From Elusimicrobia bacterium LH_S2 (GTDB lineage: Bacteria > CG03 > SLGR01 > JAGXOG01), in contig JAGXOG010000005.1 in the NCBI GenBank assembly GCA_023660015.1, positions 1 to 48,640 on the forward strand: a DNA stretch of 48,640 nt, read 5' to 3'. The notes under the pieces are model-generated. The model worked only from the letters and a program-made list of their open reading frames with translations. It was not told the DNA's origin and did not search any database. The position numbers were made by a program, and so were the translations under genes. Position 1 is the first letter of the stretch. Every line of letters begins with the position of its first letter. Shown here piece by piece: positions 1 through 48,640 of this stretch.

Positions 1-56
1 TAAAAAAATAAAAATCAAAAAGATAATATTGAATATAACGTTTAAAAGATTTTCGC

Positions 57-1850
57 ATGTTTCAAGTTAACGATATAAATAAGTTTGAGGCGCTTTTTTT
101 ATTTGAACCGGGAGACCAAACCCCGCAAGAACCCCGCGGTTATTGTTTTGCCGGGCCGGTCGAAATATTAACATTAGATGAACCCGCGGAAGTAAATAAT
201 TTTTTTAAAGATATGGAGCGATTAAATAAAGAGCATTATCTGGCCGGGTATTTTAGTTATGAACTGGGGTATATCTTTGAAGAAAAATTAAAAAAGCGTC
301 TTTCTTCTTCCGGGCCGCTTGCTGTTTTTTGCGCTTTTAAGAAAAGGTATGTGCACGATAGTTCAACCCGGCAAAAAAATGAATATACTATAAATCCCGG
401 TGATACGGCATACCGGATAAAAAATTTAAAACTTGATATTACCAGAGAACGCTATATAAATAATGTCCTTAAAATTAAAGATTATATTAAGGCGGGGGAT
501 ATATACCAGGCAAATTATACCGCAAGATATAATTTTAAATTTTACGGTTCCCATCTGGGTATGTATCTTGATTTAAAAGGTAAACAAAAGGGGCTTTATA
601 ACTCTTATCTTAAGACATCCCGGGGCCATATACTCTCTTTTTCCCCGGAACTTTTTTTTGAAAAAATCGGGAATGAAATTACTGTAAAACCAATGAAAGG
701 CACCGCGCCCCGAGGGATAGACGGCCCGGATGATGATAGGATAGGGCGGGATCTGGCATCCGATAAAAAAAATCTAAGTGAAAATCTTATGATAGTCGAT
801 TTACTGAGAAACGACTTATCCAGGGTGTCGGAAAGAGGGTCGGTAAAGGTGGAAAAATTGTACGAGCTGGAAAAATACCCGACCCTTTTTCAATTAACAT
901 CTACAATAAAAAGTAAGCTGAAAAAATCAACGGGTATGCGTGATATAATAATGAGCCTTTTTCCTTCCCGTTCGGTTACCGGAGCCCCCAAAATAAGGGC
1001 TATGGAAATAATTAATGATTTCGAGAGTACTCCCCGCGGAGTTTATTGCGGAGCTATGGGATATTTTGAGCCGGGCGGCAACGCTAAGTTTAATGTATCC
1101 ATAAGAACGGCGGCTATAGAATCCGGAAAAGGAATTTTTGGAGCCGGCGGGGGAATAATAGCGGATTCTGAGCCTGAGTTGGAATACAAGGAGCTTAAGT
1201 TAAAGGCTAAATTTCTTACAGAGCCCGGAGATGATTTCCGGATTATAGAAACTATGCTATATGACGGTTGCTATAATTTACTTGAAGAACACCTTTACAG
1301 GATGGAATCTTCGGCGCGGTATTTTGATTTTACTTTTGACCGCGACGGCGCCCGGGAAAAACTAAAAAAATTAAGGCGCAAACTTAAAGGCGGCAGATAC
1401 AAGATAAGGCTACTGTGCGCAGCGTCCGGCGAGATTTCTGTTTCTGAATATCCGGTTGGCAACTATCCTGCAGAATTTAAAATTACACTCTCCGACAAAC
1501 ATACCCACAGCGCAAATAAATTTTTATATCATAAGACTACAAACCGGGACCTATACAACAGGGAGTTAAAAAAAGCGCAAAAAGCCGGGTTTTACGATGT
1601 TGTATTTTTTAATCAAAACGGCTGTTTGGCAGAAGGGGCAAGGACCAATGTCTTTATAAAGAAAAACGGCCGGTTTCTTACCCCCCCGGCAGAATGCGGC
1701 CTTTTAAACGGTATTACCCGGAAAGATATGATTGAAAAAGGCGAAGTGAAAGAAAAGAGATTATATAAAAAAGACCTTATTTCCGCCGATGCAGTATATA
1801 TATCAAATTCAATTATTGGCTTTAAGAAAGCTTTGTTGCTTTTTAAATGA
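57..1850 (+). CDS. pabB: Aminodeoxychorismate synthase component I fused to 4-amino-4-deoxychorismate lyase (PabB-PabC)
   Basis: Makes p-aminobenzoate for folate. The N-terminal part (about residues 1-385) is a chorismate-binding domain: KPMKGTAPRG carries the PabB-type lysine at K214, and SVTGAPKIRAMEII follows further on. From about residue 390 a PLP-fold-IV aminodeoxychorismate lyase domain begins (IIETMLYDG). It has a probable PLP lysine in YHKTTNR near residue 492 and the EGARTNVFI cofactor motif near the C-terminus. The fusion of 597 aa has the usual length for the two-domain form and looks complete. The amidotransferase partner PabA is not in the window. The start ATG has no clear ribosome site. 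A receiver gene follows directly, and its frame overlaps the 3' end. The assignment over TrpE rests on the lyase fusion. Confidence 0.93.
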   Translation: MFQVNDINKFEALFLFEPGDQTPQEPRGYCFAGPVEILTLDEPAEVNNFFKDMERLNKEHYLAGYFSYELGYIFEEKLKKRLSSSGPLAVFCAFKKRYVHDSSTRQKNEYTINPGDTAYRIKNLKLDITRERYINNVLKIKDYIKAGDIYQANYTARYNFKFYGSHLGMYLDLKGKQKGLYNSYLKTSRGHILSFSPELFFEKIGNEITVKPMKGTAPRGIDGPDDDRIGRDLASDKKNLSENLMIVDLLRNDLSRVSERGSVKVEKLYELEKYPTLFQLTSTIKSKLKKSTGMRDIIMSLFPSRSVTGAPKIRAMEIINDFESTPRGVYCGAMGYFEPGGNAKFNVSIRTAAIESGKGIFGAGGGIIADSEPELEYKELKLKAKFLTEPGDDFRIIETMLYDGCYNLLEEHLYRMESSARYFDFTFDRDGAREKLKKLRRKLKGGRYKIRLLCAASGEISVSEYPVGNYPAEFKITLSDKHTHSANKFLYHKTTNRDLYNRELKKAQKAGFYDVVFFNQNGCLAEGARTNVFIKKNGRFLTPPAECGLLNGITRKDMIEKGEVKEKRLYKKDLISADAVYISNSIIGFKKALLLFK

Positions 1851-2259
1851 TAAATATGATAAACCTAATCGCAGAATAAAATCTCTGCCTAAAAAAAAGA
1901 CGATACTGGTAGTAGATGACGACCCGATGATTTTAAGGCTGCTTGAAGTACGCCTTGGCAATATGGGTTACAAAGTTGAGACCGCTCCCAACGGTGAGAA
2001 GGCCATAGAGAAAACTAAGAAAATAAAACCTGAAGTTATTCTTATCGATGTCGTACAATTGGATATTGACGGGCTTCAAATTAATAAGCTTAAAGCAGAA
2101 AGTAACGAAATTGCCCAAATTTCGGTTATTGCTTTTACCGGAAAAGTCAATCTTGATGGTATGGAAGATATACTGGGCATAGAGAAGTTTGTGGGGCAAA
2201 ATTTTTCCGCGGACAAACTGATTAAAGAGATAGTGAGGTTTCTTAAAAGCAGTGAATAA
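1789..2259 (+). CDS. Degenerate single-domain response regulator (CheY-like), start uncertain
   Basis: A receiver domain starts near base 1900 (TILVVDDDP, the acidic pocket) and has the phospho-acceptor Asp in VILIDVVQLDIDG. The Ser/Thr switch is present (IAFTG). The conserved Lys-Pro of the fifth strand is replaced: FVGQNF stands where the family has K-P-F, so phosphorylation chemistry is probably altered. The frame opens at an ATG at 1789 inside pabB. That gives about 35 unrelated leading residues, and no ATG, GTG or TTG lies nearer the domain, so the real start is unknown. It opens a cluster of signalling genes reaching to 6000. Confidence 0.7.
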   Translation: MQYIYQIQLLALRKLCCFLNDKYDKPNRRIKSLPKKKTILVVDDDPMILRLLEVRLGNMGYKVETAPNGEKAIEKTKKIKPEVILIDVVQLDIDGLQINKLKAESNEIAQISVIAFTGKVNLDGMEDILGIEKFVGQNFSADKLIKEIVRFLKSSE

Positions 2260-2267
2260 AATTTTTG

Positions 2268-2296
2268 TTGATAAATTTAAATTAAAAAAGTATAAT
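2268..2296 (+). promoter_or_regulatory. Sigma-70-type promoter before the HIRAN gene
   Basis: TTGATA (2268-2273), a 17-bp spacer, then TATAAT (2291-2296). The predicted transcript start near 2303 lies at or just before the ATGs at 2302 and 2309, so the first gene would have almost no leader. Confidence 0.5.
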
Positions 2297-2342
2297 AAAT
2301 AATGTTTCATGTGTGGAGTAAAGAGAAAAAAGAATATACAAC

Positions 2343-2684
2343 TTGAATCGCTGGGCAAGAAGGATCATTACAATACTTAATATAGCCGGCATCCAGTATA
2401 ATAATTCGGATGGTTCTTCAAGAAAGGTAATTTTATCCCGGCTGCATAAAGGTGATAAACTCGTAACCCGGCCCGAAGAAGACAACCCGTATGATAAAAA
2501 TGCCGTAAAGCTTCTAAGTTCGAACGGCAAAACGGTCGGTTATCTGCCTCGGTTTGTAGCGGTTTTTCTTAAACAGCAGTTAAAATCCGGCAAAAAAGCT
2601 GAAGTTAAAATTGTCGAAGAACCCGATCTCGCAGAAAATCATTATCCGGACTGTAAAATATCCGTAGATATCATAGATTCATAA
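2343..2684 (+). CDS. HIRAN-domain protein, 5' end doubtful
   Basis: A small HIRAN domain (about residues 13-110), a fold that binds DNA ends or single strands in helicase-associated proteins and also occurs alone in bacteria. Visible features are IAGIQYNNSDGSSR at the first strand, EEDNPYDKNAVKL (the E-x2-N-x2-D-x2-A core) and VGYLPRFVA. The frame has only a TTG start at 2343 with no good ribosome site. A second frame opens at ATG 2309, just after a good promoter. It encodes the protein-like QLESLGKKDHYNT and stops at 2380, exactly where the HIRAN homology begins. A one-base indel near 2375 would join the two. The gene may therefore be frameshifted, or the TTG start may be used. Confidence 0.72.
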   Translation: MNRWARRIITILNIAGIQYNNSDGSSRKVILSRLHKGDKLVTRPEEDNPYDKNAVKLLSSNGKTVGYLPRFVAVFLKQQLKSGKKAEVKIVEEPDLAENHYPDCKISVDIIDS

Positions 2685-2720
2685 ATTTCTGTTTTTGCTT
2701 GGTAATCTTTATTTCTGTAA

Positions 2721-2749
2721 TTGACTTACCTTGCCTCAATTAATATATT
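2721..2749 (+). promoter_or_regulatory. Sigma-70-type promoter for the receiver-kinase operon
   Basis: TTGACT (2721-2726), 17-bp spacer, TATATT (2744-2749). The -10 box ends only 10 nt before the ATG at 2760, so the predicted mRNA has a leader of about 3-4 nt. Confidence 0.5.
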
Positions 2750-2759
2750 TAGATTATAT

Positions 2760-3116
2760 ATGAAAATACTTATAATTGAAGATAACCCGTTTAATATGGA
2801 AATAGCCAGGACTGTTCTCCGGCAGGAAGGGTACGATACTATAACGGCCTCAGACGGGCAGGAAGGATTGGAAAAAGTCAGTTCTTTACCGGACCTGGTT
2901 CTTCTGGATCTGTCGCTTCCCAAATTAAGCGGTGAAGACGTAGTAAAAACTATAAGGAAAGATACCAGGTATAAAGATATCCCTGTTATCGCGCTTACTG
3001 CCCATGCAATGGAAGGGGATCGCGAGAGAGCGCTTGAAATCGGATGCAGTTCCTATATTCCTAAACCCTGTCTCCCTAAGGATATAGTCAGAGAAGTTAA
3101 AAAATATATCAGTTAA
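2760..3116 (+). CDS. Single-domain response regulator (CheY/DivK-like)
   Basis: A 118-aa receiver with nothing attached. It has the acidic pair in ILIIEDNP, the phospho-acceptor in LVLLDLSLP, the Thr in VIALTAHAM and the Lys in YIPKPC, so the phosphorylation site is complete. DivK-like regulators with this LTAHAM signature usually relay phosphate or bind a kinase. The stop overlaps the next ATG by one base, so it is probably co-translated with the downstream kinase and may be its partner. I chose the ATG at 2760 because homology begins there at once. An upstream in-frame TTG at 2721 lies inside the promoter. There is no ribosome site, in line with a leaderless mRNA. Confidence 0.88.
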   Translation: MKILIIEDNPFNMEIARTVLRQEGYDTITASDGQEGLEKVSSLPDLVLLDLSLPKLSGEDVVKTIRKDTRYKDIPVIALTAHAMEGDRERALEIGCSSYIPKPCLPKDIVREVKKYIS

Positions 3117-5032
3117 TGATAGGAAATATAATAAAGAATATTTTCAGGGTGGCTATTTTTATAGTTAAGCTTTTTTATCAGATTATAAAGCTGTTTTACA
3201 GGGCTGTTAGAAACCTTTTTAAGATTATTGAAACGAAATTTTCCGGGCTGAATTTAAAGATAAGATATAAGCTTATAATACTCTTTTTGATTGTTTCTCT
3301 GCCCGCCATAATATTTACACTTATATCTTTCGGGTTGGTAAAAGAGACAATATCTAATCAGATAGACGCCTACCAGAGATCCCTGGTAAGCAGTTCGGTA
3401 AAAGCTGCCCAGCACTATATTCTTACCTGCCAGAAACCGCTTACAAGCATGGGAGACGACAGAAATTTTAGGGAAACTGTCAGGCTTTCCGATCGGGCCC
3501 AGCTTTCCCGGATACTGAAAAGAATTTACACTAAATACAAGAACTTTGACTTTGTGGGCGTAGTTGTAAGGAAAGGTGGTAGGCTGGTTATGGAGTCGGT
3601 TTATCCTTCAGGTAAGTATAGCGAAATTTTAAAAGATGAAAAGATTAATGAATACATGGAGTATAATTTTAAATTGCCAAAGTTCCGGAATTCCCCCGTA
3701 TTTTATTATCGCGGTGAGCGTGAAGTTATCATAATCCAGCCCATGAAAGGAGCGGTGCTTGTAGGGGGGGTGGATATAGATAAACTCTCCCGGCTGCTTA
3801 TTAAGACCAAACCGGAGCCGGAAAGTGAATTTATTGTTTTTGACGAAAACAATAATCTGATTGTAGGGAAGGAAAAAGAAGAACGATTTAGTCCACCCGA
3901 CACAGAAAAAACCGGGAGGATTACTTTTGCAGATAGTGTTATATATTACGAACCCTTTCCTTTAATAGACGGTTGGCTGGGACTTTCCACCCCGGAAAAT
4001 GTTATATACCGCAGCTTGGGATACCTTACCCGGTTGCTGATTTTCTTTATAGTTCTGTCAATCGCCGGAGCATTTATTTTGGCCCTCTATTTCAGCAGAA
4101 AAGTTACCGTGCCTATTAAAAATTTAAATAAAGGAGCCCGGATACTGGGGGCAGGCAACTTTGCTTACCGGATAGAATTAAATACCGGGGACGAACTTGA
4201 AGAGCTTGCTGACGAATTTAACTGCATGGCAGAAAAACTTAAAGAGTCCTATGATTCATTGGGAGACAAAATAAGAATAGCGACCCGGGACCTTCAGGAT
4301 GCCTACAGCGAGATTGGAGAGAAAAACCAGCAGTTAAAAAAAGCGGACAAGTTAAAATCCGAGTTTCTGGCAAGTATGTCTCATGAGCTGAGAACACCCA
4401 TAAACGCAATCATAGGTTTTACCTCCCTTATGCAGGAAGGAACGTACGGAGAACTTGCCGATAAACAGAAAGAGACCTTAGACAAAATTATAAGGAATAC
4501 TAATAATCTGCTTAATCTTATAAATGACATTCTGGACTTATCTAAAATAGAGGCGGGCCGGATGTCGCTACACAAGGAAAAAATCAAAGTTGATAAATTA
4601 TTAAGGGAGTTGAGTGAGGAATTAAGACCCCTTGCAGAGTCAAAAGGACTGGTTTTTAAACTTGAATCGGAAAGTGATATCAGCTGTAAAAATGATTATA
4701 CCCGCCTTAAGCAGATAGTTACCAACTTGGTATCTAATGCTATAAAATTTACATCCAAAGGCGAAGTAGTAATAAAAGCAGAGAGTCTGGAAGACGATTA
4801 TCTCATAACCATAAAGGATACCGGAATAGGCATAAAAGAAGAACAACTGCAGAATATTTTTGACGAATTTGTACAGGCCGACGGATCGGTTACCAGGGAT
4901 TTCGGAGGCACTGGCTTGGGCTTAAGTATTTCAAAAAAACTTATAGATATGATGGGGGGCAGGATAGATATTGACAGCATCTGGGGGCAGGGAAGCATTT
5001 TTAGGGTTTTCTTGCCTTATGAAATAGATTAA
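3116..5032 (+). CDS. Membrane sensor histidine kinase (HAMP-HisKA-HATPase)
   Basis: A 638-aa sensor kinase. An N-terminal amphipathic stretch (1-50) leads to a first membrane helix at about 53-75. An extracytoplasmic sensor of about 225 residues follows, then a second helix (about 305-326) and a HAMP linker with VPIKNLNKGARILGAGNF. A coiled linker reaches the HisKA box FLASMSHELRTPIN with the phospho-accepting His at 423. The ATPase domain shows NLVSNAIKF (N box), DTGIGI (G1) and GGTGLGLSISK (G2), so it should be active. The sensor looks like a Cache/PAS-type fold but I cannot name its ligand. It sits between two receivers, which are the obvious partners. Confidence 0.92.
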   Translation: MIGNIIKNIFRVAIFIVKLFYQIIKLFYRAVRNLFKIIETKFSGLNLKIRYKLIILFLIVSLPAIIFTLISFGLVKETISNQIDAYQRSLVSSSVKAAQHYILTCQKPLTSMGDDRNFRETVRLSDRAQLSRILKRIYTKYKNFDFVGVVVRKGGRLVMESVYPSGKYSEILKDEKINEYMEYNFKLPKFRNSPVFYYRGEREVIIIQPMKGAVLVGGVDIDKLSRLLIKTKPEPESEFIVFDENNNLIVGKEKEERFSPPDTEKTGRITFADSVIYYEPFPLIDGWLGLSTPENVIYRSLGYLTRLLIFFIVLSIAGAFILALYFSRKVTVPIKNLNKGARILGAGNFAYRIELNTGDELEELADEFNCMAEKLKESYDSLGDKIRIATRDLQDAYSEIGEKNQQLKKADKLKSEFLASMSHELRTPINAIIGFTSLMQEGTYGELADKQKETLDKIIRNTNNLLNLINDILDLSKIEAGRMSLHKEKIKVDKLLRELSEELRPLAESKGLVFKLESESDISCKNDYTRLKQIVTNLVSNAIKFTSKGEVVIKAESLEDDYLITIKDTGIGIKEEQLQNIFDEFVQADGSVTRDFGGTGLGLSISKKLIDMMGGRIDIDSIWGQGSIFRVFLPYEID

Positions 5033-5064
5033 TTAAAATAAAGATAAAAGAGGTATAAATAAAT

Positions 5065-6000
5065 ATGAAAATACTTGTAGTAGAAGATAATCCCGCCACG
5101 CAGGAAATTGTACGGGATATAATTGATGATACAGAGTATGAACTGAAGATATGTTCCCGCGGTGATACCGGCCAAGAGCAAATCCTAAAAAAAGAATGGG
5201 ACCTCTTTATATTTGATATAATGCTCCCCGGCAAGGACGGCTTCCAACTCTTAAAGATTGCAAAAAAGCATCATAAATTTATCCCGGTAATTATGTTTAC
5301 GGCGCTTAAAGCCAGGGAGAAAAAGATAATGGCCTATGATAACGGCGCAGATGATTTTATAAACAAGCCACTCCACAAATGGGAATTCCTTTCCCGGATA
5401 AGGTCGCTCTTAAATCTAAGCTTATCATACAGGCAGCTTGAAGAAACACAAAATATTGTAATAACTCTGGCTAACGCGGTAGAGGCAAAAGACCCTTATA
5501 CGCGGGGTCATTCCGACCGGGTAGGACATTACAGTAGAAAAATAGCCGAAGTGGTAGGGTTTTCCGAAGAGAAAGCCGAAGATATGTACTGGGCGGGTAT
5601 TCTACATGATATAGGGAAACTGGCTATACCGATGGAAATACTTACCAAACCGGGAAAACTTACGGCCGCCGAGTACGAGAAGGTGAAAAAGCATCCGGAA
5701 ATCTCTTACCGAATATGTAAAGACCTGCGAACTTTAAGGAGAGTACTACCTGCTATTAAACACCATCATGAAAGTTGGGACGGAACCGGATATCCCGGAG
5801 GGCTTGAAAAAAAAGAGATACCGGTAGAGGCGAGGGTCATGGCGGTAGCAGATGCCTATGACGCCATGACTTCCGACCGGTCTTACCGCAAGGCAATGCC
5901 CCGGGGAAAAGCATTAAGTATTTTAAAAGAAGGAAAAGACAAACAGTGGCAGGGAGCTATAGTTGACAGAATTATTGAAATACTGAAGGAAGAAAGTTAA
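5065..6000 (+). CDS. Response regulator with HD-GYP phosphodiesterase domain (RpfG-like)
   Basis: Receiver at residues 1-120 (phospho-acceptor D51 in LFIFDIMLPGKDG, Lys in INKPL at K101), then an HD-GYP domain from about 130 to the end. The metal-binding HD is at 181-182 (GILHDIGKLAIP), with HHHESWDGTGYPGG carrying the GYP signature at 242-244. HD-GYP proteins hydrolyse cyclic di-GMP. The residues needed look present. A ribosome site (GAGGT) precedes the ATG. The gene ends the signalling cluster and probably receives phosphate from the upstream kinase. The window also holds a diguanylate cyclase at 25320-26228. Confidence 0.93.
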   Translation: MKILVVEDNPATQEIVRDIIDDTEYELKICSRGDTGQEQILKKEWDLFIFDIMLPGKDGFQLLKIAKKHHKFIPVIMFTALKAREKKIMAYDNGADDFINKPLHKWEFLSRIRSLLNLSLSYRQLEETQNIVITLANAVEAKDPYTRGHSDRVGHYSRKIAEVVGFSEEKAEDMYWAGILHDIGKLAIPMEILTKPGKLTAAEYEKVKKHPEISYRICKDLRTLRRVLPAIKHHHESWDGTGYPGGLEKKEIPVEARVMAVADAYDAMTSDRSYRKAMPRGKALSILKEGKDKQWQGAIVDRIIEILKEES

Positions 6001-6005
6001 GAGGT

Positions 6006-7787
6006 ATGAGTCGTAAACTTAATTGGGATATAAGCCATATCTTGACCGCCGGACGTTTCGGGGTGTTTATAAAAGAACTTAAAAAAGATCTTGTCCGGAC
6101 AAAAAAAATAAACGGTAAGCTCCGTTCCGGTATCTCCGCTGCTGAATTCAAAAGTATCATAAGTTATACGGAAGATATAAAACGCAGGGTTAATATTCTG
6201 TCTTATTTCGGACTTCTTATGGAAGCTGTTGACCAAAAATCCCAGCAGGCTCGTTTATTTAAATCAAAAGCCGGGGATATGGAAGTATACGCCGCTAAAA
6301 AATTAAGAAAGATAGAGCATTGGATAAAAGGCAAGGCGGCAGAAGGAATAAAGAGACTCGATGATAAAAATGCTTCAAGGCTTTTTAAAGCGGCACCGGA
6401 TTTAACCTATGTGCTTAAATATAAAAGGAAGCTGGCTCGGCATACTCTTTCTGAACAAGAAGAAGATATAATTGCCAATAAAGATGCCGCCGGGCAGAAT
6501 GCGGTAACGGACCTGAGGGCACTTATAGAAACGGAATTTGAATATTTTTTTAAGCCGGAAGGGTCAAAAAGAGGGAAGACCATAAAAACCCGTGCCGGGC
6601 TTACAGCCTACCTCAAGTCATCCTCTACTGCCGAAAGGAAAGAAGCATATGAAACTCTGCTTGAAAAATACAGGGACAACCTCGATAAATTTTTTATAAT
6701 ATACCAGGCAGTGGTAAAAGACTGGGGTTATGAAGCCCGTCTCAGGAACTTTAAGTCTCCCATATCGGTCAGGAATAAATATAACCGGGTATCCGATAAG
6801 GCGGTAGATACAGTTATAAAAGTATGCGAGGATAACCGGGGGGTATTTCACCGGTTCTTTAAATATAAGGCCGCAAAGCTGGGGAAGAAGAAACTCTCCC
6901 GGTATGATCTCTATGCTCCGCTTGCCGGCAAAGCCGAACCGGATATCCCCTTGAAAGAAGCAAAAGATACAGTCCTTCAGTCCATAGGGGATTTCAGCGG
7001 TGATTTCAGAAAAAAAGCGGAAGAAATAATAAACGCAAACCACATAGACTATATGCCATCCCCGGTAAAGACAGGAGGAGCTTTCTGCGCCACAGTTGAA
7101 CCGGGGATAACCCCCTATATAATGCTCAATTACAGCGGCAGGTACAGAGATATCCTTACTCTTGCCCATGAGCTGGGTCACGGCATACATTCGCTTTACG
7201 CATCAAAGCATTCACTCAGCGCCCAACAGGCCCCGCTTCCCCTCGCCGAGACTGCATCGACCCTTGCCGAGACCTTGGTCTTTGAAAAATTATACCGTAA
7301 GGCGGGGAGTAAAAAAGAAAAAAGGATACTGTTAGGTGAGAAGATGGGGGATCTTTACGCTACGGTTTTAAGGCAGAATTATTTTGTGAAATTTGAATTG
7401 GAAGCCCATAAAAAGATAAGGGAAGGTATTACATCTTCCACACTTTCAGATATTTATTATAAAAATCTGAAGGACGAGTTCGGGCACGCTGTTAGTGTGC
7501 CCAATATTTTTAAATACGAATGGGCATATATACCTCATATAGTAAATTCACCTTTTTATTGTTATGCGTATAACTTTGGGGAGCTTCTGGCCTTTTCTCT
7601 TTATTCTAAGTATAAGACCGACCCGGGAAAATATTTACCCAAAATAATTAAGATACTTCGGGACGGAGGTTCTGTCTCTCCCCGTAAAGTTTTAAATTCC
7701 GTAGGGATTGATATGGAGTCGGAAAAGTTCTGGGAGACCGGTTTTAAAATTATAGAAAGTTGGCAGAAGGAAATAGAGGAGATATAA
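6006..7787 (+). CDS. pepF: Oligoendopeptidase F (M3 metallopeptidase)
   Basis: A 593-aa M3B zinc peptidase that cleaves short peptides in the cytoplasm. The zinc motif is LAHELGHGIHS with H388, E389 and H392, and the third ligand is expected in the following AETASTLAETLVFE segment. TGGAFCA and the C-terminal Y-N-F-G-E-L-L segment are also typical. The length matches PepF. The ATG lies 5 nt after the HD-GYP stop with AAGAGGT as ribosome site, and the TerB-like gene follows after 3 nt, so it is part of a longer transcript. There is no signal peptide. Confidence 0.93.
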   Translation: MSRKLNWDISHILTAGRFGVFIKELKKDLVRTKKINGKLRSGISAAEFKSIISYTEDIKRRVNILSYFGLLMEAVDQKSQQARLFKSKAGDMEVYAAKKLRKIEHWIKGKAAEGIKRLDDKNASRLFKAAPDLTYVLKYKRKLARHTLSEQEEDIIANKDAAGQNAVTDLRALIETEFEYFFKPEGSKRGKTIKTRAGLTAYLKSSSTAERKEAYETLLEKYRDNLDKFFIIYQAVVKDWGYEARLRNFKSPISVRNKYNRVSDKAVDTVIKVCEDNRGVFHRFFKYKAAKLGKKKLSRYDLYAPLAGKAEPDIPLKEAKDTVLQSIGDFSGDFRKKAEEIINANHIDYMPSPVKTGGAFCATVEPGITPYIMLNYSGRYRDILTLAHELGHGIHSLYASKHSLSAQQAPLPLAETASTLAETLVFEKLYRKAGSKKEKRILLGEKMGDLYATVLRQNYFVKFELEAHKKIREGITSSTLSDIYYKNLKDEFGHAVSVPNIFKYEWAYIPHIVNSPFYCYAYNFGELLAFSLYSKYKTDPGKYLPKIIKILRDGGSVSPRKVLNSVGIDMESEKFWETGFKIIESWQKEIEEI

Positions 7788-7790
7788 AAA

Positions 7791-8246
7791 ATGTTTAATA
7801 TATTTAAAAAGATAAACAATAAAGAGAGTCTTACCGGTAAAGATAAATCAAAAAAAGATGTTGAATTAAAAACTGCCGCAGTGGTGGTTATGGTAAATAT
7901 GGCTTATGCAGACACGGATTTCAGCGATGAAGAAAGGGGATATATAAAGCAACTCTTGCAAAAGGATTTCAGCCTTACTGCAAAAGAGGTAAAGGATATC
8001 ATTGAAGAAGCTGAAAATTTTATAAAAGAAGATACAAATAAGTGGAGATATATTAATAAAATTAACCGGGAATACTCAAATGCCTACAAAGAAGAGCTTC
8101 TTTTAAAATTATGGAAGCTTATTTATCGTGATGATAAACTCGATAAATATGAGGACAGTTTAATGCATTCAATAGTTAAAATGCTCCATATCCCTCACAA
8201 AAAAATGATTGAGCTGAAAGTAAAGGCTATGAAGAAGGAAAAATAA
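7791..8246 (+). CDS. TerB-like (tellurite-resistance/DjlA N-terminal fold) protein
   Basis: A 151-aa soluble helical protein. Residues 27-145 look like a TerB domain: MVNMAYADTDFSDEERG is the typical acidic loop after helix 1, and LIYRDDKLDKYED is the second, symmetric acidic loop. Such domains may bind metal, and their cellular role is poorly known. Despite the family name there is no tellurite operon here. It sits between pepF and fxsA with gaps of 3 and 1 nt, so it is co-transcribed with them. Confidence 0.75.
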   Translation: MFNIFKKINNKESLTGKDKSKKDVELKTAAVVVMVNMAYADTDFSDEERGYIKQLLQKDFSLTAKEVKDIIEEAENFIKEDTNKWRYINKINREYSNAYKEELLLKLWKLIYRDDKLDKYEDSLMHSIVKMLHIPHKKMIELKVKAMKKEK

Positions 8247-8247
8247 T

Positions 8248-8640
8248 ATGCTCGGCTGGCTGATACTTTTTTTTACGGCTATACCTCTTGTTGAACTCAG
8301 CCTGCTGCTTTATGTCGGAAAGGCTATAGGAATTTTTTATACGGTGCTTGTAGTTATTTTAACCGGCATTGCCGGCGCAGCGCTGGCCCGACAGCAGGGA
8401 ATTCTGGTTATAGGAGAGATACAGGACGATTTAAGTATGGGGATTATGCCGGGTGATAAACTCATAGACGGATTTATGATTCTTGCCGGAGGAATATCTC
8501 TCCTTACCCCGGGGTTTATAACAGACACCGCGGGATTTTTAGTGCTTATACCTTTTACCCGGGAAAAAATTAAGATAATTTTAAAACGCCTCTTCAGGAA
8601 TAAAATAGATACGGGGAATTTCATAGTTCACCGCTACTAA
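8248..8640 (+). CDS. fxsA: FxsA family inner-membrane protein
   Basis: A 130-aa membrane protein of the FxsA family, first known from F-plasmid-mediated exclusion of phage T7. N-terminal signature: two helices (LILFFTAIPLVELSLLLYVG, then a glycine-rich helix containing TVLVVILTGIAGAALARQQG), a conserved GDKLIDGFMILAGG segment and LTPGFITDTAGFLVLIPFTR. A basic cytoplasmic tail follows. It starts 1 nt after the TerB-like stop. Function in this organism is unknown. Confidence 0.9.
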   Translation: MLGWLILFFTAIPLVELSLLLYVGKAIGIFYTVLVVILTGIAGAALARQQGILVIGEIQDDLSMGIMPGDKLIDGFMILAGGISLLTPGFITDTAGFLVLIPFTREKIKIILKRLFRNKIDTGNFIVHRY

Positions 8641-8828
8641 AAAAAGAAAAAAAGGGGACGGTTCTATTTTTTAGTGAAGCTATATGATAGTTAACAGAAT
8701 ATATCATAATAACCTAACTTTAATTTTAGTTTTGTAAATTTTTTAACCCAATTTTTATTATAGTTTTTCGAATATTTGAATTTAATTTATTTTTTGTGTA
8801 TAATTACTATAATTAGCGAGGTAAAAAG
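8641..8828 (+). promoter_or_regulatory. Intergenic region with sigma-70-type promoter (TTGAAT-17-TATAAT)
   Basis: A 188-nt AT-rich gap. The -35 TTGAAT is at 8776-8781 and the -10 TATAAT at 8799-8804 (17-bp spacer), giving a start near 8811 and a short leader with a GAGGT ribosome site before ATG 8829. The first part (8649-8675) carries a G-rich stretch followed by a T run (GGGGACGGTTCTATTTTTT). That motif looks like one arm of short palindromes dispersed in other genomes, and only this copy is seen here. Confidence 0.6.
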
Positions 8829-9989
8829 ATGAGCCAAAATCTAAAAGACAATAAAGCTGAAGATGGGGGGAATTGCCCGATATGCGGTTATTTTGTTGGA
8901 CTTGCTTCGATCTGCCCCAGGTGCGGAGCGAGAGTCGAAAAACGGCTGGCTATAAAAGTAGCCAGAAAGATAGCCATATTCGGTTCAATACTGGGCATAG
9001 TTCTTTTATGGTATGCGGCACTCCTTAAAGAGCCAGAGAAAATTAATATAGGCGATATCTCGGCGACTATGAATAATGCCCTGGTGGAAATAGAAGGCAG
9101 AGTTACCAGCATAAATATAAATGAAGAGAAAAATAGCCTTAAACTTTCTGTTTCCGACGGCACCGGCGACGGGGTTACTATTAATGCAATAAATAAACTT
9201 AATAAATTCAAAGAAGCCCTCGGTGAAAATATCCCATCTGTAAAAGACACGGTAAGAGTAGTGGGGGCACTTAATGTATCCCAGTCATGGGGCAGCTCAA
9301 TGTTTCTTTCTCTTCCTTCCCGGTTTAAACTTGTTGAAAGATATGAAATTAAAGATAGAAATATCGGGGATATCTCTGTCAGTGACGAAGGTGACCTTTT
9401 CCGCATTGACGCAACTATAAAAGAATATGAACAATTTACCACTAAGAGTGGATATCTACTTAACCGGTTTTTGCTGGCAGATGATACCGGCGAAATTGAG
9501 ATGGTTCTTTTTTCGTCCGACTTTGAAAGCCTTCCTAAAGAAACCCGCTATGCGCTGACAAAAGAAGGCAGCCGTTTTAGTATGCTGGCTGAGGTTTCTA
9601 CTTATCGCGGCGATCCTCAGGTGGCTATTAACAATCCTTCTGACCCGGAAAGCATTAAGGTCTTAAGTTCGGCCGGAGGCAAGATGCCGGCAGATATGTC
9701 TATGGAACTGAAAAAGATAAAGGCCTCAAAATTAACTTCCGGCAATATCGGGGAATCTTTTAAGGTAACTGCAGAGGTTGAGGAGTCCGGCCTTGGCGCT
9801 GGAGGCGTTTATCTTTCCCTGAGCGGAACTAATATAGAGATAATGATAACTTATGACCAGCAGGAACAGATAAGAAATTTTGACAAACTTAACGACGGCG
9901 GTCTGATAACGGCTCCTATGAAACTTGTCTCTTCAGATTACGGCCCGGAGCTGAGAATAATTGACGTAAACAGAACAGTAGTTAAGTAG
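8829..9989 (+). CDS. Membrane-anchored zinc-ribbon protein with probable OB-fold repeats
   Basis: A 386-aa protein. Residues 16-32 form a zinc ribbon (C16, C19, C29, C32: CPICG ... CPRCG). One membrane helix follows at about 47-66, and the rest (about 315 aa) is soluble. That part shows repeated stretches of the type GDISATMNNALVEIEGRV and FRIDATIKEYEQF...FLLADDTGEIEMVLF, which resemble OB-fold strands found in nucleic-acid or ligand-binding proteins. I cannot name a family. It starts a three-gene unit whose next gene begins 2 nt downstream, so it may be a subunit or regulator for the two following membrane proteins. Confidence 0.7.
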   Translation: MSQNLKDNKAEDGGNCPICGYFVGLASICPRCGARVEKRLAIKVARKIAIFGSILGIVLLWYAALLKEPEKINIGDISATMNNALVEIEGRVTSININEEKNSLKLSVSDGTGDGVTINAINKLNKFKEALGENIPSVKDTVRVVGALNVSQSWGSSMFLSLPSRFKLVERYEIKDRNIGDISVSDEGDLFRIDATIKEYEQFTTKSGYLLNRFLLADDTGEIEMVLFSSDFESLPKETRYALTKEGSRFSMLAEVSTYRGDPQVAINNPSDPESIKVLSSAGGKMPADMSMELKKIKASKLTSGNIGESFKVTAEVEESGLGAGGVYLSLSGTNIEIMITYDQQEQIRNFDKLNDGGLITAPMKLVSSDYGPELRIIDVNRTVVK

Positions 9990-9991
9990 AT

Positions 9992-11410
9992 ATGGGCAGC
10001 AACGCGCTTACCATAATAGTTTATGTGGTTTTAGGAACTATTGCCGGTTCCATTCTCTGTGTTATACCGGCCCTGCATATATATAATGTTGCCGGAATCG
10101 CGGTTGTCTTGTGGATGGGGACAAAATCGCTCATACCTTATTACTCGCTGGCTCCTTTTTTTATGTCTCTTGTAGTATCTTTTGCTTTTTTAAATACTAT
10201 TCCTAGGACATTTTTAAATACCGCCGACGAATCGGCCGGGGCTTCAATGCTTCCTTCTACGGACATGGTAACCCGGGGTCGGGGTAAAGATGCTGCTCTT
10301 ATGACCGGAATGGGCACACTGGCCGGGGCTTTTATGCTTCTTGTTTTATATCCTTTTTTCTGGTTTATATGGCCTTATCTTGCCCGGGTTACGGGACCTC
10401 ATCTTCACTGGCTTCTGGGTCTTATAATTGTTCATTATATAATGAGTGAATGGCCCAAAGGTGCCGGGCGAGGTGATACGATATGGAAAAAGTTTAAAGA
10501 TGCCTGGCGGAACGTCTTTGCCGGCCTGCTTACATTTACCCTGGCCGGAACTTTCGGCATTATATTTCTTTCCAAACCGATACTGCCTGCGGCAAACAGT
10601 TTCCAGAATATAATGCCGGTATTTATAGGTTTTTTCGCCATACCTTCAATTATTCAAAGCTTATTATCTAATTATAATCCGCCTAAACAGTATAATTCAA
10701 AATACATAAACGCTGACTGGGGAGATTTTTCTTACGGCCTACTTCCCGGATTTATAGGCGGGATGCTCGCCGCATATCTTCCCGCGGTTACCGCCGGTAT
10801 TGGAGCTATGCTTGCAGGCCATACTACCAATCACAGGAATCTTGAGCGCACCGAATTCAGGCCGCCGAAAGAAGAAGGGACTATAATTGATCTACATACA
10901 CCTGAGATGTATTATCGCCAGGAACGGCTCTTTATGATAGCCGGAGGAACGATTAAGATACTTTATTACGTGGGGGCGTTTCTGCTTTTATTTGTCTTAA
11001 CCGAACTTACCCCCTACGGTACGGGCCGGGGAGGGCTTACTTTTATCTTAAAGCCGGTATTTATTGCCGAACCCGGAGATTTTTTTGTTATGGCCAGCAC
11101 CATAGTTTTAAGCGCCAGCCTTTCGTTTATACTTCTTACTTATGTAGCTTCGCTGATGACTAAAATACTGACCAAACTGAATTTGAAATTTATATATTTT
11201 CTGGCTCTGGTTATGGTCTTTACCATTATTTATATAATAGGCGGCGGGTTAATGGGCATCGGGGTTTCGTTGATAACCGCTTGTATAGGTATGATTCCGG
11301 TTTTTTACGGCTGCCGCCGAAGCCACGCCATGGCGGTCCTGCTTGTGCCCATAACTTTAAATATGGCCGGTTACGGTGATTCTATAATACACTTGCTGAG
11401 GCTTGCCTGA
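9992..11410 (+). CDS. TctA-like multi-pass membrane protein (COG1784/DUF112 type)
   Basis: A 472-aa integral membrane protein with roughly ten hydrophobic helices. The segment FLNTIPRTFLNTADESAGAS...DMVTRGRGKDAALMTGMG matches the substrate-site loop of TctA-type permeases, and in particular the shorter COG1784 group best known from archaea. A second copy of the internal repeat seems to start near residue 230. Classical TctA needs TctB and a periplasmic TctC, and neither is adjacent. Its neighbours are a zinc-ribbon membrane protein and a YdjM-like hydrolase, with a 1-nt overlap at the 3' end. Substrate unknown. Confidence 0.75.
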   Translation: MGSNALTIIVYVVLGTIAGSILCVIPALHIYNVAGIAVVLWMGTKSLIPYYSLAPFFMSLVVSFAFLNTIPRTFLNTADESAGASMLPSTDMVTRGRGKDAALMTGMGTLAGAFMLLVLYPFFWFIWPYLARVTGPHLHWLLGLIIVHYIMSEWPKGAGRGDTIWKKFKDAWRNVFAGLLTFTLAGTFGIIFLSKPILPAANSFQNIMPVFIGFFAIPSIIQSLLSNYNPPKQYNSKYINADWGDFSYGLLPGFIGGMLAAYLPAVTAGIGAMLAGHTTNHRNLERTEFRPPKEEGTIIDLHTPEMYYRQERLFMIAGGTIKILYYVGAFLLLFVLTELTPYGTGRGGLTFILKPVFIAEPGDFFVMASTIVLSASLSFILLTYVASLMTKILTKLNLKFIYFLALVMVFTIIYIIGGGLMGIGVSLITACIGMIPVFYGCRRSHAMAVLLVPITLNMAGYGDSIIHLLRLA

Positions 11411-12561
11411 TGAAAGGTCTAACGCATTTTATTTCAGGGGTAGCAGCGGCGACTTTTATTCCCCAGGCTGTGCGTATGTCTATATCCTCGAGGATGGATA
11501 TAGAGGGTGCGGCTAGTTCTTTTATACTTGTCCTTGCCGGTATGTACGGCATTATGCCCGACACACTTGATTTTAAGTTCGGTCAGTTTTTTGAAATGTC
11601 TGATTTTGTCGTGGACCCCGACCCGGAAAACCCTGATCCCGTCCAGATGGCCCGGAAGTTTAAAGAGGCGGTCGAAAAAGCTGACCGGACGGGAGAAGAA
11701 GTAAGGATACAGTATTTTCCCACCCAGCTGGGGACAAATAAATGGCGTCAATACTGTATTGTATTTGAAGAAAGCAAGGTTAGTATTCAACTAAATGAGA
11801 TTGTAAGCACCTCCCAGATTCCTTTTATGGGTACCGCTCCGAAAGGAAAGAGGGTGGGCAGAGCCAAATTCTCACAAAAACTTAAATCCCGTTCGGAGGA
11901 GATAGATTGGCTCAATAAACTTATAAGATTTTTAAGGCAGAAACTTAAAGGGCCGGACAGAAAAGGGGGCACCGTTAAACCATCAACTATAGATATACTT
12001 TCCAGCACAATGTTCGGCTTAAAAAAAGAAGCTGACGGGAGGATATATTTTAACTGGCTTCCCTGGCACAGAACCTGGAGTCATTCGTATGTTCTGGCAG
12101 CCCTTATGTCTCTTCCGGTAATTGGTATCACCTATCTTCTTAATTTAGAGTACTGGTGGCTTTACGGGGTAGTCTCTTTTGTAGGCATGGCCACCCATAT
12201 AACTGAGGATATGACAGGCCATATAGGAGGCTCGCTTCTCTGGCCGCTTCTTAGACCCCGAACGGAAGGATTTGAGCTTTTTAAAGCCAGCGACCCGAGG
12301 ACTAATTTTAGCGTAATCTATACAGCGTTCATATTTATAATATTTAACATTGACCGGTTTACCACCCGGCTTATAACCGGCGGTCCCGGTGCGGCTATGC
12401 CCTGGTGGCTTTTTCTTCTCCTCTTCTGGATTCTTCCCATGTTTATATATTTTAAAGTAGTCGCAAATATCAAGAAAAAAATTGACGAAAAGAAAAAAAG
12501 GATAAAAGAAGAAGAAGAGGAAGAAGACCCCGACGGCATGGGTGACGCTGTCATAGATTAA
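11410..12561 (+). CDS. YdjM/DUF457-like membrane-bound metal-dependent hydrolase
   Basis: A 383-aa protein. The N-terminus (MKGLTHFISGVAAATF) has the family's first histidine, followed by a membrane helix ending in GIMPDTLDFKF, the usual acidic site after helix 1. A hydrophilic insertion of about 140 residues follows (residues 60-200), which most members lack. The second metal-site segment HRTWSHS is then followed by helices and GMATHITEDMTGHIG. The C-terminus is a highly charged Lys/Glu tail. Family members are predicted membrane hydrolases of unknown substrate. It is the third gene of the unit starting at 8829 and overlaps the TctA-like gene by one base. Confidence 0.78.
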   Translation: MKGLTHFISGVAAATFIPQAVRMSISSRMDIEGAASSFILVLAGMYGIMPDTLDFKFGQFFEMSDFVVDPDPENPDPVQMARKFKEAVEKADRTGEEVRIQYFPTQLGTNKWRQYCIVFEESKVSIQLNEIVSTSQIPFMGTAPKGKRVGRAKFSQKLKSRSEEIDWLNKLIRFLRQKLKGPDRKGGTVKPSTIDILSSTMFGLKKEADGRIYFNWLPWHRTWSHSYVLAALMSLPVIGITYLLNLEYWWLYGVVSFVGMATHITEDMTGHIGGSLLWPLLRPRTEGFELFKASDPRTNFSVIYTAFIFIIFNIDRFTTRLITGGPGAAMPWWLFLLLFWILPMFIYFKVVANIKKKIDEKKKRIKEEEEEEDPDGMGDAVID

Positions 12562-12588
12562 ATTATATACTTTCTTCCCTATAACCGG

Positions 12589-12915
12589 ATGCGTAAATTT
12601 ATTCACAACATATTACTTATACTTTTGTTGCCGGGTTTATACGGCTGCCGGAAAGAAAATTACGGGATACGGGGACTCAATTCCGGTTCAGGCCCTCGGA
12701 TTTAACCGGGCCATAACTTGAAGCCCCCATCACGGCAAATCAGGTGGAAAAGATTTCATCAGTAAAATAAGTCCGGAAATAGCGGTAATTTCAGTAGGGC
12801 CGTCTGAGTGAGGAGGGGCGAGACAGAGATAGAATAAAGAATTATAAGAGGCGGGCGTTACCCTGTTTCGAATGGATAAAAACGGGGATATAGCCGTTAA
12901 CCCTCCGGACGCCGC
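12589..12915 (+). pseudogene. Remnant of a ComEC-type metallo-beta-lactamase-fold protein
   Basis: Pieces of one protein survive in two frames. Frame 1 opens at ATG 12589 with a signal-like segment (MRKFIHNILLILLLPGLYGC, lipobox-like end) and stops at 12705. From about 12725 frame 2 reads PHHGKSGGKDFISKISPEIA and continues VISVGPSE to a stop at 12809. From 12848 the same frame reads EAGVTLFRMDKNGDIAVN. The order HHG...SPEIAVISVG...G-x-T-L-x-R-x-D-x-x-G-D-I is the C-terminal half of the hydrolase domain found in ComEC and in stand-alone relatives. The middle of the metal-binding domain is deleted and stops interrupt the rest, so it cannot make an active enzyme. Confidence 0.72.
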
Positions 12916-12930
12916 TGAAAAAAATAAAAT

Positions 12931-13368
12931 TTATTTCGGCAGATACGGGCCGATTTTGGAAATAAAAACATCCAGGGCGGTAAGTTCGTTTTCAACGGTT
13001 TCCCGGAGCTTTTCGATAAAACCTTCTTCGTGTTTATGTATCCGATAGACCTCGCCGGCGTCAAGCCAAAGCCCTTCGCAGACAGGGCAGATTTCAACTT
13101 TTATATTTTCTTTGGTTTCTCCGGGTCCCGGTTCGTAGTTAACTGTCTTCAGCGAGCTGAAGTCGCGGGGGCATTTTTTATCGCTGGTATTAATTTTTCC
13201 TGATGCGCCTTTATGCCTGTAGTCAATTTTAAACCAGTCCTTGTCCTTTTTAAACCGGGCCAGCTCGTCCCTGTCAAACCAGAATCCTTCGCATGAAGGG
13301 CAGTTGTGATATATTTTGCCTTTTAAAAGCCGGTTTTCTAATTCTGCATCACAGTTTGGGCATTTCAT
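12931..13368 (-). CDS. Two-domain TFIIB-type zinc-ribbon protein
   Basis: A 145-aa protein with two zf-TFIIB-like domains. The first is MKCPNCDAEL...NCPSCEGFWFDRDEL (C3, C6, C23, C26), complete with the W-x-D-x2-E-L tail. The second is ICPVCEGLWLDAGEV, but its first Cys pair reads KCPRD, so one ligand is lost or replaced by Asp. A strong ribosome site (AGGAGG) precedes the start on the - strand. It is the only clearly intact complete protein gene on the - strand, flanked by the ComEC remnant and a structured intergenic region. Such proteins are common and have no firm function. Confidence 0.85.
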   Translation of the reverse strand: MKCPNCDAELENRLLKGKIYHNCPSCEGFWFDRDELARFKKDKDWFKIDYRHKGASGKINTSDKKCPRDFSSLKTVNYEPGPGETKENIKVEICPVCEGLWLDAGEVYRIHKHEEGFIEKLRETVENELTALDVFISKIGPYLPK

Positions 13369-13500
13369 AGAGTTACTCTTCCTCCTTTTATCATAAGATA
13401 TAGTTATCTGATATGAGTATAAATAAATAGTTGCCGTTGTTCAAATTTTTTGATTCAAAATTAGGAATTGTCCCGGAGTTGTTGGATATGATAAATAATT
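13369..13500 (-). promoter_or_regulatory. Promoter for the zinc-ribbon gene (- strand)
   Basis: Read on the - strand: TTGAAC (complement of 13439-13444), 17-bp spacer, TATACT (complement of 13416-13421). The start would lie near 13409, with a leader of about 40 nt containing the AGGAGG ribosome site. Confidence 0.5.
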
Positions 13501-13519
13501 ATGTAAAGAGCAGATTCTT

Positions 13520-13630
13520 CGTCTGAAGGTTCTCCTTTTGCCTATAGGGCACACAAAAGCCATGCTTAAAACTCAAAAACTCAGCCGACTCATCGGCGGC
13601 TTCAAAGAGTTTGAGCTTTTTTTTCAAATC
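13520..13630 (+). other. Structured intergenic segment with terminator-like hairpins
   Basis: Two hairpins are visible. One pairs CTTTTG with CAAAAG around a central GCC-TATAG-GGC. The other nests GCCGA-CTCA-TCGGC inside arms made of CTCAAA..ACTC and GAGTTTGAG, followed by eight T residues. The second looks like a rho-independent terminator for + strand transcription, yet no + strand gene lies upstream (the preceding gene is on the - strand). It could end a small RNA or be left from a lost gene. Confidence 0.4.
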
Positions 13631-13727
13631 GGACTGACTTATGATAGAAGGACTAAGTTACTAAAATATTTTTGCAACTTAAATACGAAAGAACCGTTTA
13701 TCCATTATTTTTGAGACAAAGTTAAAA

Positions 13728-13756
13728 TTGAATTTTAGTATAATAAATGTTATAAT
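13728..13756 (+). promoter_or_regulatory. Sigma-70-type promoter for the nuclease gene
   Basis: TTGAAT (13728-13733), 17-bp spacer, TATAAT (13751-13756). A start near 13763 gives a leader of about 45 nt with AAGGAG before the GTG start at 13809. Confidence 0.6.
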
Positions 13757-13808
13757 TTTTTAAATAAGGTATATAGGTTGAAGAGTATAATATATAAGGA
13801 GATTTATT

Positions 13809-14741
13809 GTGGCATATCAAAGAACCAAATATCCTCCATGGAGTTGGTCTTCATCGAGAAAGGGTACTTTCAGAGAGTGCAAGAGAAAATATTATTATAA
13901 TTACTACGGGGCCCACAATGGATGGGAATCGGACGCTCCGGAGGAAGCCAAGCAGGCCTACCGGTTTAAAAATTTAGATGGGATATATCTTATTCTGGGA
14001 AGCGCAGTTCATGAGATAGCGGAGTTTACCTGCAAGATAATTGACAGCACCTCTAAATTACCCGAGGAATCAAAACTAATAGACAAAGTAAGATATCTCC
14101 TCAATCAGGCATATACGGAATCAAAGAATCCCGAAGCATGGTACAGGTCCCCTAAACAGAATTTTATGCTTCAGGAGTTTTATTATGGCGGCGGTTTGTC
14201 AAATAACCTTATAAAGCAGATAAAAGAAAGAATGAGAAAAGCCGTACCTAATCTTTTAACCTCACAGAGCATAAGCGAAATAGTTAAGGATAAATGCGAA
14301 ATAAAAATTGCGGAGAGAATGGATACCTTCATGGTGGGAGATACTCCGGTTTACGCCATACCGGACCTTGTCTATAAAGATAAGGGAGGCAGCTGGATTG
14401 TTGTTGATTGGAAGACAGGAAAAGAATATGACAGCCATCTGGCCCAGATAACAATCTATGCCATATATATTATGGAAAAATTTAATCTTAAGATTAAGGA
14501 TGTCAAGGGGAGAGTAGAATATCTCCTGACCGGACGCAGCCGGGACGTAGAAATAACTCCGGAGACGGTCAAAGAAGTCCGTTCGGAGATTGTAGAGAGC
14601 ATAAAAAATATGAAGGAATACCTAAAAGACGAAACAGAAAACATCCCTAAGAGTAAAGAAAACTTTCCCCTTACCCGACATACAAGGTTTTGTAGGTGGT
14701 GTAATTTTTACGAGCTCTGTAAAGAAGAGATAGGGCGCTGA
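13809..14741 (+). CDS. PD-(D/E)XK nuclease with probable 4Fe-4S cluster (RecB/Cas4-like)
   Basis: A 310-aa nuclease. The N-terminal WSWSSSRKGTFREC is the usual first helix with C24, GSAVHE holds the conserved His (H68), and the catalytic core is PDLVYK...IVVDWKTGK (D186, D200, K202), followed by the LAQITIYA motif. Three more cysteines close the protein as C295-x2-C298-x5-C304. With C24 they match the iron-sulfur arrangement of AddB and Cas4 nucleases. The start is GTG with a good AAGGAG ribosome site. The next gene, a damaged PIN-PhoH gene, begins 2 nt later. A CRISPR relic lies 2.4 kb downstream, but the architecture is of a general RecB-family nuclease and no other cas gene is present, so I do not call it Cas4. 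Confidence 0.82.
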   Translation: MAYQRTKYPPWSWSSSRKGTFRECKRKYYYNYYGAHNGWESDAPEEAKQAYRFKNLDGIYLILGSAVHEIAEFTCKIIDSTSKLPEESKLIDKVRYLLNQAYTESKNPEAWYRSPKQNFMLQEFYYGGGLSNNLIKQIKERMRKAVPNLLTSQSISEIVKDKCEIKIAERMDTFMVGDTPVYAIPDLVYKDKGGSWIVVDWKTGKEYDSHLAQITIYAIYIMEKFNLKIKDVKGRVEYLLTGRSRDVEITPETVKEVRSEIVESIKNMKEYLKDETENIPKSKENFPLTRHTRFCRWCNFYELCKEEIGR

Positions 14742-14743
14742 AC

Positions 14744-15226
14744 ATGAAAAAGACATTTGTATTTGATACTAACGTGCTTATAGATGAATCAGACAGCATA
14801 TATGATTTTAACGATAATAACGTCGTCTTGCCCCTGACCGTTATTGAGGAGCTGGGTGGGCTTAAGAAATTCTCGGATGAGAGAGGACACAATGCCTATC
14901 GGGTTATACGCAAACTTGAAATGGAAGCTCTTACCTATTTAAAGGGGAAGAGCATCCTCAGCCAGTTTATAATCATAGACGAGGCGCAGAATTTAACTCC
15001 ACTGGAAGTAAAGACCATAATTTCCAGGGCAGGTAAAGAGACAAAAGTCATCGTTACAGGGGCCCCCAATCTGATAGACAATCCTTATCTTGATCCTTTC
15101 TCAAACGGGGTTACTTACCGTGCTGAAAAATTTAAAGGGCAGAAACTATTTGCTCATGTAACTCTCGATAAGAGCAAAGAAGCGAGCTTGCGGGGCTGGC
15201 GGCGGAGTTGCTTTAAAAATGGATAA
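14744..15226 (+). pseudogene. PhoH2 (PIN-PhoH ATPase) with large internal deletion and 3' frameshift
   Basis: Normal PhoH2 proteins have about 430 residues: an N-terminal PIN RNase and a C-terminal PhoH ATPase. Here residues 1-58 match the start of the PIN domain (FDTNVLID with D8, VIEELGGLKK, ERGHNAYRVIRKLE). The text then jumps in frame to the end of the ATPase: EALTYLKGKSILSQFIIIDE (Walker B, D79) and NPYLDPFSNG. Walker A, most of the ATPase and the last PIN acid are gone. The usual LTGDP is VTGAP. The last 15 residues are also out of frame: in another frame the bases read ELAGLAAELL and stop at 15216, as expected for the family and 2 nt before the next ATG. Confidence 0.82.
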
Positions 15227-16922
15227 CTTAGCCCAATTCTTTTTAAATAGAAGCAAATTTTATTCGAAGCGCACCGCGTACGAGGAATTTAAAAAAGAAA
15301 ATTATATATCTTACAGTTATCGCCGGGTCCGCCGGGAAGTTCTTGCTTTTGCCGGGTATCTGAAAAAAAGGGGGTTTAACCGCGATTCCAGGCTGGGAAT
15401 TCTTGCTAAAAATTCAATTTACTGGCCGATTGCTTATTATACCGGCCAGGTTTTAGGTATTCCCGTTGTTCCCCTGGACCCTCTCCTTGCTCCCCGGGAT
15501 AATATACATTTTCTGCGTCATGCCGGCGCTGATATTTTATTTACAGATTCTGATATATTTCAGCAGATGGACCTCGAAATTGCCCCGAATTTAAATATAA
15601 AAGAAGTTATCCTTTCTAACGGAAAAGTATATGAACAAAAGGGGGTAAGCAGCATAGAGAATATAATCAAAGATAATTCTGCGGCGCCGCCTGCTGCCGT
15701 TACAAAGGAACTTGAAATTAAAAGGGATGACCCGGCGCTCATTATTTATACTTCGGGAACCACCGGCTCCCCCAAGGGTGTAGTTTTAAGCCACGGGAAT
15801 ATACTTCACCAGGTAGATGCAATCCCCCGGATTATTGAATTTAAAGAGGATGATGTATTTATAGGGATACTCCCTCTCTTTCATATGTTCCCCTCTACTA
15901 CATCTATGCTGGCGCCGTTTAACTCCGGCTCCAAAGTAGTTTTTCTAAACTCACTTAAAGCTACCAATATTGTGAAGGTAATGAAAGAAAAAAAAGTTAC
16001 CATCATGATAGGGGTGCCGGCATTATTTGAGTCTCTCAAAAGAGCTATAGAAAGAAATATCGGGAATGCCTCAATTTTTAAGAGGGCCTTTATAAATACT
16101 TCCCGGGGTATTTCCAAAGTGGCGTCGGCAATAAATATAGGCTCCCCGGCTCTGCTTTTTAAAAGTCTAAAAAATAAAGCCGGAATGAAGAAACTAAGGC
16201 TAATGGTATCCGGCGGCGCGCCCCTAATGCCGAGAACCGGAGAATTTTTCCGGATGCTGGGAATTGAATTCATTCAGGGGTACGGGCTGACCGAAACATC
16301 GCCGGTGCTTACGGTTAATTATCGCACGGGGGCAGGGCTTGAATCCGTCGGTCGTCCGCTTGAGGGGGTTGATATACGCCTCAAAGATAAAAATAAAGAA
16401 GGTATAGGAAAAATAGAGGTTAAGGGGGAAAATGTCATGAAGGGTTATTACGATAACACTGCAGCTACTGAAAAAGTAATGGATGGGCAGTGGTTTAAGA
16501 CCGGCGATATGGGATATGTTGACCAAAAGGGCTGTTTATATATTAAGGGAAGAAATAAAAATATTATAGTCTCTTCGGCCGGGAAAAATATATACCCCGA
16601 AGAGATTGAAGAGCTCATACAGCAAAGCAGCTATATATTGGAAATAATGGTTTACGGTCGGAGGATATCCCCGGAAAATCCTGCTGAAAAAGTGGGAGCG
16701 TTTATATACCCCGATTACAATATGTTAGATATTTACTTTAAAAGAAATAAAATTGAAGAGACAAGCGACAATATAAAAAAAACCATAAAAAAAGAGGTAA
16801 AGAAATATACTAAGGACTTGCCCGCTTACAAGAAGATAAAAAACATAAAAATTCAGTCCGAAGAATTTCAAAAAACAACTACCCGAAAAATTAAGCGCTA
16901 TCTGTATACCAATTCCGAATAA
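15219..16922 (+). CDS. AMP-forming acyl-CoA synthetase (long-chain fatty acid-CoA ligase-like)
   Basis: A 567-aa adenylate-forming enzyme that activates a carboxylic acid, probably a fatty acid, with ATP and CoA. Motifs: YTSGTTGSPKGVVLSH (P-loop, A3), GYGLTETSP (A5), WFKTGDMGYVDQKGCL (A7) and GRNKNIIVSSAGKNIYPEEI (A8). The C-terminal catalytic lysine region is TTRKIKR. It sits downstream of the PhoH2 remnant with an 8-nt overlap on that frame. Beyond it, a pyrimidine-rich gap leads to the CRISPR relic. The exact acyl chain cannot be read from the sequence. Confidence 0.9.
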   Translation: MDNLAQFFLNRSKFYSKRTAYEEFKKENYISYSYRRVRREVLAFAGYLKKRGFNRDSRLGILAKNSIYWPIAYYTGQVLGIPVVPLDPLLAPRDNIHFLRHAGADILFTDSDIFQQMDLEIAPNLNIKEVILSNGKVYEQKGVSSIENIIKDNSAAPPAAVTKELEIKRDDPALIIYTSGTTGSPKGVVLSHGNILHQVDAIPRIIEFKEDDVFIGILPLFHMFPSTTSMLAPFNSGSKVVFLNSLKATNIVKVMKEKKVTIMIGVPALFESLKRAIERNIGNASIFKRAFINTSRGISKVASAINIGSPALLFKSLKNKAGMKKLRLMVSGGAPLMPRTGEFFRMLGIEFIQGYGLTETSPVLTVNYRTGAGLESVGRPLEGVDIRLKDKNKEGIGKIEVKGENVMKGYYDNTAATEKVMDGQWFKTGDMGYVDQKGCLYIKGRNKNIIVSSAGKNIYPEEIEELIQQSSYILEIMVYGRRISPENPAEKVGAFIYPDYNMLDIYFKRNKIEETSDNIKKTIKKEVKKYTKDLPAYKKIKNIKIQSEEFQKTTTRKIKRYLYTNSE

Positions 16923-17165
16923 TATTAAATCGACTCATTTAGCCGTTACAATCTTTTAACTTACAGCCACTTTACGCAGATATCGGAAACCCGACGATCT
17001 TTTTAGTTATTCTTTTTCCTGTTTTACATCTAACATCCGTAAATATTTTCTCCTACTTTCTTCCGCAAATTTAATCTTTGTAAATTTGACCTTTTACATT
17101 AACGGTAGCAATGGCCCACTCTTTTTTTTTAAGGTTCTATTTGTAAATTACAGAAATTATTTTAT
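16923..17165 (+). other. Gene-free, AT/pyrimidine-rich region preceding the CRISPR relic
   Basis: No open frame resembles a protein. The 60 bases before the first repeat are AT-rich, as CRISPR leaders are, and end with a run of nine or more T residues near 17122-17130. It could be the remains of a leader. Confidence 0.4.
16975..17020 (+). terminator. Possible rho-independent terminator after the acyl-CoA synthetase
   Basis: ATCGG-AAAC-CCGA with imperfect outer pairing (GAT/ATC) followed by CTTTTTAGTTATTCTTTTT. The stem is short and GC-poor at the base. Confidence 0.35.
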
Positions 17166-17256
17166 GTTTCCCCCGTACACACGGGAATAGTTCGCATGAA
17201 AGAGGTTGAACCTCTCTCATGTTTTAGTTTCCCCCGTACACACGGGGATAGTCCGC
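17166..17256 (+). CRISPR. Two-repeat, one-spacer CRISPR relic, type I-E-like
   Basis: Repeat 1 at 17166-17194 and repeat 2 at 17227-17255 are 29-nt units beginning GTTTCCCCCGTACACACGGG and ending in a TAGTYCG tail. They differ at two positions. The repeat-to-repeat distance is exactly 61 bp (29 + 32), the period of type I-E arrays, and the sequence fits the I-E repeat family (partly palindromic CCCCG...CGGGG). The spacer is almost a perfect inverted repeat (ATGAAAGAGGTTG and its complement). No cas genes are in the window, and the repeats already differ, so the array is probably inactive. Confidence 0.75.
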
Positions 17257-17490
17257 AAAAAAGAAAAGATATTTGCAAGATAGAAGGAGTGCCTACACCG
17301 GATGTGTATGAAGGGTTGGTAAAGTGGGATAGGAGGAAAAGTGCATCCGAAGGCCCGGGTAAAGAAAAATAGGATAAATATTTAAAGCCAAAAACTGGAA
17401 TTAAGTAAAGCAGAAACACCAATATTGGTTCTTGGAAGTAACTTTACGGATTTTGACAATTTCCATTAAATTTTATATAAATACTGTAAT
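17257..17490 (+). promoter_or_regulatory. Gap with sigma-70-type promoter for the PPC-domain gene
   Basis: After the CRISPR relic there is about 150 nt of unassigned sequence. TTGACA (17453-17458), a 17-bp spacer and TATAAA (17476-17481) then form a strong promoter. The -10 ends 9 nt before the ATG at 17491 and no ribosome site fits between them, so the transcript is probably leaderless. Confidence 0.55.
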
Positions 17491-17910
17491 ATGGATATAA
17501 GAAAAGAAAATAATATTCTCGCCGTGCGGTTATACTCGGGGGAAGATGTAATTGAGTCATTAAAAGAGGCATTCAAAGCTGCATCGAGCCCTGCGGGAGT
17601 TATGATAAGCGCTGCGGGTATGATGGAAGATGTTAAACTTGGTTATTTTATGGGGCGCGGCCACTATAAAGAGAATTTAATAAATATGCCTCATGAGGTG
17701 GTCTCTTGCACCGGCAATTTTATAAAATCAGGCGTTGAAGTTGAAATACACCTTCATGTCTCTCTTGCCGACGATGCCGGCAAAGTTTCCGGCGGACATC
17801 TGCAGAAAGCGGTTGTTCACGGCACAGGAGAATATTTTATTTTACTGACCGGTATGGATATTAAACGCGAATTTGAAAAAGAGTCAGGATTAAAAGGATT
17901 AAAACTATGA
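17491..17910 (+). CDS. PPC/DUF296-domain protein
   Basis: A 139-aa single-domain protein of the plants-and-prokaryotes-conserved family. Typical features are RLYSGEDVIESLKEAF, GVMISAAGMMEDVKLGYF, the histidine-rich EIHLHVSLAD strand and GGHLQKAVVHGTGEYFI. Bacterial members form trimers with a possible metal site from the histidines. The DNA-binding AT-hooks of the plant forms are absent. It overlaps rplU by 4 nt and leads that ribosomal operon. Confidence 0.88.
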   Translation: MDIRKENNILAVRLYSGEDVIESLKEAFKAASSPAGVMISAAGMMEDVKLGYFMGRGHYKENLINMPHEVVSCTGNFIKSGVEVEIHLHVSLADDAGKVSGGHLQKAVVHGTGEYFILLTGMDIKREFEKESGLKGLKL

Positions 17911-18218
17911 AATATGCAGTTATAGAAACCGGTAGAAGCCAAGAAATAGTAGAAGAGGGCAAGACCGTAAGAATAGATGAACTTGACCTTGAAAAAGGGA
18001 AGGACTATCTATGGAAAAATGTTCTTTTAGTAAAGGACGGCGGCGATGTTAAAATAGGCACTCCCTATGTTAAGGATTCAAAAGTTAAAGGCAAAGTCAA
18101 GGGAATGGTAAAAGGGCCTAAGGTGATAAACTTTAAGAAAAAAAGAAGAAAAGGATATAAAAGAAAGGGCGGTCACCGTCAAAAATACACAAAGATATTA
18201 ATTGAGGAGATAAAATAG
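17907..18218 (+). CDS. rplU: 50S ribosomal protein L21
   Basis: A 103-aa L21. It opens [19 protein letters not shown], has [15 protein letters not shown] in the middle and ends in a basic [20 protein letters not shown] tail, all typical. L21 binds 23S rRNA domains. The start overlaps the PPC-domain gene by 4 nt, and L27 follows after 2 nt, the normal order. Confidence 0.97.
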
Positions 18219-18220
18219 TT

Positions 18221-18484
18221 ATGGCACATAAAAAAGGAAAAGGTTCAACACAGAATTCTAAGGATAGTGCGGGTCGCCGGTTGGGAGTTAAAACTTTCGG
18301 CGGTGAATTTGTTAATGCAGGAAGCATCATTGTCAGGCAGAGAGGGACCAAGTTCCATCCCGGATTTAATGTCGGCTGCGGGAAGGATTTTACTTTATTT
18401 GCCAAGAAAACCGGAACGGTTGAATTTACCCGAAAAGGAAGAAGAAAGAAAATAATTAACGTAATAGAACAGCAGACCGTATAA
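18221..18484 (+). CDS. rpmA: 50S ribosomal protein L27
   Basis: An 87-aa L27. It starts [20 protein letters not shown], so the N-terminus is the mature form and lacks the cleaved extension seen in Firmicutes. [20 protein letters not shown] and KKTGTVEF are conserved. Most bacteria have obgE next; here the gene is followed by a terminator and proB. Confidence 0.97.
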
Positions 18485-18533
18485 GGCGTTCTACAGCAAT
18501 CATAGGATTGCCCGAGATGTTTACGGATTTTAT

Positions 18534-18574
18534 AAAGGATGAAGCGGTTTATACCGTTTCATTCTTTTGTTTTA
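18534..18574 (+). terminator. Rho-independent terminator after rpmA
   Basis: Stem AAAGGATGAAGCGGT (18534-18548) pairs with ACCGTTTCATTCTTT (18553-18567) around a four-base loop, with two G-U-type pairs, then TTTTGTTTTATTTG. It ends the PPC-rplU-rpmA transcript. Confidence 0.75.
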
Positions 18575-18586
18575 TTTGAGGTTTTT

Positions 18587-18640
18587 ATGATGCAAAGATT
18601 AATAGTTGATATGGACAATGTTATTATTAAGGTAATTTAA
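18587..18640 (+). other. Tiny ORF of 17 codons before proB (possible gene remnant)
   Basis: Reads MMQRLIVDMDNVIIKVI then stop. The IVDMDNVI segment resembles the DxDxV/T start of HAD phosphatases, so it may be the stub of a deleted gene. It is too short to be sure. Confidence 0.25.
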
Positions 18641-18644
18641 TTAT

Positions 18645-19724
18645 TTGAGGATAGTTGTAAAATTAGGAACAAAACTTCTCACTGAAAAAAGCGGTCTCCT
18701 AAATTTGAAGAGTATGGGAAGAATTATCGGGGAGCTCGGTCAGCTTATGGATGCCGGTCACGAGATCATTATCGTCTCTTCAGGTGCCATCGGAGCCGGC
18801 TGCGGCGTGCTACAGATAAGTCCGGATAAGCTCTACCTGCGCCAGAAACAGGCTGTAGCCAGTATAGGTCAGACGGAACTTATGAAAGTATTTAAAGAGT
18901 TTTTTAAAAAACAGAACCGGATTATAGGTCAGATCCTGATTACTTCATCTGATTTAAGTTCCCGCCGGAGTTATCTTAATATCCGAAATACCATCTTTAC
19001 CCTGCTGGATATGGGGGTAGTGCCGGTAATAAATGAAAACGACACGGTAGCGGTAGAAGAATTAAAATTTAAGGATAATGACAAGATAGCAGGGATAGTA
19101 ACTGCCAAGGTGGATGCCGACAAATTGGTCATACTTACCGATGTGAAAGGGCTATATGATGATAAGGACTGCCTGGTTAAAGAGGTGAAAAAAGTTGACC
19201 AAAAGATATATGATTATGCCTCAGGCAAGGGTTCTGAACTGAGCATGGGGGGGATGAAGACAAAGCTACAGACCGCCAAAAAATTAATTAAGTTATGCGG
19301 GGCAAATATGTATATTGCTGACGGGACAAAAGAAGGAAATTTAAAAAGTATAGCCGAAGGGAAAAATCCGGGAACAGAATTTATCGCTGGTGATAAAATT
19401 ATATCTCAGAAGAAAAGATGGATTGCATACGGTTCCGAGCCCAGAGGGAAAGTTTTTTTAGACAGGGGGGCAGTAGATGCCTTGACAGAAAAAAACAGAA
19501 GCCTTCTTCCCGTAGGGGTGCAAAAAGCCGAGGGTTCTTTTTCCCATGGAGATTTAATAAGCTGTGTTAATCAGTCGGGCACTGAAATTGCCCGGGGGCT
19601 TTCAAATTATTCTTCAAGGGAAGTAGGTAAGATTGCAGGGTTGAGAAGTTATAGAATAAAAGAAAAACTTGGTTATATGGATTACGAGGAAGTTATTCAT
19701 CGGGACAACCTGGTGGTCATTTAA
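18645..19724 (+). CDS. proB: Glutamate 5-kinase
   Basis: First enzyme of proline synthesis, phosphorylating glutamate. The amino-acid kinase domain covers about residues 1-255 (VVKLGTKLL, IIVSSGAIGAG, INENDTVAVEE, MGGMKTKLQTAK). A C-terminal PUA domain (about 265-359; AYGSEPRGKVFLDRGAVDAL) is present as in most bacterial ProB. The start is TTG at 18645 with AAGG about 12 nt upstream. No ATG fits, since the conserved kinase strand begins at residue 2. proA follows after 28 nt. Confidence 0.95.
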   Translation: MRIVVKLGTKLLTEKSGLLNLKSMGRIIGELGQLMDAGHEIIIVSSGAIGAGCGVLQISPDKLYLRQKQAVASIGQTELMKVFKEFFKKQNRIIGQILITSSDLSSRRSYLNIRNTIFTLLDMGVVPVINENDTVAVEELKFKDNDKIAGIVTAKVDADKLVILTDVKGLYDDKDCLVKEVKKVDQKIYDYASGKGSELSMGGMKTKLQTAKKLIKLCGANMYIADGTKEGNLKSIAEGKNPGTEFIAGDKIISQKKRWIAYGSEPRGKVFLDRGAVDALTEKNRSLLPVGVQKAEGSFSHGDLISCVNQSGTEIARGLSNYSSREVGKIAGLRSYRIKEKLGYMDYEEVIHRDNLVVI

Positions 19725-19752
19725 AATATGTAAGAACTATGAGGAGTATATA

Positions 19753-21021
19753 ATGACAGAGCATAAAAAAGAGTTACAAAAACAGGTTTTTGATATTGCT
19801 AAAAATGCGGTCAATGCCTCCCGCCTTATGTCAGGCATTGAGAGCGCACATAAGCGGGAAACCTTAATAAAAATTGCGGATAGATTAGATAAAAAATCCG
19901 ATGATATAAAATTTAAGAACGAAATAGATATGGAGGCCGCCCGCGAAGACAGCTTGCCAGACGCTATGATAGATCGGCTTATTCTTGACGAGGCCAGAAT
20001 AAAATCAATGACAGACGGTATAAGGGAAGTAGCTTCACTTGATGACCCTGTGGGGCAAATAATAGAAACCAGGGACCGTCCTAACGGAATTAAAATCGAA
20101 AAAGTGAGGGTCCCTCTGGGAGTAATCGGTATAATATATGAATCCCGCCCCAATGTTACCGCAGATGCGGCCTCACTTTGCCTTATGTCATCAAATGTTG
20201 TTATACTGCGAGGTGGTTCGGAGGCTTTAAATTCAAATCTGGCCATAGGGCATCTTGTAAGAGATGCGCTCGCCGAGTCCGATATTCCGGTTAACGCAGT
20301 GCAAATTATTGATAATACCGACCGGGAAATTATAGGGTATCTTACCACTCTTGCCGGGATGGTTGATGTAATTATTCCCCGTGGAAGCCAGGAGATGATT
20401 AATTCAGTTTCGCGGGGCAGTGCCGTCCCGGTTATTGGGCATGGAGAAGGGTTGTGCCATACCTATATCAGCACTACAGCTGACAAGAAAAAAGCCATAC
20501 AGATAAGCCTTAACGCCAAGGTCCAAAGGCCCGGGGTCTGCAATGCTATGGAAACTTTGCTCGTTCACCGGGAAGCGGCAGAAAAGATATTGCCGGAGTT
20601 ATGTGAGAAAATGGCGGAAGCAGGAGTAGAGATGAGAGGGGACAAAAAGGTCCGCCGATTATATGATATGACTGATGCAACTAAAAAAGATTGGAGTACG
20701 GAGTACCTTGCCCTTATATTGTCAATAAAGATAGTGGAATCAACCGAGGAGGCCATCAACCACATAGAGCGTTACGGTTCAAAACATTCAGACGCTATAA
20801 TAACCGAAGATAAAGCTGATGCCGAAAAATTTCTCAATGAGGTGGATTCTGCCTCTGTCTATGTGAATGCTTCTACGAGGTTTACCGACGGCAATCAGAT
20901 GGGGCTGGGCGCAGAGATAGGTATTTCAAATCAGAAACTGCATGCCAGGGGCCCGATGGGATTAAAGGAACTTACTTCATATAAGTATAAGTTAAGAGGT
21001 TCCGGCCAGATTCGCAGGTGA
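19753..21021 (+). CDS. proA: Gamma-glutamyl phosphate reductase
   Basis: Second enzyme of proline synthesis, 422 aa from the ATG at 19753, which has a GAGGAG ribosome site just upstream. The longer frame from 19669 overlaps proB and adds no homologous sequence. Aldehyde-dehydrogenase-type motifs: RVPLGVIGIIYESRPNVT, VILRGGSEA, and the catalytic Cys in KVQRPGVCNAMETLLVH. The C-terminus GPMGLKELTSYKY is typical. It overlaps nadD by 4 nt. Confidence 0.96.
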   Translation: MTEHKKELQKQVFDIAKNAVNASRLMSGIESAHKRETLIKIADRLDKKSDDIKFKNEIDMEAAREDSLPDAMIDRLILDEARIKSMTDGIREVASLDDPVGQIIETRDRPNGIKIEKVRVPLGVIGIIYESRPNVTADAASLCLMSSNVVILRGGSEALNSNLAIGHLVRDALAESDIPVNAVQIIDNTDREIIGYLTTLAGMVDVIIPRGSQEMINSVSRGSAVPVIGHGEGLCHTYISTTADKKKAIQISLNAKVQRPGVCNAMETLLVHREAAEKILPELCEKMAEAGVEMRGDKKVRRLYDMTDATKKDWSTEYLALILSIKIVESTEEAINHIERYGSKHSDAIITEDKADAEKFLNEVDSASVYVNASTRFTDGNQMGLGAEIGISNQKLHARGPMGLKELTSYKYKLRGSGQIRR

Positions 21022-21590
21022 GCTATATTATTTACGGGGGGCTTTTTGATCCTGTCCACCTGGGCCATATAGTTATTGCCCGGGAAGCCTACAGGAAGAT
21101 TAATCCCAAAAAAATTATATGGATACCTTCTGCCGCACCGCCTCACAGAAAAGTTGATGGTATACCAGCCCGGCAAAGAAAAAAAATGTTAGAACATCTC
21201 TTTAGAGATATCGGAGAATACGAGGTTTCTTCCGTTGAACTGGATAAAGAACATTCCGGTTATACATCAGAGACAATTAAGATATTTAGTCGCAGATACC
21301 CGCAAGAGAAAATATACCTTCTTATAGGAATTGATGAAGCAATAAATTTTAAAAAATGGAAAAACTGGGAATATATATTAAAAAAGGTTTCCTTGATTAT
21401 CGGAAAAAGGGATAATATTAACGGCAGTATACCGGATGAAGTAAAGTCCGGCGCAGTTATACTTGATAATCCGCTAGTAGATATTTCATCGAGCTGGTTA
21501 AGGGAAAGGTTAAAAGAGGGTAAATCTGTAGAGAAATATTTGCCGGATAATTTAGATGAGTATATAAAAGAAAGAGGACTTTACATCTGA
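21018..21590 (+). CDS. nadD: Nicotinate-nucleotide adenylyltransferase
   Basis: Forms deamido-NAD from nicotinate mononucleotide and ATP. A 190-aa protein with YGGLFDPVHLGHIVIA (nucleotidyltransferase HxGH), WIPSAAPPHR and the C-terminal ISSSWLRERLKEG (a variant of the ISS-T-x-[IV]-R motif). The start is GTG, overlapping proA by 4 nt. The placement proA-nadD-LCP-rsfS is common in bacteria. Confidence 0.94.
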   Translation: MSYIIYGGLFDPVHLGHIVIAREAYRKINPKKIIWIPSAAPPHRKVDGIPARQRKKMLEHLFRDIGEYEVSSVELDKEHSGYTSETIKIFSRRYPQEKIYLLIGIDEAINFKKWKNWEYILKKVSLIIGKRDNINGSIPDEVKSGAVILDNPLVDISSSWLRERLKEGKSVEKYLPDNLDEYIKERGLYI

Positions 21591-21594
21591 AACC

Positions 21595-22815
21595 ATGAAA
21601 AAAGAATCCCGGTTTCCAAAGATTATTATATTGGCGGCGGCAGTAGGGGCTCTCTTTATTATAGTCACGGCCTTTAGCACTGTTAAAAGAGATATGCTCT
21701 TAAAGAAACGAGTAAATATCATGATTCTGGGAATAAGCGCCACCGACTATGTAAATCACGCTGAAGTTATTAAAGTAGTAAGTTTTGAGCCAGGTACCGG
21801 TTTTATTGATGTGGTATCCATACCCCGGGACACAAAGATACCGGTGCCTCATTCTGTAACCTGGAAAAAAATAGAGAAAGCCAATGAGATATACGCCCGC
21901 TACAAGCAAGATATAAAAGACGCCGACAAAGTTTTTGAGAAATTCAGTGCCAAACTGGAAAGATTTATGGATAAGAGGCTCGATATAGATTATTATATTC
22001 AGATAGACTACAAATCTTTTACCGAAATTGTAGATAGCTTAGGCGGTCTTAAAATAGAAGTCATGCGGCCTCTTGACTACGATGATAACGCCCAGCAGCT
22101 TCATATACATATATCATCAGGGATTAATCATTTTGACGGTGAAGAAGCGCTTAAATATGTCAAGTACAGAAATAAGATAACGGGGGATATAGGGCGGCTT
22201 GCCCGCCAGCATAAGTTTATTGAAAAGATTATTGAAAAAATAAATTCTCCGTCTATAATAGTAAGAATGCCGAAAATTATTAAAGCAATATTCAGGACTC
22301 TGTCCACAAATCTTATCGTCCCGGATATTATGACTTTTATAGATGTCGCCCGGAGCATTGAAATGAAAAATATAAGGATGCAGCAGCTCCCCGGCGAATC
22401 GGAAATAAGATGGGGTAAAAGTTATTGGAATGTTGACAGGGAGGGTATGTCTGATCTGCTGGATGTGGTAAATAACTCGAGGTATATTAATATGCCGGAG
22501 GCAAATATTGACCGGGAGTCAAGCCTAACCCGGCCTGTCGTAGCCGAGGTCTGGAACGCTTCGGGCAAGAAGGGGTATGCGAGACAGATGACGGATTATC
22601 TAAGAAAACGAAATGTGGATGTAGTTCGGTTTGGTAATTACGGGGTTTATAAACGCTACACCCAGATTATTTCCCGTAAAGGTGAGCTTAAGCCCGCCCG
22701 GGAAGTGGCAAAAATCATCGGATGCAGGAATATTAAAACTGAACTGGATTCAAGTAGAATGGTTGATATAAATGTTGTTATAGGGAAGGATTTTAAACCT
22801 TTATGGACAGAGTAA
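21595..22815 (+). CDS. LytR-CpsA-Psr (LCP) family glycopolymer transferase
   Basis: A 406-aa protein with an N-terminal membrane anchor (about residues 9-28) and an outer LCP domain: VNIMILGISATDYVN, VVSIPRDTKIPVP (the Arg-Asp of the active site), a central DSLGGLKIEV, and ALKYVKYRNKITGDIGRLAR with the catalytic Arg residues. The last about 90 residues form a LytR_C domain (EVWNASGKKGYARQMTDYL). LCP enzymes attach glycopolymers from undecaprenyl phosphate to peptidoglycan or other acceptors. It overlaps rsfS by 13 nt. Confidence 0.9.
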   Translation: MKKESRFPKIIILAAAVGALFIIVTAFSTVKRDMLLKKRVNIMILGISATDYVNHAEVIKVVSFEPGTGFIDVVSIPRDTKIPVPHSVTWKKIEKANEIYARYKQDIKDADKVFEKFSAKLERFMDKRLDIDYYIQIDYKSFTEIVDSLGGLKIEVMRPLDYDDNAQQLHIHISSGINHFDGEEALKYVKYRNKITGDIGRLARQHKFIEKIIEKINSPSIIVRMPKIIKAIFRTLSTNLIVPDIMTFIDVARSIEMKNIRMQQLPGESEIRWGKSYWNVDREGMSDLLDVVNNSRYINMPEANIDRESSLTRPVVAEVWNASGKKGYARQMTDYLRKRNVDVVRFGNYGVYKRYTQIISRKGELKPAREVAKIIGCRNIKTELDSSRMVDINVVIGKDFKPLWTE

Positions 22816-23150
22816 GAGACCGGCAGTTAACTGAAAATATTATAACTGTTCTTAGAGATAAGAAAGGTTACGATATTATAGCTTATAATGTCAGAGAGCT
22901 TACAACGTTTACAAACTATATTTTAATAGTTTCTTTTAATTCACAAGCGCAGTTAGATTCTGTAGCCAGAGAAATAAAAGGGGGTATAAAAAGCAATCCC
23001 TATCATATAGAGGGCGACGGTGAATCAGGATGGATATTGATTGATTTCGGCGAGGTTATAGTAAATATTTTTCTGGAAGATGTGAGGAAATTTTATGGGT
23101 TGGAAAGATTATGGGGGAAAGCCAAAAAGATAGAAGTAAAAAATGTATGA
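22803..23150 (+). CDS. rsfS: Ribosomal silencing factor RsfS
   Basis: A 115-aa RsfS/Iojap protein that binds L14 and blocks subunit joining under starvation. It has the conserved YDIIAYNVRELTTFTNYILI, GDGESGWILIDFGEVIVNIF and the end YGLERLWGKAK. It starts inside the LCP gene (13-nt overlap) and overlaps argS by 8 nt, so translation is coupled. Confidence 0.95.
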   Translation: MDRVRDRQLTENIITVLRDKKGYDIIAYNVRELTTFTNYILIVSFNSQAQLDSVAREIKGGIKSNPYHIEGDGESGWILIDFGEVIVNIFLEDVRKFYGLERLWGKAKKIEVKNV

Positions 23151-24675
23151 AATAAAGGTAAGAGACCGGTTGATGGAACTTGCCGGCAATAAAGACGTGA
23201 GACTGGATACTCCTCCGGATAATATACCCGGGGATTTATCGACCAATGCCGCTATGGTATATGGATTAAAGCCGCAAGAGTTAGTTGCCGAAATAGAGAA
23301 AATGGACTCTATTGAATCGGCCGCGGTAGTGGGTCCCGGATTTATAAATATCTTCCTGACCGATGAAACAAAAAACCGGGAAATTGGAGAGATAGTAAAA
23401 GCTCCCGGGGATTACGCAAAAGGAATCGCTGGGGGGGATATACTATTTGAGATGGTCAGCTCAAACCCGACCGGCCCGCTTCATATAGGCCACGGTCGGG
23501 GCGCCGCTATAGGGGACGCCCTGGCTAGAATGTACGAATGGCTCGGCTATAAAGTACGTCGGGAGTATTATGTAAACGATAGAGGCCGCCAGATGGATTT
23601 GTTGGGGGAGAGTATCTTTAATATTATAAACGGAAAGGCAGCACCCGAGCAGGGATATAAAGGGGATTACATTAAAGATATAGCTGCCGGTTTCGACCCG
23701 GCTTTAAATGCCGAAGAATGCGCTCATAAAGCTTCGGAGATTATACTGGATACCCATTTTAAAGTCCTTAAAGAATTTAGGGTGGAATATGACAGTAAAT
23801 TTTATGAGACAGACTTGATAAGAGCCGGTAAGGTAGAGGAGACGATAGATTTTCTCAAGAAAAAGGGCCTTACCTACAAAAAAGATGGAGCCCTCTGGCT
23901 TAAAACCACCACCTACGGTGACGACAGGGACCGGGTATTGGTTAAAAAAAACGGTGAGTTTACTTATTTTGCTTCCGACTGCGCTTACCACAAAGATAAA
24001 GCCCAAAGACATAAAGAGGTAATAAATATATGGGGCGCTGACCATCACGGTTACCTAGACCGGTTGGAGGCTTTCTGGGAAGCCGCGGGATTTAAAGAGA
24101 ATAAAAGGTTAAATGATGTACTCTACCAGCTGGTTAACCTTAAGCGGGCCGGCGAGTTGATTTCGATGTCTACACGGGAAGGTGAATTTGTAACTCTCAA
24201 GGAGGTAATAGACGAGGTGGGGACGGATGCAGCAAGGTTTTTTCTGCTTATGAGAAATTCCGATACTCCGCTTGATTTTGACGTTGAACTTGCTAAAGAA
24301 GAAAACAAAAGAAACCCGGTATATTACGTTCAGTATTCACATGCCAGGATTTCTTCCGTATTTAAAAAAGCAGGAGTTAAGCCCGGGGAGGTTGATCCGT
24401 CTGCGGCCCGACAACTGGGAAAAGAAGAAGACCGCCTGATTAAAATGGTGGCGCATTTTCCTTATATTTTAAGTAAATGCGTCCAGTTAAACGCCCCCCA
24501 TCTTTTAACTGAATACCTTCGTGATACGGCTACGGCGTTTCATAAATATTACGATACAGTAAAGATAGTGGGAAGCCGCAAAGAAAGAGCCCGCCTTGCA
24601 TTGATAATGGCTGTAAAATCAGTAATTAAGAACGGCCTGGAGCTTGTAGGGGTCAGCGCCCCTGACAGGATGTAG
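23143..24675 (+). CDS. argS: Arginyl-tRNA synthetase
   Basis: A 510-aa class I synthetase, at the short end for ArgS. Motifs: SSNPTGPLHIGHGRGAAIGD (HIGH), VEYDSKFYETDL, and LISMSTREGEFVTL in place of KMSKS, the variant seen in many bacterial ArgS. The C-terminal anticodon-binding domain includes AFHKYYDTVKIVG. The N-terminal Add-1 domain is compact, which explains the length. It follows rsfS with an 8-nt overlap and is followed after 1 nt by a metallo-hydrolase. Confidence 0.95.
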   Translation: MYEIKVRDRLMELAGNKDVRLDTPPDNIPGDLSTNAAMVYGLKPQELVAEIEKMDSIESAAVVGPGFINIFLTDETKNREIGEIVKAPGDYAKGIAGGDILFEMVSSNPTGPLHIGHGRGAAIGDALARMYEWLGYKVRREYYVNDRGRQMDLLGESIFNIINGKAAPEQGYKGDYIKDIAAGFDPALNAEECAHKASEIILDTHFKVLKEFRVEYDSKFYETDLIRAGKVEETIDFLKKKGLTYKKDGALWLKTTTYGDDRDRVLVKKNGEFTYFASDCAYHKDKAQRHKEVINIWGADHHGYLDRLEAFWEAAGFKENKRLNDVLYQLVNLKRAGELISMSTREGEFVTLKEVIDEVGTDAARFFLLMRNSDTPLDFDVELAKEENKRNPVYYVQYSHARISSVFKKAGVKPGEVDPSAARQLGKEEDRLIKMVAHFPYILSKCVQLNAPHLLTEYLRDTATAFHKYYDTVKIVGSRKERARLALIMAVKSVIKNGLELVGVSAPDRM

Positions 24676-24676
24676 T

Positions 24677-25327
24677 ATGAAGATAAGGTGGTACGGCCAG
24701 GCAAACATTCTTATTGAGTCAGTGCAAGGGATTAATATCCAGTGCGACCCTTATGACGATACCCTGGGGTATAGAATCCCGGATTTTAAACCGGATATTG
24801 TAACGGTCTCCCATAATCATTTCGATCATAACGCCGTTGAATTCATCGGGGGAACGCCGGAAACCGTAAGAGAGCAGGGAGATTTCGACATCAAAGGAGT
24901 AGATATAAAAGGCGTCGGGGTTTATCATGATAAAGTAAGAGGCAAAAAGCGGGGCAAAAACATAGTTTTTAAAATACACATAGACAATATGGATTTTATA
25001 CATATGGGAGACATAGGCCATACCTTAAGTGAGGAGACCGCCCGCCGTCTAAAGCCGTGCGATATAGTCGCGGTTCCGGTGGGAAGCCGTTATACGGTAG
25101 AAGGAAAAGATGCGGCAGATATAGTCCGGAGCCTTTCGCCGTCTGTTGTTATACCTATACATTATGATACCCCCTCAAACAGAATAGGACTTAATAGCGC
25201 AGATGAATTTTTGAAAGAGTTCATGGATGTAAGACGCTCACGGTACTGGCAGGGCAGCAGGAAGGACCTTAAAAAAGAAGTCGTAATTGAAGTATTAATG
25301 GCACTGGGGGAATTTAATCCTGAGTAG
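24677..25327 (+). CDS. Metallo-beta-lactamase-fold hydrolase (UPF0173/YtkL-like)
   Basis: A 216-aa MBL-fold protein with a short N-terminal strand (IRWYGQANILIES) and the metal motif TVSHNHFDHNA (HxHxDH). Later ligands lie in FIHMGDIGHTL and VIPIHYDT. This order matches the small UPF0173-like group of unknown physiological substrate. It starts 1 nt after argS. The C-terminus overlaps the start of the following cyclase frame. Confidence 0.88.
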   Translation: MKIRWYGQANILIESVQGINIQCDPYDDTLGYRIPDFKPDIVTVSHNHFDHNAVEFIGGTPETVREQGDFDIKGVDIKGVGVYHDKVRGKKRGKNIVFKIHIDNMDFIHMGDIGHTLSEETARRLKPCDIVAVPVGSRYTVEGKDAADIVRSLSPSVVIPIHYDTPSNRIGLNSADEFLKEFMDVRRSRYWQGSRKDLKKEVVIEVLMALGEFNPE

Positions 25328-26228
25328 CAATAAATTTAATCCGGAGATAGATTTACAGAGTATAAATAAACAGCTTGCCGAATTAAAATCGGAGATAGAT
25401 CATCTGCGGCGCGAGCGGCATAAAATATTAGGCGAAGAAGAAGAAAGGATTAAGAAAATTATAAATATAGAAATCAAGAAGATTACTGAATACGTTGAAA
25501 ATTCATTAAAAGAACTCTCCGCCCAGAGTTCGCTTCAAATAAGCCGTCTCTATGACGAAGGTAAAAAAGTCGGACAGAAGATAGATAAAATTTCCGAAGA
25601 AAAAGTCGTAAAAAAGGCTACCAGTTCTATTGAGGATATGGGAAAACAGGCCCAGCGGCAATTGACCGGCAATGTAAAAGAGCAAATTGAGAAGGAAACC
25701 AGTCGTCTGAGAGTGGGTATTAAAGAAGCTGAGCAGAGAGCCATAAGGGACGAACTTACTCATGTGTTCAACAGGAGATATTTTATACCGGCCATAAAGA
25801 AAGAGATGAAAATAGCAAAGAGGTTAGAGGAAGATCTATCCCTAATTATTATGGATATTGATAATTTTAAAGGTATTAACGATACTTACGGTCATCCTGC
25901 CGGGGACAGCGTATTGGCCGAGGTGGCCGATATCCTTAGGGAACACAAAAGAGCAAAAGATACACTGGTCAGATACGGTGGGGAGGAGTTTGTGATAATA
26001 TTCCCGGCCATGGATAAAGCCGCCGCATATAAGGCAGCCGAGAGAATAAGGATAGCCGTAAATAAATATATCTTTTACTGGGAAGGAGAAAGTTTTAGTG
26101 TTTCACTTTCTATAGGAGGAGCGGCATTCCCCAAAGATGCGCAAAATTACAGCGATTTGCTTCAAAAAGCCGACAAAAAACTTCTTGAAGCCAAAGAAAC
26201 CGGGAAAAATAAGACAATCTTTGTTTGA
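25320..26228 (+). CDS. Diguanylate cyclase (GGDEF) with N-terminal coiled coil; start not standard
   Basis: The GGDEF domain (about the last 160 residues) makes cyclic di-GMP: FNRRYFIPAI, IIMDIDNFKGINDTYGHPAG and the active site RYGGEEF. An intact inhibitory I-site (RAKD) lies five residues before GGEEF. The first ATG in frame is 25638, but the frame is open without a stop from 25299. The 106 codons from 25320 to 25637 encode a charged heptad-rich coiled coil (KQLAELKSEIDHLRRERHK) that clearly belongs to the protein. The only start-like codon at the front is CTG 25320, after GGGGGA and overlapping the previous stop. The true start may be that CTG. Length about 302 aa. Confidence 0.8.
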   Translation: MSSNKFNPEIDLQSINKQLAELKSEIDHLRRERHKILGEEEERIKKIINIEIKKITEYVENSLKELSAQSSLQISRLYDEGKKVGQKIDKISEEKVVKKATSSIEDMGKQAQRQLTGNVKEQIEKETSRLRVGIKEAEQRAIRDELTHVFNRRYFIPAIKKEMKIAKRLEEDLSLIIMDIDNFKGINDTYGHPAGDSVLAEVADILREHKRAKDTLVRYGGEEFVIIFPAMDKAAAYKAAERIRIAVNKYIFYWEGESFSVSLSIGGAAFPKDAQNYSDLLQKADKKLLEAKETGKNKTIFV

Positions 26229-26253
26229 ATTTAAAGATAAATTATGGTATATT
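26225..26253 (+). promoter_or_regulatory. Promoter of the amino-acid superoperon
   Basis: TTGAAT (26225-26230), 17-bp spacer, TATATT (26248-26253). The start near 26260 gives a leader of about 90 nt. I see no T-box, riboswitch or leader peptide rich in branched-chain codons in it. AGGAT precedes the ATG at 26351. Confidence 0.5.
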
Positions 26254-26350
26254 TCTAAATTACAGTTATTTTTAAGAATAATGAAATTAGTCAGTAAAAT
26301 TAAGAAGTGAGAAGTTTTAAAAAATATATTTGATGAATTAGGATATAAAA

Positions 26351-27559
26351 ATGGATAAGAAAGTTAAAGTTGAACCATCAAAAAAATTAACAGAACTGCC
26401 GCCGTATCTTTTCGGAGCAATAGATGTATTGAAAAAAGAAGCGCGGAGCAAGAAATTAGATGTAATAGACCTGGGTATGGGCAATCCCGATATTGAAACC
26501 TCGGCCCATGTTGTGGAAAGACTCTGCGATACGGTAAAAAACCATCCTAAAACCCACCGGTATCCCCAGGCAAAAGGTATGCCTAAATTCCGCCTTGCGG
26601 TAGCCGACTGGTATAAGAAAAAATTCAATGTTGATCTTAATCCGGAAAACGAAGTTCTTGCCCTTGTGGGGTCTAAGGAAGGGGTGGCGCATCTCTGTAT
26701 GGCTTATCTTGATCCCGGGGACACGGCCCTGGTAACCAATCCATGTTATCCGGTACACAGAAACGGTATAATCCTGGCCGGCGGTCAGCCATATGATATT
26801 CCTATTTCCGAAGATAATAATTATATACCGGATTTAAAAAAGATTCCTGCTGAAGTAGCTTCCAAGGCAAAATTAATGTTTATAAATTATCCCAATAATC
26901 CTACAACCGCGGTTTTAGAAGATACAAAATTTTTTGAAGAAGTCGTTGAATTTGCAAGTAAACACAATATTGTTGTCTGCCAGGATTTTGCTTATTCAGA
27001 GATTACGTATGACGGATATAAAGCGCCGTCATTCATGGAAGTAGAAGGGGCAAAAGATGTGGGGATGGAATTGCACTCATTTTCAAAAACGTACAATATG
27101 GCCGGATGGCGTGTCGGTTACTGTGTGGGGGGGAAAGATTTAATTAAACCGCTGGAAAAGATGAAATCATATCTTGATTACGGGGTTTTTACGGCCATAC
27201 AGCTTTCGGGAATTAAAGCCCTCAAAGGACCTCAGAAATGCGTCAGGGAGACAGTGAAAGAATACCGTCGCCGCCAGAAAAAGTTGGTAGACGGATTAAA
27301 TAAGATAGGTTGGAGCGCAAAATTGCCTAAAGCGACTATGTATCTGTGGATGCGGTTGCCTGAAAATTTCAGAGACATGAATTCGCTTGAATTTGCCGAA
27401 CTTCTTATAGAAAAGACAGGTATTGCGGTGGCTCCCGGCATAGGTTTTGGCGCTTACGGAGAAGGGTTTGTAAGGATTGCCGTGGTCACTCATTATCAGA
27501 GATTTCATGATGTTTTGCTGAGACTTAAAGAATTTTTAAAGGAGGGTCCTCCAAAATGA
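26351..27559 (+). CDS. Class I/II PLP aminotransferase (AlaC / LL-DAP aminotransferase-like)
   Basis: A 402-aa fold-type I aminotransferase: IDLGMGNPD at the start, NYPNNPTTAV, DFAYSEITYDG, and the PLP lysine in SFSKTYNMAGWRVGY. The last motif, with HRYPQAKGMP, is closest to glutamate-pyruvate aminotransferase AlaC and its relatives, including DapL-like enzymes. Because it leads an operon for aspartate-family and branched-chain amino acids with no ilvE, it may supply a transamination step such as alanine or diaminopimelate synthesis. Substrate not proven. It overlaps hom by 4 nt. Confidence 0.85.
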   Translation: MDKKVKVEPSKKLTELPPYLFGAIDVLKKEARSKKLDVIDLGMGNPDIETSAHVVERLCDTVKNHPKTHRYPQAKGMPKFRLAVADWYKKKFNVDLNPENEVLALVGSKEGVAHLCMAYLDPGDTALVTNPCYPVHRNGIILAGGQPYDIPISEDNNYIPDLKKIPAEVASKAKLMFINYPNNPTTAVLEDTKFFEEVVEFASKHNIVVCQDFAYSEITYDGYKAPSFMEVEGAKDVGMELHSFSKTYNMAGWRVGYCVGGKDLIKPLEKMKSYLDYGVFTAIQLSGIKALKGPQKCVRETVKEYRRRQKKLVDGLNKIGWSAKLPKATMYLWMRLPENFRDMNSLEFAELLIEKTGIAVAPGIGFGAYGEGFVRIAVVTHYQRFHDVLLRLKEFLKEGPPK

Positions 27560-28875
27560 ATATTATAAATATAGGAATTGTCGGCCTGGGCACGGTGGGG
27601 GGAGGCACCTATGAGATTTTAAAGGCAAATAGAGAGTCTATTTCAAAGCTTGTCGGAGGGGAAGTAAGAATAAAGAAAGTATGTGACAAAAGAGAAGAGT
27701 TAAAAAAAGAGCTGGGCATAGATGATAATATTTTTACCACGGATTATGAGGATATAATAAATGACTCGGAAATTTCCCTGGTGGTAATTTTAACAGGCAA
27801 TAAAGATATCGCCTATGAGATAATAATAAGATGTTTTAAAAAATCAAAACATATAGTTACGGCCAATAAAGCTTTGCTTGCGCTTAAGTGGAAAGAGATT
27901 TTTAATGCAACAAAAGAAAATAATTCTCTTATATATTTTGAAGCCAGCGTCGCCTCGGGAGTGCCTGTAGTACAGGGTATAAATGAAGGATTGGTTGCAA
28001 ACGACATTAAGAGCATTAAAGGAATATTAAATGGTACAACTAATTATATACTTACTAAAATGAGCCGGGATTATTTAACGTTTCAAGAAGCCAAAGAAGC
28101 TGCGGTAAAAGTCGGGTTCGCAGAACCGGATTCCTCGGAAGATATAGAGGGGTACGACGCCGCTTACAAAATTTGTGTCTTGGCTAATATAATTTTTGAC
28201 CATCCTATAAATTTTCGGGATGTATATGTAGAAGGTATCAAGAATATAGAACAGGTTGATATCCAATATGCCTCTGAGATGTTTAATCTTGATTTAAAAT
28301 TACTGGCAGTAGTTAAAAAACATAAAGATAAAGTTGAAATAAGGGTTTATCCGGCGCTTCTTGAAAGAGACGGTATGCTCTCAGAGGTTAACTATGAAAA
28401 TAGCGGTATGCTCGTAGAGGGAAATTATGCCGGACCGGTGATGTTTTACGGTAAGGGAGCGGGTAAATTCCCCGCCGCCTCGGCAGTCATGAGTGATATT
28501 ATATACCTTGCTCAGAAAATAAACTACAACATTGCCGGGAGAATTCCTTATGTTAATACCGATATTTCCGGGGAGATGTCGGTTGAAGAAATTGATAATC
28601 TTAAGTTTCAGTATTATATAAGGTTTACAACAGTAGACCGCCCGGGTGTTCTTTCAAAAATATCAGGAATTCTTAGTGATAATAGGGTTTCCATAACCTC
28701 TTGTTTTCAGAGAGACCATGGACGCGGCCCGGAGGTTCCAATTCTCATGGTAACCCATTTTGCAAAAGAAGGGGATTTAAAGAGGGCATTAAAAGAAATT
28801 GATTCCATGAATATTATAAAAGCTAAAAGTATTTATCTGCGCATTGAAAGTAAAAATGAGGAAGAGATAAAGTAA
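27556..28875 (+). CDS. hom: Homoserine dehydrogenase
   Basis: A 439-aa enzyme reducing aspartate semialdehyde to homoserine. NAD(P) site GIVGLGTVGGGTYEIL, catalytic core with NGTTNYILTKM and EPDSSEDIEGYDAAYK, and a C-terminal ACT domain (about 350-430; VDRPGVLSKISGILSDNRVS) that usually gives threonine feedback control. It overlaps the aminotransferase by 4 nt and thrC by 1 nt. Confidence 0.96.
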   Translation: MNIINIGIVGLGTVGGGTYEILKANRESISKLVGGEVRIKKVCDKREELKKELGIDDNIFTTDYEDIINDSEISLVVILTGNKDIAYEIIIRCFKKSKHIVTANKALLALKWKEIFNATKENNSLIYFEASVASGVPVVQGINEGLVANDIKSIKGILNGTTNYILTKMSRDYLTFQEAKEAAVKVGFAEPDSSEDIEGYDAAYKICVLANIIFDHPINFRDVYVEGIKNIEQVDIQYASEMFNLDLKLLAVVKKHKDKVEIRVYPALLERDGMLSEVNYENSGMLVEGNYAGPVMFYGKGAGKFPAASAVMSDIIYLAQKINYNIAGRIPYVNTDISGEMSVEEIDNLKFQYYIRFTTVDRPGVLSKISGILSDNRVSITSCFQRDHGRGPEVPILMVTHFAKEGDLKRALKEIDSMNIIKAKSIYLRIESKNEEEIK

Positions 28876-29948
28876 TGAAAGAAATAAATAAGCAAATTGG
28901 AGTTATAGAAAGATATACTCATATTTTGCCGGTAACGGATAAGACCCCGATAATAACTTTATCTGAGGGATCTACGCCTCTTATAAAGGCCGATAATATA
29001 AAAAAAATGTTGGGAGTTAATTTTAATATATATTTAAAATACGAAGGTTTAAATCCCACTGGTTCATTTAAGGACAGGGGGATGACAGTGGCGGTTTCTA
29101 AAGCCGCCGAAAGTGGAGTCAAAGCGGTTATCTGCGCTTCTACGGGAAATACTTCCGCTTCCGCTTCAGCCTATGCAGTACGCGCCGGGCTTAAATCTAT
29201 AGTAATTATACCTGAAGGAGCTATTGCGCTGGGTAAACTTTCCCAGGCTTTAATTCACGGGGCAAAGGTAGTTGCTGTTGAGGGGAATTTTGACCGCTGC
29301 CTGGAAATTGTGCGGGAAATATGCGAAAACTATGACGTAGAACTGGTAAATTCCATAAATCCCAACAGGATAGAAGGCCAAAAGACTGCTGCTTATGAAA
29401 TAACAGAAGCCCTGGGGGATACTCCGGATTATCAGTTTATGCCTGTGGGCAATGCCGGAAATATAACGGCTTACTGGAAGGGCTATAAAGAGCTCAACGA
29501 GACAAAAGCTTTAAATCTTCCGGTAATGATGGGCTTCCAAGCGGCCGGTTCGGCTCCGATAGTTGAGAAAAAGTTTATTAAGGAACCTAAGACCATAGCA
29601 ACAGCTATAAAGATAGGTAATCCTGCCTCGTGGGAGCAGGCCGAAACGGCGCGAGATGAATCCGACGGAGTCATAGACCGTGTAACCGATGAAGAAATTT
29701 TAGAAGCCTGGCAGGATCTCGCCGAAACCGAAGGGGTATTTGTAGAACCGGCGTCGGCCGCATCGCTTGCCGGCTTAAAGAAATATCTGGATAACGGAGA
29801 TTTTAATCCTGCATACAGCAAAAACGTAGTATGTATTTTAACCGGGCACGGCCTGAAGGACCCCGACCGGGCGGTAGAAACAGTATCCCGTCCCCCGGTA
29901 GTATCTGACAGCGTAGATAAAGTAGTAAAGTGTACCGGGATAAAATAG
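28875..29948 (+). CDS. thrC: Threonine synthase
   Basis: A 357-aa PLP enzyme converting O-phosphohomoserine to threonine. Motifs: LSEGSTPLIKADNI, NPTGSFKDRGMTVAVSKA with the PLP lysine, CASTGNTSASASAYA and PVGNAGNITAYWKGYKE (phosphate-binding). This is the short fold-II form. The ATG overlaps the hom stop by one base. Confidence 0.96.
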   Translation: MKEINKQIGVIERYTHILPVTDKTPIITLSEGSTPLIKADNIKKMLGVNFNIYLKYEGLNPTGSFKDRGMTVAVSKAAESGVKAVICASTGNTSASASAYAVRAGLKSIVIIPEGAIALGKLSQALIHGAKVVAVEGNFDRCLEIVREICENYDVELVNSINPNRIEGQKTAAYEITEALGDTPDYQFMPVGNAGNITAYWKGYKELNETKALNLPVMMGFQAAGSAPIVEKKFIKEPKTIATAIKIGNPASWEQAETARDESDGVIDRVTDEEILEAWQDLAETEGVFVEPASAASLAGLKKYLDNGDFNPAYSKNVVCILTGHGLKDPDRAVETVSRPPVVSDSVDKVVKCTGIK

Positions 29949-30844
29949 TGAAACCTTTTAAAGTAAAAGTTCCGGCTACGGTATCTAATATAGGGACCGG
30001 ATTCGATGTTTTGGGTTTTGCTATAGATCTTTTTTTAACTATTGAGGTTAAATCCGGCGAAGGTAAATTTTCAATGGAGGGAACCGCATCGCAAGTAGCC
30101 GGTGAAAATAATGCCTTATCTGAAGCTTTTAACGATGAATCAGAAAAGGTGGGAGGGAAGTATCCGGCCGTAGATATAAGAGCTAAAAGTAATATACCTC
30201 TAAAAATGGGATTAGGCTCCTCAGCAGCCGCTCGGGTAGGGGGAGTTATGGCTGCCGCCAAAGTTTCAGGTAAAGAGCCGGATATTTCTTATGTCGCCCG
30301 CCGGGCTGCGCTGCTTGAAGGGCATCCTGATAATGCCGTCCCGGCCACAGTCGGGGGATTGACCGTTTCCAATTTTACTGATGAGAAAGAGTTATATTTT
30401 AACAGGCACAGAATTAGAACTAATTTAAAGATAGTACTCGGTATTCCGGATATTCAGGTTGACACCAATAAAGCCCGTGCGGCATTGCCGAAGAATATTA
30501 GTTTTGCGGATGCGGTTTATTCAAACAGCCGTTCTTGCCTGCTGCTTTCTGCACTTATAAGCGGACGTAAAAAGTTAATTAAAAATTCTGTTCAGGACAG
30601 GCTGCACCAGCCGTACAGGAAAAAATTTATACCCGGTTTTGACAAACTGGTTAAAAAAACATACGAGGCCAAAGCTCTGGGCACTGTAATAACCGGATCG
30701 GGACCGGCGGTAGTTTCGTTTACAGAAAAAAAAGATTCAAAAGAAGTAGCTAAGGCTATGGCTGCAATATGGAAAAAAGAAGGTATAGCATCGACATATA
30801 TGATAAAATCAATGGTAAATTCCGGAGCGGAATTTTATGAGTAA
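29948..30844 (+). CDS. thrB: Homoserine kinase
   Basis: A 298-aa GHMP kinase phosphorylating homoserine for ThrC. Motifs: VPATVSNIGTGFDVLGFA, IPLKMGLGSSAAARVGGVMA (ATP loop), EGHPDNAVPATVGG and the C-terminal VITGSGPAVVSF. I chose the GTG at 29948, which overlaps the thrC stop and starts the protein as MKPFKVKVPATVS. An in-frame GTG at 29930 lies inside thrC. It overlaps lysC by 8 nt. Confidence 0.95.
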   Translation: MKPFKVKVPATVSNIGTGFDVLGFAIDLFLTIEVKSGEGKFSMEGTASQVAGENNALSEAFNDESEKVGGKYPAVDIRAKSNIPLKMGLGSSAAARVGGVMAAAKVSGKEPDISYVARRAALLEGHPDNAVPATVGGLTVSNFTDEKELYFNRHRIRTNLKIVLGIPDIQVDTNKARAALPKNISFADAVYSNSRSCLLLSALISGRKKLIKNSVQDRLHQPYRKKFIPGFDKLVKKTYEAKALGTVITGSGPAVVSFTEKKDSKEVAKAMAAIWKKEGIASTYMIKSMVNSGAEFYE

Positions 30845-32069
30845 AAGAAGCAATATTGTAGTTCAAAAATACGGGGGAACTTCCGTTGACGACGCGGAAA
30901 AGATAAAAAGAGTAGCTTCCCAGATAATAGAAAAGAAAAAATCCGGAAAATCCGTGGTTGTCGTCGTCTCTGCCCCGGGAGATACAACCGATAATCTTAT
31001 TTCTATGGCAGCCGGCATCTCTCCCGACCCGGAAATCCGGGAGATGGATATGTTGCTGGCTACCGGAGAGCAGCAGGGAATAGCTTTAGTGGCCATGGCC
31101 ATTCACGAGCAGGGATATAAAGCAATATCGTTTACCGGACATCAGGTGGGGATAATAACGGATTCGGTTCATAGCCGGGCAAGAATTAAGAGCATAAATA
31201 CAAAAAAAATCAAAAAAGAATTGACACAAGACAATATAGTTATAGTCGCCGGTTTTCAGGGAATATCACCGGAGGAAAATATCACTACCCTCGGAAGAGG
31301 CGGCAGCGATTTAAGCGCTGTAGCTCTGGCGGCGGTCTTAGATGCCCATGTCTGTGAGATATATACGAATGTGGGCGGGGTTTACAGTACAAACCCGTCG
31401 ATAGTTCCCGGAGCTGTAAAGATAGAAAAAATAAGTTATGATGAGATGCTTGAACTTGCTTCGGCCGGAGCAAAGGTTTTGCAGTCCCGCTCTGTGGAGA
31501 TTGCCAAGAAAAACAATGTAAGGATAGATATAAAATCAAGTTATATCGATGAACAAAAAAATAGCGGTACAATAATTATGAAAGAAATAAAAGATTTAGA
31601 GCAGGTAGAGGTAAGAGGGGTTACCCTTGATAAAAATCAGATCAGAATGTCTATAGTAGGAGTTCCCGACCGGCCGGGTATAGCTGCCAAAATTTTTGGT
31701 GAGCTGGCCGAAGAAAATATAAATGTGGATATGATAATACAGTCCTCGGCGCATGAGACAGGCATAAACGATATATCTTTTACGGTTAACCGGGAAATGC
31801 TTAAAAGAGCGGTAGAAATATGCGGCCGCATAAAGGATGAACTTAAAGCTCGGGATATTATAACCGATAAGGACGTCGCTAAGATATCAATAATAGGCGT
31901 AGGGATGAGAAGCCACGCAGGGGTTGCCGCCGGAATGTTTAAACTTCTGTCGGATAATAATATTAACATAGAAATGATTTCTACTTCGGAGATAAAAATA
32001 TCCTGTGTTATTAATTCAAAAAAAGGAAAAGCAGCGGTTAAAATATTGCATAAGGAGTTTTGCGAATAA
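30837..32069 (+). CDS. lysC: Aspartate kinase
   Basis: A 410-aa monofunctional aspartokinase: QKYGGTSVDDAEKIKRVA, SFTGHQVGI, the TLGRGGSDLSAVALA substrate loop, and two C-terminal ACT domains (GVPDRPGIAAKIFGELAEEN and GVGMRSHAGVAAGMFKLLSD) expected to sense lysine and/or threonine. It starts 8 nt inside thrB. Asd, which takes its product, is at the far end of the same operon (43483). Confidence 0.96.
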   Translation: MSKRSNIVVQKYGGTSVDDAEKIKRVASQIIEKKKSGKSVVVVVSAPGDTTDNLISMAAGISPDPEIREMDMLLATGEQQGIALVAMAIHEQGYKAISFTGHQVGIITDSVHSRARIKSINTKKIKKELTQDNIVIVAGFQGISPEENITTLGRGGSDLSAVALAAVLDAHVCEIYTNVGGVYSTNPSIVPGAVKIEKISYDEMLELASAGAKVLQSRSVEIAKKNNVRIDIKSSYIDEQKNSGTIIMKEIKDLEQVEVRGVTLDKNQIRMSIVGVPDRPGIAAKIFGELAEENINVDMIIQSSAHETGINDISFTVNREMLKRAVEICGRIKDELKARDIITDKDVAKISIIGVGMRSHAGVAAGMFKLLSDNNINIEMISTSEIKISCVINSKKGKAAVKILHKEFCE

Positions 32070-32082
32070 CGGAGGCATTTAA

Positions 32083-33645
32083 ATGGGCAAAAAAATATTT
32101 ATATTTGATACAACTTTAAGAGACGGTACTCAGGCGGAGGGGATTTCACTTTCAGTGGATGATAAGTTGAAAATTGCCGCTAAACTTGACTGGTTTGGTA
32201 TGGATTATATAGAAGGCGGCTGGCCGGGTTCTAATCCAAAAGACGAGAAATTTTTTGAAAGAGTAAAAGACCTTAATCTAAAAAATTCTAAAATGACGGC
32301 TTTTACTTCCACCCGAAGAAAAAACATGAAAGCAGAAGATGACATAATACTAAATAAAGTAGTTGCTTCCGGGGCGGCTGTGAGTTGCCTCTTTGGCAAG
32401 TCATGGGATTTCCATGTAAAAACCGCACTTAATACTACTTTGGAGGAAAACCTTAAGATGATAGAAGAGTCAGTGCGTTATCTTAAAGAAAAAGGAATGG
32501 AGGTTATATATGACGCGGAACATTATTTTGACGGTTATTTTAATAATCCTGAATATGCCCTGAAGACTATAAAAGCCGCTGAGTCCGGGGGGGCCGACTA
32601 TATATGCCTCTGCGAAACTAACGGAGGAAGATTGCCTGATGAGGTGGCCGCTGTTGTAAAGAAAGCAAAAGACGAAGTCAGTGTTAAACTGGGTATACAT
32701 GCCCATAACGATTCGGAAGTAGCTGTGGCTAATTCTATCGCCGCTGTCCGTGAAGGAGCTCTTATGGTCCACGGAACAGTAAACGGATACGGCGAGCGCT
32801 GCGGAAATGCAAATTTATGTTCGGTTATACCGAATTTACAGCTTAAACTGGATTATGAATGTGTAGCCGGCAGCGGACTTGAAAAACTTACGGAACTGTC
32901 GAGGTATGTCGACGAAATTGCCAATAAGATACCTGCTTCGCATAATCCTTTTGTCGGTCATTCGGCATTTGCCCATAAAGGCGGAATACATGTCAGTGCG
33001 GTGAGGAAAGATTCATCTACGTATGAGCATATTGAACCTGATTCTGTGGGCAACAAGAGGAAAATACTCATTTCCGAACTGGCCGGAGCCAGTAATATTA
33101 AGTTTAAATCAAAAGAGTTCGGAATTGATTTTACAGAAGATTCCAAAGAAGTGGATATCCTATTGAAAAAAATAAAAAAGAAAGAAGACGACGGATATTA
33201 CTATGAAGGGGCAGAAGCTTCGTTTGAGTTAATTATGCTCAGACAGTCGGGAGTTAAAAAGAAATTTTTTGAATTAGAAGGGTTCAGAGTTATAATTGAA
33301 AGTGATTCGGAGGGCGAGCTCAGGAGTGAGGCAACGATAAAAGTAAAAGTTAACGGGGTAAAAGAACATACTGCCTCAGTAGGTAGTGGCCCGGTTAATG
33401 CTCTGGATAACGCAATGAGAAAGGCCTTAGAAAAATTTTATCCTGAACTTAAAGAAGTAAACCTTACAGATTTTAAGGTTAGAGTTATAGATGCCAGGCA
33501 GGGGACTGCGGGAAAAGTCCGGGTTTTAATTGAGTCCAGCGACAAGAAAAATGCTTGGGGTACCATAGGGGTCTCGGAAAACTTAATAGAGGCTTCCTGG
33601 GAAGCGTTGGTGGATAGCATAGAGTATAAATTGCTTAAAGGATAG
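32083..33645 (+). CDS. cimA: (R)-citramalate synthase
   Basis: A 520-aa DRE-TIM metallolyase joining pyruvate and acetyl-CoA, the first step of the threonine-independent route to isoleucine. It opens IFDTTLRDGTQAEGISLSVD, continues FGMDYIEGGWPGSNPKD (typical of the CimA group rather than LeuA) and HAHNDSEVAVANS, and ends in a regulatory domain of LeuA type. No threonine deaminase is in the window, so isoleucine probably derives from citramalate via LeuBCD. A good AACGGAGG site precedes the ATG. Confidence 0.92.
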   Translation: MGKKIFIFDTTLRDGTQAEGISLSVDDKLKIAAKLDWFGMDYIEGGWPGSNPKDEKFFERVKDLNLKNSKMTAFTSTRRKNMKAEDDIILNKVVASGAAVSCLFGKSWDFHVKTALNTTLEENLKMIEESVRYLKEKGMEVIYDAEHYFDGYFNNPEYALKTIKAAESGGADYICLCETNGGRLPDEVAAVVKKAKDEVSVKLGIHAHNDSEVAVANSIAAVREGALMVHGTVNGYGERCGNANLCSVIPNLQLKLDYECVAGSGLEKLTELSRYVDEIANKIPASHNPFVGHSAFAHKGGIHVSAVRKDSSTYEHIEPDSVGNKRKILISELAGASNIKFKSKEFGIDFTEDSKEVDILLKKIKKKEDDGYYYEGAEASFELIMLRQSGVKKKFFELEGFRVIIESDSEGELRSEATIKVKVNGVKEHTASVGSGPVNALDNAMRKALEKFYPELKEVNLTDFKVRVIDARQGTAGKVRVLIESSDKKNAWGTIGVSENLIEASWEALVDSIEYKLLKG

Positions 33646-33649
33646 TAAT

Positions 33650-33901
33650 ATGTTCAGCAAAAAACAGACAAGGTTAATTTTGTTGTTAACAATAATTATC
33701 ACGATTTTAATAAGTGTTATAGGGCTCAACTGGAATAAAAAAGAAAAAGAGGTCAGCGAGGGCAAAGCGGTTTTAAACAAACCCACTTATATAAAAGAAA
33801 TAAAAAAACCCGCTCCGGGGGCAGTTAAAGAAAAAGAAGAACCTGACCGAAAAGATACCGGTGGTCTAAAAGATGAAGGAAGTTCAATAATATTTGATTA
33901 A
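33650..33901 (+). CDS. Small single-pass membrane protein, unknown
   Basis: An 83-aa ORF between cimA and ilvD, 4 nt after the first and 20 nt before the second. Residues 8-27 (RLILLLTIIITILISVIGLN) form one membrane helix after a basic start, so the N-terminus should stay inside. The remaining about 55 residues are charged, rich in Lys, Glu, Pro and Gly, and probably disordered. I recognise no family. The tight spacing implies co-translation with the biosynthetic genes. Confidence 0.6.
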   Translation: MFSKKQTRLILLLTIIITILISVIGLNWNKKEKEVSEGKAVLNKPTYIKEIKKPAPGAVKEKEEPDRKDTGGLKDEGSSIIFD

Positions 33902-33921
33902 ATTAGAGAGGTATATTTAAT

Positions 33922-35574
33922 ATGCGAAGCGACAAAGTTAAGAGAGGGCCTGACAGGGCGCCGTCCAGAGCGTTGCTATACGCTTGCGGTGTAGATGATA
34001 AGGAAATATATAAAAAGCCGTTTATCGGGGTGGCAAACAGTTTTTCTGAAATTGTACCTGGGCATATAAATATGCAGCGGTTGGGGGGCGCCATAGAAAA
34101 AGGGGTCCACGCCGGTGGGGGTATATCTTTTAAATTCGGTATACCGGCAATTTGCGACGGGATAGCCATGGGGCATAAAGGAATGAGATATTCGCTTCCT
34201 TCCAGGGAGCTCATTGCTGATTCGGTGGAGAGTATGGCTATAGCTCATAGTTTTGACGGGCTTGTTCTTCTAACCAGTTGCGATAAAATAACCCCGGGTA
34301 TGCTCATGGCCGCCGCCAGGTTAAACATACCGGCAATAGTAGTTACTGCCGGGCCCATGATGGCCGGTAATAAAAACGACAAGAGGTTATCTTTGGTTCG
34401 GGATACATTTGAAGCGGTAGGCAACTACGAAGCGGGGAATATATCAAAAGACGAGCTGGAAAAACTTGCTTTAAATGCCTGTCCCGGCTGCGGTTCGTGT
34501 CAGGGCCTGTATACCGCTAATACCATGAATTGTCTCACCGAAACCATGGGAATGAGTCTTCCCGGTTCCGGGTCTTCGCTTGCAGTCTCTGCTAAGACCG
34601 AAAGGCTTGCTTACAGAAGCGCAAAACGAGTAGTTGAATTAGTAGAAAAAGATGTTAAACCCCGTGATATCCTTACCAAAGAGGCTTTTCATAATGCAAT
34701 TGTGGTGGATATGGCTGCCGGCGGCTCGACAAATACGGTTTTGCATCTTTTGGCTATAGCCCATGAGGCCGGGATAGATTTAAAGATGGAGCTTTTTGAT
34801 GAAATAAGCGCAAAAGTTCCTCAGATTCTAAGTTTGAGGCCGGGTGGGGAGTATTTCATGGAAGATTTAGAATATGCAGGCGGCATTCCCGCTGTTTTAG
34901 GTCGTCTCACGGATTATTTAAAAGATAACCGGACGGTTTCCGGCCGTCTCATAAAAACTATTGCCTCCAAAGCAGAGGTAGAAAATATTAATGTAATAAG
35001 GGCAAAGTCTAATCCCTGGCGCTCTTCGGGAGGGCTTACTGTTCTCAAAGGTAATCTATGTCCGGATGGTGCTGTGGTTAAGGCCGCGGCGGTAGATGAA
35101 GATAATATGGTAATATCCGGTCCGGCAAAAGTTTATGACAGCGAAAAAGCAGCTCTTAAAGCAATCAGGGCCCGCGAAGTTAAAAAAGGGGATGTGGTGG
35201 TCATAAGATATGAGGGGCCGGCCGGAGGGCCGGGAATGCCTGAGATGCTTAATCCTACATCTCTTTTAGCCGGCATGGGGTTGGAAAAGGATGTGGCACT
35301 GATTACCGACGGAAGATTTTCCGGGGGAACCCGGGGACCCTGTATCGGTCATATATCGCCTGAAGCTGCCGCCGGCGGAGTAATAGCGGCTATACAGGAT
35401 GGGGATATTATTGACATAGATATTAATAAAAAACGGCTCGATGTAAAATTGATGAAACAGGAAATAAAATTGAGAATGTTAAAAGTTAAAAAACCAAAAA
35501 AGAAAGTCAGCGGATGGCTGGCCCGGTATTCAAAGCTTGTTAAATCAGCCGATAAAGGGGCTATATTACAATAA
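33922..35574 (+). CDS. ilvD: Dihydroxy-acid dehydratase
   Basis: A 550-aa IlvD acting in valine and isoleucine synthesis. The Fe-S cysteines are seen in [16 protein letters not shown] and [20 protein letters not shown], with GSGSSL and the C-terminal [20 protein letters not shown]. Length and order are normal. GAGAGGT precedes the ATG. The ilvB ATG follows after 13 nt. Confidence 0.97.
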
Positions 35575-35587
35575 GGAGATAATAAAT

Positions 35588-37273
35588 ATGAACGGTGCTA
35601 AAATTATACTGGAGTCATTAAAAAAAGAAAAGATAAATAAATTGTTTGGTATATGTGGAGGTTCGGTAATACCGCTTTTTGACGAAATATATAAAGATGA
35701 CGATATAGAGTTTATACTTACTCGTCATGAACAGGCCGCCGCGCATATGACCGACGGATATAGCCGGGCTACAGGCGAGGTAGGAGTCTGTGTGGCCACA
35801 TCGGGCCCGGGAGCTACTAATTTAGTTACCGGTCTGGCCACGGCTTATATGGATTCAATACCTATGATAGCGATTACCGGGCAGGTAGCAACGCATCTTG
35901 TAGGCAATGACGCTTTTCAGGAAGCCGACACTACCGGGATAACACGTCCGGTTACCAAACATAACTATCTTGTAACCGATGTTAAAGACCTGGCATCTAC
36001 AATTAAGGAAGCTTTCTATCTTGCCCGTTCGGGCCGCCCGGGACCGGTACTTATAGATATTCCGGTGGATATTCAAAAGGGTTCGTGTAAGTTTACTTAT
36101 CCGGAAAAAGTAAATATCAGGGGATATAAACCAAAGACAAGCGGCCATACAAAGCAGATAAAGGCAGCGGTAAAACTTATCAATGCTTCTAAAAAACCCG
36201 TTGTATACGCCGGCGGCGGAGTTATAATATCCAAAGCATCAAAAGAGTTAAGAGCTTTTGCGGCTAAGGGAAAGCTCCCGGTTACCACTACATTAATGGG
36301 GACAGGGTCATATCCTGCGGACTCCGAACTTTCATTGAGTATGTTGGGTATGCACGGAACCTACTTCGCCAATCATGCTATACAGAATTCGGATTTAATA
36401 GTGGCAATCGGGGCAAGATTTGACGATAGGGTTACCGGCAGAGTTAAAGATTTTGCCAGGGGAGCCAAGATTATTCATATAGATATAGATCCTACTTCTA
36501 TTTCCAAGATTGTAAATGCCGATCTACCTATAGTAGGCGACTGTAAAATTATACTTAAAAAGCTGACCAAAGATATTGAAACAAAGAAACGCTCAGGGTG
36601 GCATAAACAGATATCAAAATGGAAGAAAGAGCATCCGATAAGTTATAAGAAAGATAAAAAGTTAAGGCCCCAGTATATAATTGAACAGTTATACGAAGCG
36701 ACTTCGGGAAAAGCTATAATTACCACTGAGGTAGGCCAGCATCAGATGTGGGCAGAACAGTTCTATAAATACAATGAACCGGGTACTTTTCTTACTTCCG
36801 GGGGGCTGGGCACGATGGGATATGGTTTTCCAGCGGCAATGGGTGCTAAAATGGGTAAACCTAAGAAGACCATAATAAATATTGCCGGCGACGGTAGTTT
36901 CCAGATGAATATACAGGAACTAGCCACCTGTGTAATAAATGATATCAATGTTGTCAATGTGGTTCTTAATAATAATTATCTGGGGATGGTTCGGCAGTGG
37001 CAGGAACTCTTTTACGACAGGAGATATTCGCAGGTATGCCTCGGTAAATCCCATAAAGAACGCGTGCCGGATTTTGCCAAAGTGGCCGAAGCTTACGGGG
37101 CTAAAGGAATAACTGTATGCAAAAAAGAGGAAGTTATGCCTGCAATAAAAGAAGCTTTAAAATATAAAACAGGGCCCGTAGTCATGGATTTTATTATTGA
37201 AGAAGAAGAGAACGTCTATCCTATGGTTCCGGCCGGCGCCGCAATAGATGAGATTCTCGTGGATATGGCGTAA
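35588..37273 (+). CDS. ilvB: Acetolactate synthase large subunit
   Basis: A 561-aa TPP enzyme: FGICGGSVIPLFDEIY, RHEQAAAHMTDGYSRATG (catalytic Glu), GARFDDRVTG (FAD region), and the TPP motif GDGSFQMNIQELATCVINDI. The start is ATG 35588 with AAGGAG upstream; a longer frame from 35537 lies inside ilvD and adds nothing. It serves both valine/leucine (acetolactate) and isoleucine (acetohydroxybutyrate). The regulatory subunit follows after 36 nt. Confidence 0.96.
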   Translation: MNGAKIILESLKKEKINKLFGICGGSVIPLFDEIYKDDDIEFILTRHEQAAAHMTDGYSRATGEVGVCVATSGPGATNLVTGLATAYMDSIPMIAITGQVATHLVGNDAFQEADTTGITRPVTKHNYLVTDVKDLASTIKEAFYLARSGRPGPVLIDIPVDIQKGSCKFTYPEKVNIRGYKPKTSGHTKQIKAAVKLINASKKPVVYAGGGVIISKASKELRAFAAKGKLPVTTTLMGTGSYPADSELSLSMLGMHGTYFANHAIQNSDLIVAIGARFDDRVTGRVKDFARGAKIIHIDIDPTSISKIVNADLPIVGDCKIILKKLTKDIETKKRSGWHKQISKWKKEHPISYKKDKKLRPQYIIEQLYEATSGKAIITTEVGQHQMWAEQFYKYNEPGTFLTSGGLGTMGYGFPAAMGAKMGKPKKTIINIAGDGSFQMNIQELATCVINDINVVNVVLNNNYLGMVRQWQELFYDRRYSQVCLGKSHKERVPDFAKVAEAYGAKGITVCKKEEVMPAIKEALKYKTGPVVMDFIIEEEENVYPMVPAGAAIDEILVDMA

Positions 37274-37309
37274 GCAGAGTAAATATTAAAGAAAAATACG
37301 GAGGATGCG

Positions 37310-37789
37310 ATGAAGCATACTATTTCTGTTCAGGTAGAAAATAAATTTGGGGTTCTTGCCCGTATATCGGGGCTTTTCAGTGCCCGGGGGTATAATATAA
37401 ATTCTCTGGCGGTGGGGGAAACCGAAGATCCGGAAATTTCCAGGATTACTATTGTAGTTCACGGCGACGAATCTGTTTTAGAGCAGGTTACCAAACAACT
37501 TAATAAACTTCCGGATGTTATAAAAGTAAAAGATTTTTTAAATTCCGATATAATTAAAAGGGATCTTATATTGATTAAAGTGTCGGCAAATAAAAAGGTC
37601 CGGCCCGAAATTATAGAGATAGCAACAATTTTCAGGGCAAAGATAGTTGACGTAGCTAAAGAAAGTATTACTATCGAGGTTACCGGAGATGAAGATAAAG
37701 TTAGTGCTTTTATGGATTTAATGAGACCGTATAAGATTAAGGAAATTGTAAGGACAGGTGTGATTGCCATTGAAAGAGGAGGCAAGTAA
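37310..37789 (+). CDS. ilvN: Acetolactate synthase small (regulatory) subunit
   Basis: A 159-aa subunit with an N-terminal ACT domain (VENKFGVLARISGLFSARGY, NINSLAVGETEDPEISRIT) and an ALS_ss_C domain (KVRPEIIEIATIFRAKIVD). It binds valine for feedback inhibition and stimulates IlvB. ACGGAGG is the ribosome site. ilvC starts at the base after its stop. Confidence 0.96.
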   Translation: MKHTISVQVENKFGVLARISGLFSARGYNINSLAVGETEDPEISRITIVVHGDESVLEQVTKQLNKLPDVIKVKDFLNSDIIKRDLILIKVSANKKVRPEIIEIATIFRAKIVDVAKESITIEVTGDEDKVSAFMDLMRPYKIKEIVRTGVIAIERGGK

Positions 37790-38791
37790 ATGAGTGCAAA
37801 GATTTATTACAAGGATGACGCGGATTTAACTCTGCTGGAAGGGAAAAAAATAGCAATTATCGGTTATGGCTCTCAGGGCCATGCCCATGCTTTAAATCTA
37901 AGGGATTCGGGGGTAGATGTTATTGTAGCGGATGTGGAAGGTTCACCAAACTGGAAGGAGGCCGAAAAAGACGGTTTTAAACCGGTCAGTGCAATAGAAG
38001 CTGCCCGGGACGAAAAAGTTGCCTGGATTCAGATGCTGGTGCCCGATACGATTCAGAAAAGAGTTTATGAAGAGATAGAATCAGAAATAAAGAAGAAAGA
38101 CGAGTTAGTACTGGGATTTTCTCACGGATTTAACATAAGGTTTGACCAGATTCTACCTCCCTCAAACTGTGATGTGGTTATGGTGGCGCCCAAGGGTCCG
38201 GGACACCTGGTAAGAGACGTATTTGTTGACGGCAAAGGTGTGCCGATGCTTATAGCTGTTGAAGAAGACCATTCCGGAAAAGCTCTATCTATGGGGTTGG
38301 CCTACGCTAAGGGCATAGGAGGAACCAGAGCCGGAGTTATTGAGACAACTTTTTCAGAAGAGACAGAAACCGACCTTTTCGGTGAACAGGTAGTTCTTTG
38401 CGGAGGGGTAATAGAGTTAATTAAGAAAGGTTTTGAAACACTTGTAGAGGCCGGGTATCAGCCGGAGATTGCTTATTTTGAATGTCTTCACGAATTAAAA
38501 CTTATAGTTGATCTTATCCAGGATAAGGGAATAGCTTATATGAACTATTCAATTTCAGATACTGCCGAATACGGCGAGTATTCACGGGGCGATAGAATAG
38601 TTACCGAAGAGACCAAAAAAGAGATGAAAAAGATCTTAAGTGAGATAACTTCGGGACAGTTTGCCGAAGAATGGATTCAAGAGAATAAAAACGGTCGGCC
38701 TGTATTTAAGAAAAAACAGAAGGAACTTAATGGTCACCTCATAGAAAAAGTCGGCAGAAAATTACGGGGAATGATGGACTGGCTGAAATAA
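37790..38791 (+). CDS. ilvC: Ketol-acid reductoisomerase (class I)
   Basis: A 333-aa short-form KARI. The Rossmann site [21 protein letters not shown] is followed by a beta2 segment [19 protein letters not shown], which differs from the usual R-x-x-S pattern and might alter NADPH/NADH preference. Catalytic segments are [49 protein letters not shown] and [13 protein letters not shown]. It acts in valine, leucine and isoleucine synthesis. Confidence 0.96.
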
Positions 38792-38807
38792 TGCTATCCA
38801 ATTAAGT

Positions 38808-40343
38808 ATGGAAGAGATAATTATATTTGATACTACCCTCCGGGATGGTGAGCAGTCTCCCGGGGCGAGCATGAATATAGCCGAAAAGATACAAATTGCC
38901 AGGCAGCTGGACCGGATGAAAGTTGATATAATCGAAGCCGGGTTTCCTATAGCCTCTATAGGCGATTTTGAAGCTGTCCGGGCGGTAGCCGGAGAGGTGA
39001 AACATTCGGCTGTTTGCGGTCTTGCCCGTGCCCGAAAAAAAGATATTGAGAGGTGCTGGGAGGCGGTTAAAGGAGCCCGCAAGCCCGTCATACATATATT
39101 TATGGCTACAAGCCCTATTCACAGGGAAGCAAAGCTTAAGAAGTCCAAAGAAGAGGTCTTAAAAGAAACTGTTAAGGCGGTAAAGTTTGCTTCGTCCTTA
39201 TGTAATACTGTCGAATTCTCGGCTGAGGATGCGACCCGTACTGAGATTGATTTTTTAAAAGAAGTAGTAGTGGCTGCAGCCGGTGCCGGCGCAAAGACAA
39301 TAAATATTCCTGATACTGTGGGATATACGATGCCTTCGGAGTTTAAAAATATCATCCGGGAAGTTGTTGATGTCTTACCCAGAGATATTATTGTCAGTGT
39401 TCACTGTCACAATGATCTGGGAATGGCTTCTGTAAATTCTCTAATAGCCATACAGGCCGGCGCCTTGCAGGTTGAATGTACCGTAAACGGAATAGGTGAA
39501 AGAGCAGGGAATGCTTCTATGGAAGAGATAGTTATGAGCCTGACTATCCGCAAGGATATATTTAAACGCAGAGTCAATATAGATACTACCAAGATATATC
39601 CGGCTTCCTCGCTGGTCTCAAGGTTGTCGGGGATATATATACAGAAGAATAAGGCAATTGTCGGGGAGAATGCTTTCCGCCATGAAGCGGGGATACATCA
39701 ACACGGAGTTTTGCAGGATAAACTTACTTATGAGATAATGACACCGGAGTCAATCGGCAAAAAAGAGGAAGCCCTCGTACTGGGTAAACATTCCGGTAAG
39801 CATGCGATAATACAGAGATTAAAAGATTTGGGGATAGATACACGGAAAGTTAAGATAGATAATCTCTTTGTGAGTTTTAAGGAATTGGCTGATAAAAAGA
39901 AAGAAGTCTATGATGATGAACTGCTTACTTTAGTTAATGAACAGTTGGGGAAACTAAAAAAGATTTATGAGATAGATTATATACATACGGTCTCGGGCAC
40001 AAATACCGTCCCCAGCGCTACGGTGAGATTGAAGATAAATAAGAAAGGGAAATCCGAAATGAAGGAAGAAGCATCTATAGGAGACGGGCCGGTAGATGCC
40101 TCTTACCAGGCTATAGGTAAATTGATAGGAAGAGTTTTTATACTTGCCGATTACCGCATAAAGGCGATATCCAAAGGCGGTGATTCTATGGGTGAGGTAA
40201 CCGTAGGTATAAAGGAAGATGATTCTTCGGCAGAAATACACGGCCGCGGCGCTTCCACTGATATAATAGAAGCTTCGGCGATGGCTTATGTGGAGGCAGT
40301 AAACAGGTTGATGATACTGAAACAACAAAGAGAGCAGGTATAA
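38808..40343 (+). CDS. leuA: 2-isopropylmalate synthase
   Basis: A 511-aa enzyme condensing 2-ketoisovalerate with acetyl-CoA. IIFDTTLRDGEQSPGASM is the LeuA signature, in contrast to GTQAEGISL of CimA upstream. SVHCHNDLGMASVNSL and RHEAGIHQHGVL follow, and a C-terminal LeuA dimer domain (about residues 385-511) binds leucine. The start is ATG at 38808, 16 nt after ilvC. leuC begins 5 nt after its stop. Confidence 0.96.
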   Translation: MEEIIIFDTTLRDGEQSPGASMNIAEKIQIARQLDRMKVDIIEAGFPIASIGDFEAVRAVAGEVKHSAVCGLARARKKDIERCWEAVKGARKPVIHIFMATSPIHREAKLKKSKEEVLKETVKAVKFASSLCNTVEFSAEDATRTEIDFLKEVVVAAAGAGAKTINIPDTVGYTMPSEFKNIIREVVDVLPRDIIVSVHCHNDLGMASVNSLIAIQAGALQVECTVNGIGERAGNASMEEIVMSLTIRKDIFKRRVNIDTTKIYPASSLVSRLSGIYIQKNKAIVGENAFRHEAGIHQHGVLQDKLTYEIMTPESIGKKEEALVLGKHSGKHAIIQRLKDLGIDTRKVKIDNLFVSFKELADKKKEVYDDELLTLVNEQLGKLKKIYEIDYIHTVSGTNTVPSATVRLKINKKGKSEMKEEASIGDGPVDASYQAIGKLIGRVFILADYRIKAISKGGDSMGEVTVGIKEDDSSAEIHGRGASTDIIEASAMAYVEAVNRLMILKQQREQV

Positions 40344-40348
40344 ATGAA

Positions 40349-41605
40349 ATGAGTTTGGGAAGAAAGATATATTTAAAAAGTGTCAAAGATAAAAAAAAGT
40401 TAAAACCGGGGAAGTTTATTGAGATAGATGTGGATTTAATACTTTCCAATGACATCACTACACCGCCAGCCATAGATGCTTTTAATCAGTCGCAAATAGG
40501 AAAGATAAAAAGCCCTGAAAAAGCTGTAATAGTAGCTGATCATTTTACCCCCAATAAAGATATTGACTCTGCCGAGCAGGTTAAAAAAGTGCGTAATTTT
40601 GCACAGGAATGGGAACTGAAATTTTTTGGCGCCGGTTGTGGAATCGAGCACGCTCTTCTTCCGGAAAAAGGGCTGGTAGTCCCCGGAGACATTACCATAG
40701 GGGCGGATTCCCATACCGTAACTTACGGAGCGCTGGGAGCGGTTGCTTCCGGGGTAGGGTCAACGGATATTGCCTACGCTTGGGTAACGGATAAGGTCTG
40801 GTTTAAAGTGCCGGAAGCAATCAAGGTTATTTTAAAGGGGAAGTTGCAACCTCATGTCAGCGGCAAAGATATAATTCTTTATCTTATTTCCTTAATAGGA
40901 ATCGACGGGGCTTTGTATAAGGGGATGGAGTTCTGCGGGGAGACTCTCGAAGAACTTTCTATGGAATCCCGATTTACAATTTCCAATATGGTAATTGAGT
41001 GCGGGGCAAAGTACGGCATTATGGAGCCGGACGATAAGACCATTAAATATGTTGAAAAAAGAGCACAGCGCCCTTACTTGCCGCTGCCGGACAAATATTC
41101 TATAAAAGAAGACAATGATTTTGACGAGGTTATGGAAATAGATTGTTCGTTAATTGAGCCCCAGGTGGCTTTTCCTTCTTCACCGGCTAATTCATATCCG
41201 GTAAGTTCTATACAAAAAGTTGAAGTTGACCAGGTGGTCTTAGGATCATGCACCAATGGTCGGTGGGAAGATTTTGTAAAAGCATCTAAAATAATTAAAG
41301 GCAGAAAGGCAAAAGAAGAACTCAGGTTTATCGTTATCCCGTCAACTGCCGCTATATATAAAAAGATGGCAGACGAAGGGCTCTTGAGCGTATTTATAGA
41401 TGGGGGAGCAATAATATCGCCGCCTACCTGCGGACCCTGTCTGGGAGGCCATATGGGGGTACTGGCCTCCGGGGAGAAAGCATTATCTACTACCAACAGG
41501 AATTTTGTGGGAAGAATGGGGCATAAGGATTCCGAGGTTTACCTGGCAAATCCTGAAGTTGCCGCCGAGACCGCGGTAAGAGGGTATATAAGCGTTCCCC
41601 AGTAA
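40349..41605 (+). CDS. leuC: 3-isopropylmalate dehydratase large subunit
   Basis: A 418-aa aconitase-family protein of the short archaeal/bacterial LeuC group. DHFTPNKDIDSAEQV, TIGADSHTVTYGALGAV, LGSCTNGRWEDF and PPTCGPCLGGHMGVLASGE supply the three Fe-S cysteines. It could also hydrate citraconate in the citramalate route. It is separated from leuD by a small extra gene (41622), an unusual arrangement. Confidence 0.95.
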   Translation: MSLGRKIYLKSVKDKKKLKPGKFIEIDVDLILSNDITTPPAIDAFNQSQIGKIKSPEKAVIVADHFTPNKDIDSAEQVKKVRNFAQEWELKFFGAGCGIEHALLPEKGLVVPGDITIGADSHTVTYGALGAVASGVGSTDIAYAWVTDKVWFKVPEAIKVILKGKLQPHVSGKDIILYLISLIGIDGALYKGMEFCGETLEELSMESRFTISNMVIECGAKYGIMEPDDKTIKYVEKRAQRPYLPLPDKYSIKEDNDFDEVMEIDCSLIEPQVAFPSSPANSYPVSSIQKVEVDQVVLGSCTNGRWEDFVKASKIIKGRKAKEELRFIVIPSTAAIYKKMADEGLLSVFIDGGAIISPPTCGPCLGGHMGVLASGEKALSTTNRNFVGRMGHKDSEVYLANPEVAAETAVRGYISVPQ

Positions 41606-41621
41606 AAGAAAGGGAGAAGTT

Positions 41622-41882
41622 ATGAAAAACAGACATACAGCGGGAGTAATAATATATATAAAAGATATAAAGATTGAGGGGAATATTTATACCCGGAGTG
41701 AATATACGCGGGGAAGAATAAGCGATGCCTTAAACAGTAATAAAAAAAAATTTCTGGCGGTAACGGATGCAAAAGTTTCTGATTGCGCAACTTCAAAAGA
41801 ACTTGATGTAAAAGATGTTATGTTTGTAAATAAAAATCATATACTTTATGTTAAACCAAAGAGTCAGTCAAATGAGCAGTAA
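41622..41882 (+). CDS. Small unknown protein between leuC and leuD (DUF6812-like)
   Basis: An 86-aa ORF with a good GGGAGAAG ribosome site, 16 nt after leuC and overlapping the leuD start by 11 nt. Its pattern is VIIYIKDIKIEGNIY, then RGRISDALNSNKKKFLAVTD and FVNKNHILYVKP. This resembles small beta-rich domains of the DUF6812 kind, found mostly in uncultured phyla. No catalytic residues are evident. Translational coupling to leuD is plain. A role linked to isopropylmalate isomerase is inference only. Confidence 0.7.
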   Translation: MKNRHTAGVIIYIKDIKIEGNIYTRSEYTRGRISDALNSNKKKFLAVTDAKVSDCATSKELDVKDVMFVNKNHILYVKPKSQSNEQ

Positions 41883-42381
41883 ACAAAAATTAAATATAAA
41901 AGGCAGGGCTTTTAAATTTTCAGACAGCGTAGATACCGATCAGATAATCCCTGCCAGGTTTTTAGATACTTCAGACCCAAAGATACTGGCTTCGCATTGT
42001 ATGGCCGGGGTGGACGATGAATTTGCGTCAAAGGTCAAGCCCGGGGATATAATAGTTGCAGGTAAAAATTTCGGTTGCGGCTCCTCCCGGGAGCATGCAC
42101 CACTGTCCATAAAAGGATGCGGTATCAGCGCAGTTGTCGCAGAGAGTTTTGCCAGGATTTTTTTCAGAAACGCAATAAATATAGGGCTTCCCATAATTGA
42201 GTGTAGTGACTTTAATACTAATACCGGAGATGAAATATCTATAGATCCTGAAAAAGGGCATATTGAAAATATTACTACCGGCGATGTAGCGTCCTTTTGT
42301 GAATTTCCCGAGTTCCTGTCAAAGATAATTGCCGCCGGCGGACTTATGGAAAAAGCAAAGGAAGGAAACAGCGGTGAGTAA
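41872..42381 (+). CDS. leuD: 3-isopropylmalate dehydratase small subunit
   Basis: A 169-aa swivelling domain: DSVDTDQIIPARFLDT, GKNFGCGSSREHAPLSIKGC, ARIFFRNAINIGLP. I start it at ATG 41872, which overlaps the previous stop; the in-frame ATG at 41848 would add eight residues without homology. Together with LeuC it isomerises 2- to 3-isopropylmalate. It overlaps leuB by 8 nt. Confidence 0.95.
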   Translation: MSSKQKLNIKGRAFKFSDSVDTDQIIPARFLDTSDPKILASHCMAGVDDEFASKVKPGDIIVAGKNFGCGSSREHAPLSIKGCGISAVVAESFARIFFRNAINIGLPIIECSDFNTNTGDEISIDPEKGHIENITTGDVASFCEFPEFLSKIIAAGGLMEKAKEGNSGE

Positions 42382-43477
42382 AAATTACAAAATTGCAGTA
42401 ATACCCGGAGACGGTACCGGGCCTGAAGTTATACGGGAAGGCCTTAAGGTTCTGGATGCGGCTTCCCGAAAGTATGGTTTTACTTTAGAATACAATAAAT
42501 ATAATTACGGGGGGCAGCGTTATATTGAAACAGGCAAAGTTTTAGGCGACCGGGATGTGGAAGGATTAAAAAAATATGATGCAATTTATCTGGGGGGGAT
42601 AGGTCATCCGGATGTAAAACCCGGAATTCTTGAAAAAGGGATATTGTTGAAATTGCGCTTTGACCTGGACCAGTATATAAATCTTCGCCCGGTAAAGCTA
42701 TATGATAATGTTAAAACTCCCATAAAAAATGTCGGCCCGGAAGAAGTGGATTTTACGGTTATCCGTGAAAATACAGGCGGATTATATACCGGAGTGGGGG
42801 AATTTAAGGATAAGGGCACAGAAAATGAAGTAGCCGTGCAATCTATGGTTTATTCCCGCAGGCAGGTTGAAAGATGCGTGAGATTTGCTTTTGAGTATAT
42901 AGAAAATCTTCATAAAGAGAAACCGTGGAAGGGGCTTACAGAGAAAGAGAAAGAAGATGGCTATATAGGAAAATTAACTTTATGCGGGAAGACCAATGTT
43001 TTAACTTATGCGTACGATCTGTGGGAAAGGGTCTTTAACGAAGTTGCCCGGGAGTACGATAATATAATAACGGATTACAGTCATGTCGATGCCATATCTA
43101 TATACATGGTGGAAAATCCGAAAATTTTCGACGGAATAGTTACCGGCAATATGTTCGGAGACATAATAACCGATCTGGCTGCTGTTATCCAGGGGGGGAT
43201 GGGAGTGGCGCCCAGCGGCAATTTAAACCCGGAGGGCGTTAGTATGTTTGAACCTGTACACGGCACGGCGCCTGCATTTGCCAGAAAAGGTGTCATAAAT
43301 CCGGTGGCGGCAATTCTTACCGCCCAAATGATGTTAAACCAGCTGGGGCAAATAGAAGCCGCTTCCGCTATTGAAAGCTCTGTCAAAAGCACACTAAAGA
43401 AAATGAAATCCATGGAGGTAGGCAAGATGGGGCTTGCGACTTCTGAAGTCGGAGATTTAATAGCAAAGGGTATCTAA
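42374..43477 (+). CDS. leuB: 3-isopropylmalate dehydrogenase family protein
   Basis: A 367-aa beta-decarboxylating dehydrogenase: IAVIPGDGTGPEVIREGLKV, GGIGHPDVKPGILEKGILLK, RENTGGLYTGVGEF, TNVLTYAYDLWERVF, DYSHVDAISIYMV, and GNMFGDIITDLAAVIQGG. The start is GTG 42374 inside the end of leuD. LYDNVKTPIKN and other details resemble the LeuB/tartrate dehydrogenase branch, but its place between leuD and asd supports LeuB. It may also act on 3-methylmalate in the citramalate route. Confidence 0.92.
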   Translation: MSKNYKIAVIPGDGTGPEVIREGLKVLDAASRKYGFTLEYNKYNYGGQRYIETGKVLGDRDVEGLKKYDAIYLGGIGHPDVKPGILEKGILLKLRFDLDQYINLRPVKLYDNVKTPIKNVGPEEVDFTVIRENTGGLYTGVGEFKDKGTENEVAVQSMVYSRRQVERCVRFAFEYIENLHKEKPWKGLTEKEKEDGYIGKLTLCGKTNVLTYAYDLWERVFNEVAREYDNIITDYSHVDAISIYMVENPKIFDGIVTGNMFGDIITDLAAVIQGGMGVAPSGNLNPEGVSMFEPVHGTAPAFARKGVINPVAAILTAQMMLNQLGQIEAASAIESSVKSTLKKMKSMEVGKMGLATSEVGDLIAKGI

Positions 43478-43482
43478 CTAAT

Positions 43483-44511
43483 ATGAAAAATAAAAAGTAT
43501 AACGTAGCTGTAATAGGAGCTACAGGAGCGGTAGGGAAAGAAATGAGGAAAATCCTTCAAAGCAGAAATTTTCCCGTAGGTAAAATAAGGTATATGGCAT
43601 CTTCACGGTCGGAAGGGAAGGTCTTAAAGTGGAAGGATGAAGATATCCGGGTCGAAGATTTAGAAAAAGCGGATTTTTCAGGTATTGATATAGCTCTTTT
43701 TTCAGCCGGCCGACGGCGCTCTAAAAAGTTTGCTCCCCGTGCGGCTTCTTCCGAAGCGGTAGTGGTAGATAATTCCAGCGCATTTAGGATGAATAAGGAA
43801 GTTCCCCTGGTGGTTCCGGAAGTAAATCCCGAAGCAGCGTTAGGACATAAGGGTATAATTGCTAATCCCAACTGTTCTACTATTCAGATGATTATGGCCT
43901 TAAAACCCATATCTGACGAAGCGGGTATAAGACGGATAGTTGTCTCGACTTACCAGTCGGTTTCTGGCGCAGGACTTAAAGCTGTCGAAGAACTTATGCA
44001 GCAGACGCGTGATTTTCTGGAAGGAAAAGAAGTTAGATGTGATATTTTTCCCTACCAGATGGCTTTTGAGTGCATACCACAGATTCCTCAGTCGGATGCT
44101 TTCGGCGAAAATGGATATACCTCCGAAGAGATGAAGTTATTAAACGAGACCAGAAAGATACTTGAGGACGACTCTATAAGAGTTACCATGACCGCTGTCC
44201 GGGTTCCGGTTATCGGCGGCCATTGTGAAGCTGTAAATATAGAAACTATAAAGACCATTAAACCGCAGCGAGCCCGAAAACTTCTTTCCGATTTTCCCGG
44301 AGTAACGGTTATTGATAAACCTAAGAGACAGAAATATCCATTGGCAAATATCGCCTGGGGCAAGGATGATGTATATGTGGGGCGCATCCGCCGGGATGAA
44401 TCGATAGAATGCGGATTGAATATGTGGGTTGTGGCCGACAATCTCAGGAAAGGTGCGGCATTGAATGCAATTCAGATTGCCGAACTCCTTATAGATAAAG
44501 AGAATATATAG
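43483..44511 (+). CDS. asd: Aspartate-semialdehyde dehydrogenase
   Basis: A 342-aa enzyme reducing aspartyl phosphate (made by LysC). NADP site VAVIGATGAVGKEMRKIL, catalytic Cys in IIANPNCSTIQM, His in IGGHCEAVNIE, and YQSVSGAGLKAVEEL. It lies 6 nt after leuB, far from lysC and hom but in the same run of genes. ecfT follows after 12 nt. Confidence 0.96.
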   Translation: MKNKKYNVAVIGATGAVGKEMRKILQSRNFPVGKIRYMASSRSEGKVLKWKDEDIRVEDLEKADFSGIDIALFSAGRRRSKKFAPRAASSEAVVVDNSSAFRMNKEVPLVVPEVNPEAALGHKGIIANPNCSTIQMIMALKPISDEAGIRRIVVSTYQSVSGAGLKAVEELMQQTRDFLEGKEVRCDIFPYQMAFECIPQIPQSDAFGENGYTSEEMKLLNETRKILEDDSIRVTMTAVRVPVIGGHCEAVNIETIKTIKPQRARKLLSDFPGVTVIDKPKRQKYPLANIAWGKDDVYVGRIRRDESIECGLNMWVVADNLRKGAALNAIQIAELLIDKENI

Positions 44512-44523
44512 TAACTGCAATTT

Positions 44524-45267
44524 ATGAATATTGCTCACCGGTTTTTGCTCGGAAGATATTCCGGCAAAGAATCTTTCTTTTCAAAGATAGATCCCCGGTT
44601 GAAAATATTTTCTTTAGTAATAATTTCGGCGTCTTTATTGAAAATAAATTCTGCTGCCGGGTTTATCTTGCCTGCCGGGCTGCTTTTAGCGATAACATTA
44701 ATTGCCAGGTTAAAAATCAAACTACTTATAAATGGTATAACTCCTATTATATGGCTTACCGTATTTACATTTTTGCTTCATAGCGCATTGCCTCCCCATG
44801 ATATTAATACTGCAGTCGTAGTTTCGCTTAGATTAGTATTGCTTTTTGGGTGGGCGTCTGTAATTACCGCAACCACAAAAGTTATCTCTCTGGGGCGTGC
44901 TGTTGCTTGGTATCTCACTCCGCTTAAAATCTTTGGTTTAAATCCTGCCGATATAGCCTTAACATTTACTTTGGCCATACGGTTTTTCCCCTTAATATTA
45001 GAGGAGGCCGAGGCAGTTATAAAGGCACAGAAATTAAAAGGCTCCCGCTTAAAAGTTAAAAAGCGGTTGGAGGTGTTTGTGACAGTTTTTTTTATCAGGG
45101 TCTTTAACAGAACTGAAAAAATAGAGGAGACTATGCAAAACCGTGGTATAAATTCCGAAACTATGAATAATTTACAAAATACTATCAGCAGCAGTGTCTT
45201 GGCAAATTTATTTATGTTTTTATTAATTTCTGTATATCTATATATTATAGGAAGACTTTATATATAA
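44524..45267 (+). CDS. ecfT: ECF transporter transmembrane component EcfT
   Basis: A 247-aa protein with five or six hydrophobic helices and both coupling motifs of EcfT: VIKAQKLKGSR and TMQNRGIN (Ala-Arg-Gly type helices that contact the ATPases). SKIDPRLKIFSLVII near the N-terminus is typical. No EcfA ATPase or substrate-binding S component is in the window, so its partners are elsewhere. In many genomes ecfT is followed by truA, as here. Confidence 0.88.
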   Translation: MNIAHRFLLGRYSGKESFFSKIDPRLKIFSLVIISASLLKINSAAGFILPAGLLLAITLIARLKIKLLINGITPIIWLTVFTFLLHSALPPHDINTAVVVSLRLVLLFGWASVITATTKVISLGRAVAWYLTPLKIFGLNPADIALTFTLAIRFFPLILEEAEAVIKAQKLKGSRLKVKKRLEVFVTVFFIRVFNRTEKIEETMQNRGINSETMNNLQNTISSSVLANLFMFLLISVYLYIIGRLYI

Positions 45268-45998
45268 ATTTTAGAGCCCGGGTAGAATATGACAGAACAA
45301 AGTATTTCGGGTGGCAAACTCAGCCGGGCGTTAAGACTGTTCAGGGAGAGATTGAAAAAGCGCTTAAAGTTATTGAAACACAGGATATATGTATAAAATA
45401 TTCAAGCCGCACGGACCGGGGGGTTCATGCTCGCGGTCAGGTTATAAGTTTTGATATAAACAGGAATATTTAAAGCGGCCGGCTTGCTTACGCGCTTAAT
45501 TCCAAAACCGACGATGATATAATTATAAAAGATTTAAAAGAATGCTCTCCGAACTTTAATCCCCGTTACGATATCAAGTATAAAATTTATAAATACAGGA
45601 TACTTAATAGAATATTAAACGATTATATGCTTAAAAGTTTTGTCTGGCACGTAAATTATAAATTAGATAGAAGTTTAATTAGGGAAGGTCTTAAAAAACT
45701 CGAAGGCAGGCATGATTTTAAAAATTTTTCTTCCGGGCATGAAGGTAAAAAAGAGACTAAGATAGTTATACAGGAAGCAGGTTGTCTTATGCGGGATGAC
45801 AATCTTATAATTATATCAATTAAAGCAGAATATTTTTTAACCTATATGATATGTTACCTGGTAGGTTTTATAGATGCTGTGGCAAGCGGAAAGGAAACGC
45901 TGGATAAATTAGAGAAGCTGCTTAAAGGCGATGGGGAATTATCTGATTATTGCGCCCCTCCGCGCGGGTTAGAACTGACAGAAATTAAATATAGGTAG
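45264..45998 (+). pseudogene. truA: tRNA pseudouridine(38-40) synthase with internal stop and lost start
   Basis: One frame runs from 45264 to 45998 and is broken by a single TAA at 45471-45473. Before it: FRARVEYDRTKYFGWQTQPG, TVQGEIEKALKVIE and SSRTDRGVHARGQVISFDIN, which includes the catalytic Asp of the R-T-D motif. After it: GRLAYALNSK, SPNFNPRYDIKYKIYKYRI, VWHVNYKLD, GRHDFKNFSS and the C-terminal CAPPRGLELTEIKYR. At the expected start the codon is ATA (45264) and I see no ATG. The RNA-contact motif GNGFLYNMVR is altered to AEYFLTYMICY, so decay goes beyond the stop. A fragment from 45627 could still be translated but lacks the active site. Confidence 0.85.
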
Positions 45999-46086
45999 AA
46001 TCGGGATTCCCCCGCAAAGAAAATTTGCTCATGATTTGTATCTACGCTGACGTTGCTGCATTCGCTCATCTCCATTTAGGAGTTGC

Positions 46087-46251
46087 GAAGCGTCAAGAAA
46101 AACAGTCTAAATGACTGTTTTTTAGCGAAGCACACTCGTTTGAAGCGTCAAGAAAAACAGTCTAAATGACTGTTTTTTAGCGAAGCACACTCGTTTGAAG
46201 CGTCAAGAAAAACAGTCTAAATGACTGTTTTTTAGCGAAGCACACTTGTTC
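46087..46251 (+). repeat. Three tandem 55-bp repeats, each with a terminator-like palindrome
   Basis: Copies start at 46087, 46142 and 46197. The first two are identical and the third differs only near its end. Each holds a perfect stem: AAAAACAGTC (46098-46107 in copy 1), loop TAAAT, GACTGTTTTT(T). With A and T runs on both sides the hairpin can stop transcription from either direction. It lies between truA on + and tRNA-Leu on -, where a two-way terminator is expected. Confidence 0.88.
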
Positions 46252-46276
46252 GCTTTCCTTCGAATCCAAGATTATA

Positions 46277-46361
46277 TGGTGCCGAAGGTGGGATTCGAAC
46301 CCACACAGGAGAACCTACACGGTCCTGAACCGTGCGCGTCTGCCAGTTCCGCCACTTCGGC
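46277..46361 (-). tRNA. tRNA-Leu (anticodon CAG)
   Basis: On the - strand the acceptor arms GCCGAAG and CTTCGGC pair fully, followed by A and an encoded CCA (46277-46279). The anticodon stem CACGG/CCGTG holds the loop TTCAGGA with anticodon CAG (46325-46327), reading CUG. The T arm is GTGGG-TTCGAAT-CCCAC. The extra long variable arm expected of tRNA-Leu is present. Length 85 nt with CCA. Confidence 0.95.
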
Positions 46362-46369
46362 ATAAAAAA

Positions 46370-46398
46370 AGTATAAGTGAAATTAAAATTATTGTCAA
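46370..46398 (-). promoter_or_regulatory. tRNA-Leu promoter (- strand), -35 shared with a divergent promoter
   Basis: Read on -: TTGACA (complement of 46393-46398), 17-bp spacer, TATACT (complement of 46370-46375). The start near 46363 falls within two bases of the tRNA 5' end at 46361. Confidence 0.65.
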
Positions 46399-46420
46399 GG
46401 CAATAACTTTTTGTTATAAT
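46392..46420 (+). promoter_or_regulatory. Promoter of the dolichol-kinase-like gene, overlapping the tRNA promoter
   Basis: TTGTCA (46392-46397), 17-bp spacer, TATAAT (46415-46420). The -35 box overlaps the - strand -35 box by five bases within TTGTCAA. The ATG at 46429 lies 9 nt after the -10, so the mRNA should be leaderless. Confidence 0.65.
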
Positions 46421-46428
46421 ATTTTTTT

Positions 46429-46992
46429 ATGATTAGAAAACTATATCATATTTGGGGTTTGATATTCCCCGTTTTAATCTATATATTTTCAAAAAAGCTC
46501 GCCGTATATGCTGCAGGGTGTTTTTTTATAGTTATATTTATATTTGACCTCACCCGCCTTTTAAACTCAAAATTTAATTTATGGGTATTTAGAAAAATAA
46601 AATTTATGTTAAAATCCAGGGAGTTTTACTCTTTTTCGGGTAGCACGTATTTTTCAGCCGGAGTCCTGCTGACTCTTCTGCTTTTTAAACCGGATATAGC
46701 TGCCGGAGGCATAATATACTTATGTCTGGGGGATCTGGCCGCTGTTGCATTCGGGGAAAGATATGGAAAAACATCTTTTGTCGGTAAGACATTGGAGGGA
46801 ACAGCAGCTTTTATTGTAGTTACTTTTATATCTATAAGCATATTAAATATTTTGGGTTTATTTAATTTTAATTACCTGGGTATATCCACCGCAGCTGTTT
46901 TATGCGGAATAATTGAGCTTTTGCCTCTTAAAATTGATGATAATTTTTTGTTGCCTGTAGCGGGGGCTTTCCTGCTTAATCTACTGGGTTAA
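46429..46992 (+). CDS. Dolichol-kinase/diacylglycerol-kinase-like membrane protein (SEC59/DGK1/VTE5 type)
   Basis: A 187-aa protein with about five or six membrane helices. MIRKLYHIWGLIFP has the family's N-terminal R-K-x-x-H, and the key loop is YLCLGDLAAVAFGERYGKTSFVGKTLEGTAAF (GD-x-A-A, then G-K-T-x-E-G-T), which forms the CTP-dependent kinase site. Members phosphorylate polyprenols, diacylglycerol or phytol. The lipid here is unknown. The SDR gene follows after 1 nt. Confidence 0.82.
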   Translation: MIRKLYHIWGLIFPVLIYIFSKKLAVYAAGCFFIVIFIFDLTRLLNSKFNLWVFRKIKFMLKSREFYSFSGSTYFSAGVLLTLLLFKPDIAAGGIIYLCLGDLAAVAFGERYGKTSFVGKTLEGTAAFIVVTFISISILNILGLFNFNYLGISTAAVLCGIIELLPLKIDDNFLLPVAGAFLLNLLG

Positions 46993-46993
46993 T

Positions 46994-47896
46994 ATGAAAG
47001 ATATTTTAATAACCGGGTCTAACGGTTTTATCGGGAGTCATCTTGCCGAAAGATTGATTGATGAAGGCCATAGGGTCTTTTGTATGATAAGAAAGACTTC
47101 GGATACTACATATTTGAAGGGATTGAATATAGAATACACTTATTGTAATTTTATGATTCCTGACACACTTCCCAGCGCTGTTGAAGGCAAAGATGAAATA
47201 TATCATCTCGGAGGTGTCCTCAGAGTGGCAAATAAAGAGCGATTTTACGATGTAAACAGTTCTGGCACCCGCAATCTCGTGAATGCGGTTAATAAGTATA
47301 ATCCGGATATTAAAAAATTTGTATATGTTTCTTCGCAGGCCGCCGCCGGTCCTGTGGGGAAAGGACCGGTATCTGATTACGGCAAGAGCAAAAAGATGGC
47401 TGAAAATGCAGTAAGAGAAATTAAAAATTATGTTATAGTGCGTCCGGTTCCAGTTTACGGCCCACGAGATAAAGATTTTTTAGCTCTATTTAAGATGGCC
47501 CGCAGTGGAATATTTTTAAAGCCCGTCCAATCTGGAAAATTGAGTTTTATACACGTAAAAGATTGTGTTGAGGGGATTGCTTCCACTATGCCCGCAGAAG
47601 AAAAATTTCTAAGTGACGGTAATGTCTATAGCTGGCAAGAAGTTGCAAATATTCTGAAAAAAGTTATAAAGAAAAGAGTGCACATTATAGTTTTGCCTGT
47701 TTTTTTAATGAAATTAGGGGGGGCTATAGGTACAACAGCATCTAAGGTTACGGGCAAGCCCGTAATTTTAAATAGTGACAAGGTAAGAGAAATGTTAGCG
47801 GATTGGGGGGTTAATGTTAATAGTAAGGCCGGCTATAGTTTATATGACGGTTTTTTGGATACATTCGACTGGTATAAAAAACACGGGTGGTTATGA
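46994..47896 (+). CDS. NAD-dependent epimerase/dehydratase (extended SDR)
   Basis: A 300-aa SDR. NAD site ITGSNGFIGSHLAERLIDEG, VYVSSQAAAGPVG (catalytic Ser region), SDYGKSKKMAE (Tyr-x3-Lys) and RPVPVYGPRDKDFL. This is the sugar-nucleotide or sterol-dehydrogenase-like branch; I cannot say which substrate. It is coupled to the dolichol-kinase-like gene (1-nt gap). Its stop overlaps a further ATG at 47893 that opens a truncated frame. Confidence 0.88.
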   Translation: MKDILITGSNGFIGSHLAERLIDEGHRVFCMIRKTSDTTYLKGLNIEYTYCNFMIPDTLPSAVEGKDEIYHLGGVLRVANKERFYDVNSSGTRNLVNAVNKYNPDIKKFVYVSSQAAAGPVGKGPVSDYGKSKKMAENAVREIKNYVIVRPVPVYGPRDKDFLALFKMARSGIFLKPVQSGKLSFIHVKDCVEGIASTMPAEEKFLSDGNVYSWQEVANILKKVIKKRVHIIVLPVFLMKLGGAIGTTASKVTGKPVILNSDKVREMLADWGVNVNSKAGYSLYDGFLDTFDWYKKHGWL

Positions 47897-47916
47897 GTAA
47901 GGAGATAACAATATAA
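47893..47916 (+). pseudogene. Possible stub of a truncated downstream gene
   Basis: ATG at 47893 overlaps the SDR stop by 4 nt, a coupling seen often between operon genes. The frame reads MSKEITI and then stops. The next 120 nt code for nothing recognisable before the mobile-element end. This looks like the first codons of a gene whose body was lost. Confidence 0.3.
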
Positions 47917-48040
47917 AAGTCAAGTGAAGTTAAATAATTCAAAAAAGACATAAATCTCCTGTTTCCGCTGAAACGGATTTTAAAAACAGATATAAACATT
48001 AGAACTTTGACAATTAAATAACGCATACAATTAAAAACAT
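47917..48040. other. Gene-free junction between host DNA and the mobile element
   Basis: AT-rich, with no convincing frame. A short hairpin TCCG-CTGAAA-CGGA is followed by ATTTTAAAAA near 47965-47990 and may terminate the SDR transcript. The element's end must lie here or at the start of the structured region, but I see no inverted terminal repeat or target duplication. Confidence 0.35.
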
Positions 48041-48262
48041 TTGCGAGAAGGGTAGTTGGGCATCAAAAGTGCTCCCCGGTGAATCTCAGTATATAATAAC
48101 CCTGGCGATACGGACTTCCCTGAAAAGAGGGAGAGGTCGAACAAACTATCCGAAATTAGCTGAGAAGGGAGGGTATCGAAACTCCTTACCGAAGTTGTCC
48201 TGATAAAAGGACAGAGCTTAAGGAAAAATGTCGGATTACCCTCCTTCTCGGCAAACAGATTC
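48040..48262 (-). ncRNA. Strongly structured non-coding region: candidate IS110-type guide (bridge/seek) RNA
   Basis: Located directly 3' of the recombinase gene. The main stem pairs 48162-48175 with 48237-48249 (GAGAAGG-AGGGTA on the - strand, one bulge). Inside it, 48183-48188 pairs with 48219-48224 (TCCTTA/TAAGGA) and 48196-48201 with 48208-48213 (TGTCCT/AGGACA). These leave an internal loop of 7 and 5 unpaired bases. A second element pairs GATA 48107-48110 with TATC 48147-48150 and TCCCT with AGGGA, again with unpaired bases between. A third pairs AGGGT near 48050 with ACCCT near 48100. Stems with internal loops are the form of guide RNAs in the IS110/IS1111 family. Confidence 0.45.
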
Positions 48263-48296
48263 AATTGTAGTGTTAAATAATTAATCATAGATTTAG

Positions 48297-48640
48297 TTAT
48301 TTGAAATTAGGATTTAATTTTACATTAAATTTATTCTCAATATCTTTTTTAATTTTATTTAAATAATTATCTTCGGAAACTAAAAGATTCGAAGAAAAAT
48401 TAGACAGTTTTTTGATAATAGTTTTATAGCAGGAAACAATGGACTCTTTTTCATTAAGGTTAAGATAATCTCTTACAGTAGGTGGATTGAAGAAAGATTC
48501 GGACTTCATCATGGCAAGAGATACTCTTACGAATTTGGAGCCAACAGCGAAGTTGACACAGCGAGGATGTTTGCCTCTATCTAAGAGTCTTTGACCGAAG
48601 GCAGCAAAATAAGGGCATCCTTTGTTACCTCTGGATTTTA
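48297..48640 (-). CDS. IS110-family transposase, C-terminal part (5' truncated by window edge)
   Basis: On the - strand an open frame enters from the window end and stops at 48297, about 114 residues. The key stretch reads SRGNKGCPYFAAFGQRLLDR, then GKHPRCVNFAVGSKFVRV, then SLAMMKSESFFNPP. This matches the end of the Transposase_20 domain of IS110 recombinases, where R-G-N, F-x-x-x-x-x-R-L-x-x-R-G-K, A-V-x-x-K-x-x-R and M-x-K-x-x-x-x-F recur in this order. An extra Lys/Asn-rich tail of about 55 residues follows. The DEDD N-terminal domain would lie beyond the window. The internal ATG at 48512 is not the start. Confidence 0.6.
   Translation of the reverse strand, partial: KSRGNKGCPYFAAFGQRLLDRGKHPRCVNFAVGSKFVRVSLAMMKSESFFNPPTVRDYLNLNEKESIVSCYKTIIKKLSNFSSNLLVSEDNYLNKIKKDIENKFNVKLNPNFK

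What the first reader, a model, noticed from the sequence alone, without database searches (positions are those of the whole stretch)
48040..48262. Candidate bridge/seek RNA downstream of an IS110-like recombinase
The 250 bases 3' of the recombinase are non-coding but rich in nested stems: a 13-bp outer stem, a 6-bp middle stem and a 6-bp apical stem with an internal loop of 7/5 bases, and a second stem-internal loop-stem element beside it. Guide RNAs of IS110-family elements have this form, with loops that pair to target and donor DNA. In the IS1111 branch the RNA lies downstream of the recombinase, as here. The position, strand and loop design fit, but the identity is inference.
Basis: partly seen in the sequence, partly recalled or inferred. 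Interest (0 to 1): 0.78.

Follow-up and report, generated by a model that had tools for sequence, protein, structure and literature searches.

The report
Guide RNA targeting gene start sites
This is the guide RNA of a jumping gene: its two short guide stretches spell out the ribosome-binding site and start codon of bacterial genes, which explains where the jumping gene inserts and why its relatives keep landing at gene starts.

Summary
The window ends inside the transposase (C-terminal 113 aa). A homologous full-length copy in the same genome has the DEDD and Transposase_20 domains. Comparing the copies gave the element ends (CT|GGTATATAAA ... TTGACTTTTATATTGTTAT|CT) and the target: CAT-N5-7-CT-CCTT, the reverse complement of Shine-Dalgarno (AAGGAG) plus start codon. 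The RNA's first loop carries CAUUUUUCCU and GUAAGGAG. Together they match the rpsP-khpA junction 16/16. That site is occupied in this genome and uninterrupted in a same-order relative. In 54 distinct guide-target pairs from distant homologues, guides covary with targets (0/10,000 and 0/3,000 shuffles), and 28/52 sites abut a divergent start codon. There the RNA lies upstream of the gene; here it lies downstream, yet with IS110-type guide order. So the identity is supported, but the 'IS1111 branch' label is not. IS900 has the same published target motif (CATGN6TCTCCTT), so start-site targeting itself is known; the guide-RNA explanation for it was not found in the literature held here. An unproven extra: the left end may carry a replacement ribosome-binding site.

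The parts
48297..48638 (-). C-terminal 113 aa of the IS110-family transposase; frame runs off the contig end
   Evidence: 79% identical over 71 residues to the homologue on C56, which has DEDD_Tnp_IS110 and Transposase_20
47905..48296 (-). 3' non-coding region and right end of the element
   Evidence: parts of it repeated at eight other places in this genome; flanks diverge after the CT core
48038..48256 (-). structured bridge RNA region
   Evidence: folding z -3.41 on this strand, -4.96 on the other; guide matches. RNA ends not mapped
48162..48249 (-). target-binding hairpin: 13-bp outer stem, two guide strands, apical hairpin 48196-48213
48221..48230 (-). left target guide CAUUUUUCCU (core CU at its 3' end)
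   Evidence: 10/10 identical to the left half-site plus core at the khpA insertion
48182..48189 (-). right target guide GUAAGGAG
   Evidence: 8/8 complementary to CTCCTTAC at the window's own site and at rpsP-khpA
48085..48151 (-). probable donor-binding part: right donor guide UUAUAUACUGAG (48085-48096) complementary to left end CTGGTATATAA with one extra base; weak left donor guide UUGUU (48140-48144)
   Evidence: sequence comparison with the ends; inference
47903..47926 (-). right terminus CACTTGACTTTTATATTGTTAT plus CT core (47903-47904)
   Evidence: nine copies aligned; joined to the left end gives TTGACT-17 bp-TATATA
47897..47904 (+). right half of the target: GTAAGGAG, the Shine-Dalgarno of the displaced downstream gene, directly after the epimerase stop
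   Evidence: sequence; same motif at other copies
46994..47896 (+). NAD-dependent epimerase gene upstream of the insertion site
   Evidence: Pfam Epimerase E 3.2e-28

Best explanation
It is the bridge (seek) RNA of an IS110-family insertion sequence, transcribed in the sense of the transposase from its 3' non-coding end. [quoted passage not shown] The second part reads the element's joined ends. The transposase then joins element to target at CT. Because the target spelled out is CAT-N-CT-CCTTAC, the element is sent between the Shine-Dalgarno sequence and the start codon of host genes, with the transposase antisense to the gene. Shown here: family, ends, target class, guide-target identity, covariation in relatives. 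Inferred: transcription, circular intermediate, RNA binding and catalysis, by analogy with IS621 and ISEc11.
For: Transposase family. Ends and target from nine right ends and five left ends. Guides match the rpsP-khpA site 16/16, joint score 18 against a maximum of 17 in 5,000 shuffles. Orthologous rpsP-khpA uninterrupted in G005, and khpA with intact AAGGAGG in G002. Guide-target covariation in 54 homologous pairs (left 5.80/8 against 3.54, sd 0.19; right 6.29/7 against 5.21, sd 0.11). Compensatory changes in the homologues' RNA. Start-codon adjacency 28/52 against 10-18%. Junction promoter TTGACT-17-TATATA.
Against: The plus strand folds better than the minus strand. The covariance model of the relatives' upstream RNA does not detect this RNA. 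Only one complete RNA copy exists, so no structural covariation was testable for this element itself. The left donor guide is weak. The C56 transposase has Glu where all other aligned relatives have the first catalytic Asp. No expression data.
Confidence: 0.93

Rival explanations
1. The functional RNA is made from the plus strand, antisense to the transposase; guide order and end asymmetry would then look like IS1111.
For: Plus strand folds better, z -4.96 against -3.41; one C-A mismatch in the outer stem of the minus strand becomes U-G on the plus strand.
Against: In relatives the covarying guides are in the transposase sense with the same order, left guide then right guide, target part then donor part. 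The junction promoter points in the transposase sense. No known IS110 or IS1111 guide RNA is antisense (own knowledge).
Confidence: 0.05
2. A decayed guide RNA: once functional, but the copies here are no longer active.
For: Asp-to-Glu change in the only full-length transposase; truncated copies on C63, C74 and C75.
Against: Several copies have near-identical ends, and the guides in the window copy still match occupied sites exactly. The window copy's N-terminus is not on the contig. This rival concerns activity, not identity.
Confidence: 0.2
3. A structured region with another role (attenuator, terminator, transposase mRNA 3' structure), the guide matches being chance or a by-product of Shine-Dalgarno-like sequence.
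For: AAGGAG-like hexamers are common and occur elsewhere in the same RNA.
Against: 0/5,000 shuffles reach the joint match; guides sit on opposite sides of one loop; homologues covary; no terminator-like site in the region.
Confidence: 0.02

Closest known systems
IS621 and its bridge RNA (IS110 group; PMC11208160, PMC11208158)
   Same: transposase family, CT core, left guide before right guide, target part before donor part, discontiguous right donor guide
   Different: RNA downstream of the transposase here; transposase at least 444 aa; target is the Shine-Dalgarno/start-codon region
ISEc11 and other IS1111-group seekRNAs (PMC11187229)
   Same: RNA in the downstream non-coding region
   Different: guide order reversed; no 11-13 bp subterminal repeat; transposase much longer than 330-350 aa
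IS900 of Mycobacterium avium subsp. paratuberculosis (IS110 family; PMC8141618)
   Same: target motif CATGNNNNNNTCTCCTT, practically the target found here
   Different: different bacteria; its guide RNA was not examined here and no paper found here describes one
Bacillota IS110 elements found here (L078, L099, L124 and relatives)
   Same: homologous ends (RE CTTGACTTTTAATAGTTAGT|CT; LE CT|CGTATTATA), frequent start-site targets, covarying guides
   Different: RNA upstream of the gene; the core is the other CT of CTCCTT, so the Shine-Dalgarno stays next to the start codon

Membership tests
IS110 family (wide sense) with bridge RNA | DEDD (RuvC-like) plus Transposase_20 domains | tested here: met
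   on the homologous full-length copy; Ser-Gly motif present, first Asp replaced by Glu. The window itself holds only the C-terminus
IS110 family (wide sense) with bridge RNA | non-coding RNA with loops matching both halves of the target | tested here: met
IS110 family (wide sense) with bridge RNA | second loop matching the element's joined ends | tested here: inconclusive
   right donor guide matches over 8 nt plus core, left donor guide only 5 nt
IS110 family (wide sense) with bridge RNA | junction of ends creates a promoter | tested here: met
   TTGACT-17 bp-TATATA by joining the ends; activity not tested
IS110 family (wide sense) with bridge RNA | RNA bound by the transposase and needed for recombination | not testable with these tools
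   needs experiment
IS110 group (narrow sense) | left (bottom-strand) guide precedes right (top-strand) guide | tested here: met
   order as in PMC11208160
IS110 group (narrow sense) | RNA upstream of the transposase | tested here: not met
   it is downstream; exceptions of this kind are reported in PMC11187229
IS1111 group | RNA downstream of the transposase | tested here: met
IS1111 group | subterminal inverted repeat of 11-13 bp, extensions 7 bp left and 3 bp right | tested here: not met
   only ATATAAA (7 bp) is shared, with the shorter extension on the left (sequence)
IS1111 group | top-strand complement precedes bottom-strand match | tested here: not met
   order is reversed on the transposase-sense strand
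IS1111 group | transposase of 330-350 aa | tested here: not met
   at least 444 aa
start-site-targeting elements such as IS900 | insertion at CATG-N6-TCTCCTT | tested here: met
   CAT-N5-7-CT at the left ends, CT-CCTT at seven of nine right ends; one left end lies inside a coding region

The most novel reading that the evidence does not exclude
The element not only uses its guide RNA to insert between Shine-Dalgarno and start codon, it also brings a replacement. Read towards the host gene, its left end carries AAAGGAGGAAGC followed by a hairpin of about 42 nt that ends just before the host remnant and the start codon. The hairpin would bring the element's own Shine-Dalgarno near the start codon, so that genes such as rpsM and khpA stay translated after insertion.
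Probability: 0.25. Interest if true: 0.75.

Novelty: new variant of a known kind. Interest (0 to 1): 0.52.

Why it matters
It supplies a mechanism for an old observation, that IS900-like elements insert at translation start sites: the address is written in the guide RNA as a copy of the Shine-Dalgarno sequence, spacer and start codon. Such a guide is a generalist address, present at many genes in each genome, unlike the unique or repeat-element sites of the studied systems. It gives a directly testable prediction for IS900 and for many gut Bacillota. It also shows that IS110-type guide order and a downstream RNA can occur together, so RNA position alone should not be used to assign elements to IS1111.

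Tried and rejected
A covariance model built from 27 upstream RNAs of relatives (R1) does not detect the window RNA: the RNAs share layout, not detectable sequence-structure homology. Rfam gave nothing. No close relatives of the transposase were found in genome contigs or viral contigs. The same-genus genome G001 has no transposase match and gave no DNA match for the rpsP-khpA region. Scanning the window for further sites like the guide target gave no clear excess over shuffles, 12 against 8.8. Considered and set aside: group II intron, IS605/TnpB-type RNA, TIGR-Tas (NCBIfam hit only for distant relatives and below its cut-off), and an antisense guide RNA (kept as a rival). IS900's own RNA could not be examined: no IS900 sequence was obtained. 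The nearest branch in the transposase tree (L140, L165, L096, L158; support 87/95 with a long-branch warning) also seems to have a structured downstream region, but its targets were not resolved.

Full report
WHAT IS IN THE WINDOW. The contig ends at 48640 inside a minus-strand frame of 113 aa (48297-48638), followed by 392 non-coding bases and then the epimerase gene 46994-47896. The protein fragment alone has no Pfam match. It is 79% identical over 71 residues to a 444-aa protein on contig C56 of the same genome, which carries DEDD_Tnp_IS110 and Transposase_20, passes NCBIfam's 'IS110 family RNA-guided transposase' cut-off and matches IS621 in the PDB. Rfam has nothing.

ENDS AND TARGET. The right end occurs at nine places in this genome. 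Six read TTATATTGTTAT-CT-CCTT (the window, C51, C74, C45, C48, C75), one TTGT-CT-CCTT (second copy on C63), and two differ after the core (first copy on C63, and C130). Four of five left ends read CT|GGTATATAAARAAGAG; C48 has TT|GG. Directly left of them, in transposase orientation, stands CAT at 5-7 nt. On the other strand this is the start codon of a host gene: rpsM (C45), khpA (C36), a nitroreductase-like gene (C56) and a helix-turn-helix gene (C48). The fifth (C59) appears to lie near the 3' end of a coding region (gene names are my reading of the translations). The target is therefore CAT-N5-7-CT-CCTT, the reverse complement of AAGGAG-N5-7-ATG, with CT as shared core. The transposase always ends up antisense to the gene that is separated from its Shine-Dalgarno.

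ONE INSERTION SEEN FROM BOTH SIDES. The right flank on C48 is the 3' end of rpsP and the left flank on C36 is the start of khpA, neighbours in many bacteria (established knowledge). Joined at the core they read ACTACGAGTAAGG-AG-GAAAAATGAAAGAC. In a genome of the same order (G005) rpsP-khpA is uninterrupted with CAAGGAGGAGAAATG; in another (G002) khpA is preceded by AAGGAGGAATGATG with rpsP shortly upstream. This fits insertion without loss or duplication beyond the core.

GUIDES. In the minus-strand RNA the two sides of the loop between the 13-bp outer stem and the apical hairpin read CAUUUUUCCU (48221-48230) and GUAAGGAG (48182-48189). The first equals left half-site plus core of the khpA site over 10 nt. 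The second is the exact complement of core plus right half-site of rpsP-khpA and of the window's own site, over 8 nt. Overlapping at CT they spell CATTTTTC-CT-CCTTAC, 16/16 with the rpsP-khpA target. Dinucleotide shuffles reach a joint score of 17 at most, against 18 observed (0/5,000). The right guide also matches 7 nt at C74 and C45. In the second half UUAUAUAC-UG-AG (48085-48096) is complementary to the left end CT-G-GTATATAA with one extra RNA base, like the discontiguous right donor guide described for IS621 (PMC11208160). The left donor guide (UUGUU) is weak.

RELATIVES. No close homologue was found. At 25-31% identity there are hundreds, mostly Bacillota; 80 from genome contigs and 15 from viral contigs were kept. 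Their ends are homologous: RE CTTGACTTTTAATAGTTAGT|CT against CTTGACTTTTATATTGTTAT|CT here, LE CT|CGTATTATA against CT|GGTATATAA. Their RNA lies upstream of the gene. In 54 distinct pairs the left guide matches its own left half-site at 5.80 of 8 non-core positions, against 3.54 (sd 0.19) for shuffled pairings, 0/10,000. For 38 pairs the right guide gives 6.29 of 7 against 5.21 (sd 0.11), 0/3,000. The shuffles do not correct for relatedness; but the L084 group shows a wholesale change of target with the guide changed to match (AAATTACT in both). 28 of 52 sites abut a divergent start codon, against 10% at random positions and 18% at other CTCC positions. Eight of 22 predicted pairs of these RNAs show compensatory changes. 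In L008 (same order as the window's genome) the target reads CATCTATTTTTCT-CCTTTT and its upstream RNA contains AAAAGGAG, the exact complement of CTCCTTTT (read, where the locus is listed as L138 too by an error of coordinates shared with L008).

STRAND AND GROUP. Sense transcription is favoured: in relatives the covarying guides are in the transposase sense, left guide first, target part before donor part, and the same layout results here. Joining the ends gives TTGACT-17-TATATA pointing into the transposase. The plus strand folds better, which I cannot explain and record as counter-evidence. By guide order, short subterminal repeat and protein length it is IS110-type; by RNA position it resembles IS1111. 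Siddiquee et al. note IS110-type elements with a downstream non-coding region, so the position has precedents.

WHAT IS KNOWN ALREADY. Bridge and seek RNAs are known (PMC11208160, PMC11187229). IS900 has the published motif CATGNNNNNNTCTCCTT (PMC8141618). Searches combining IS900 with bridge RNA, or IS110 with Shine-Dalgarno or ribosome binding site, returned nothing that makes the connection; the library holds open-licence papers only. The addition here is the link: the guide RNA spells the start site, and this holds across many relatives.

HYPOTHESIS, NOT SHOWN. Towards the host gene the left end of C56 reads AAAAAAAGGAGGAAGC, a 15-bp hairpin, then CAG and the host remnant. The hairpin keeps its shape in the C36/C45 variant with changed sequence. 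A 42-nt piece covering most of it folds better than 499 of 500 shuffles, and AAGGAGG is expected in 1.4% of shuffled left ends. Two copies have GGATG instead of GGAGG. A replacement ribosome-binding site would explain how an insertion before rpsM is tolerated. The hairpin could equally serve end recognition.

LIMITS. The genome is a fragmented assembly, 67% complete by the tool's estimate, in which element copies break contigs; only one insertion could be paired from both sides. The only full-length transposase has Glu for the first catalytic Asp, so activity is open.

Noticed in passing
L005:1338-1544 (contig C56 of the same genome): Left end read outward has AAGGAGG, a 15-bp hairpin and then the host start codon: possible replacement ribosome-binding site. 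It also holds an intrinsic terminator facing the transposase (L005:1416-1394, minus), between the junction promoter and the gene.
   Followed up: partly
L005 transposase, motif PIEVAK: First catalytic Asp of DEDD is Glu in this copy; all aligned relatives with a residue there have Asp.
   Followed up: partly
window 46087-46250: Three near-identical tandem copies of a 55-bp unit (GAAGCGTCAAGAAAAACAGTCTAAATGACTGTTTTTTAGCGAAGCACACTCGTTT), each with an internal hairpin (AAAAACAGTC...GACTGTTTTTT), next to a tRNA-Leu (46277-46361, minus).
   Followed up: no
L084, L085, L108, L111, L120, L126, L130 left ends: Group whose target and left guide both read AAATTACT instead of CTCCT: natural retargeting away from start sites.
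   Followed up: partly
L140, L165, L096, L158, downstream of the transposase: Nearest branch to the window's transposase also seems to have a structured downstream region with an AGGAG-containing strand; targets not resolved.
   Followed up: partly
L078, L124, L148, L153, L163 left ends: Small hairpin near the left end with CUCUCC in its loop, complementary to a Shine-Dalgarno; it might pair with the transposase's own Shine-Dalgarno and control it.
   Followed up: no
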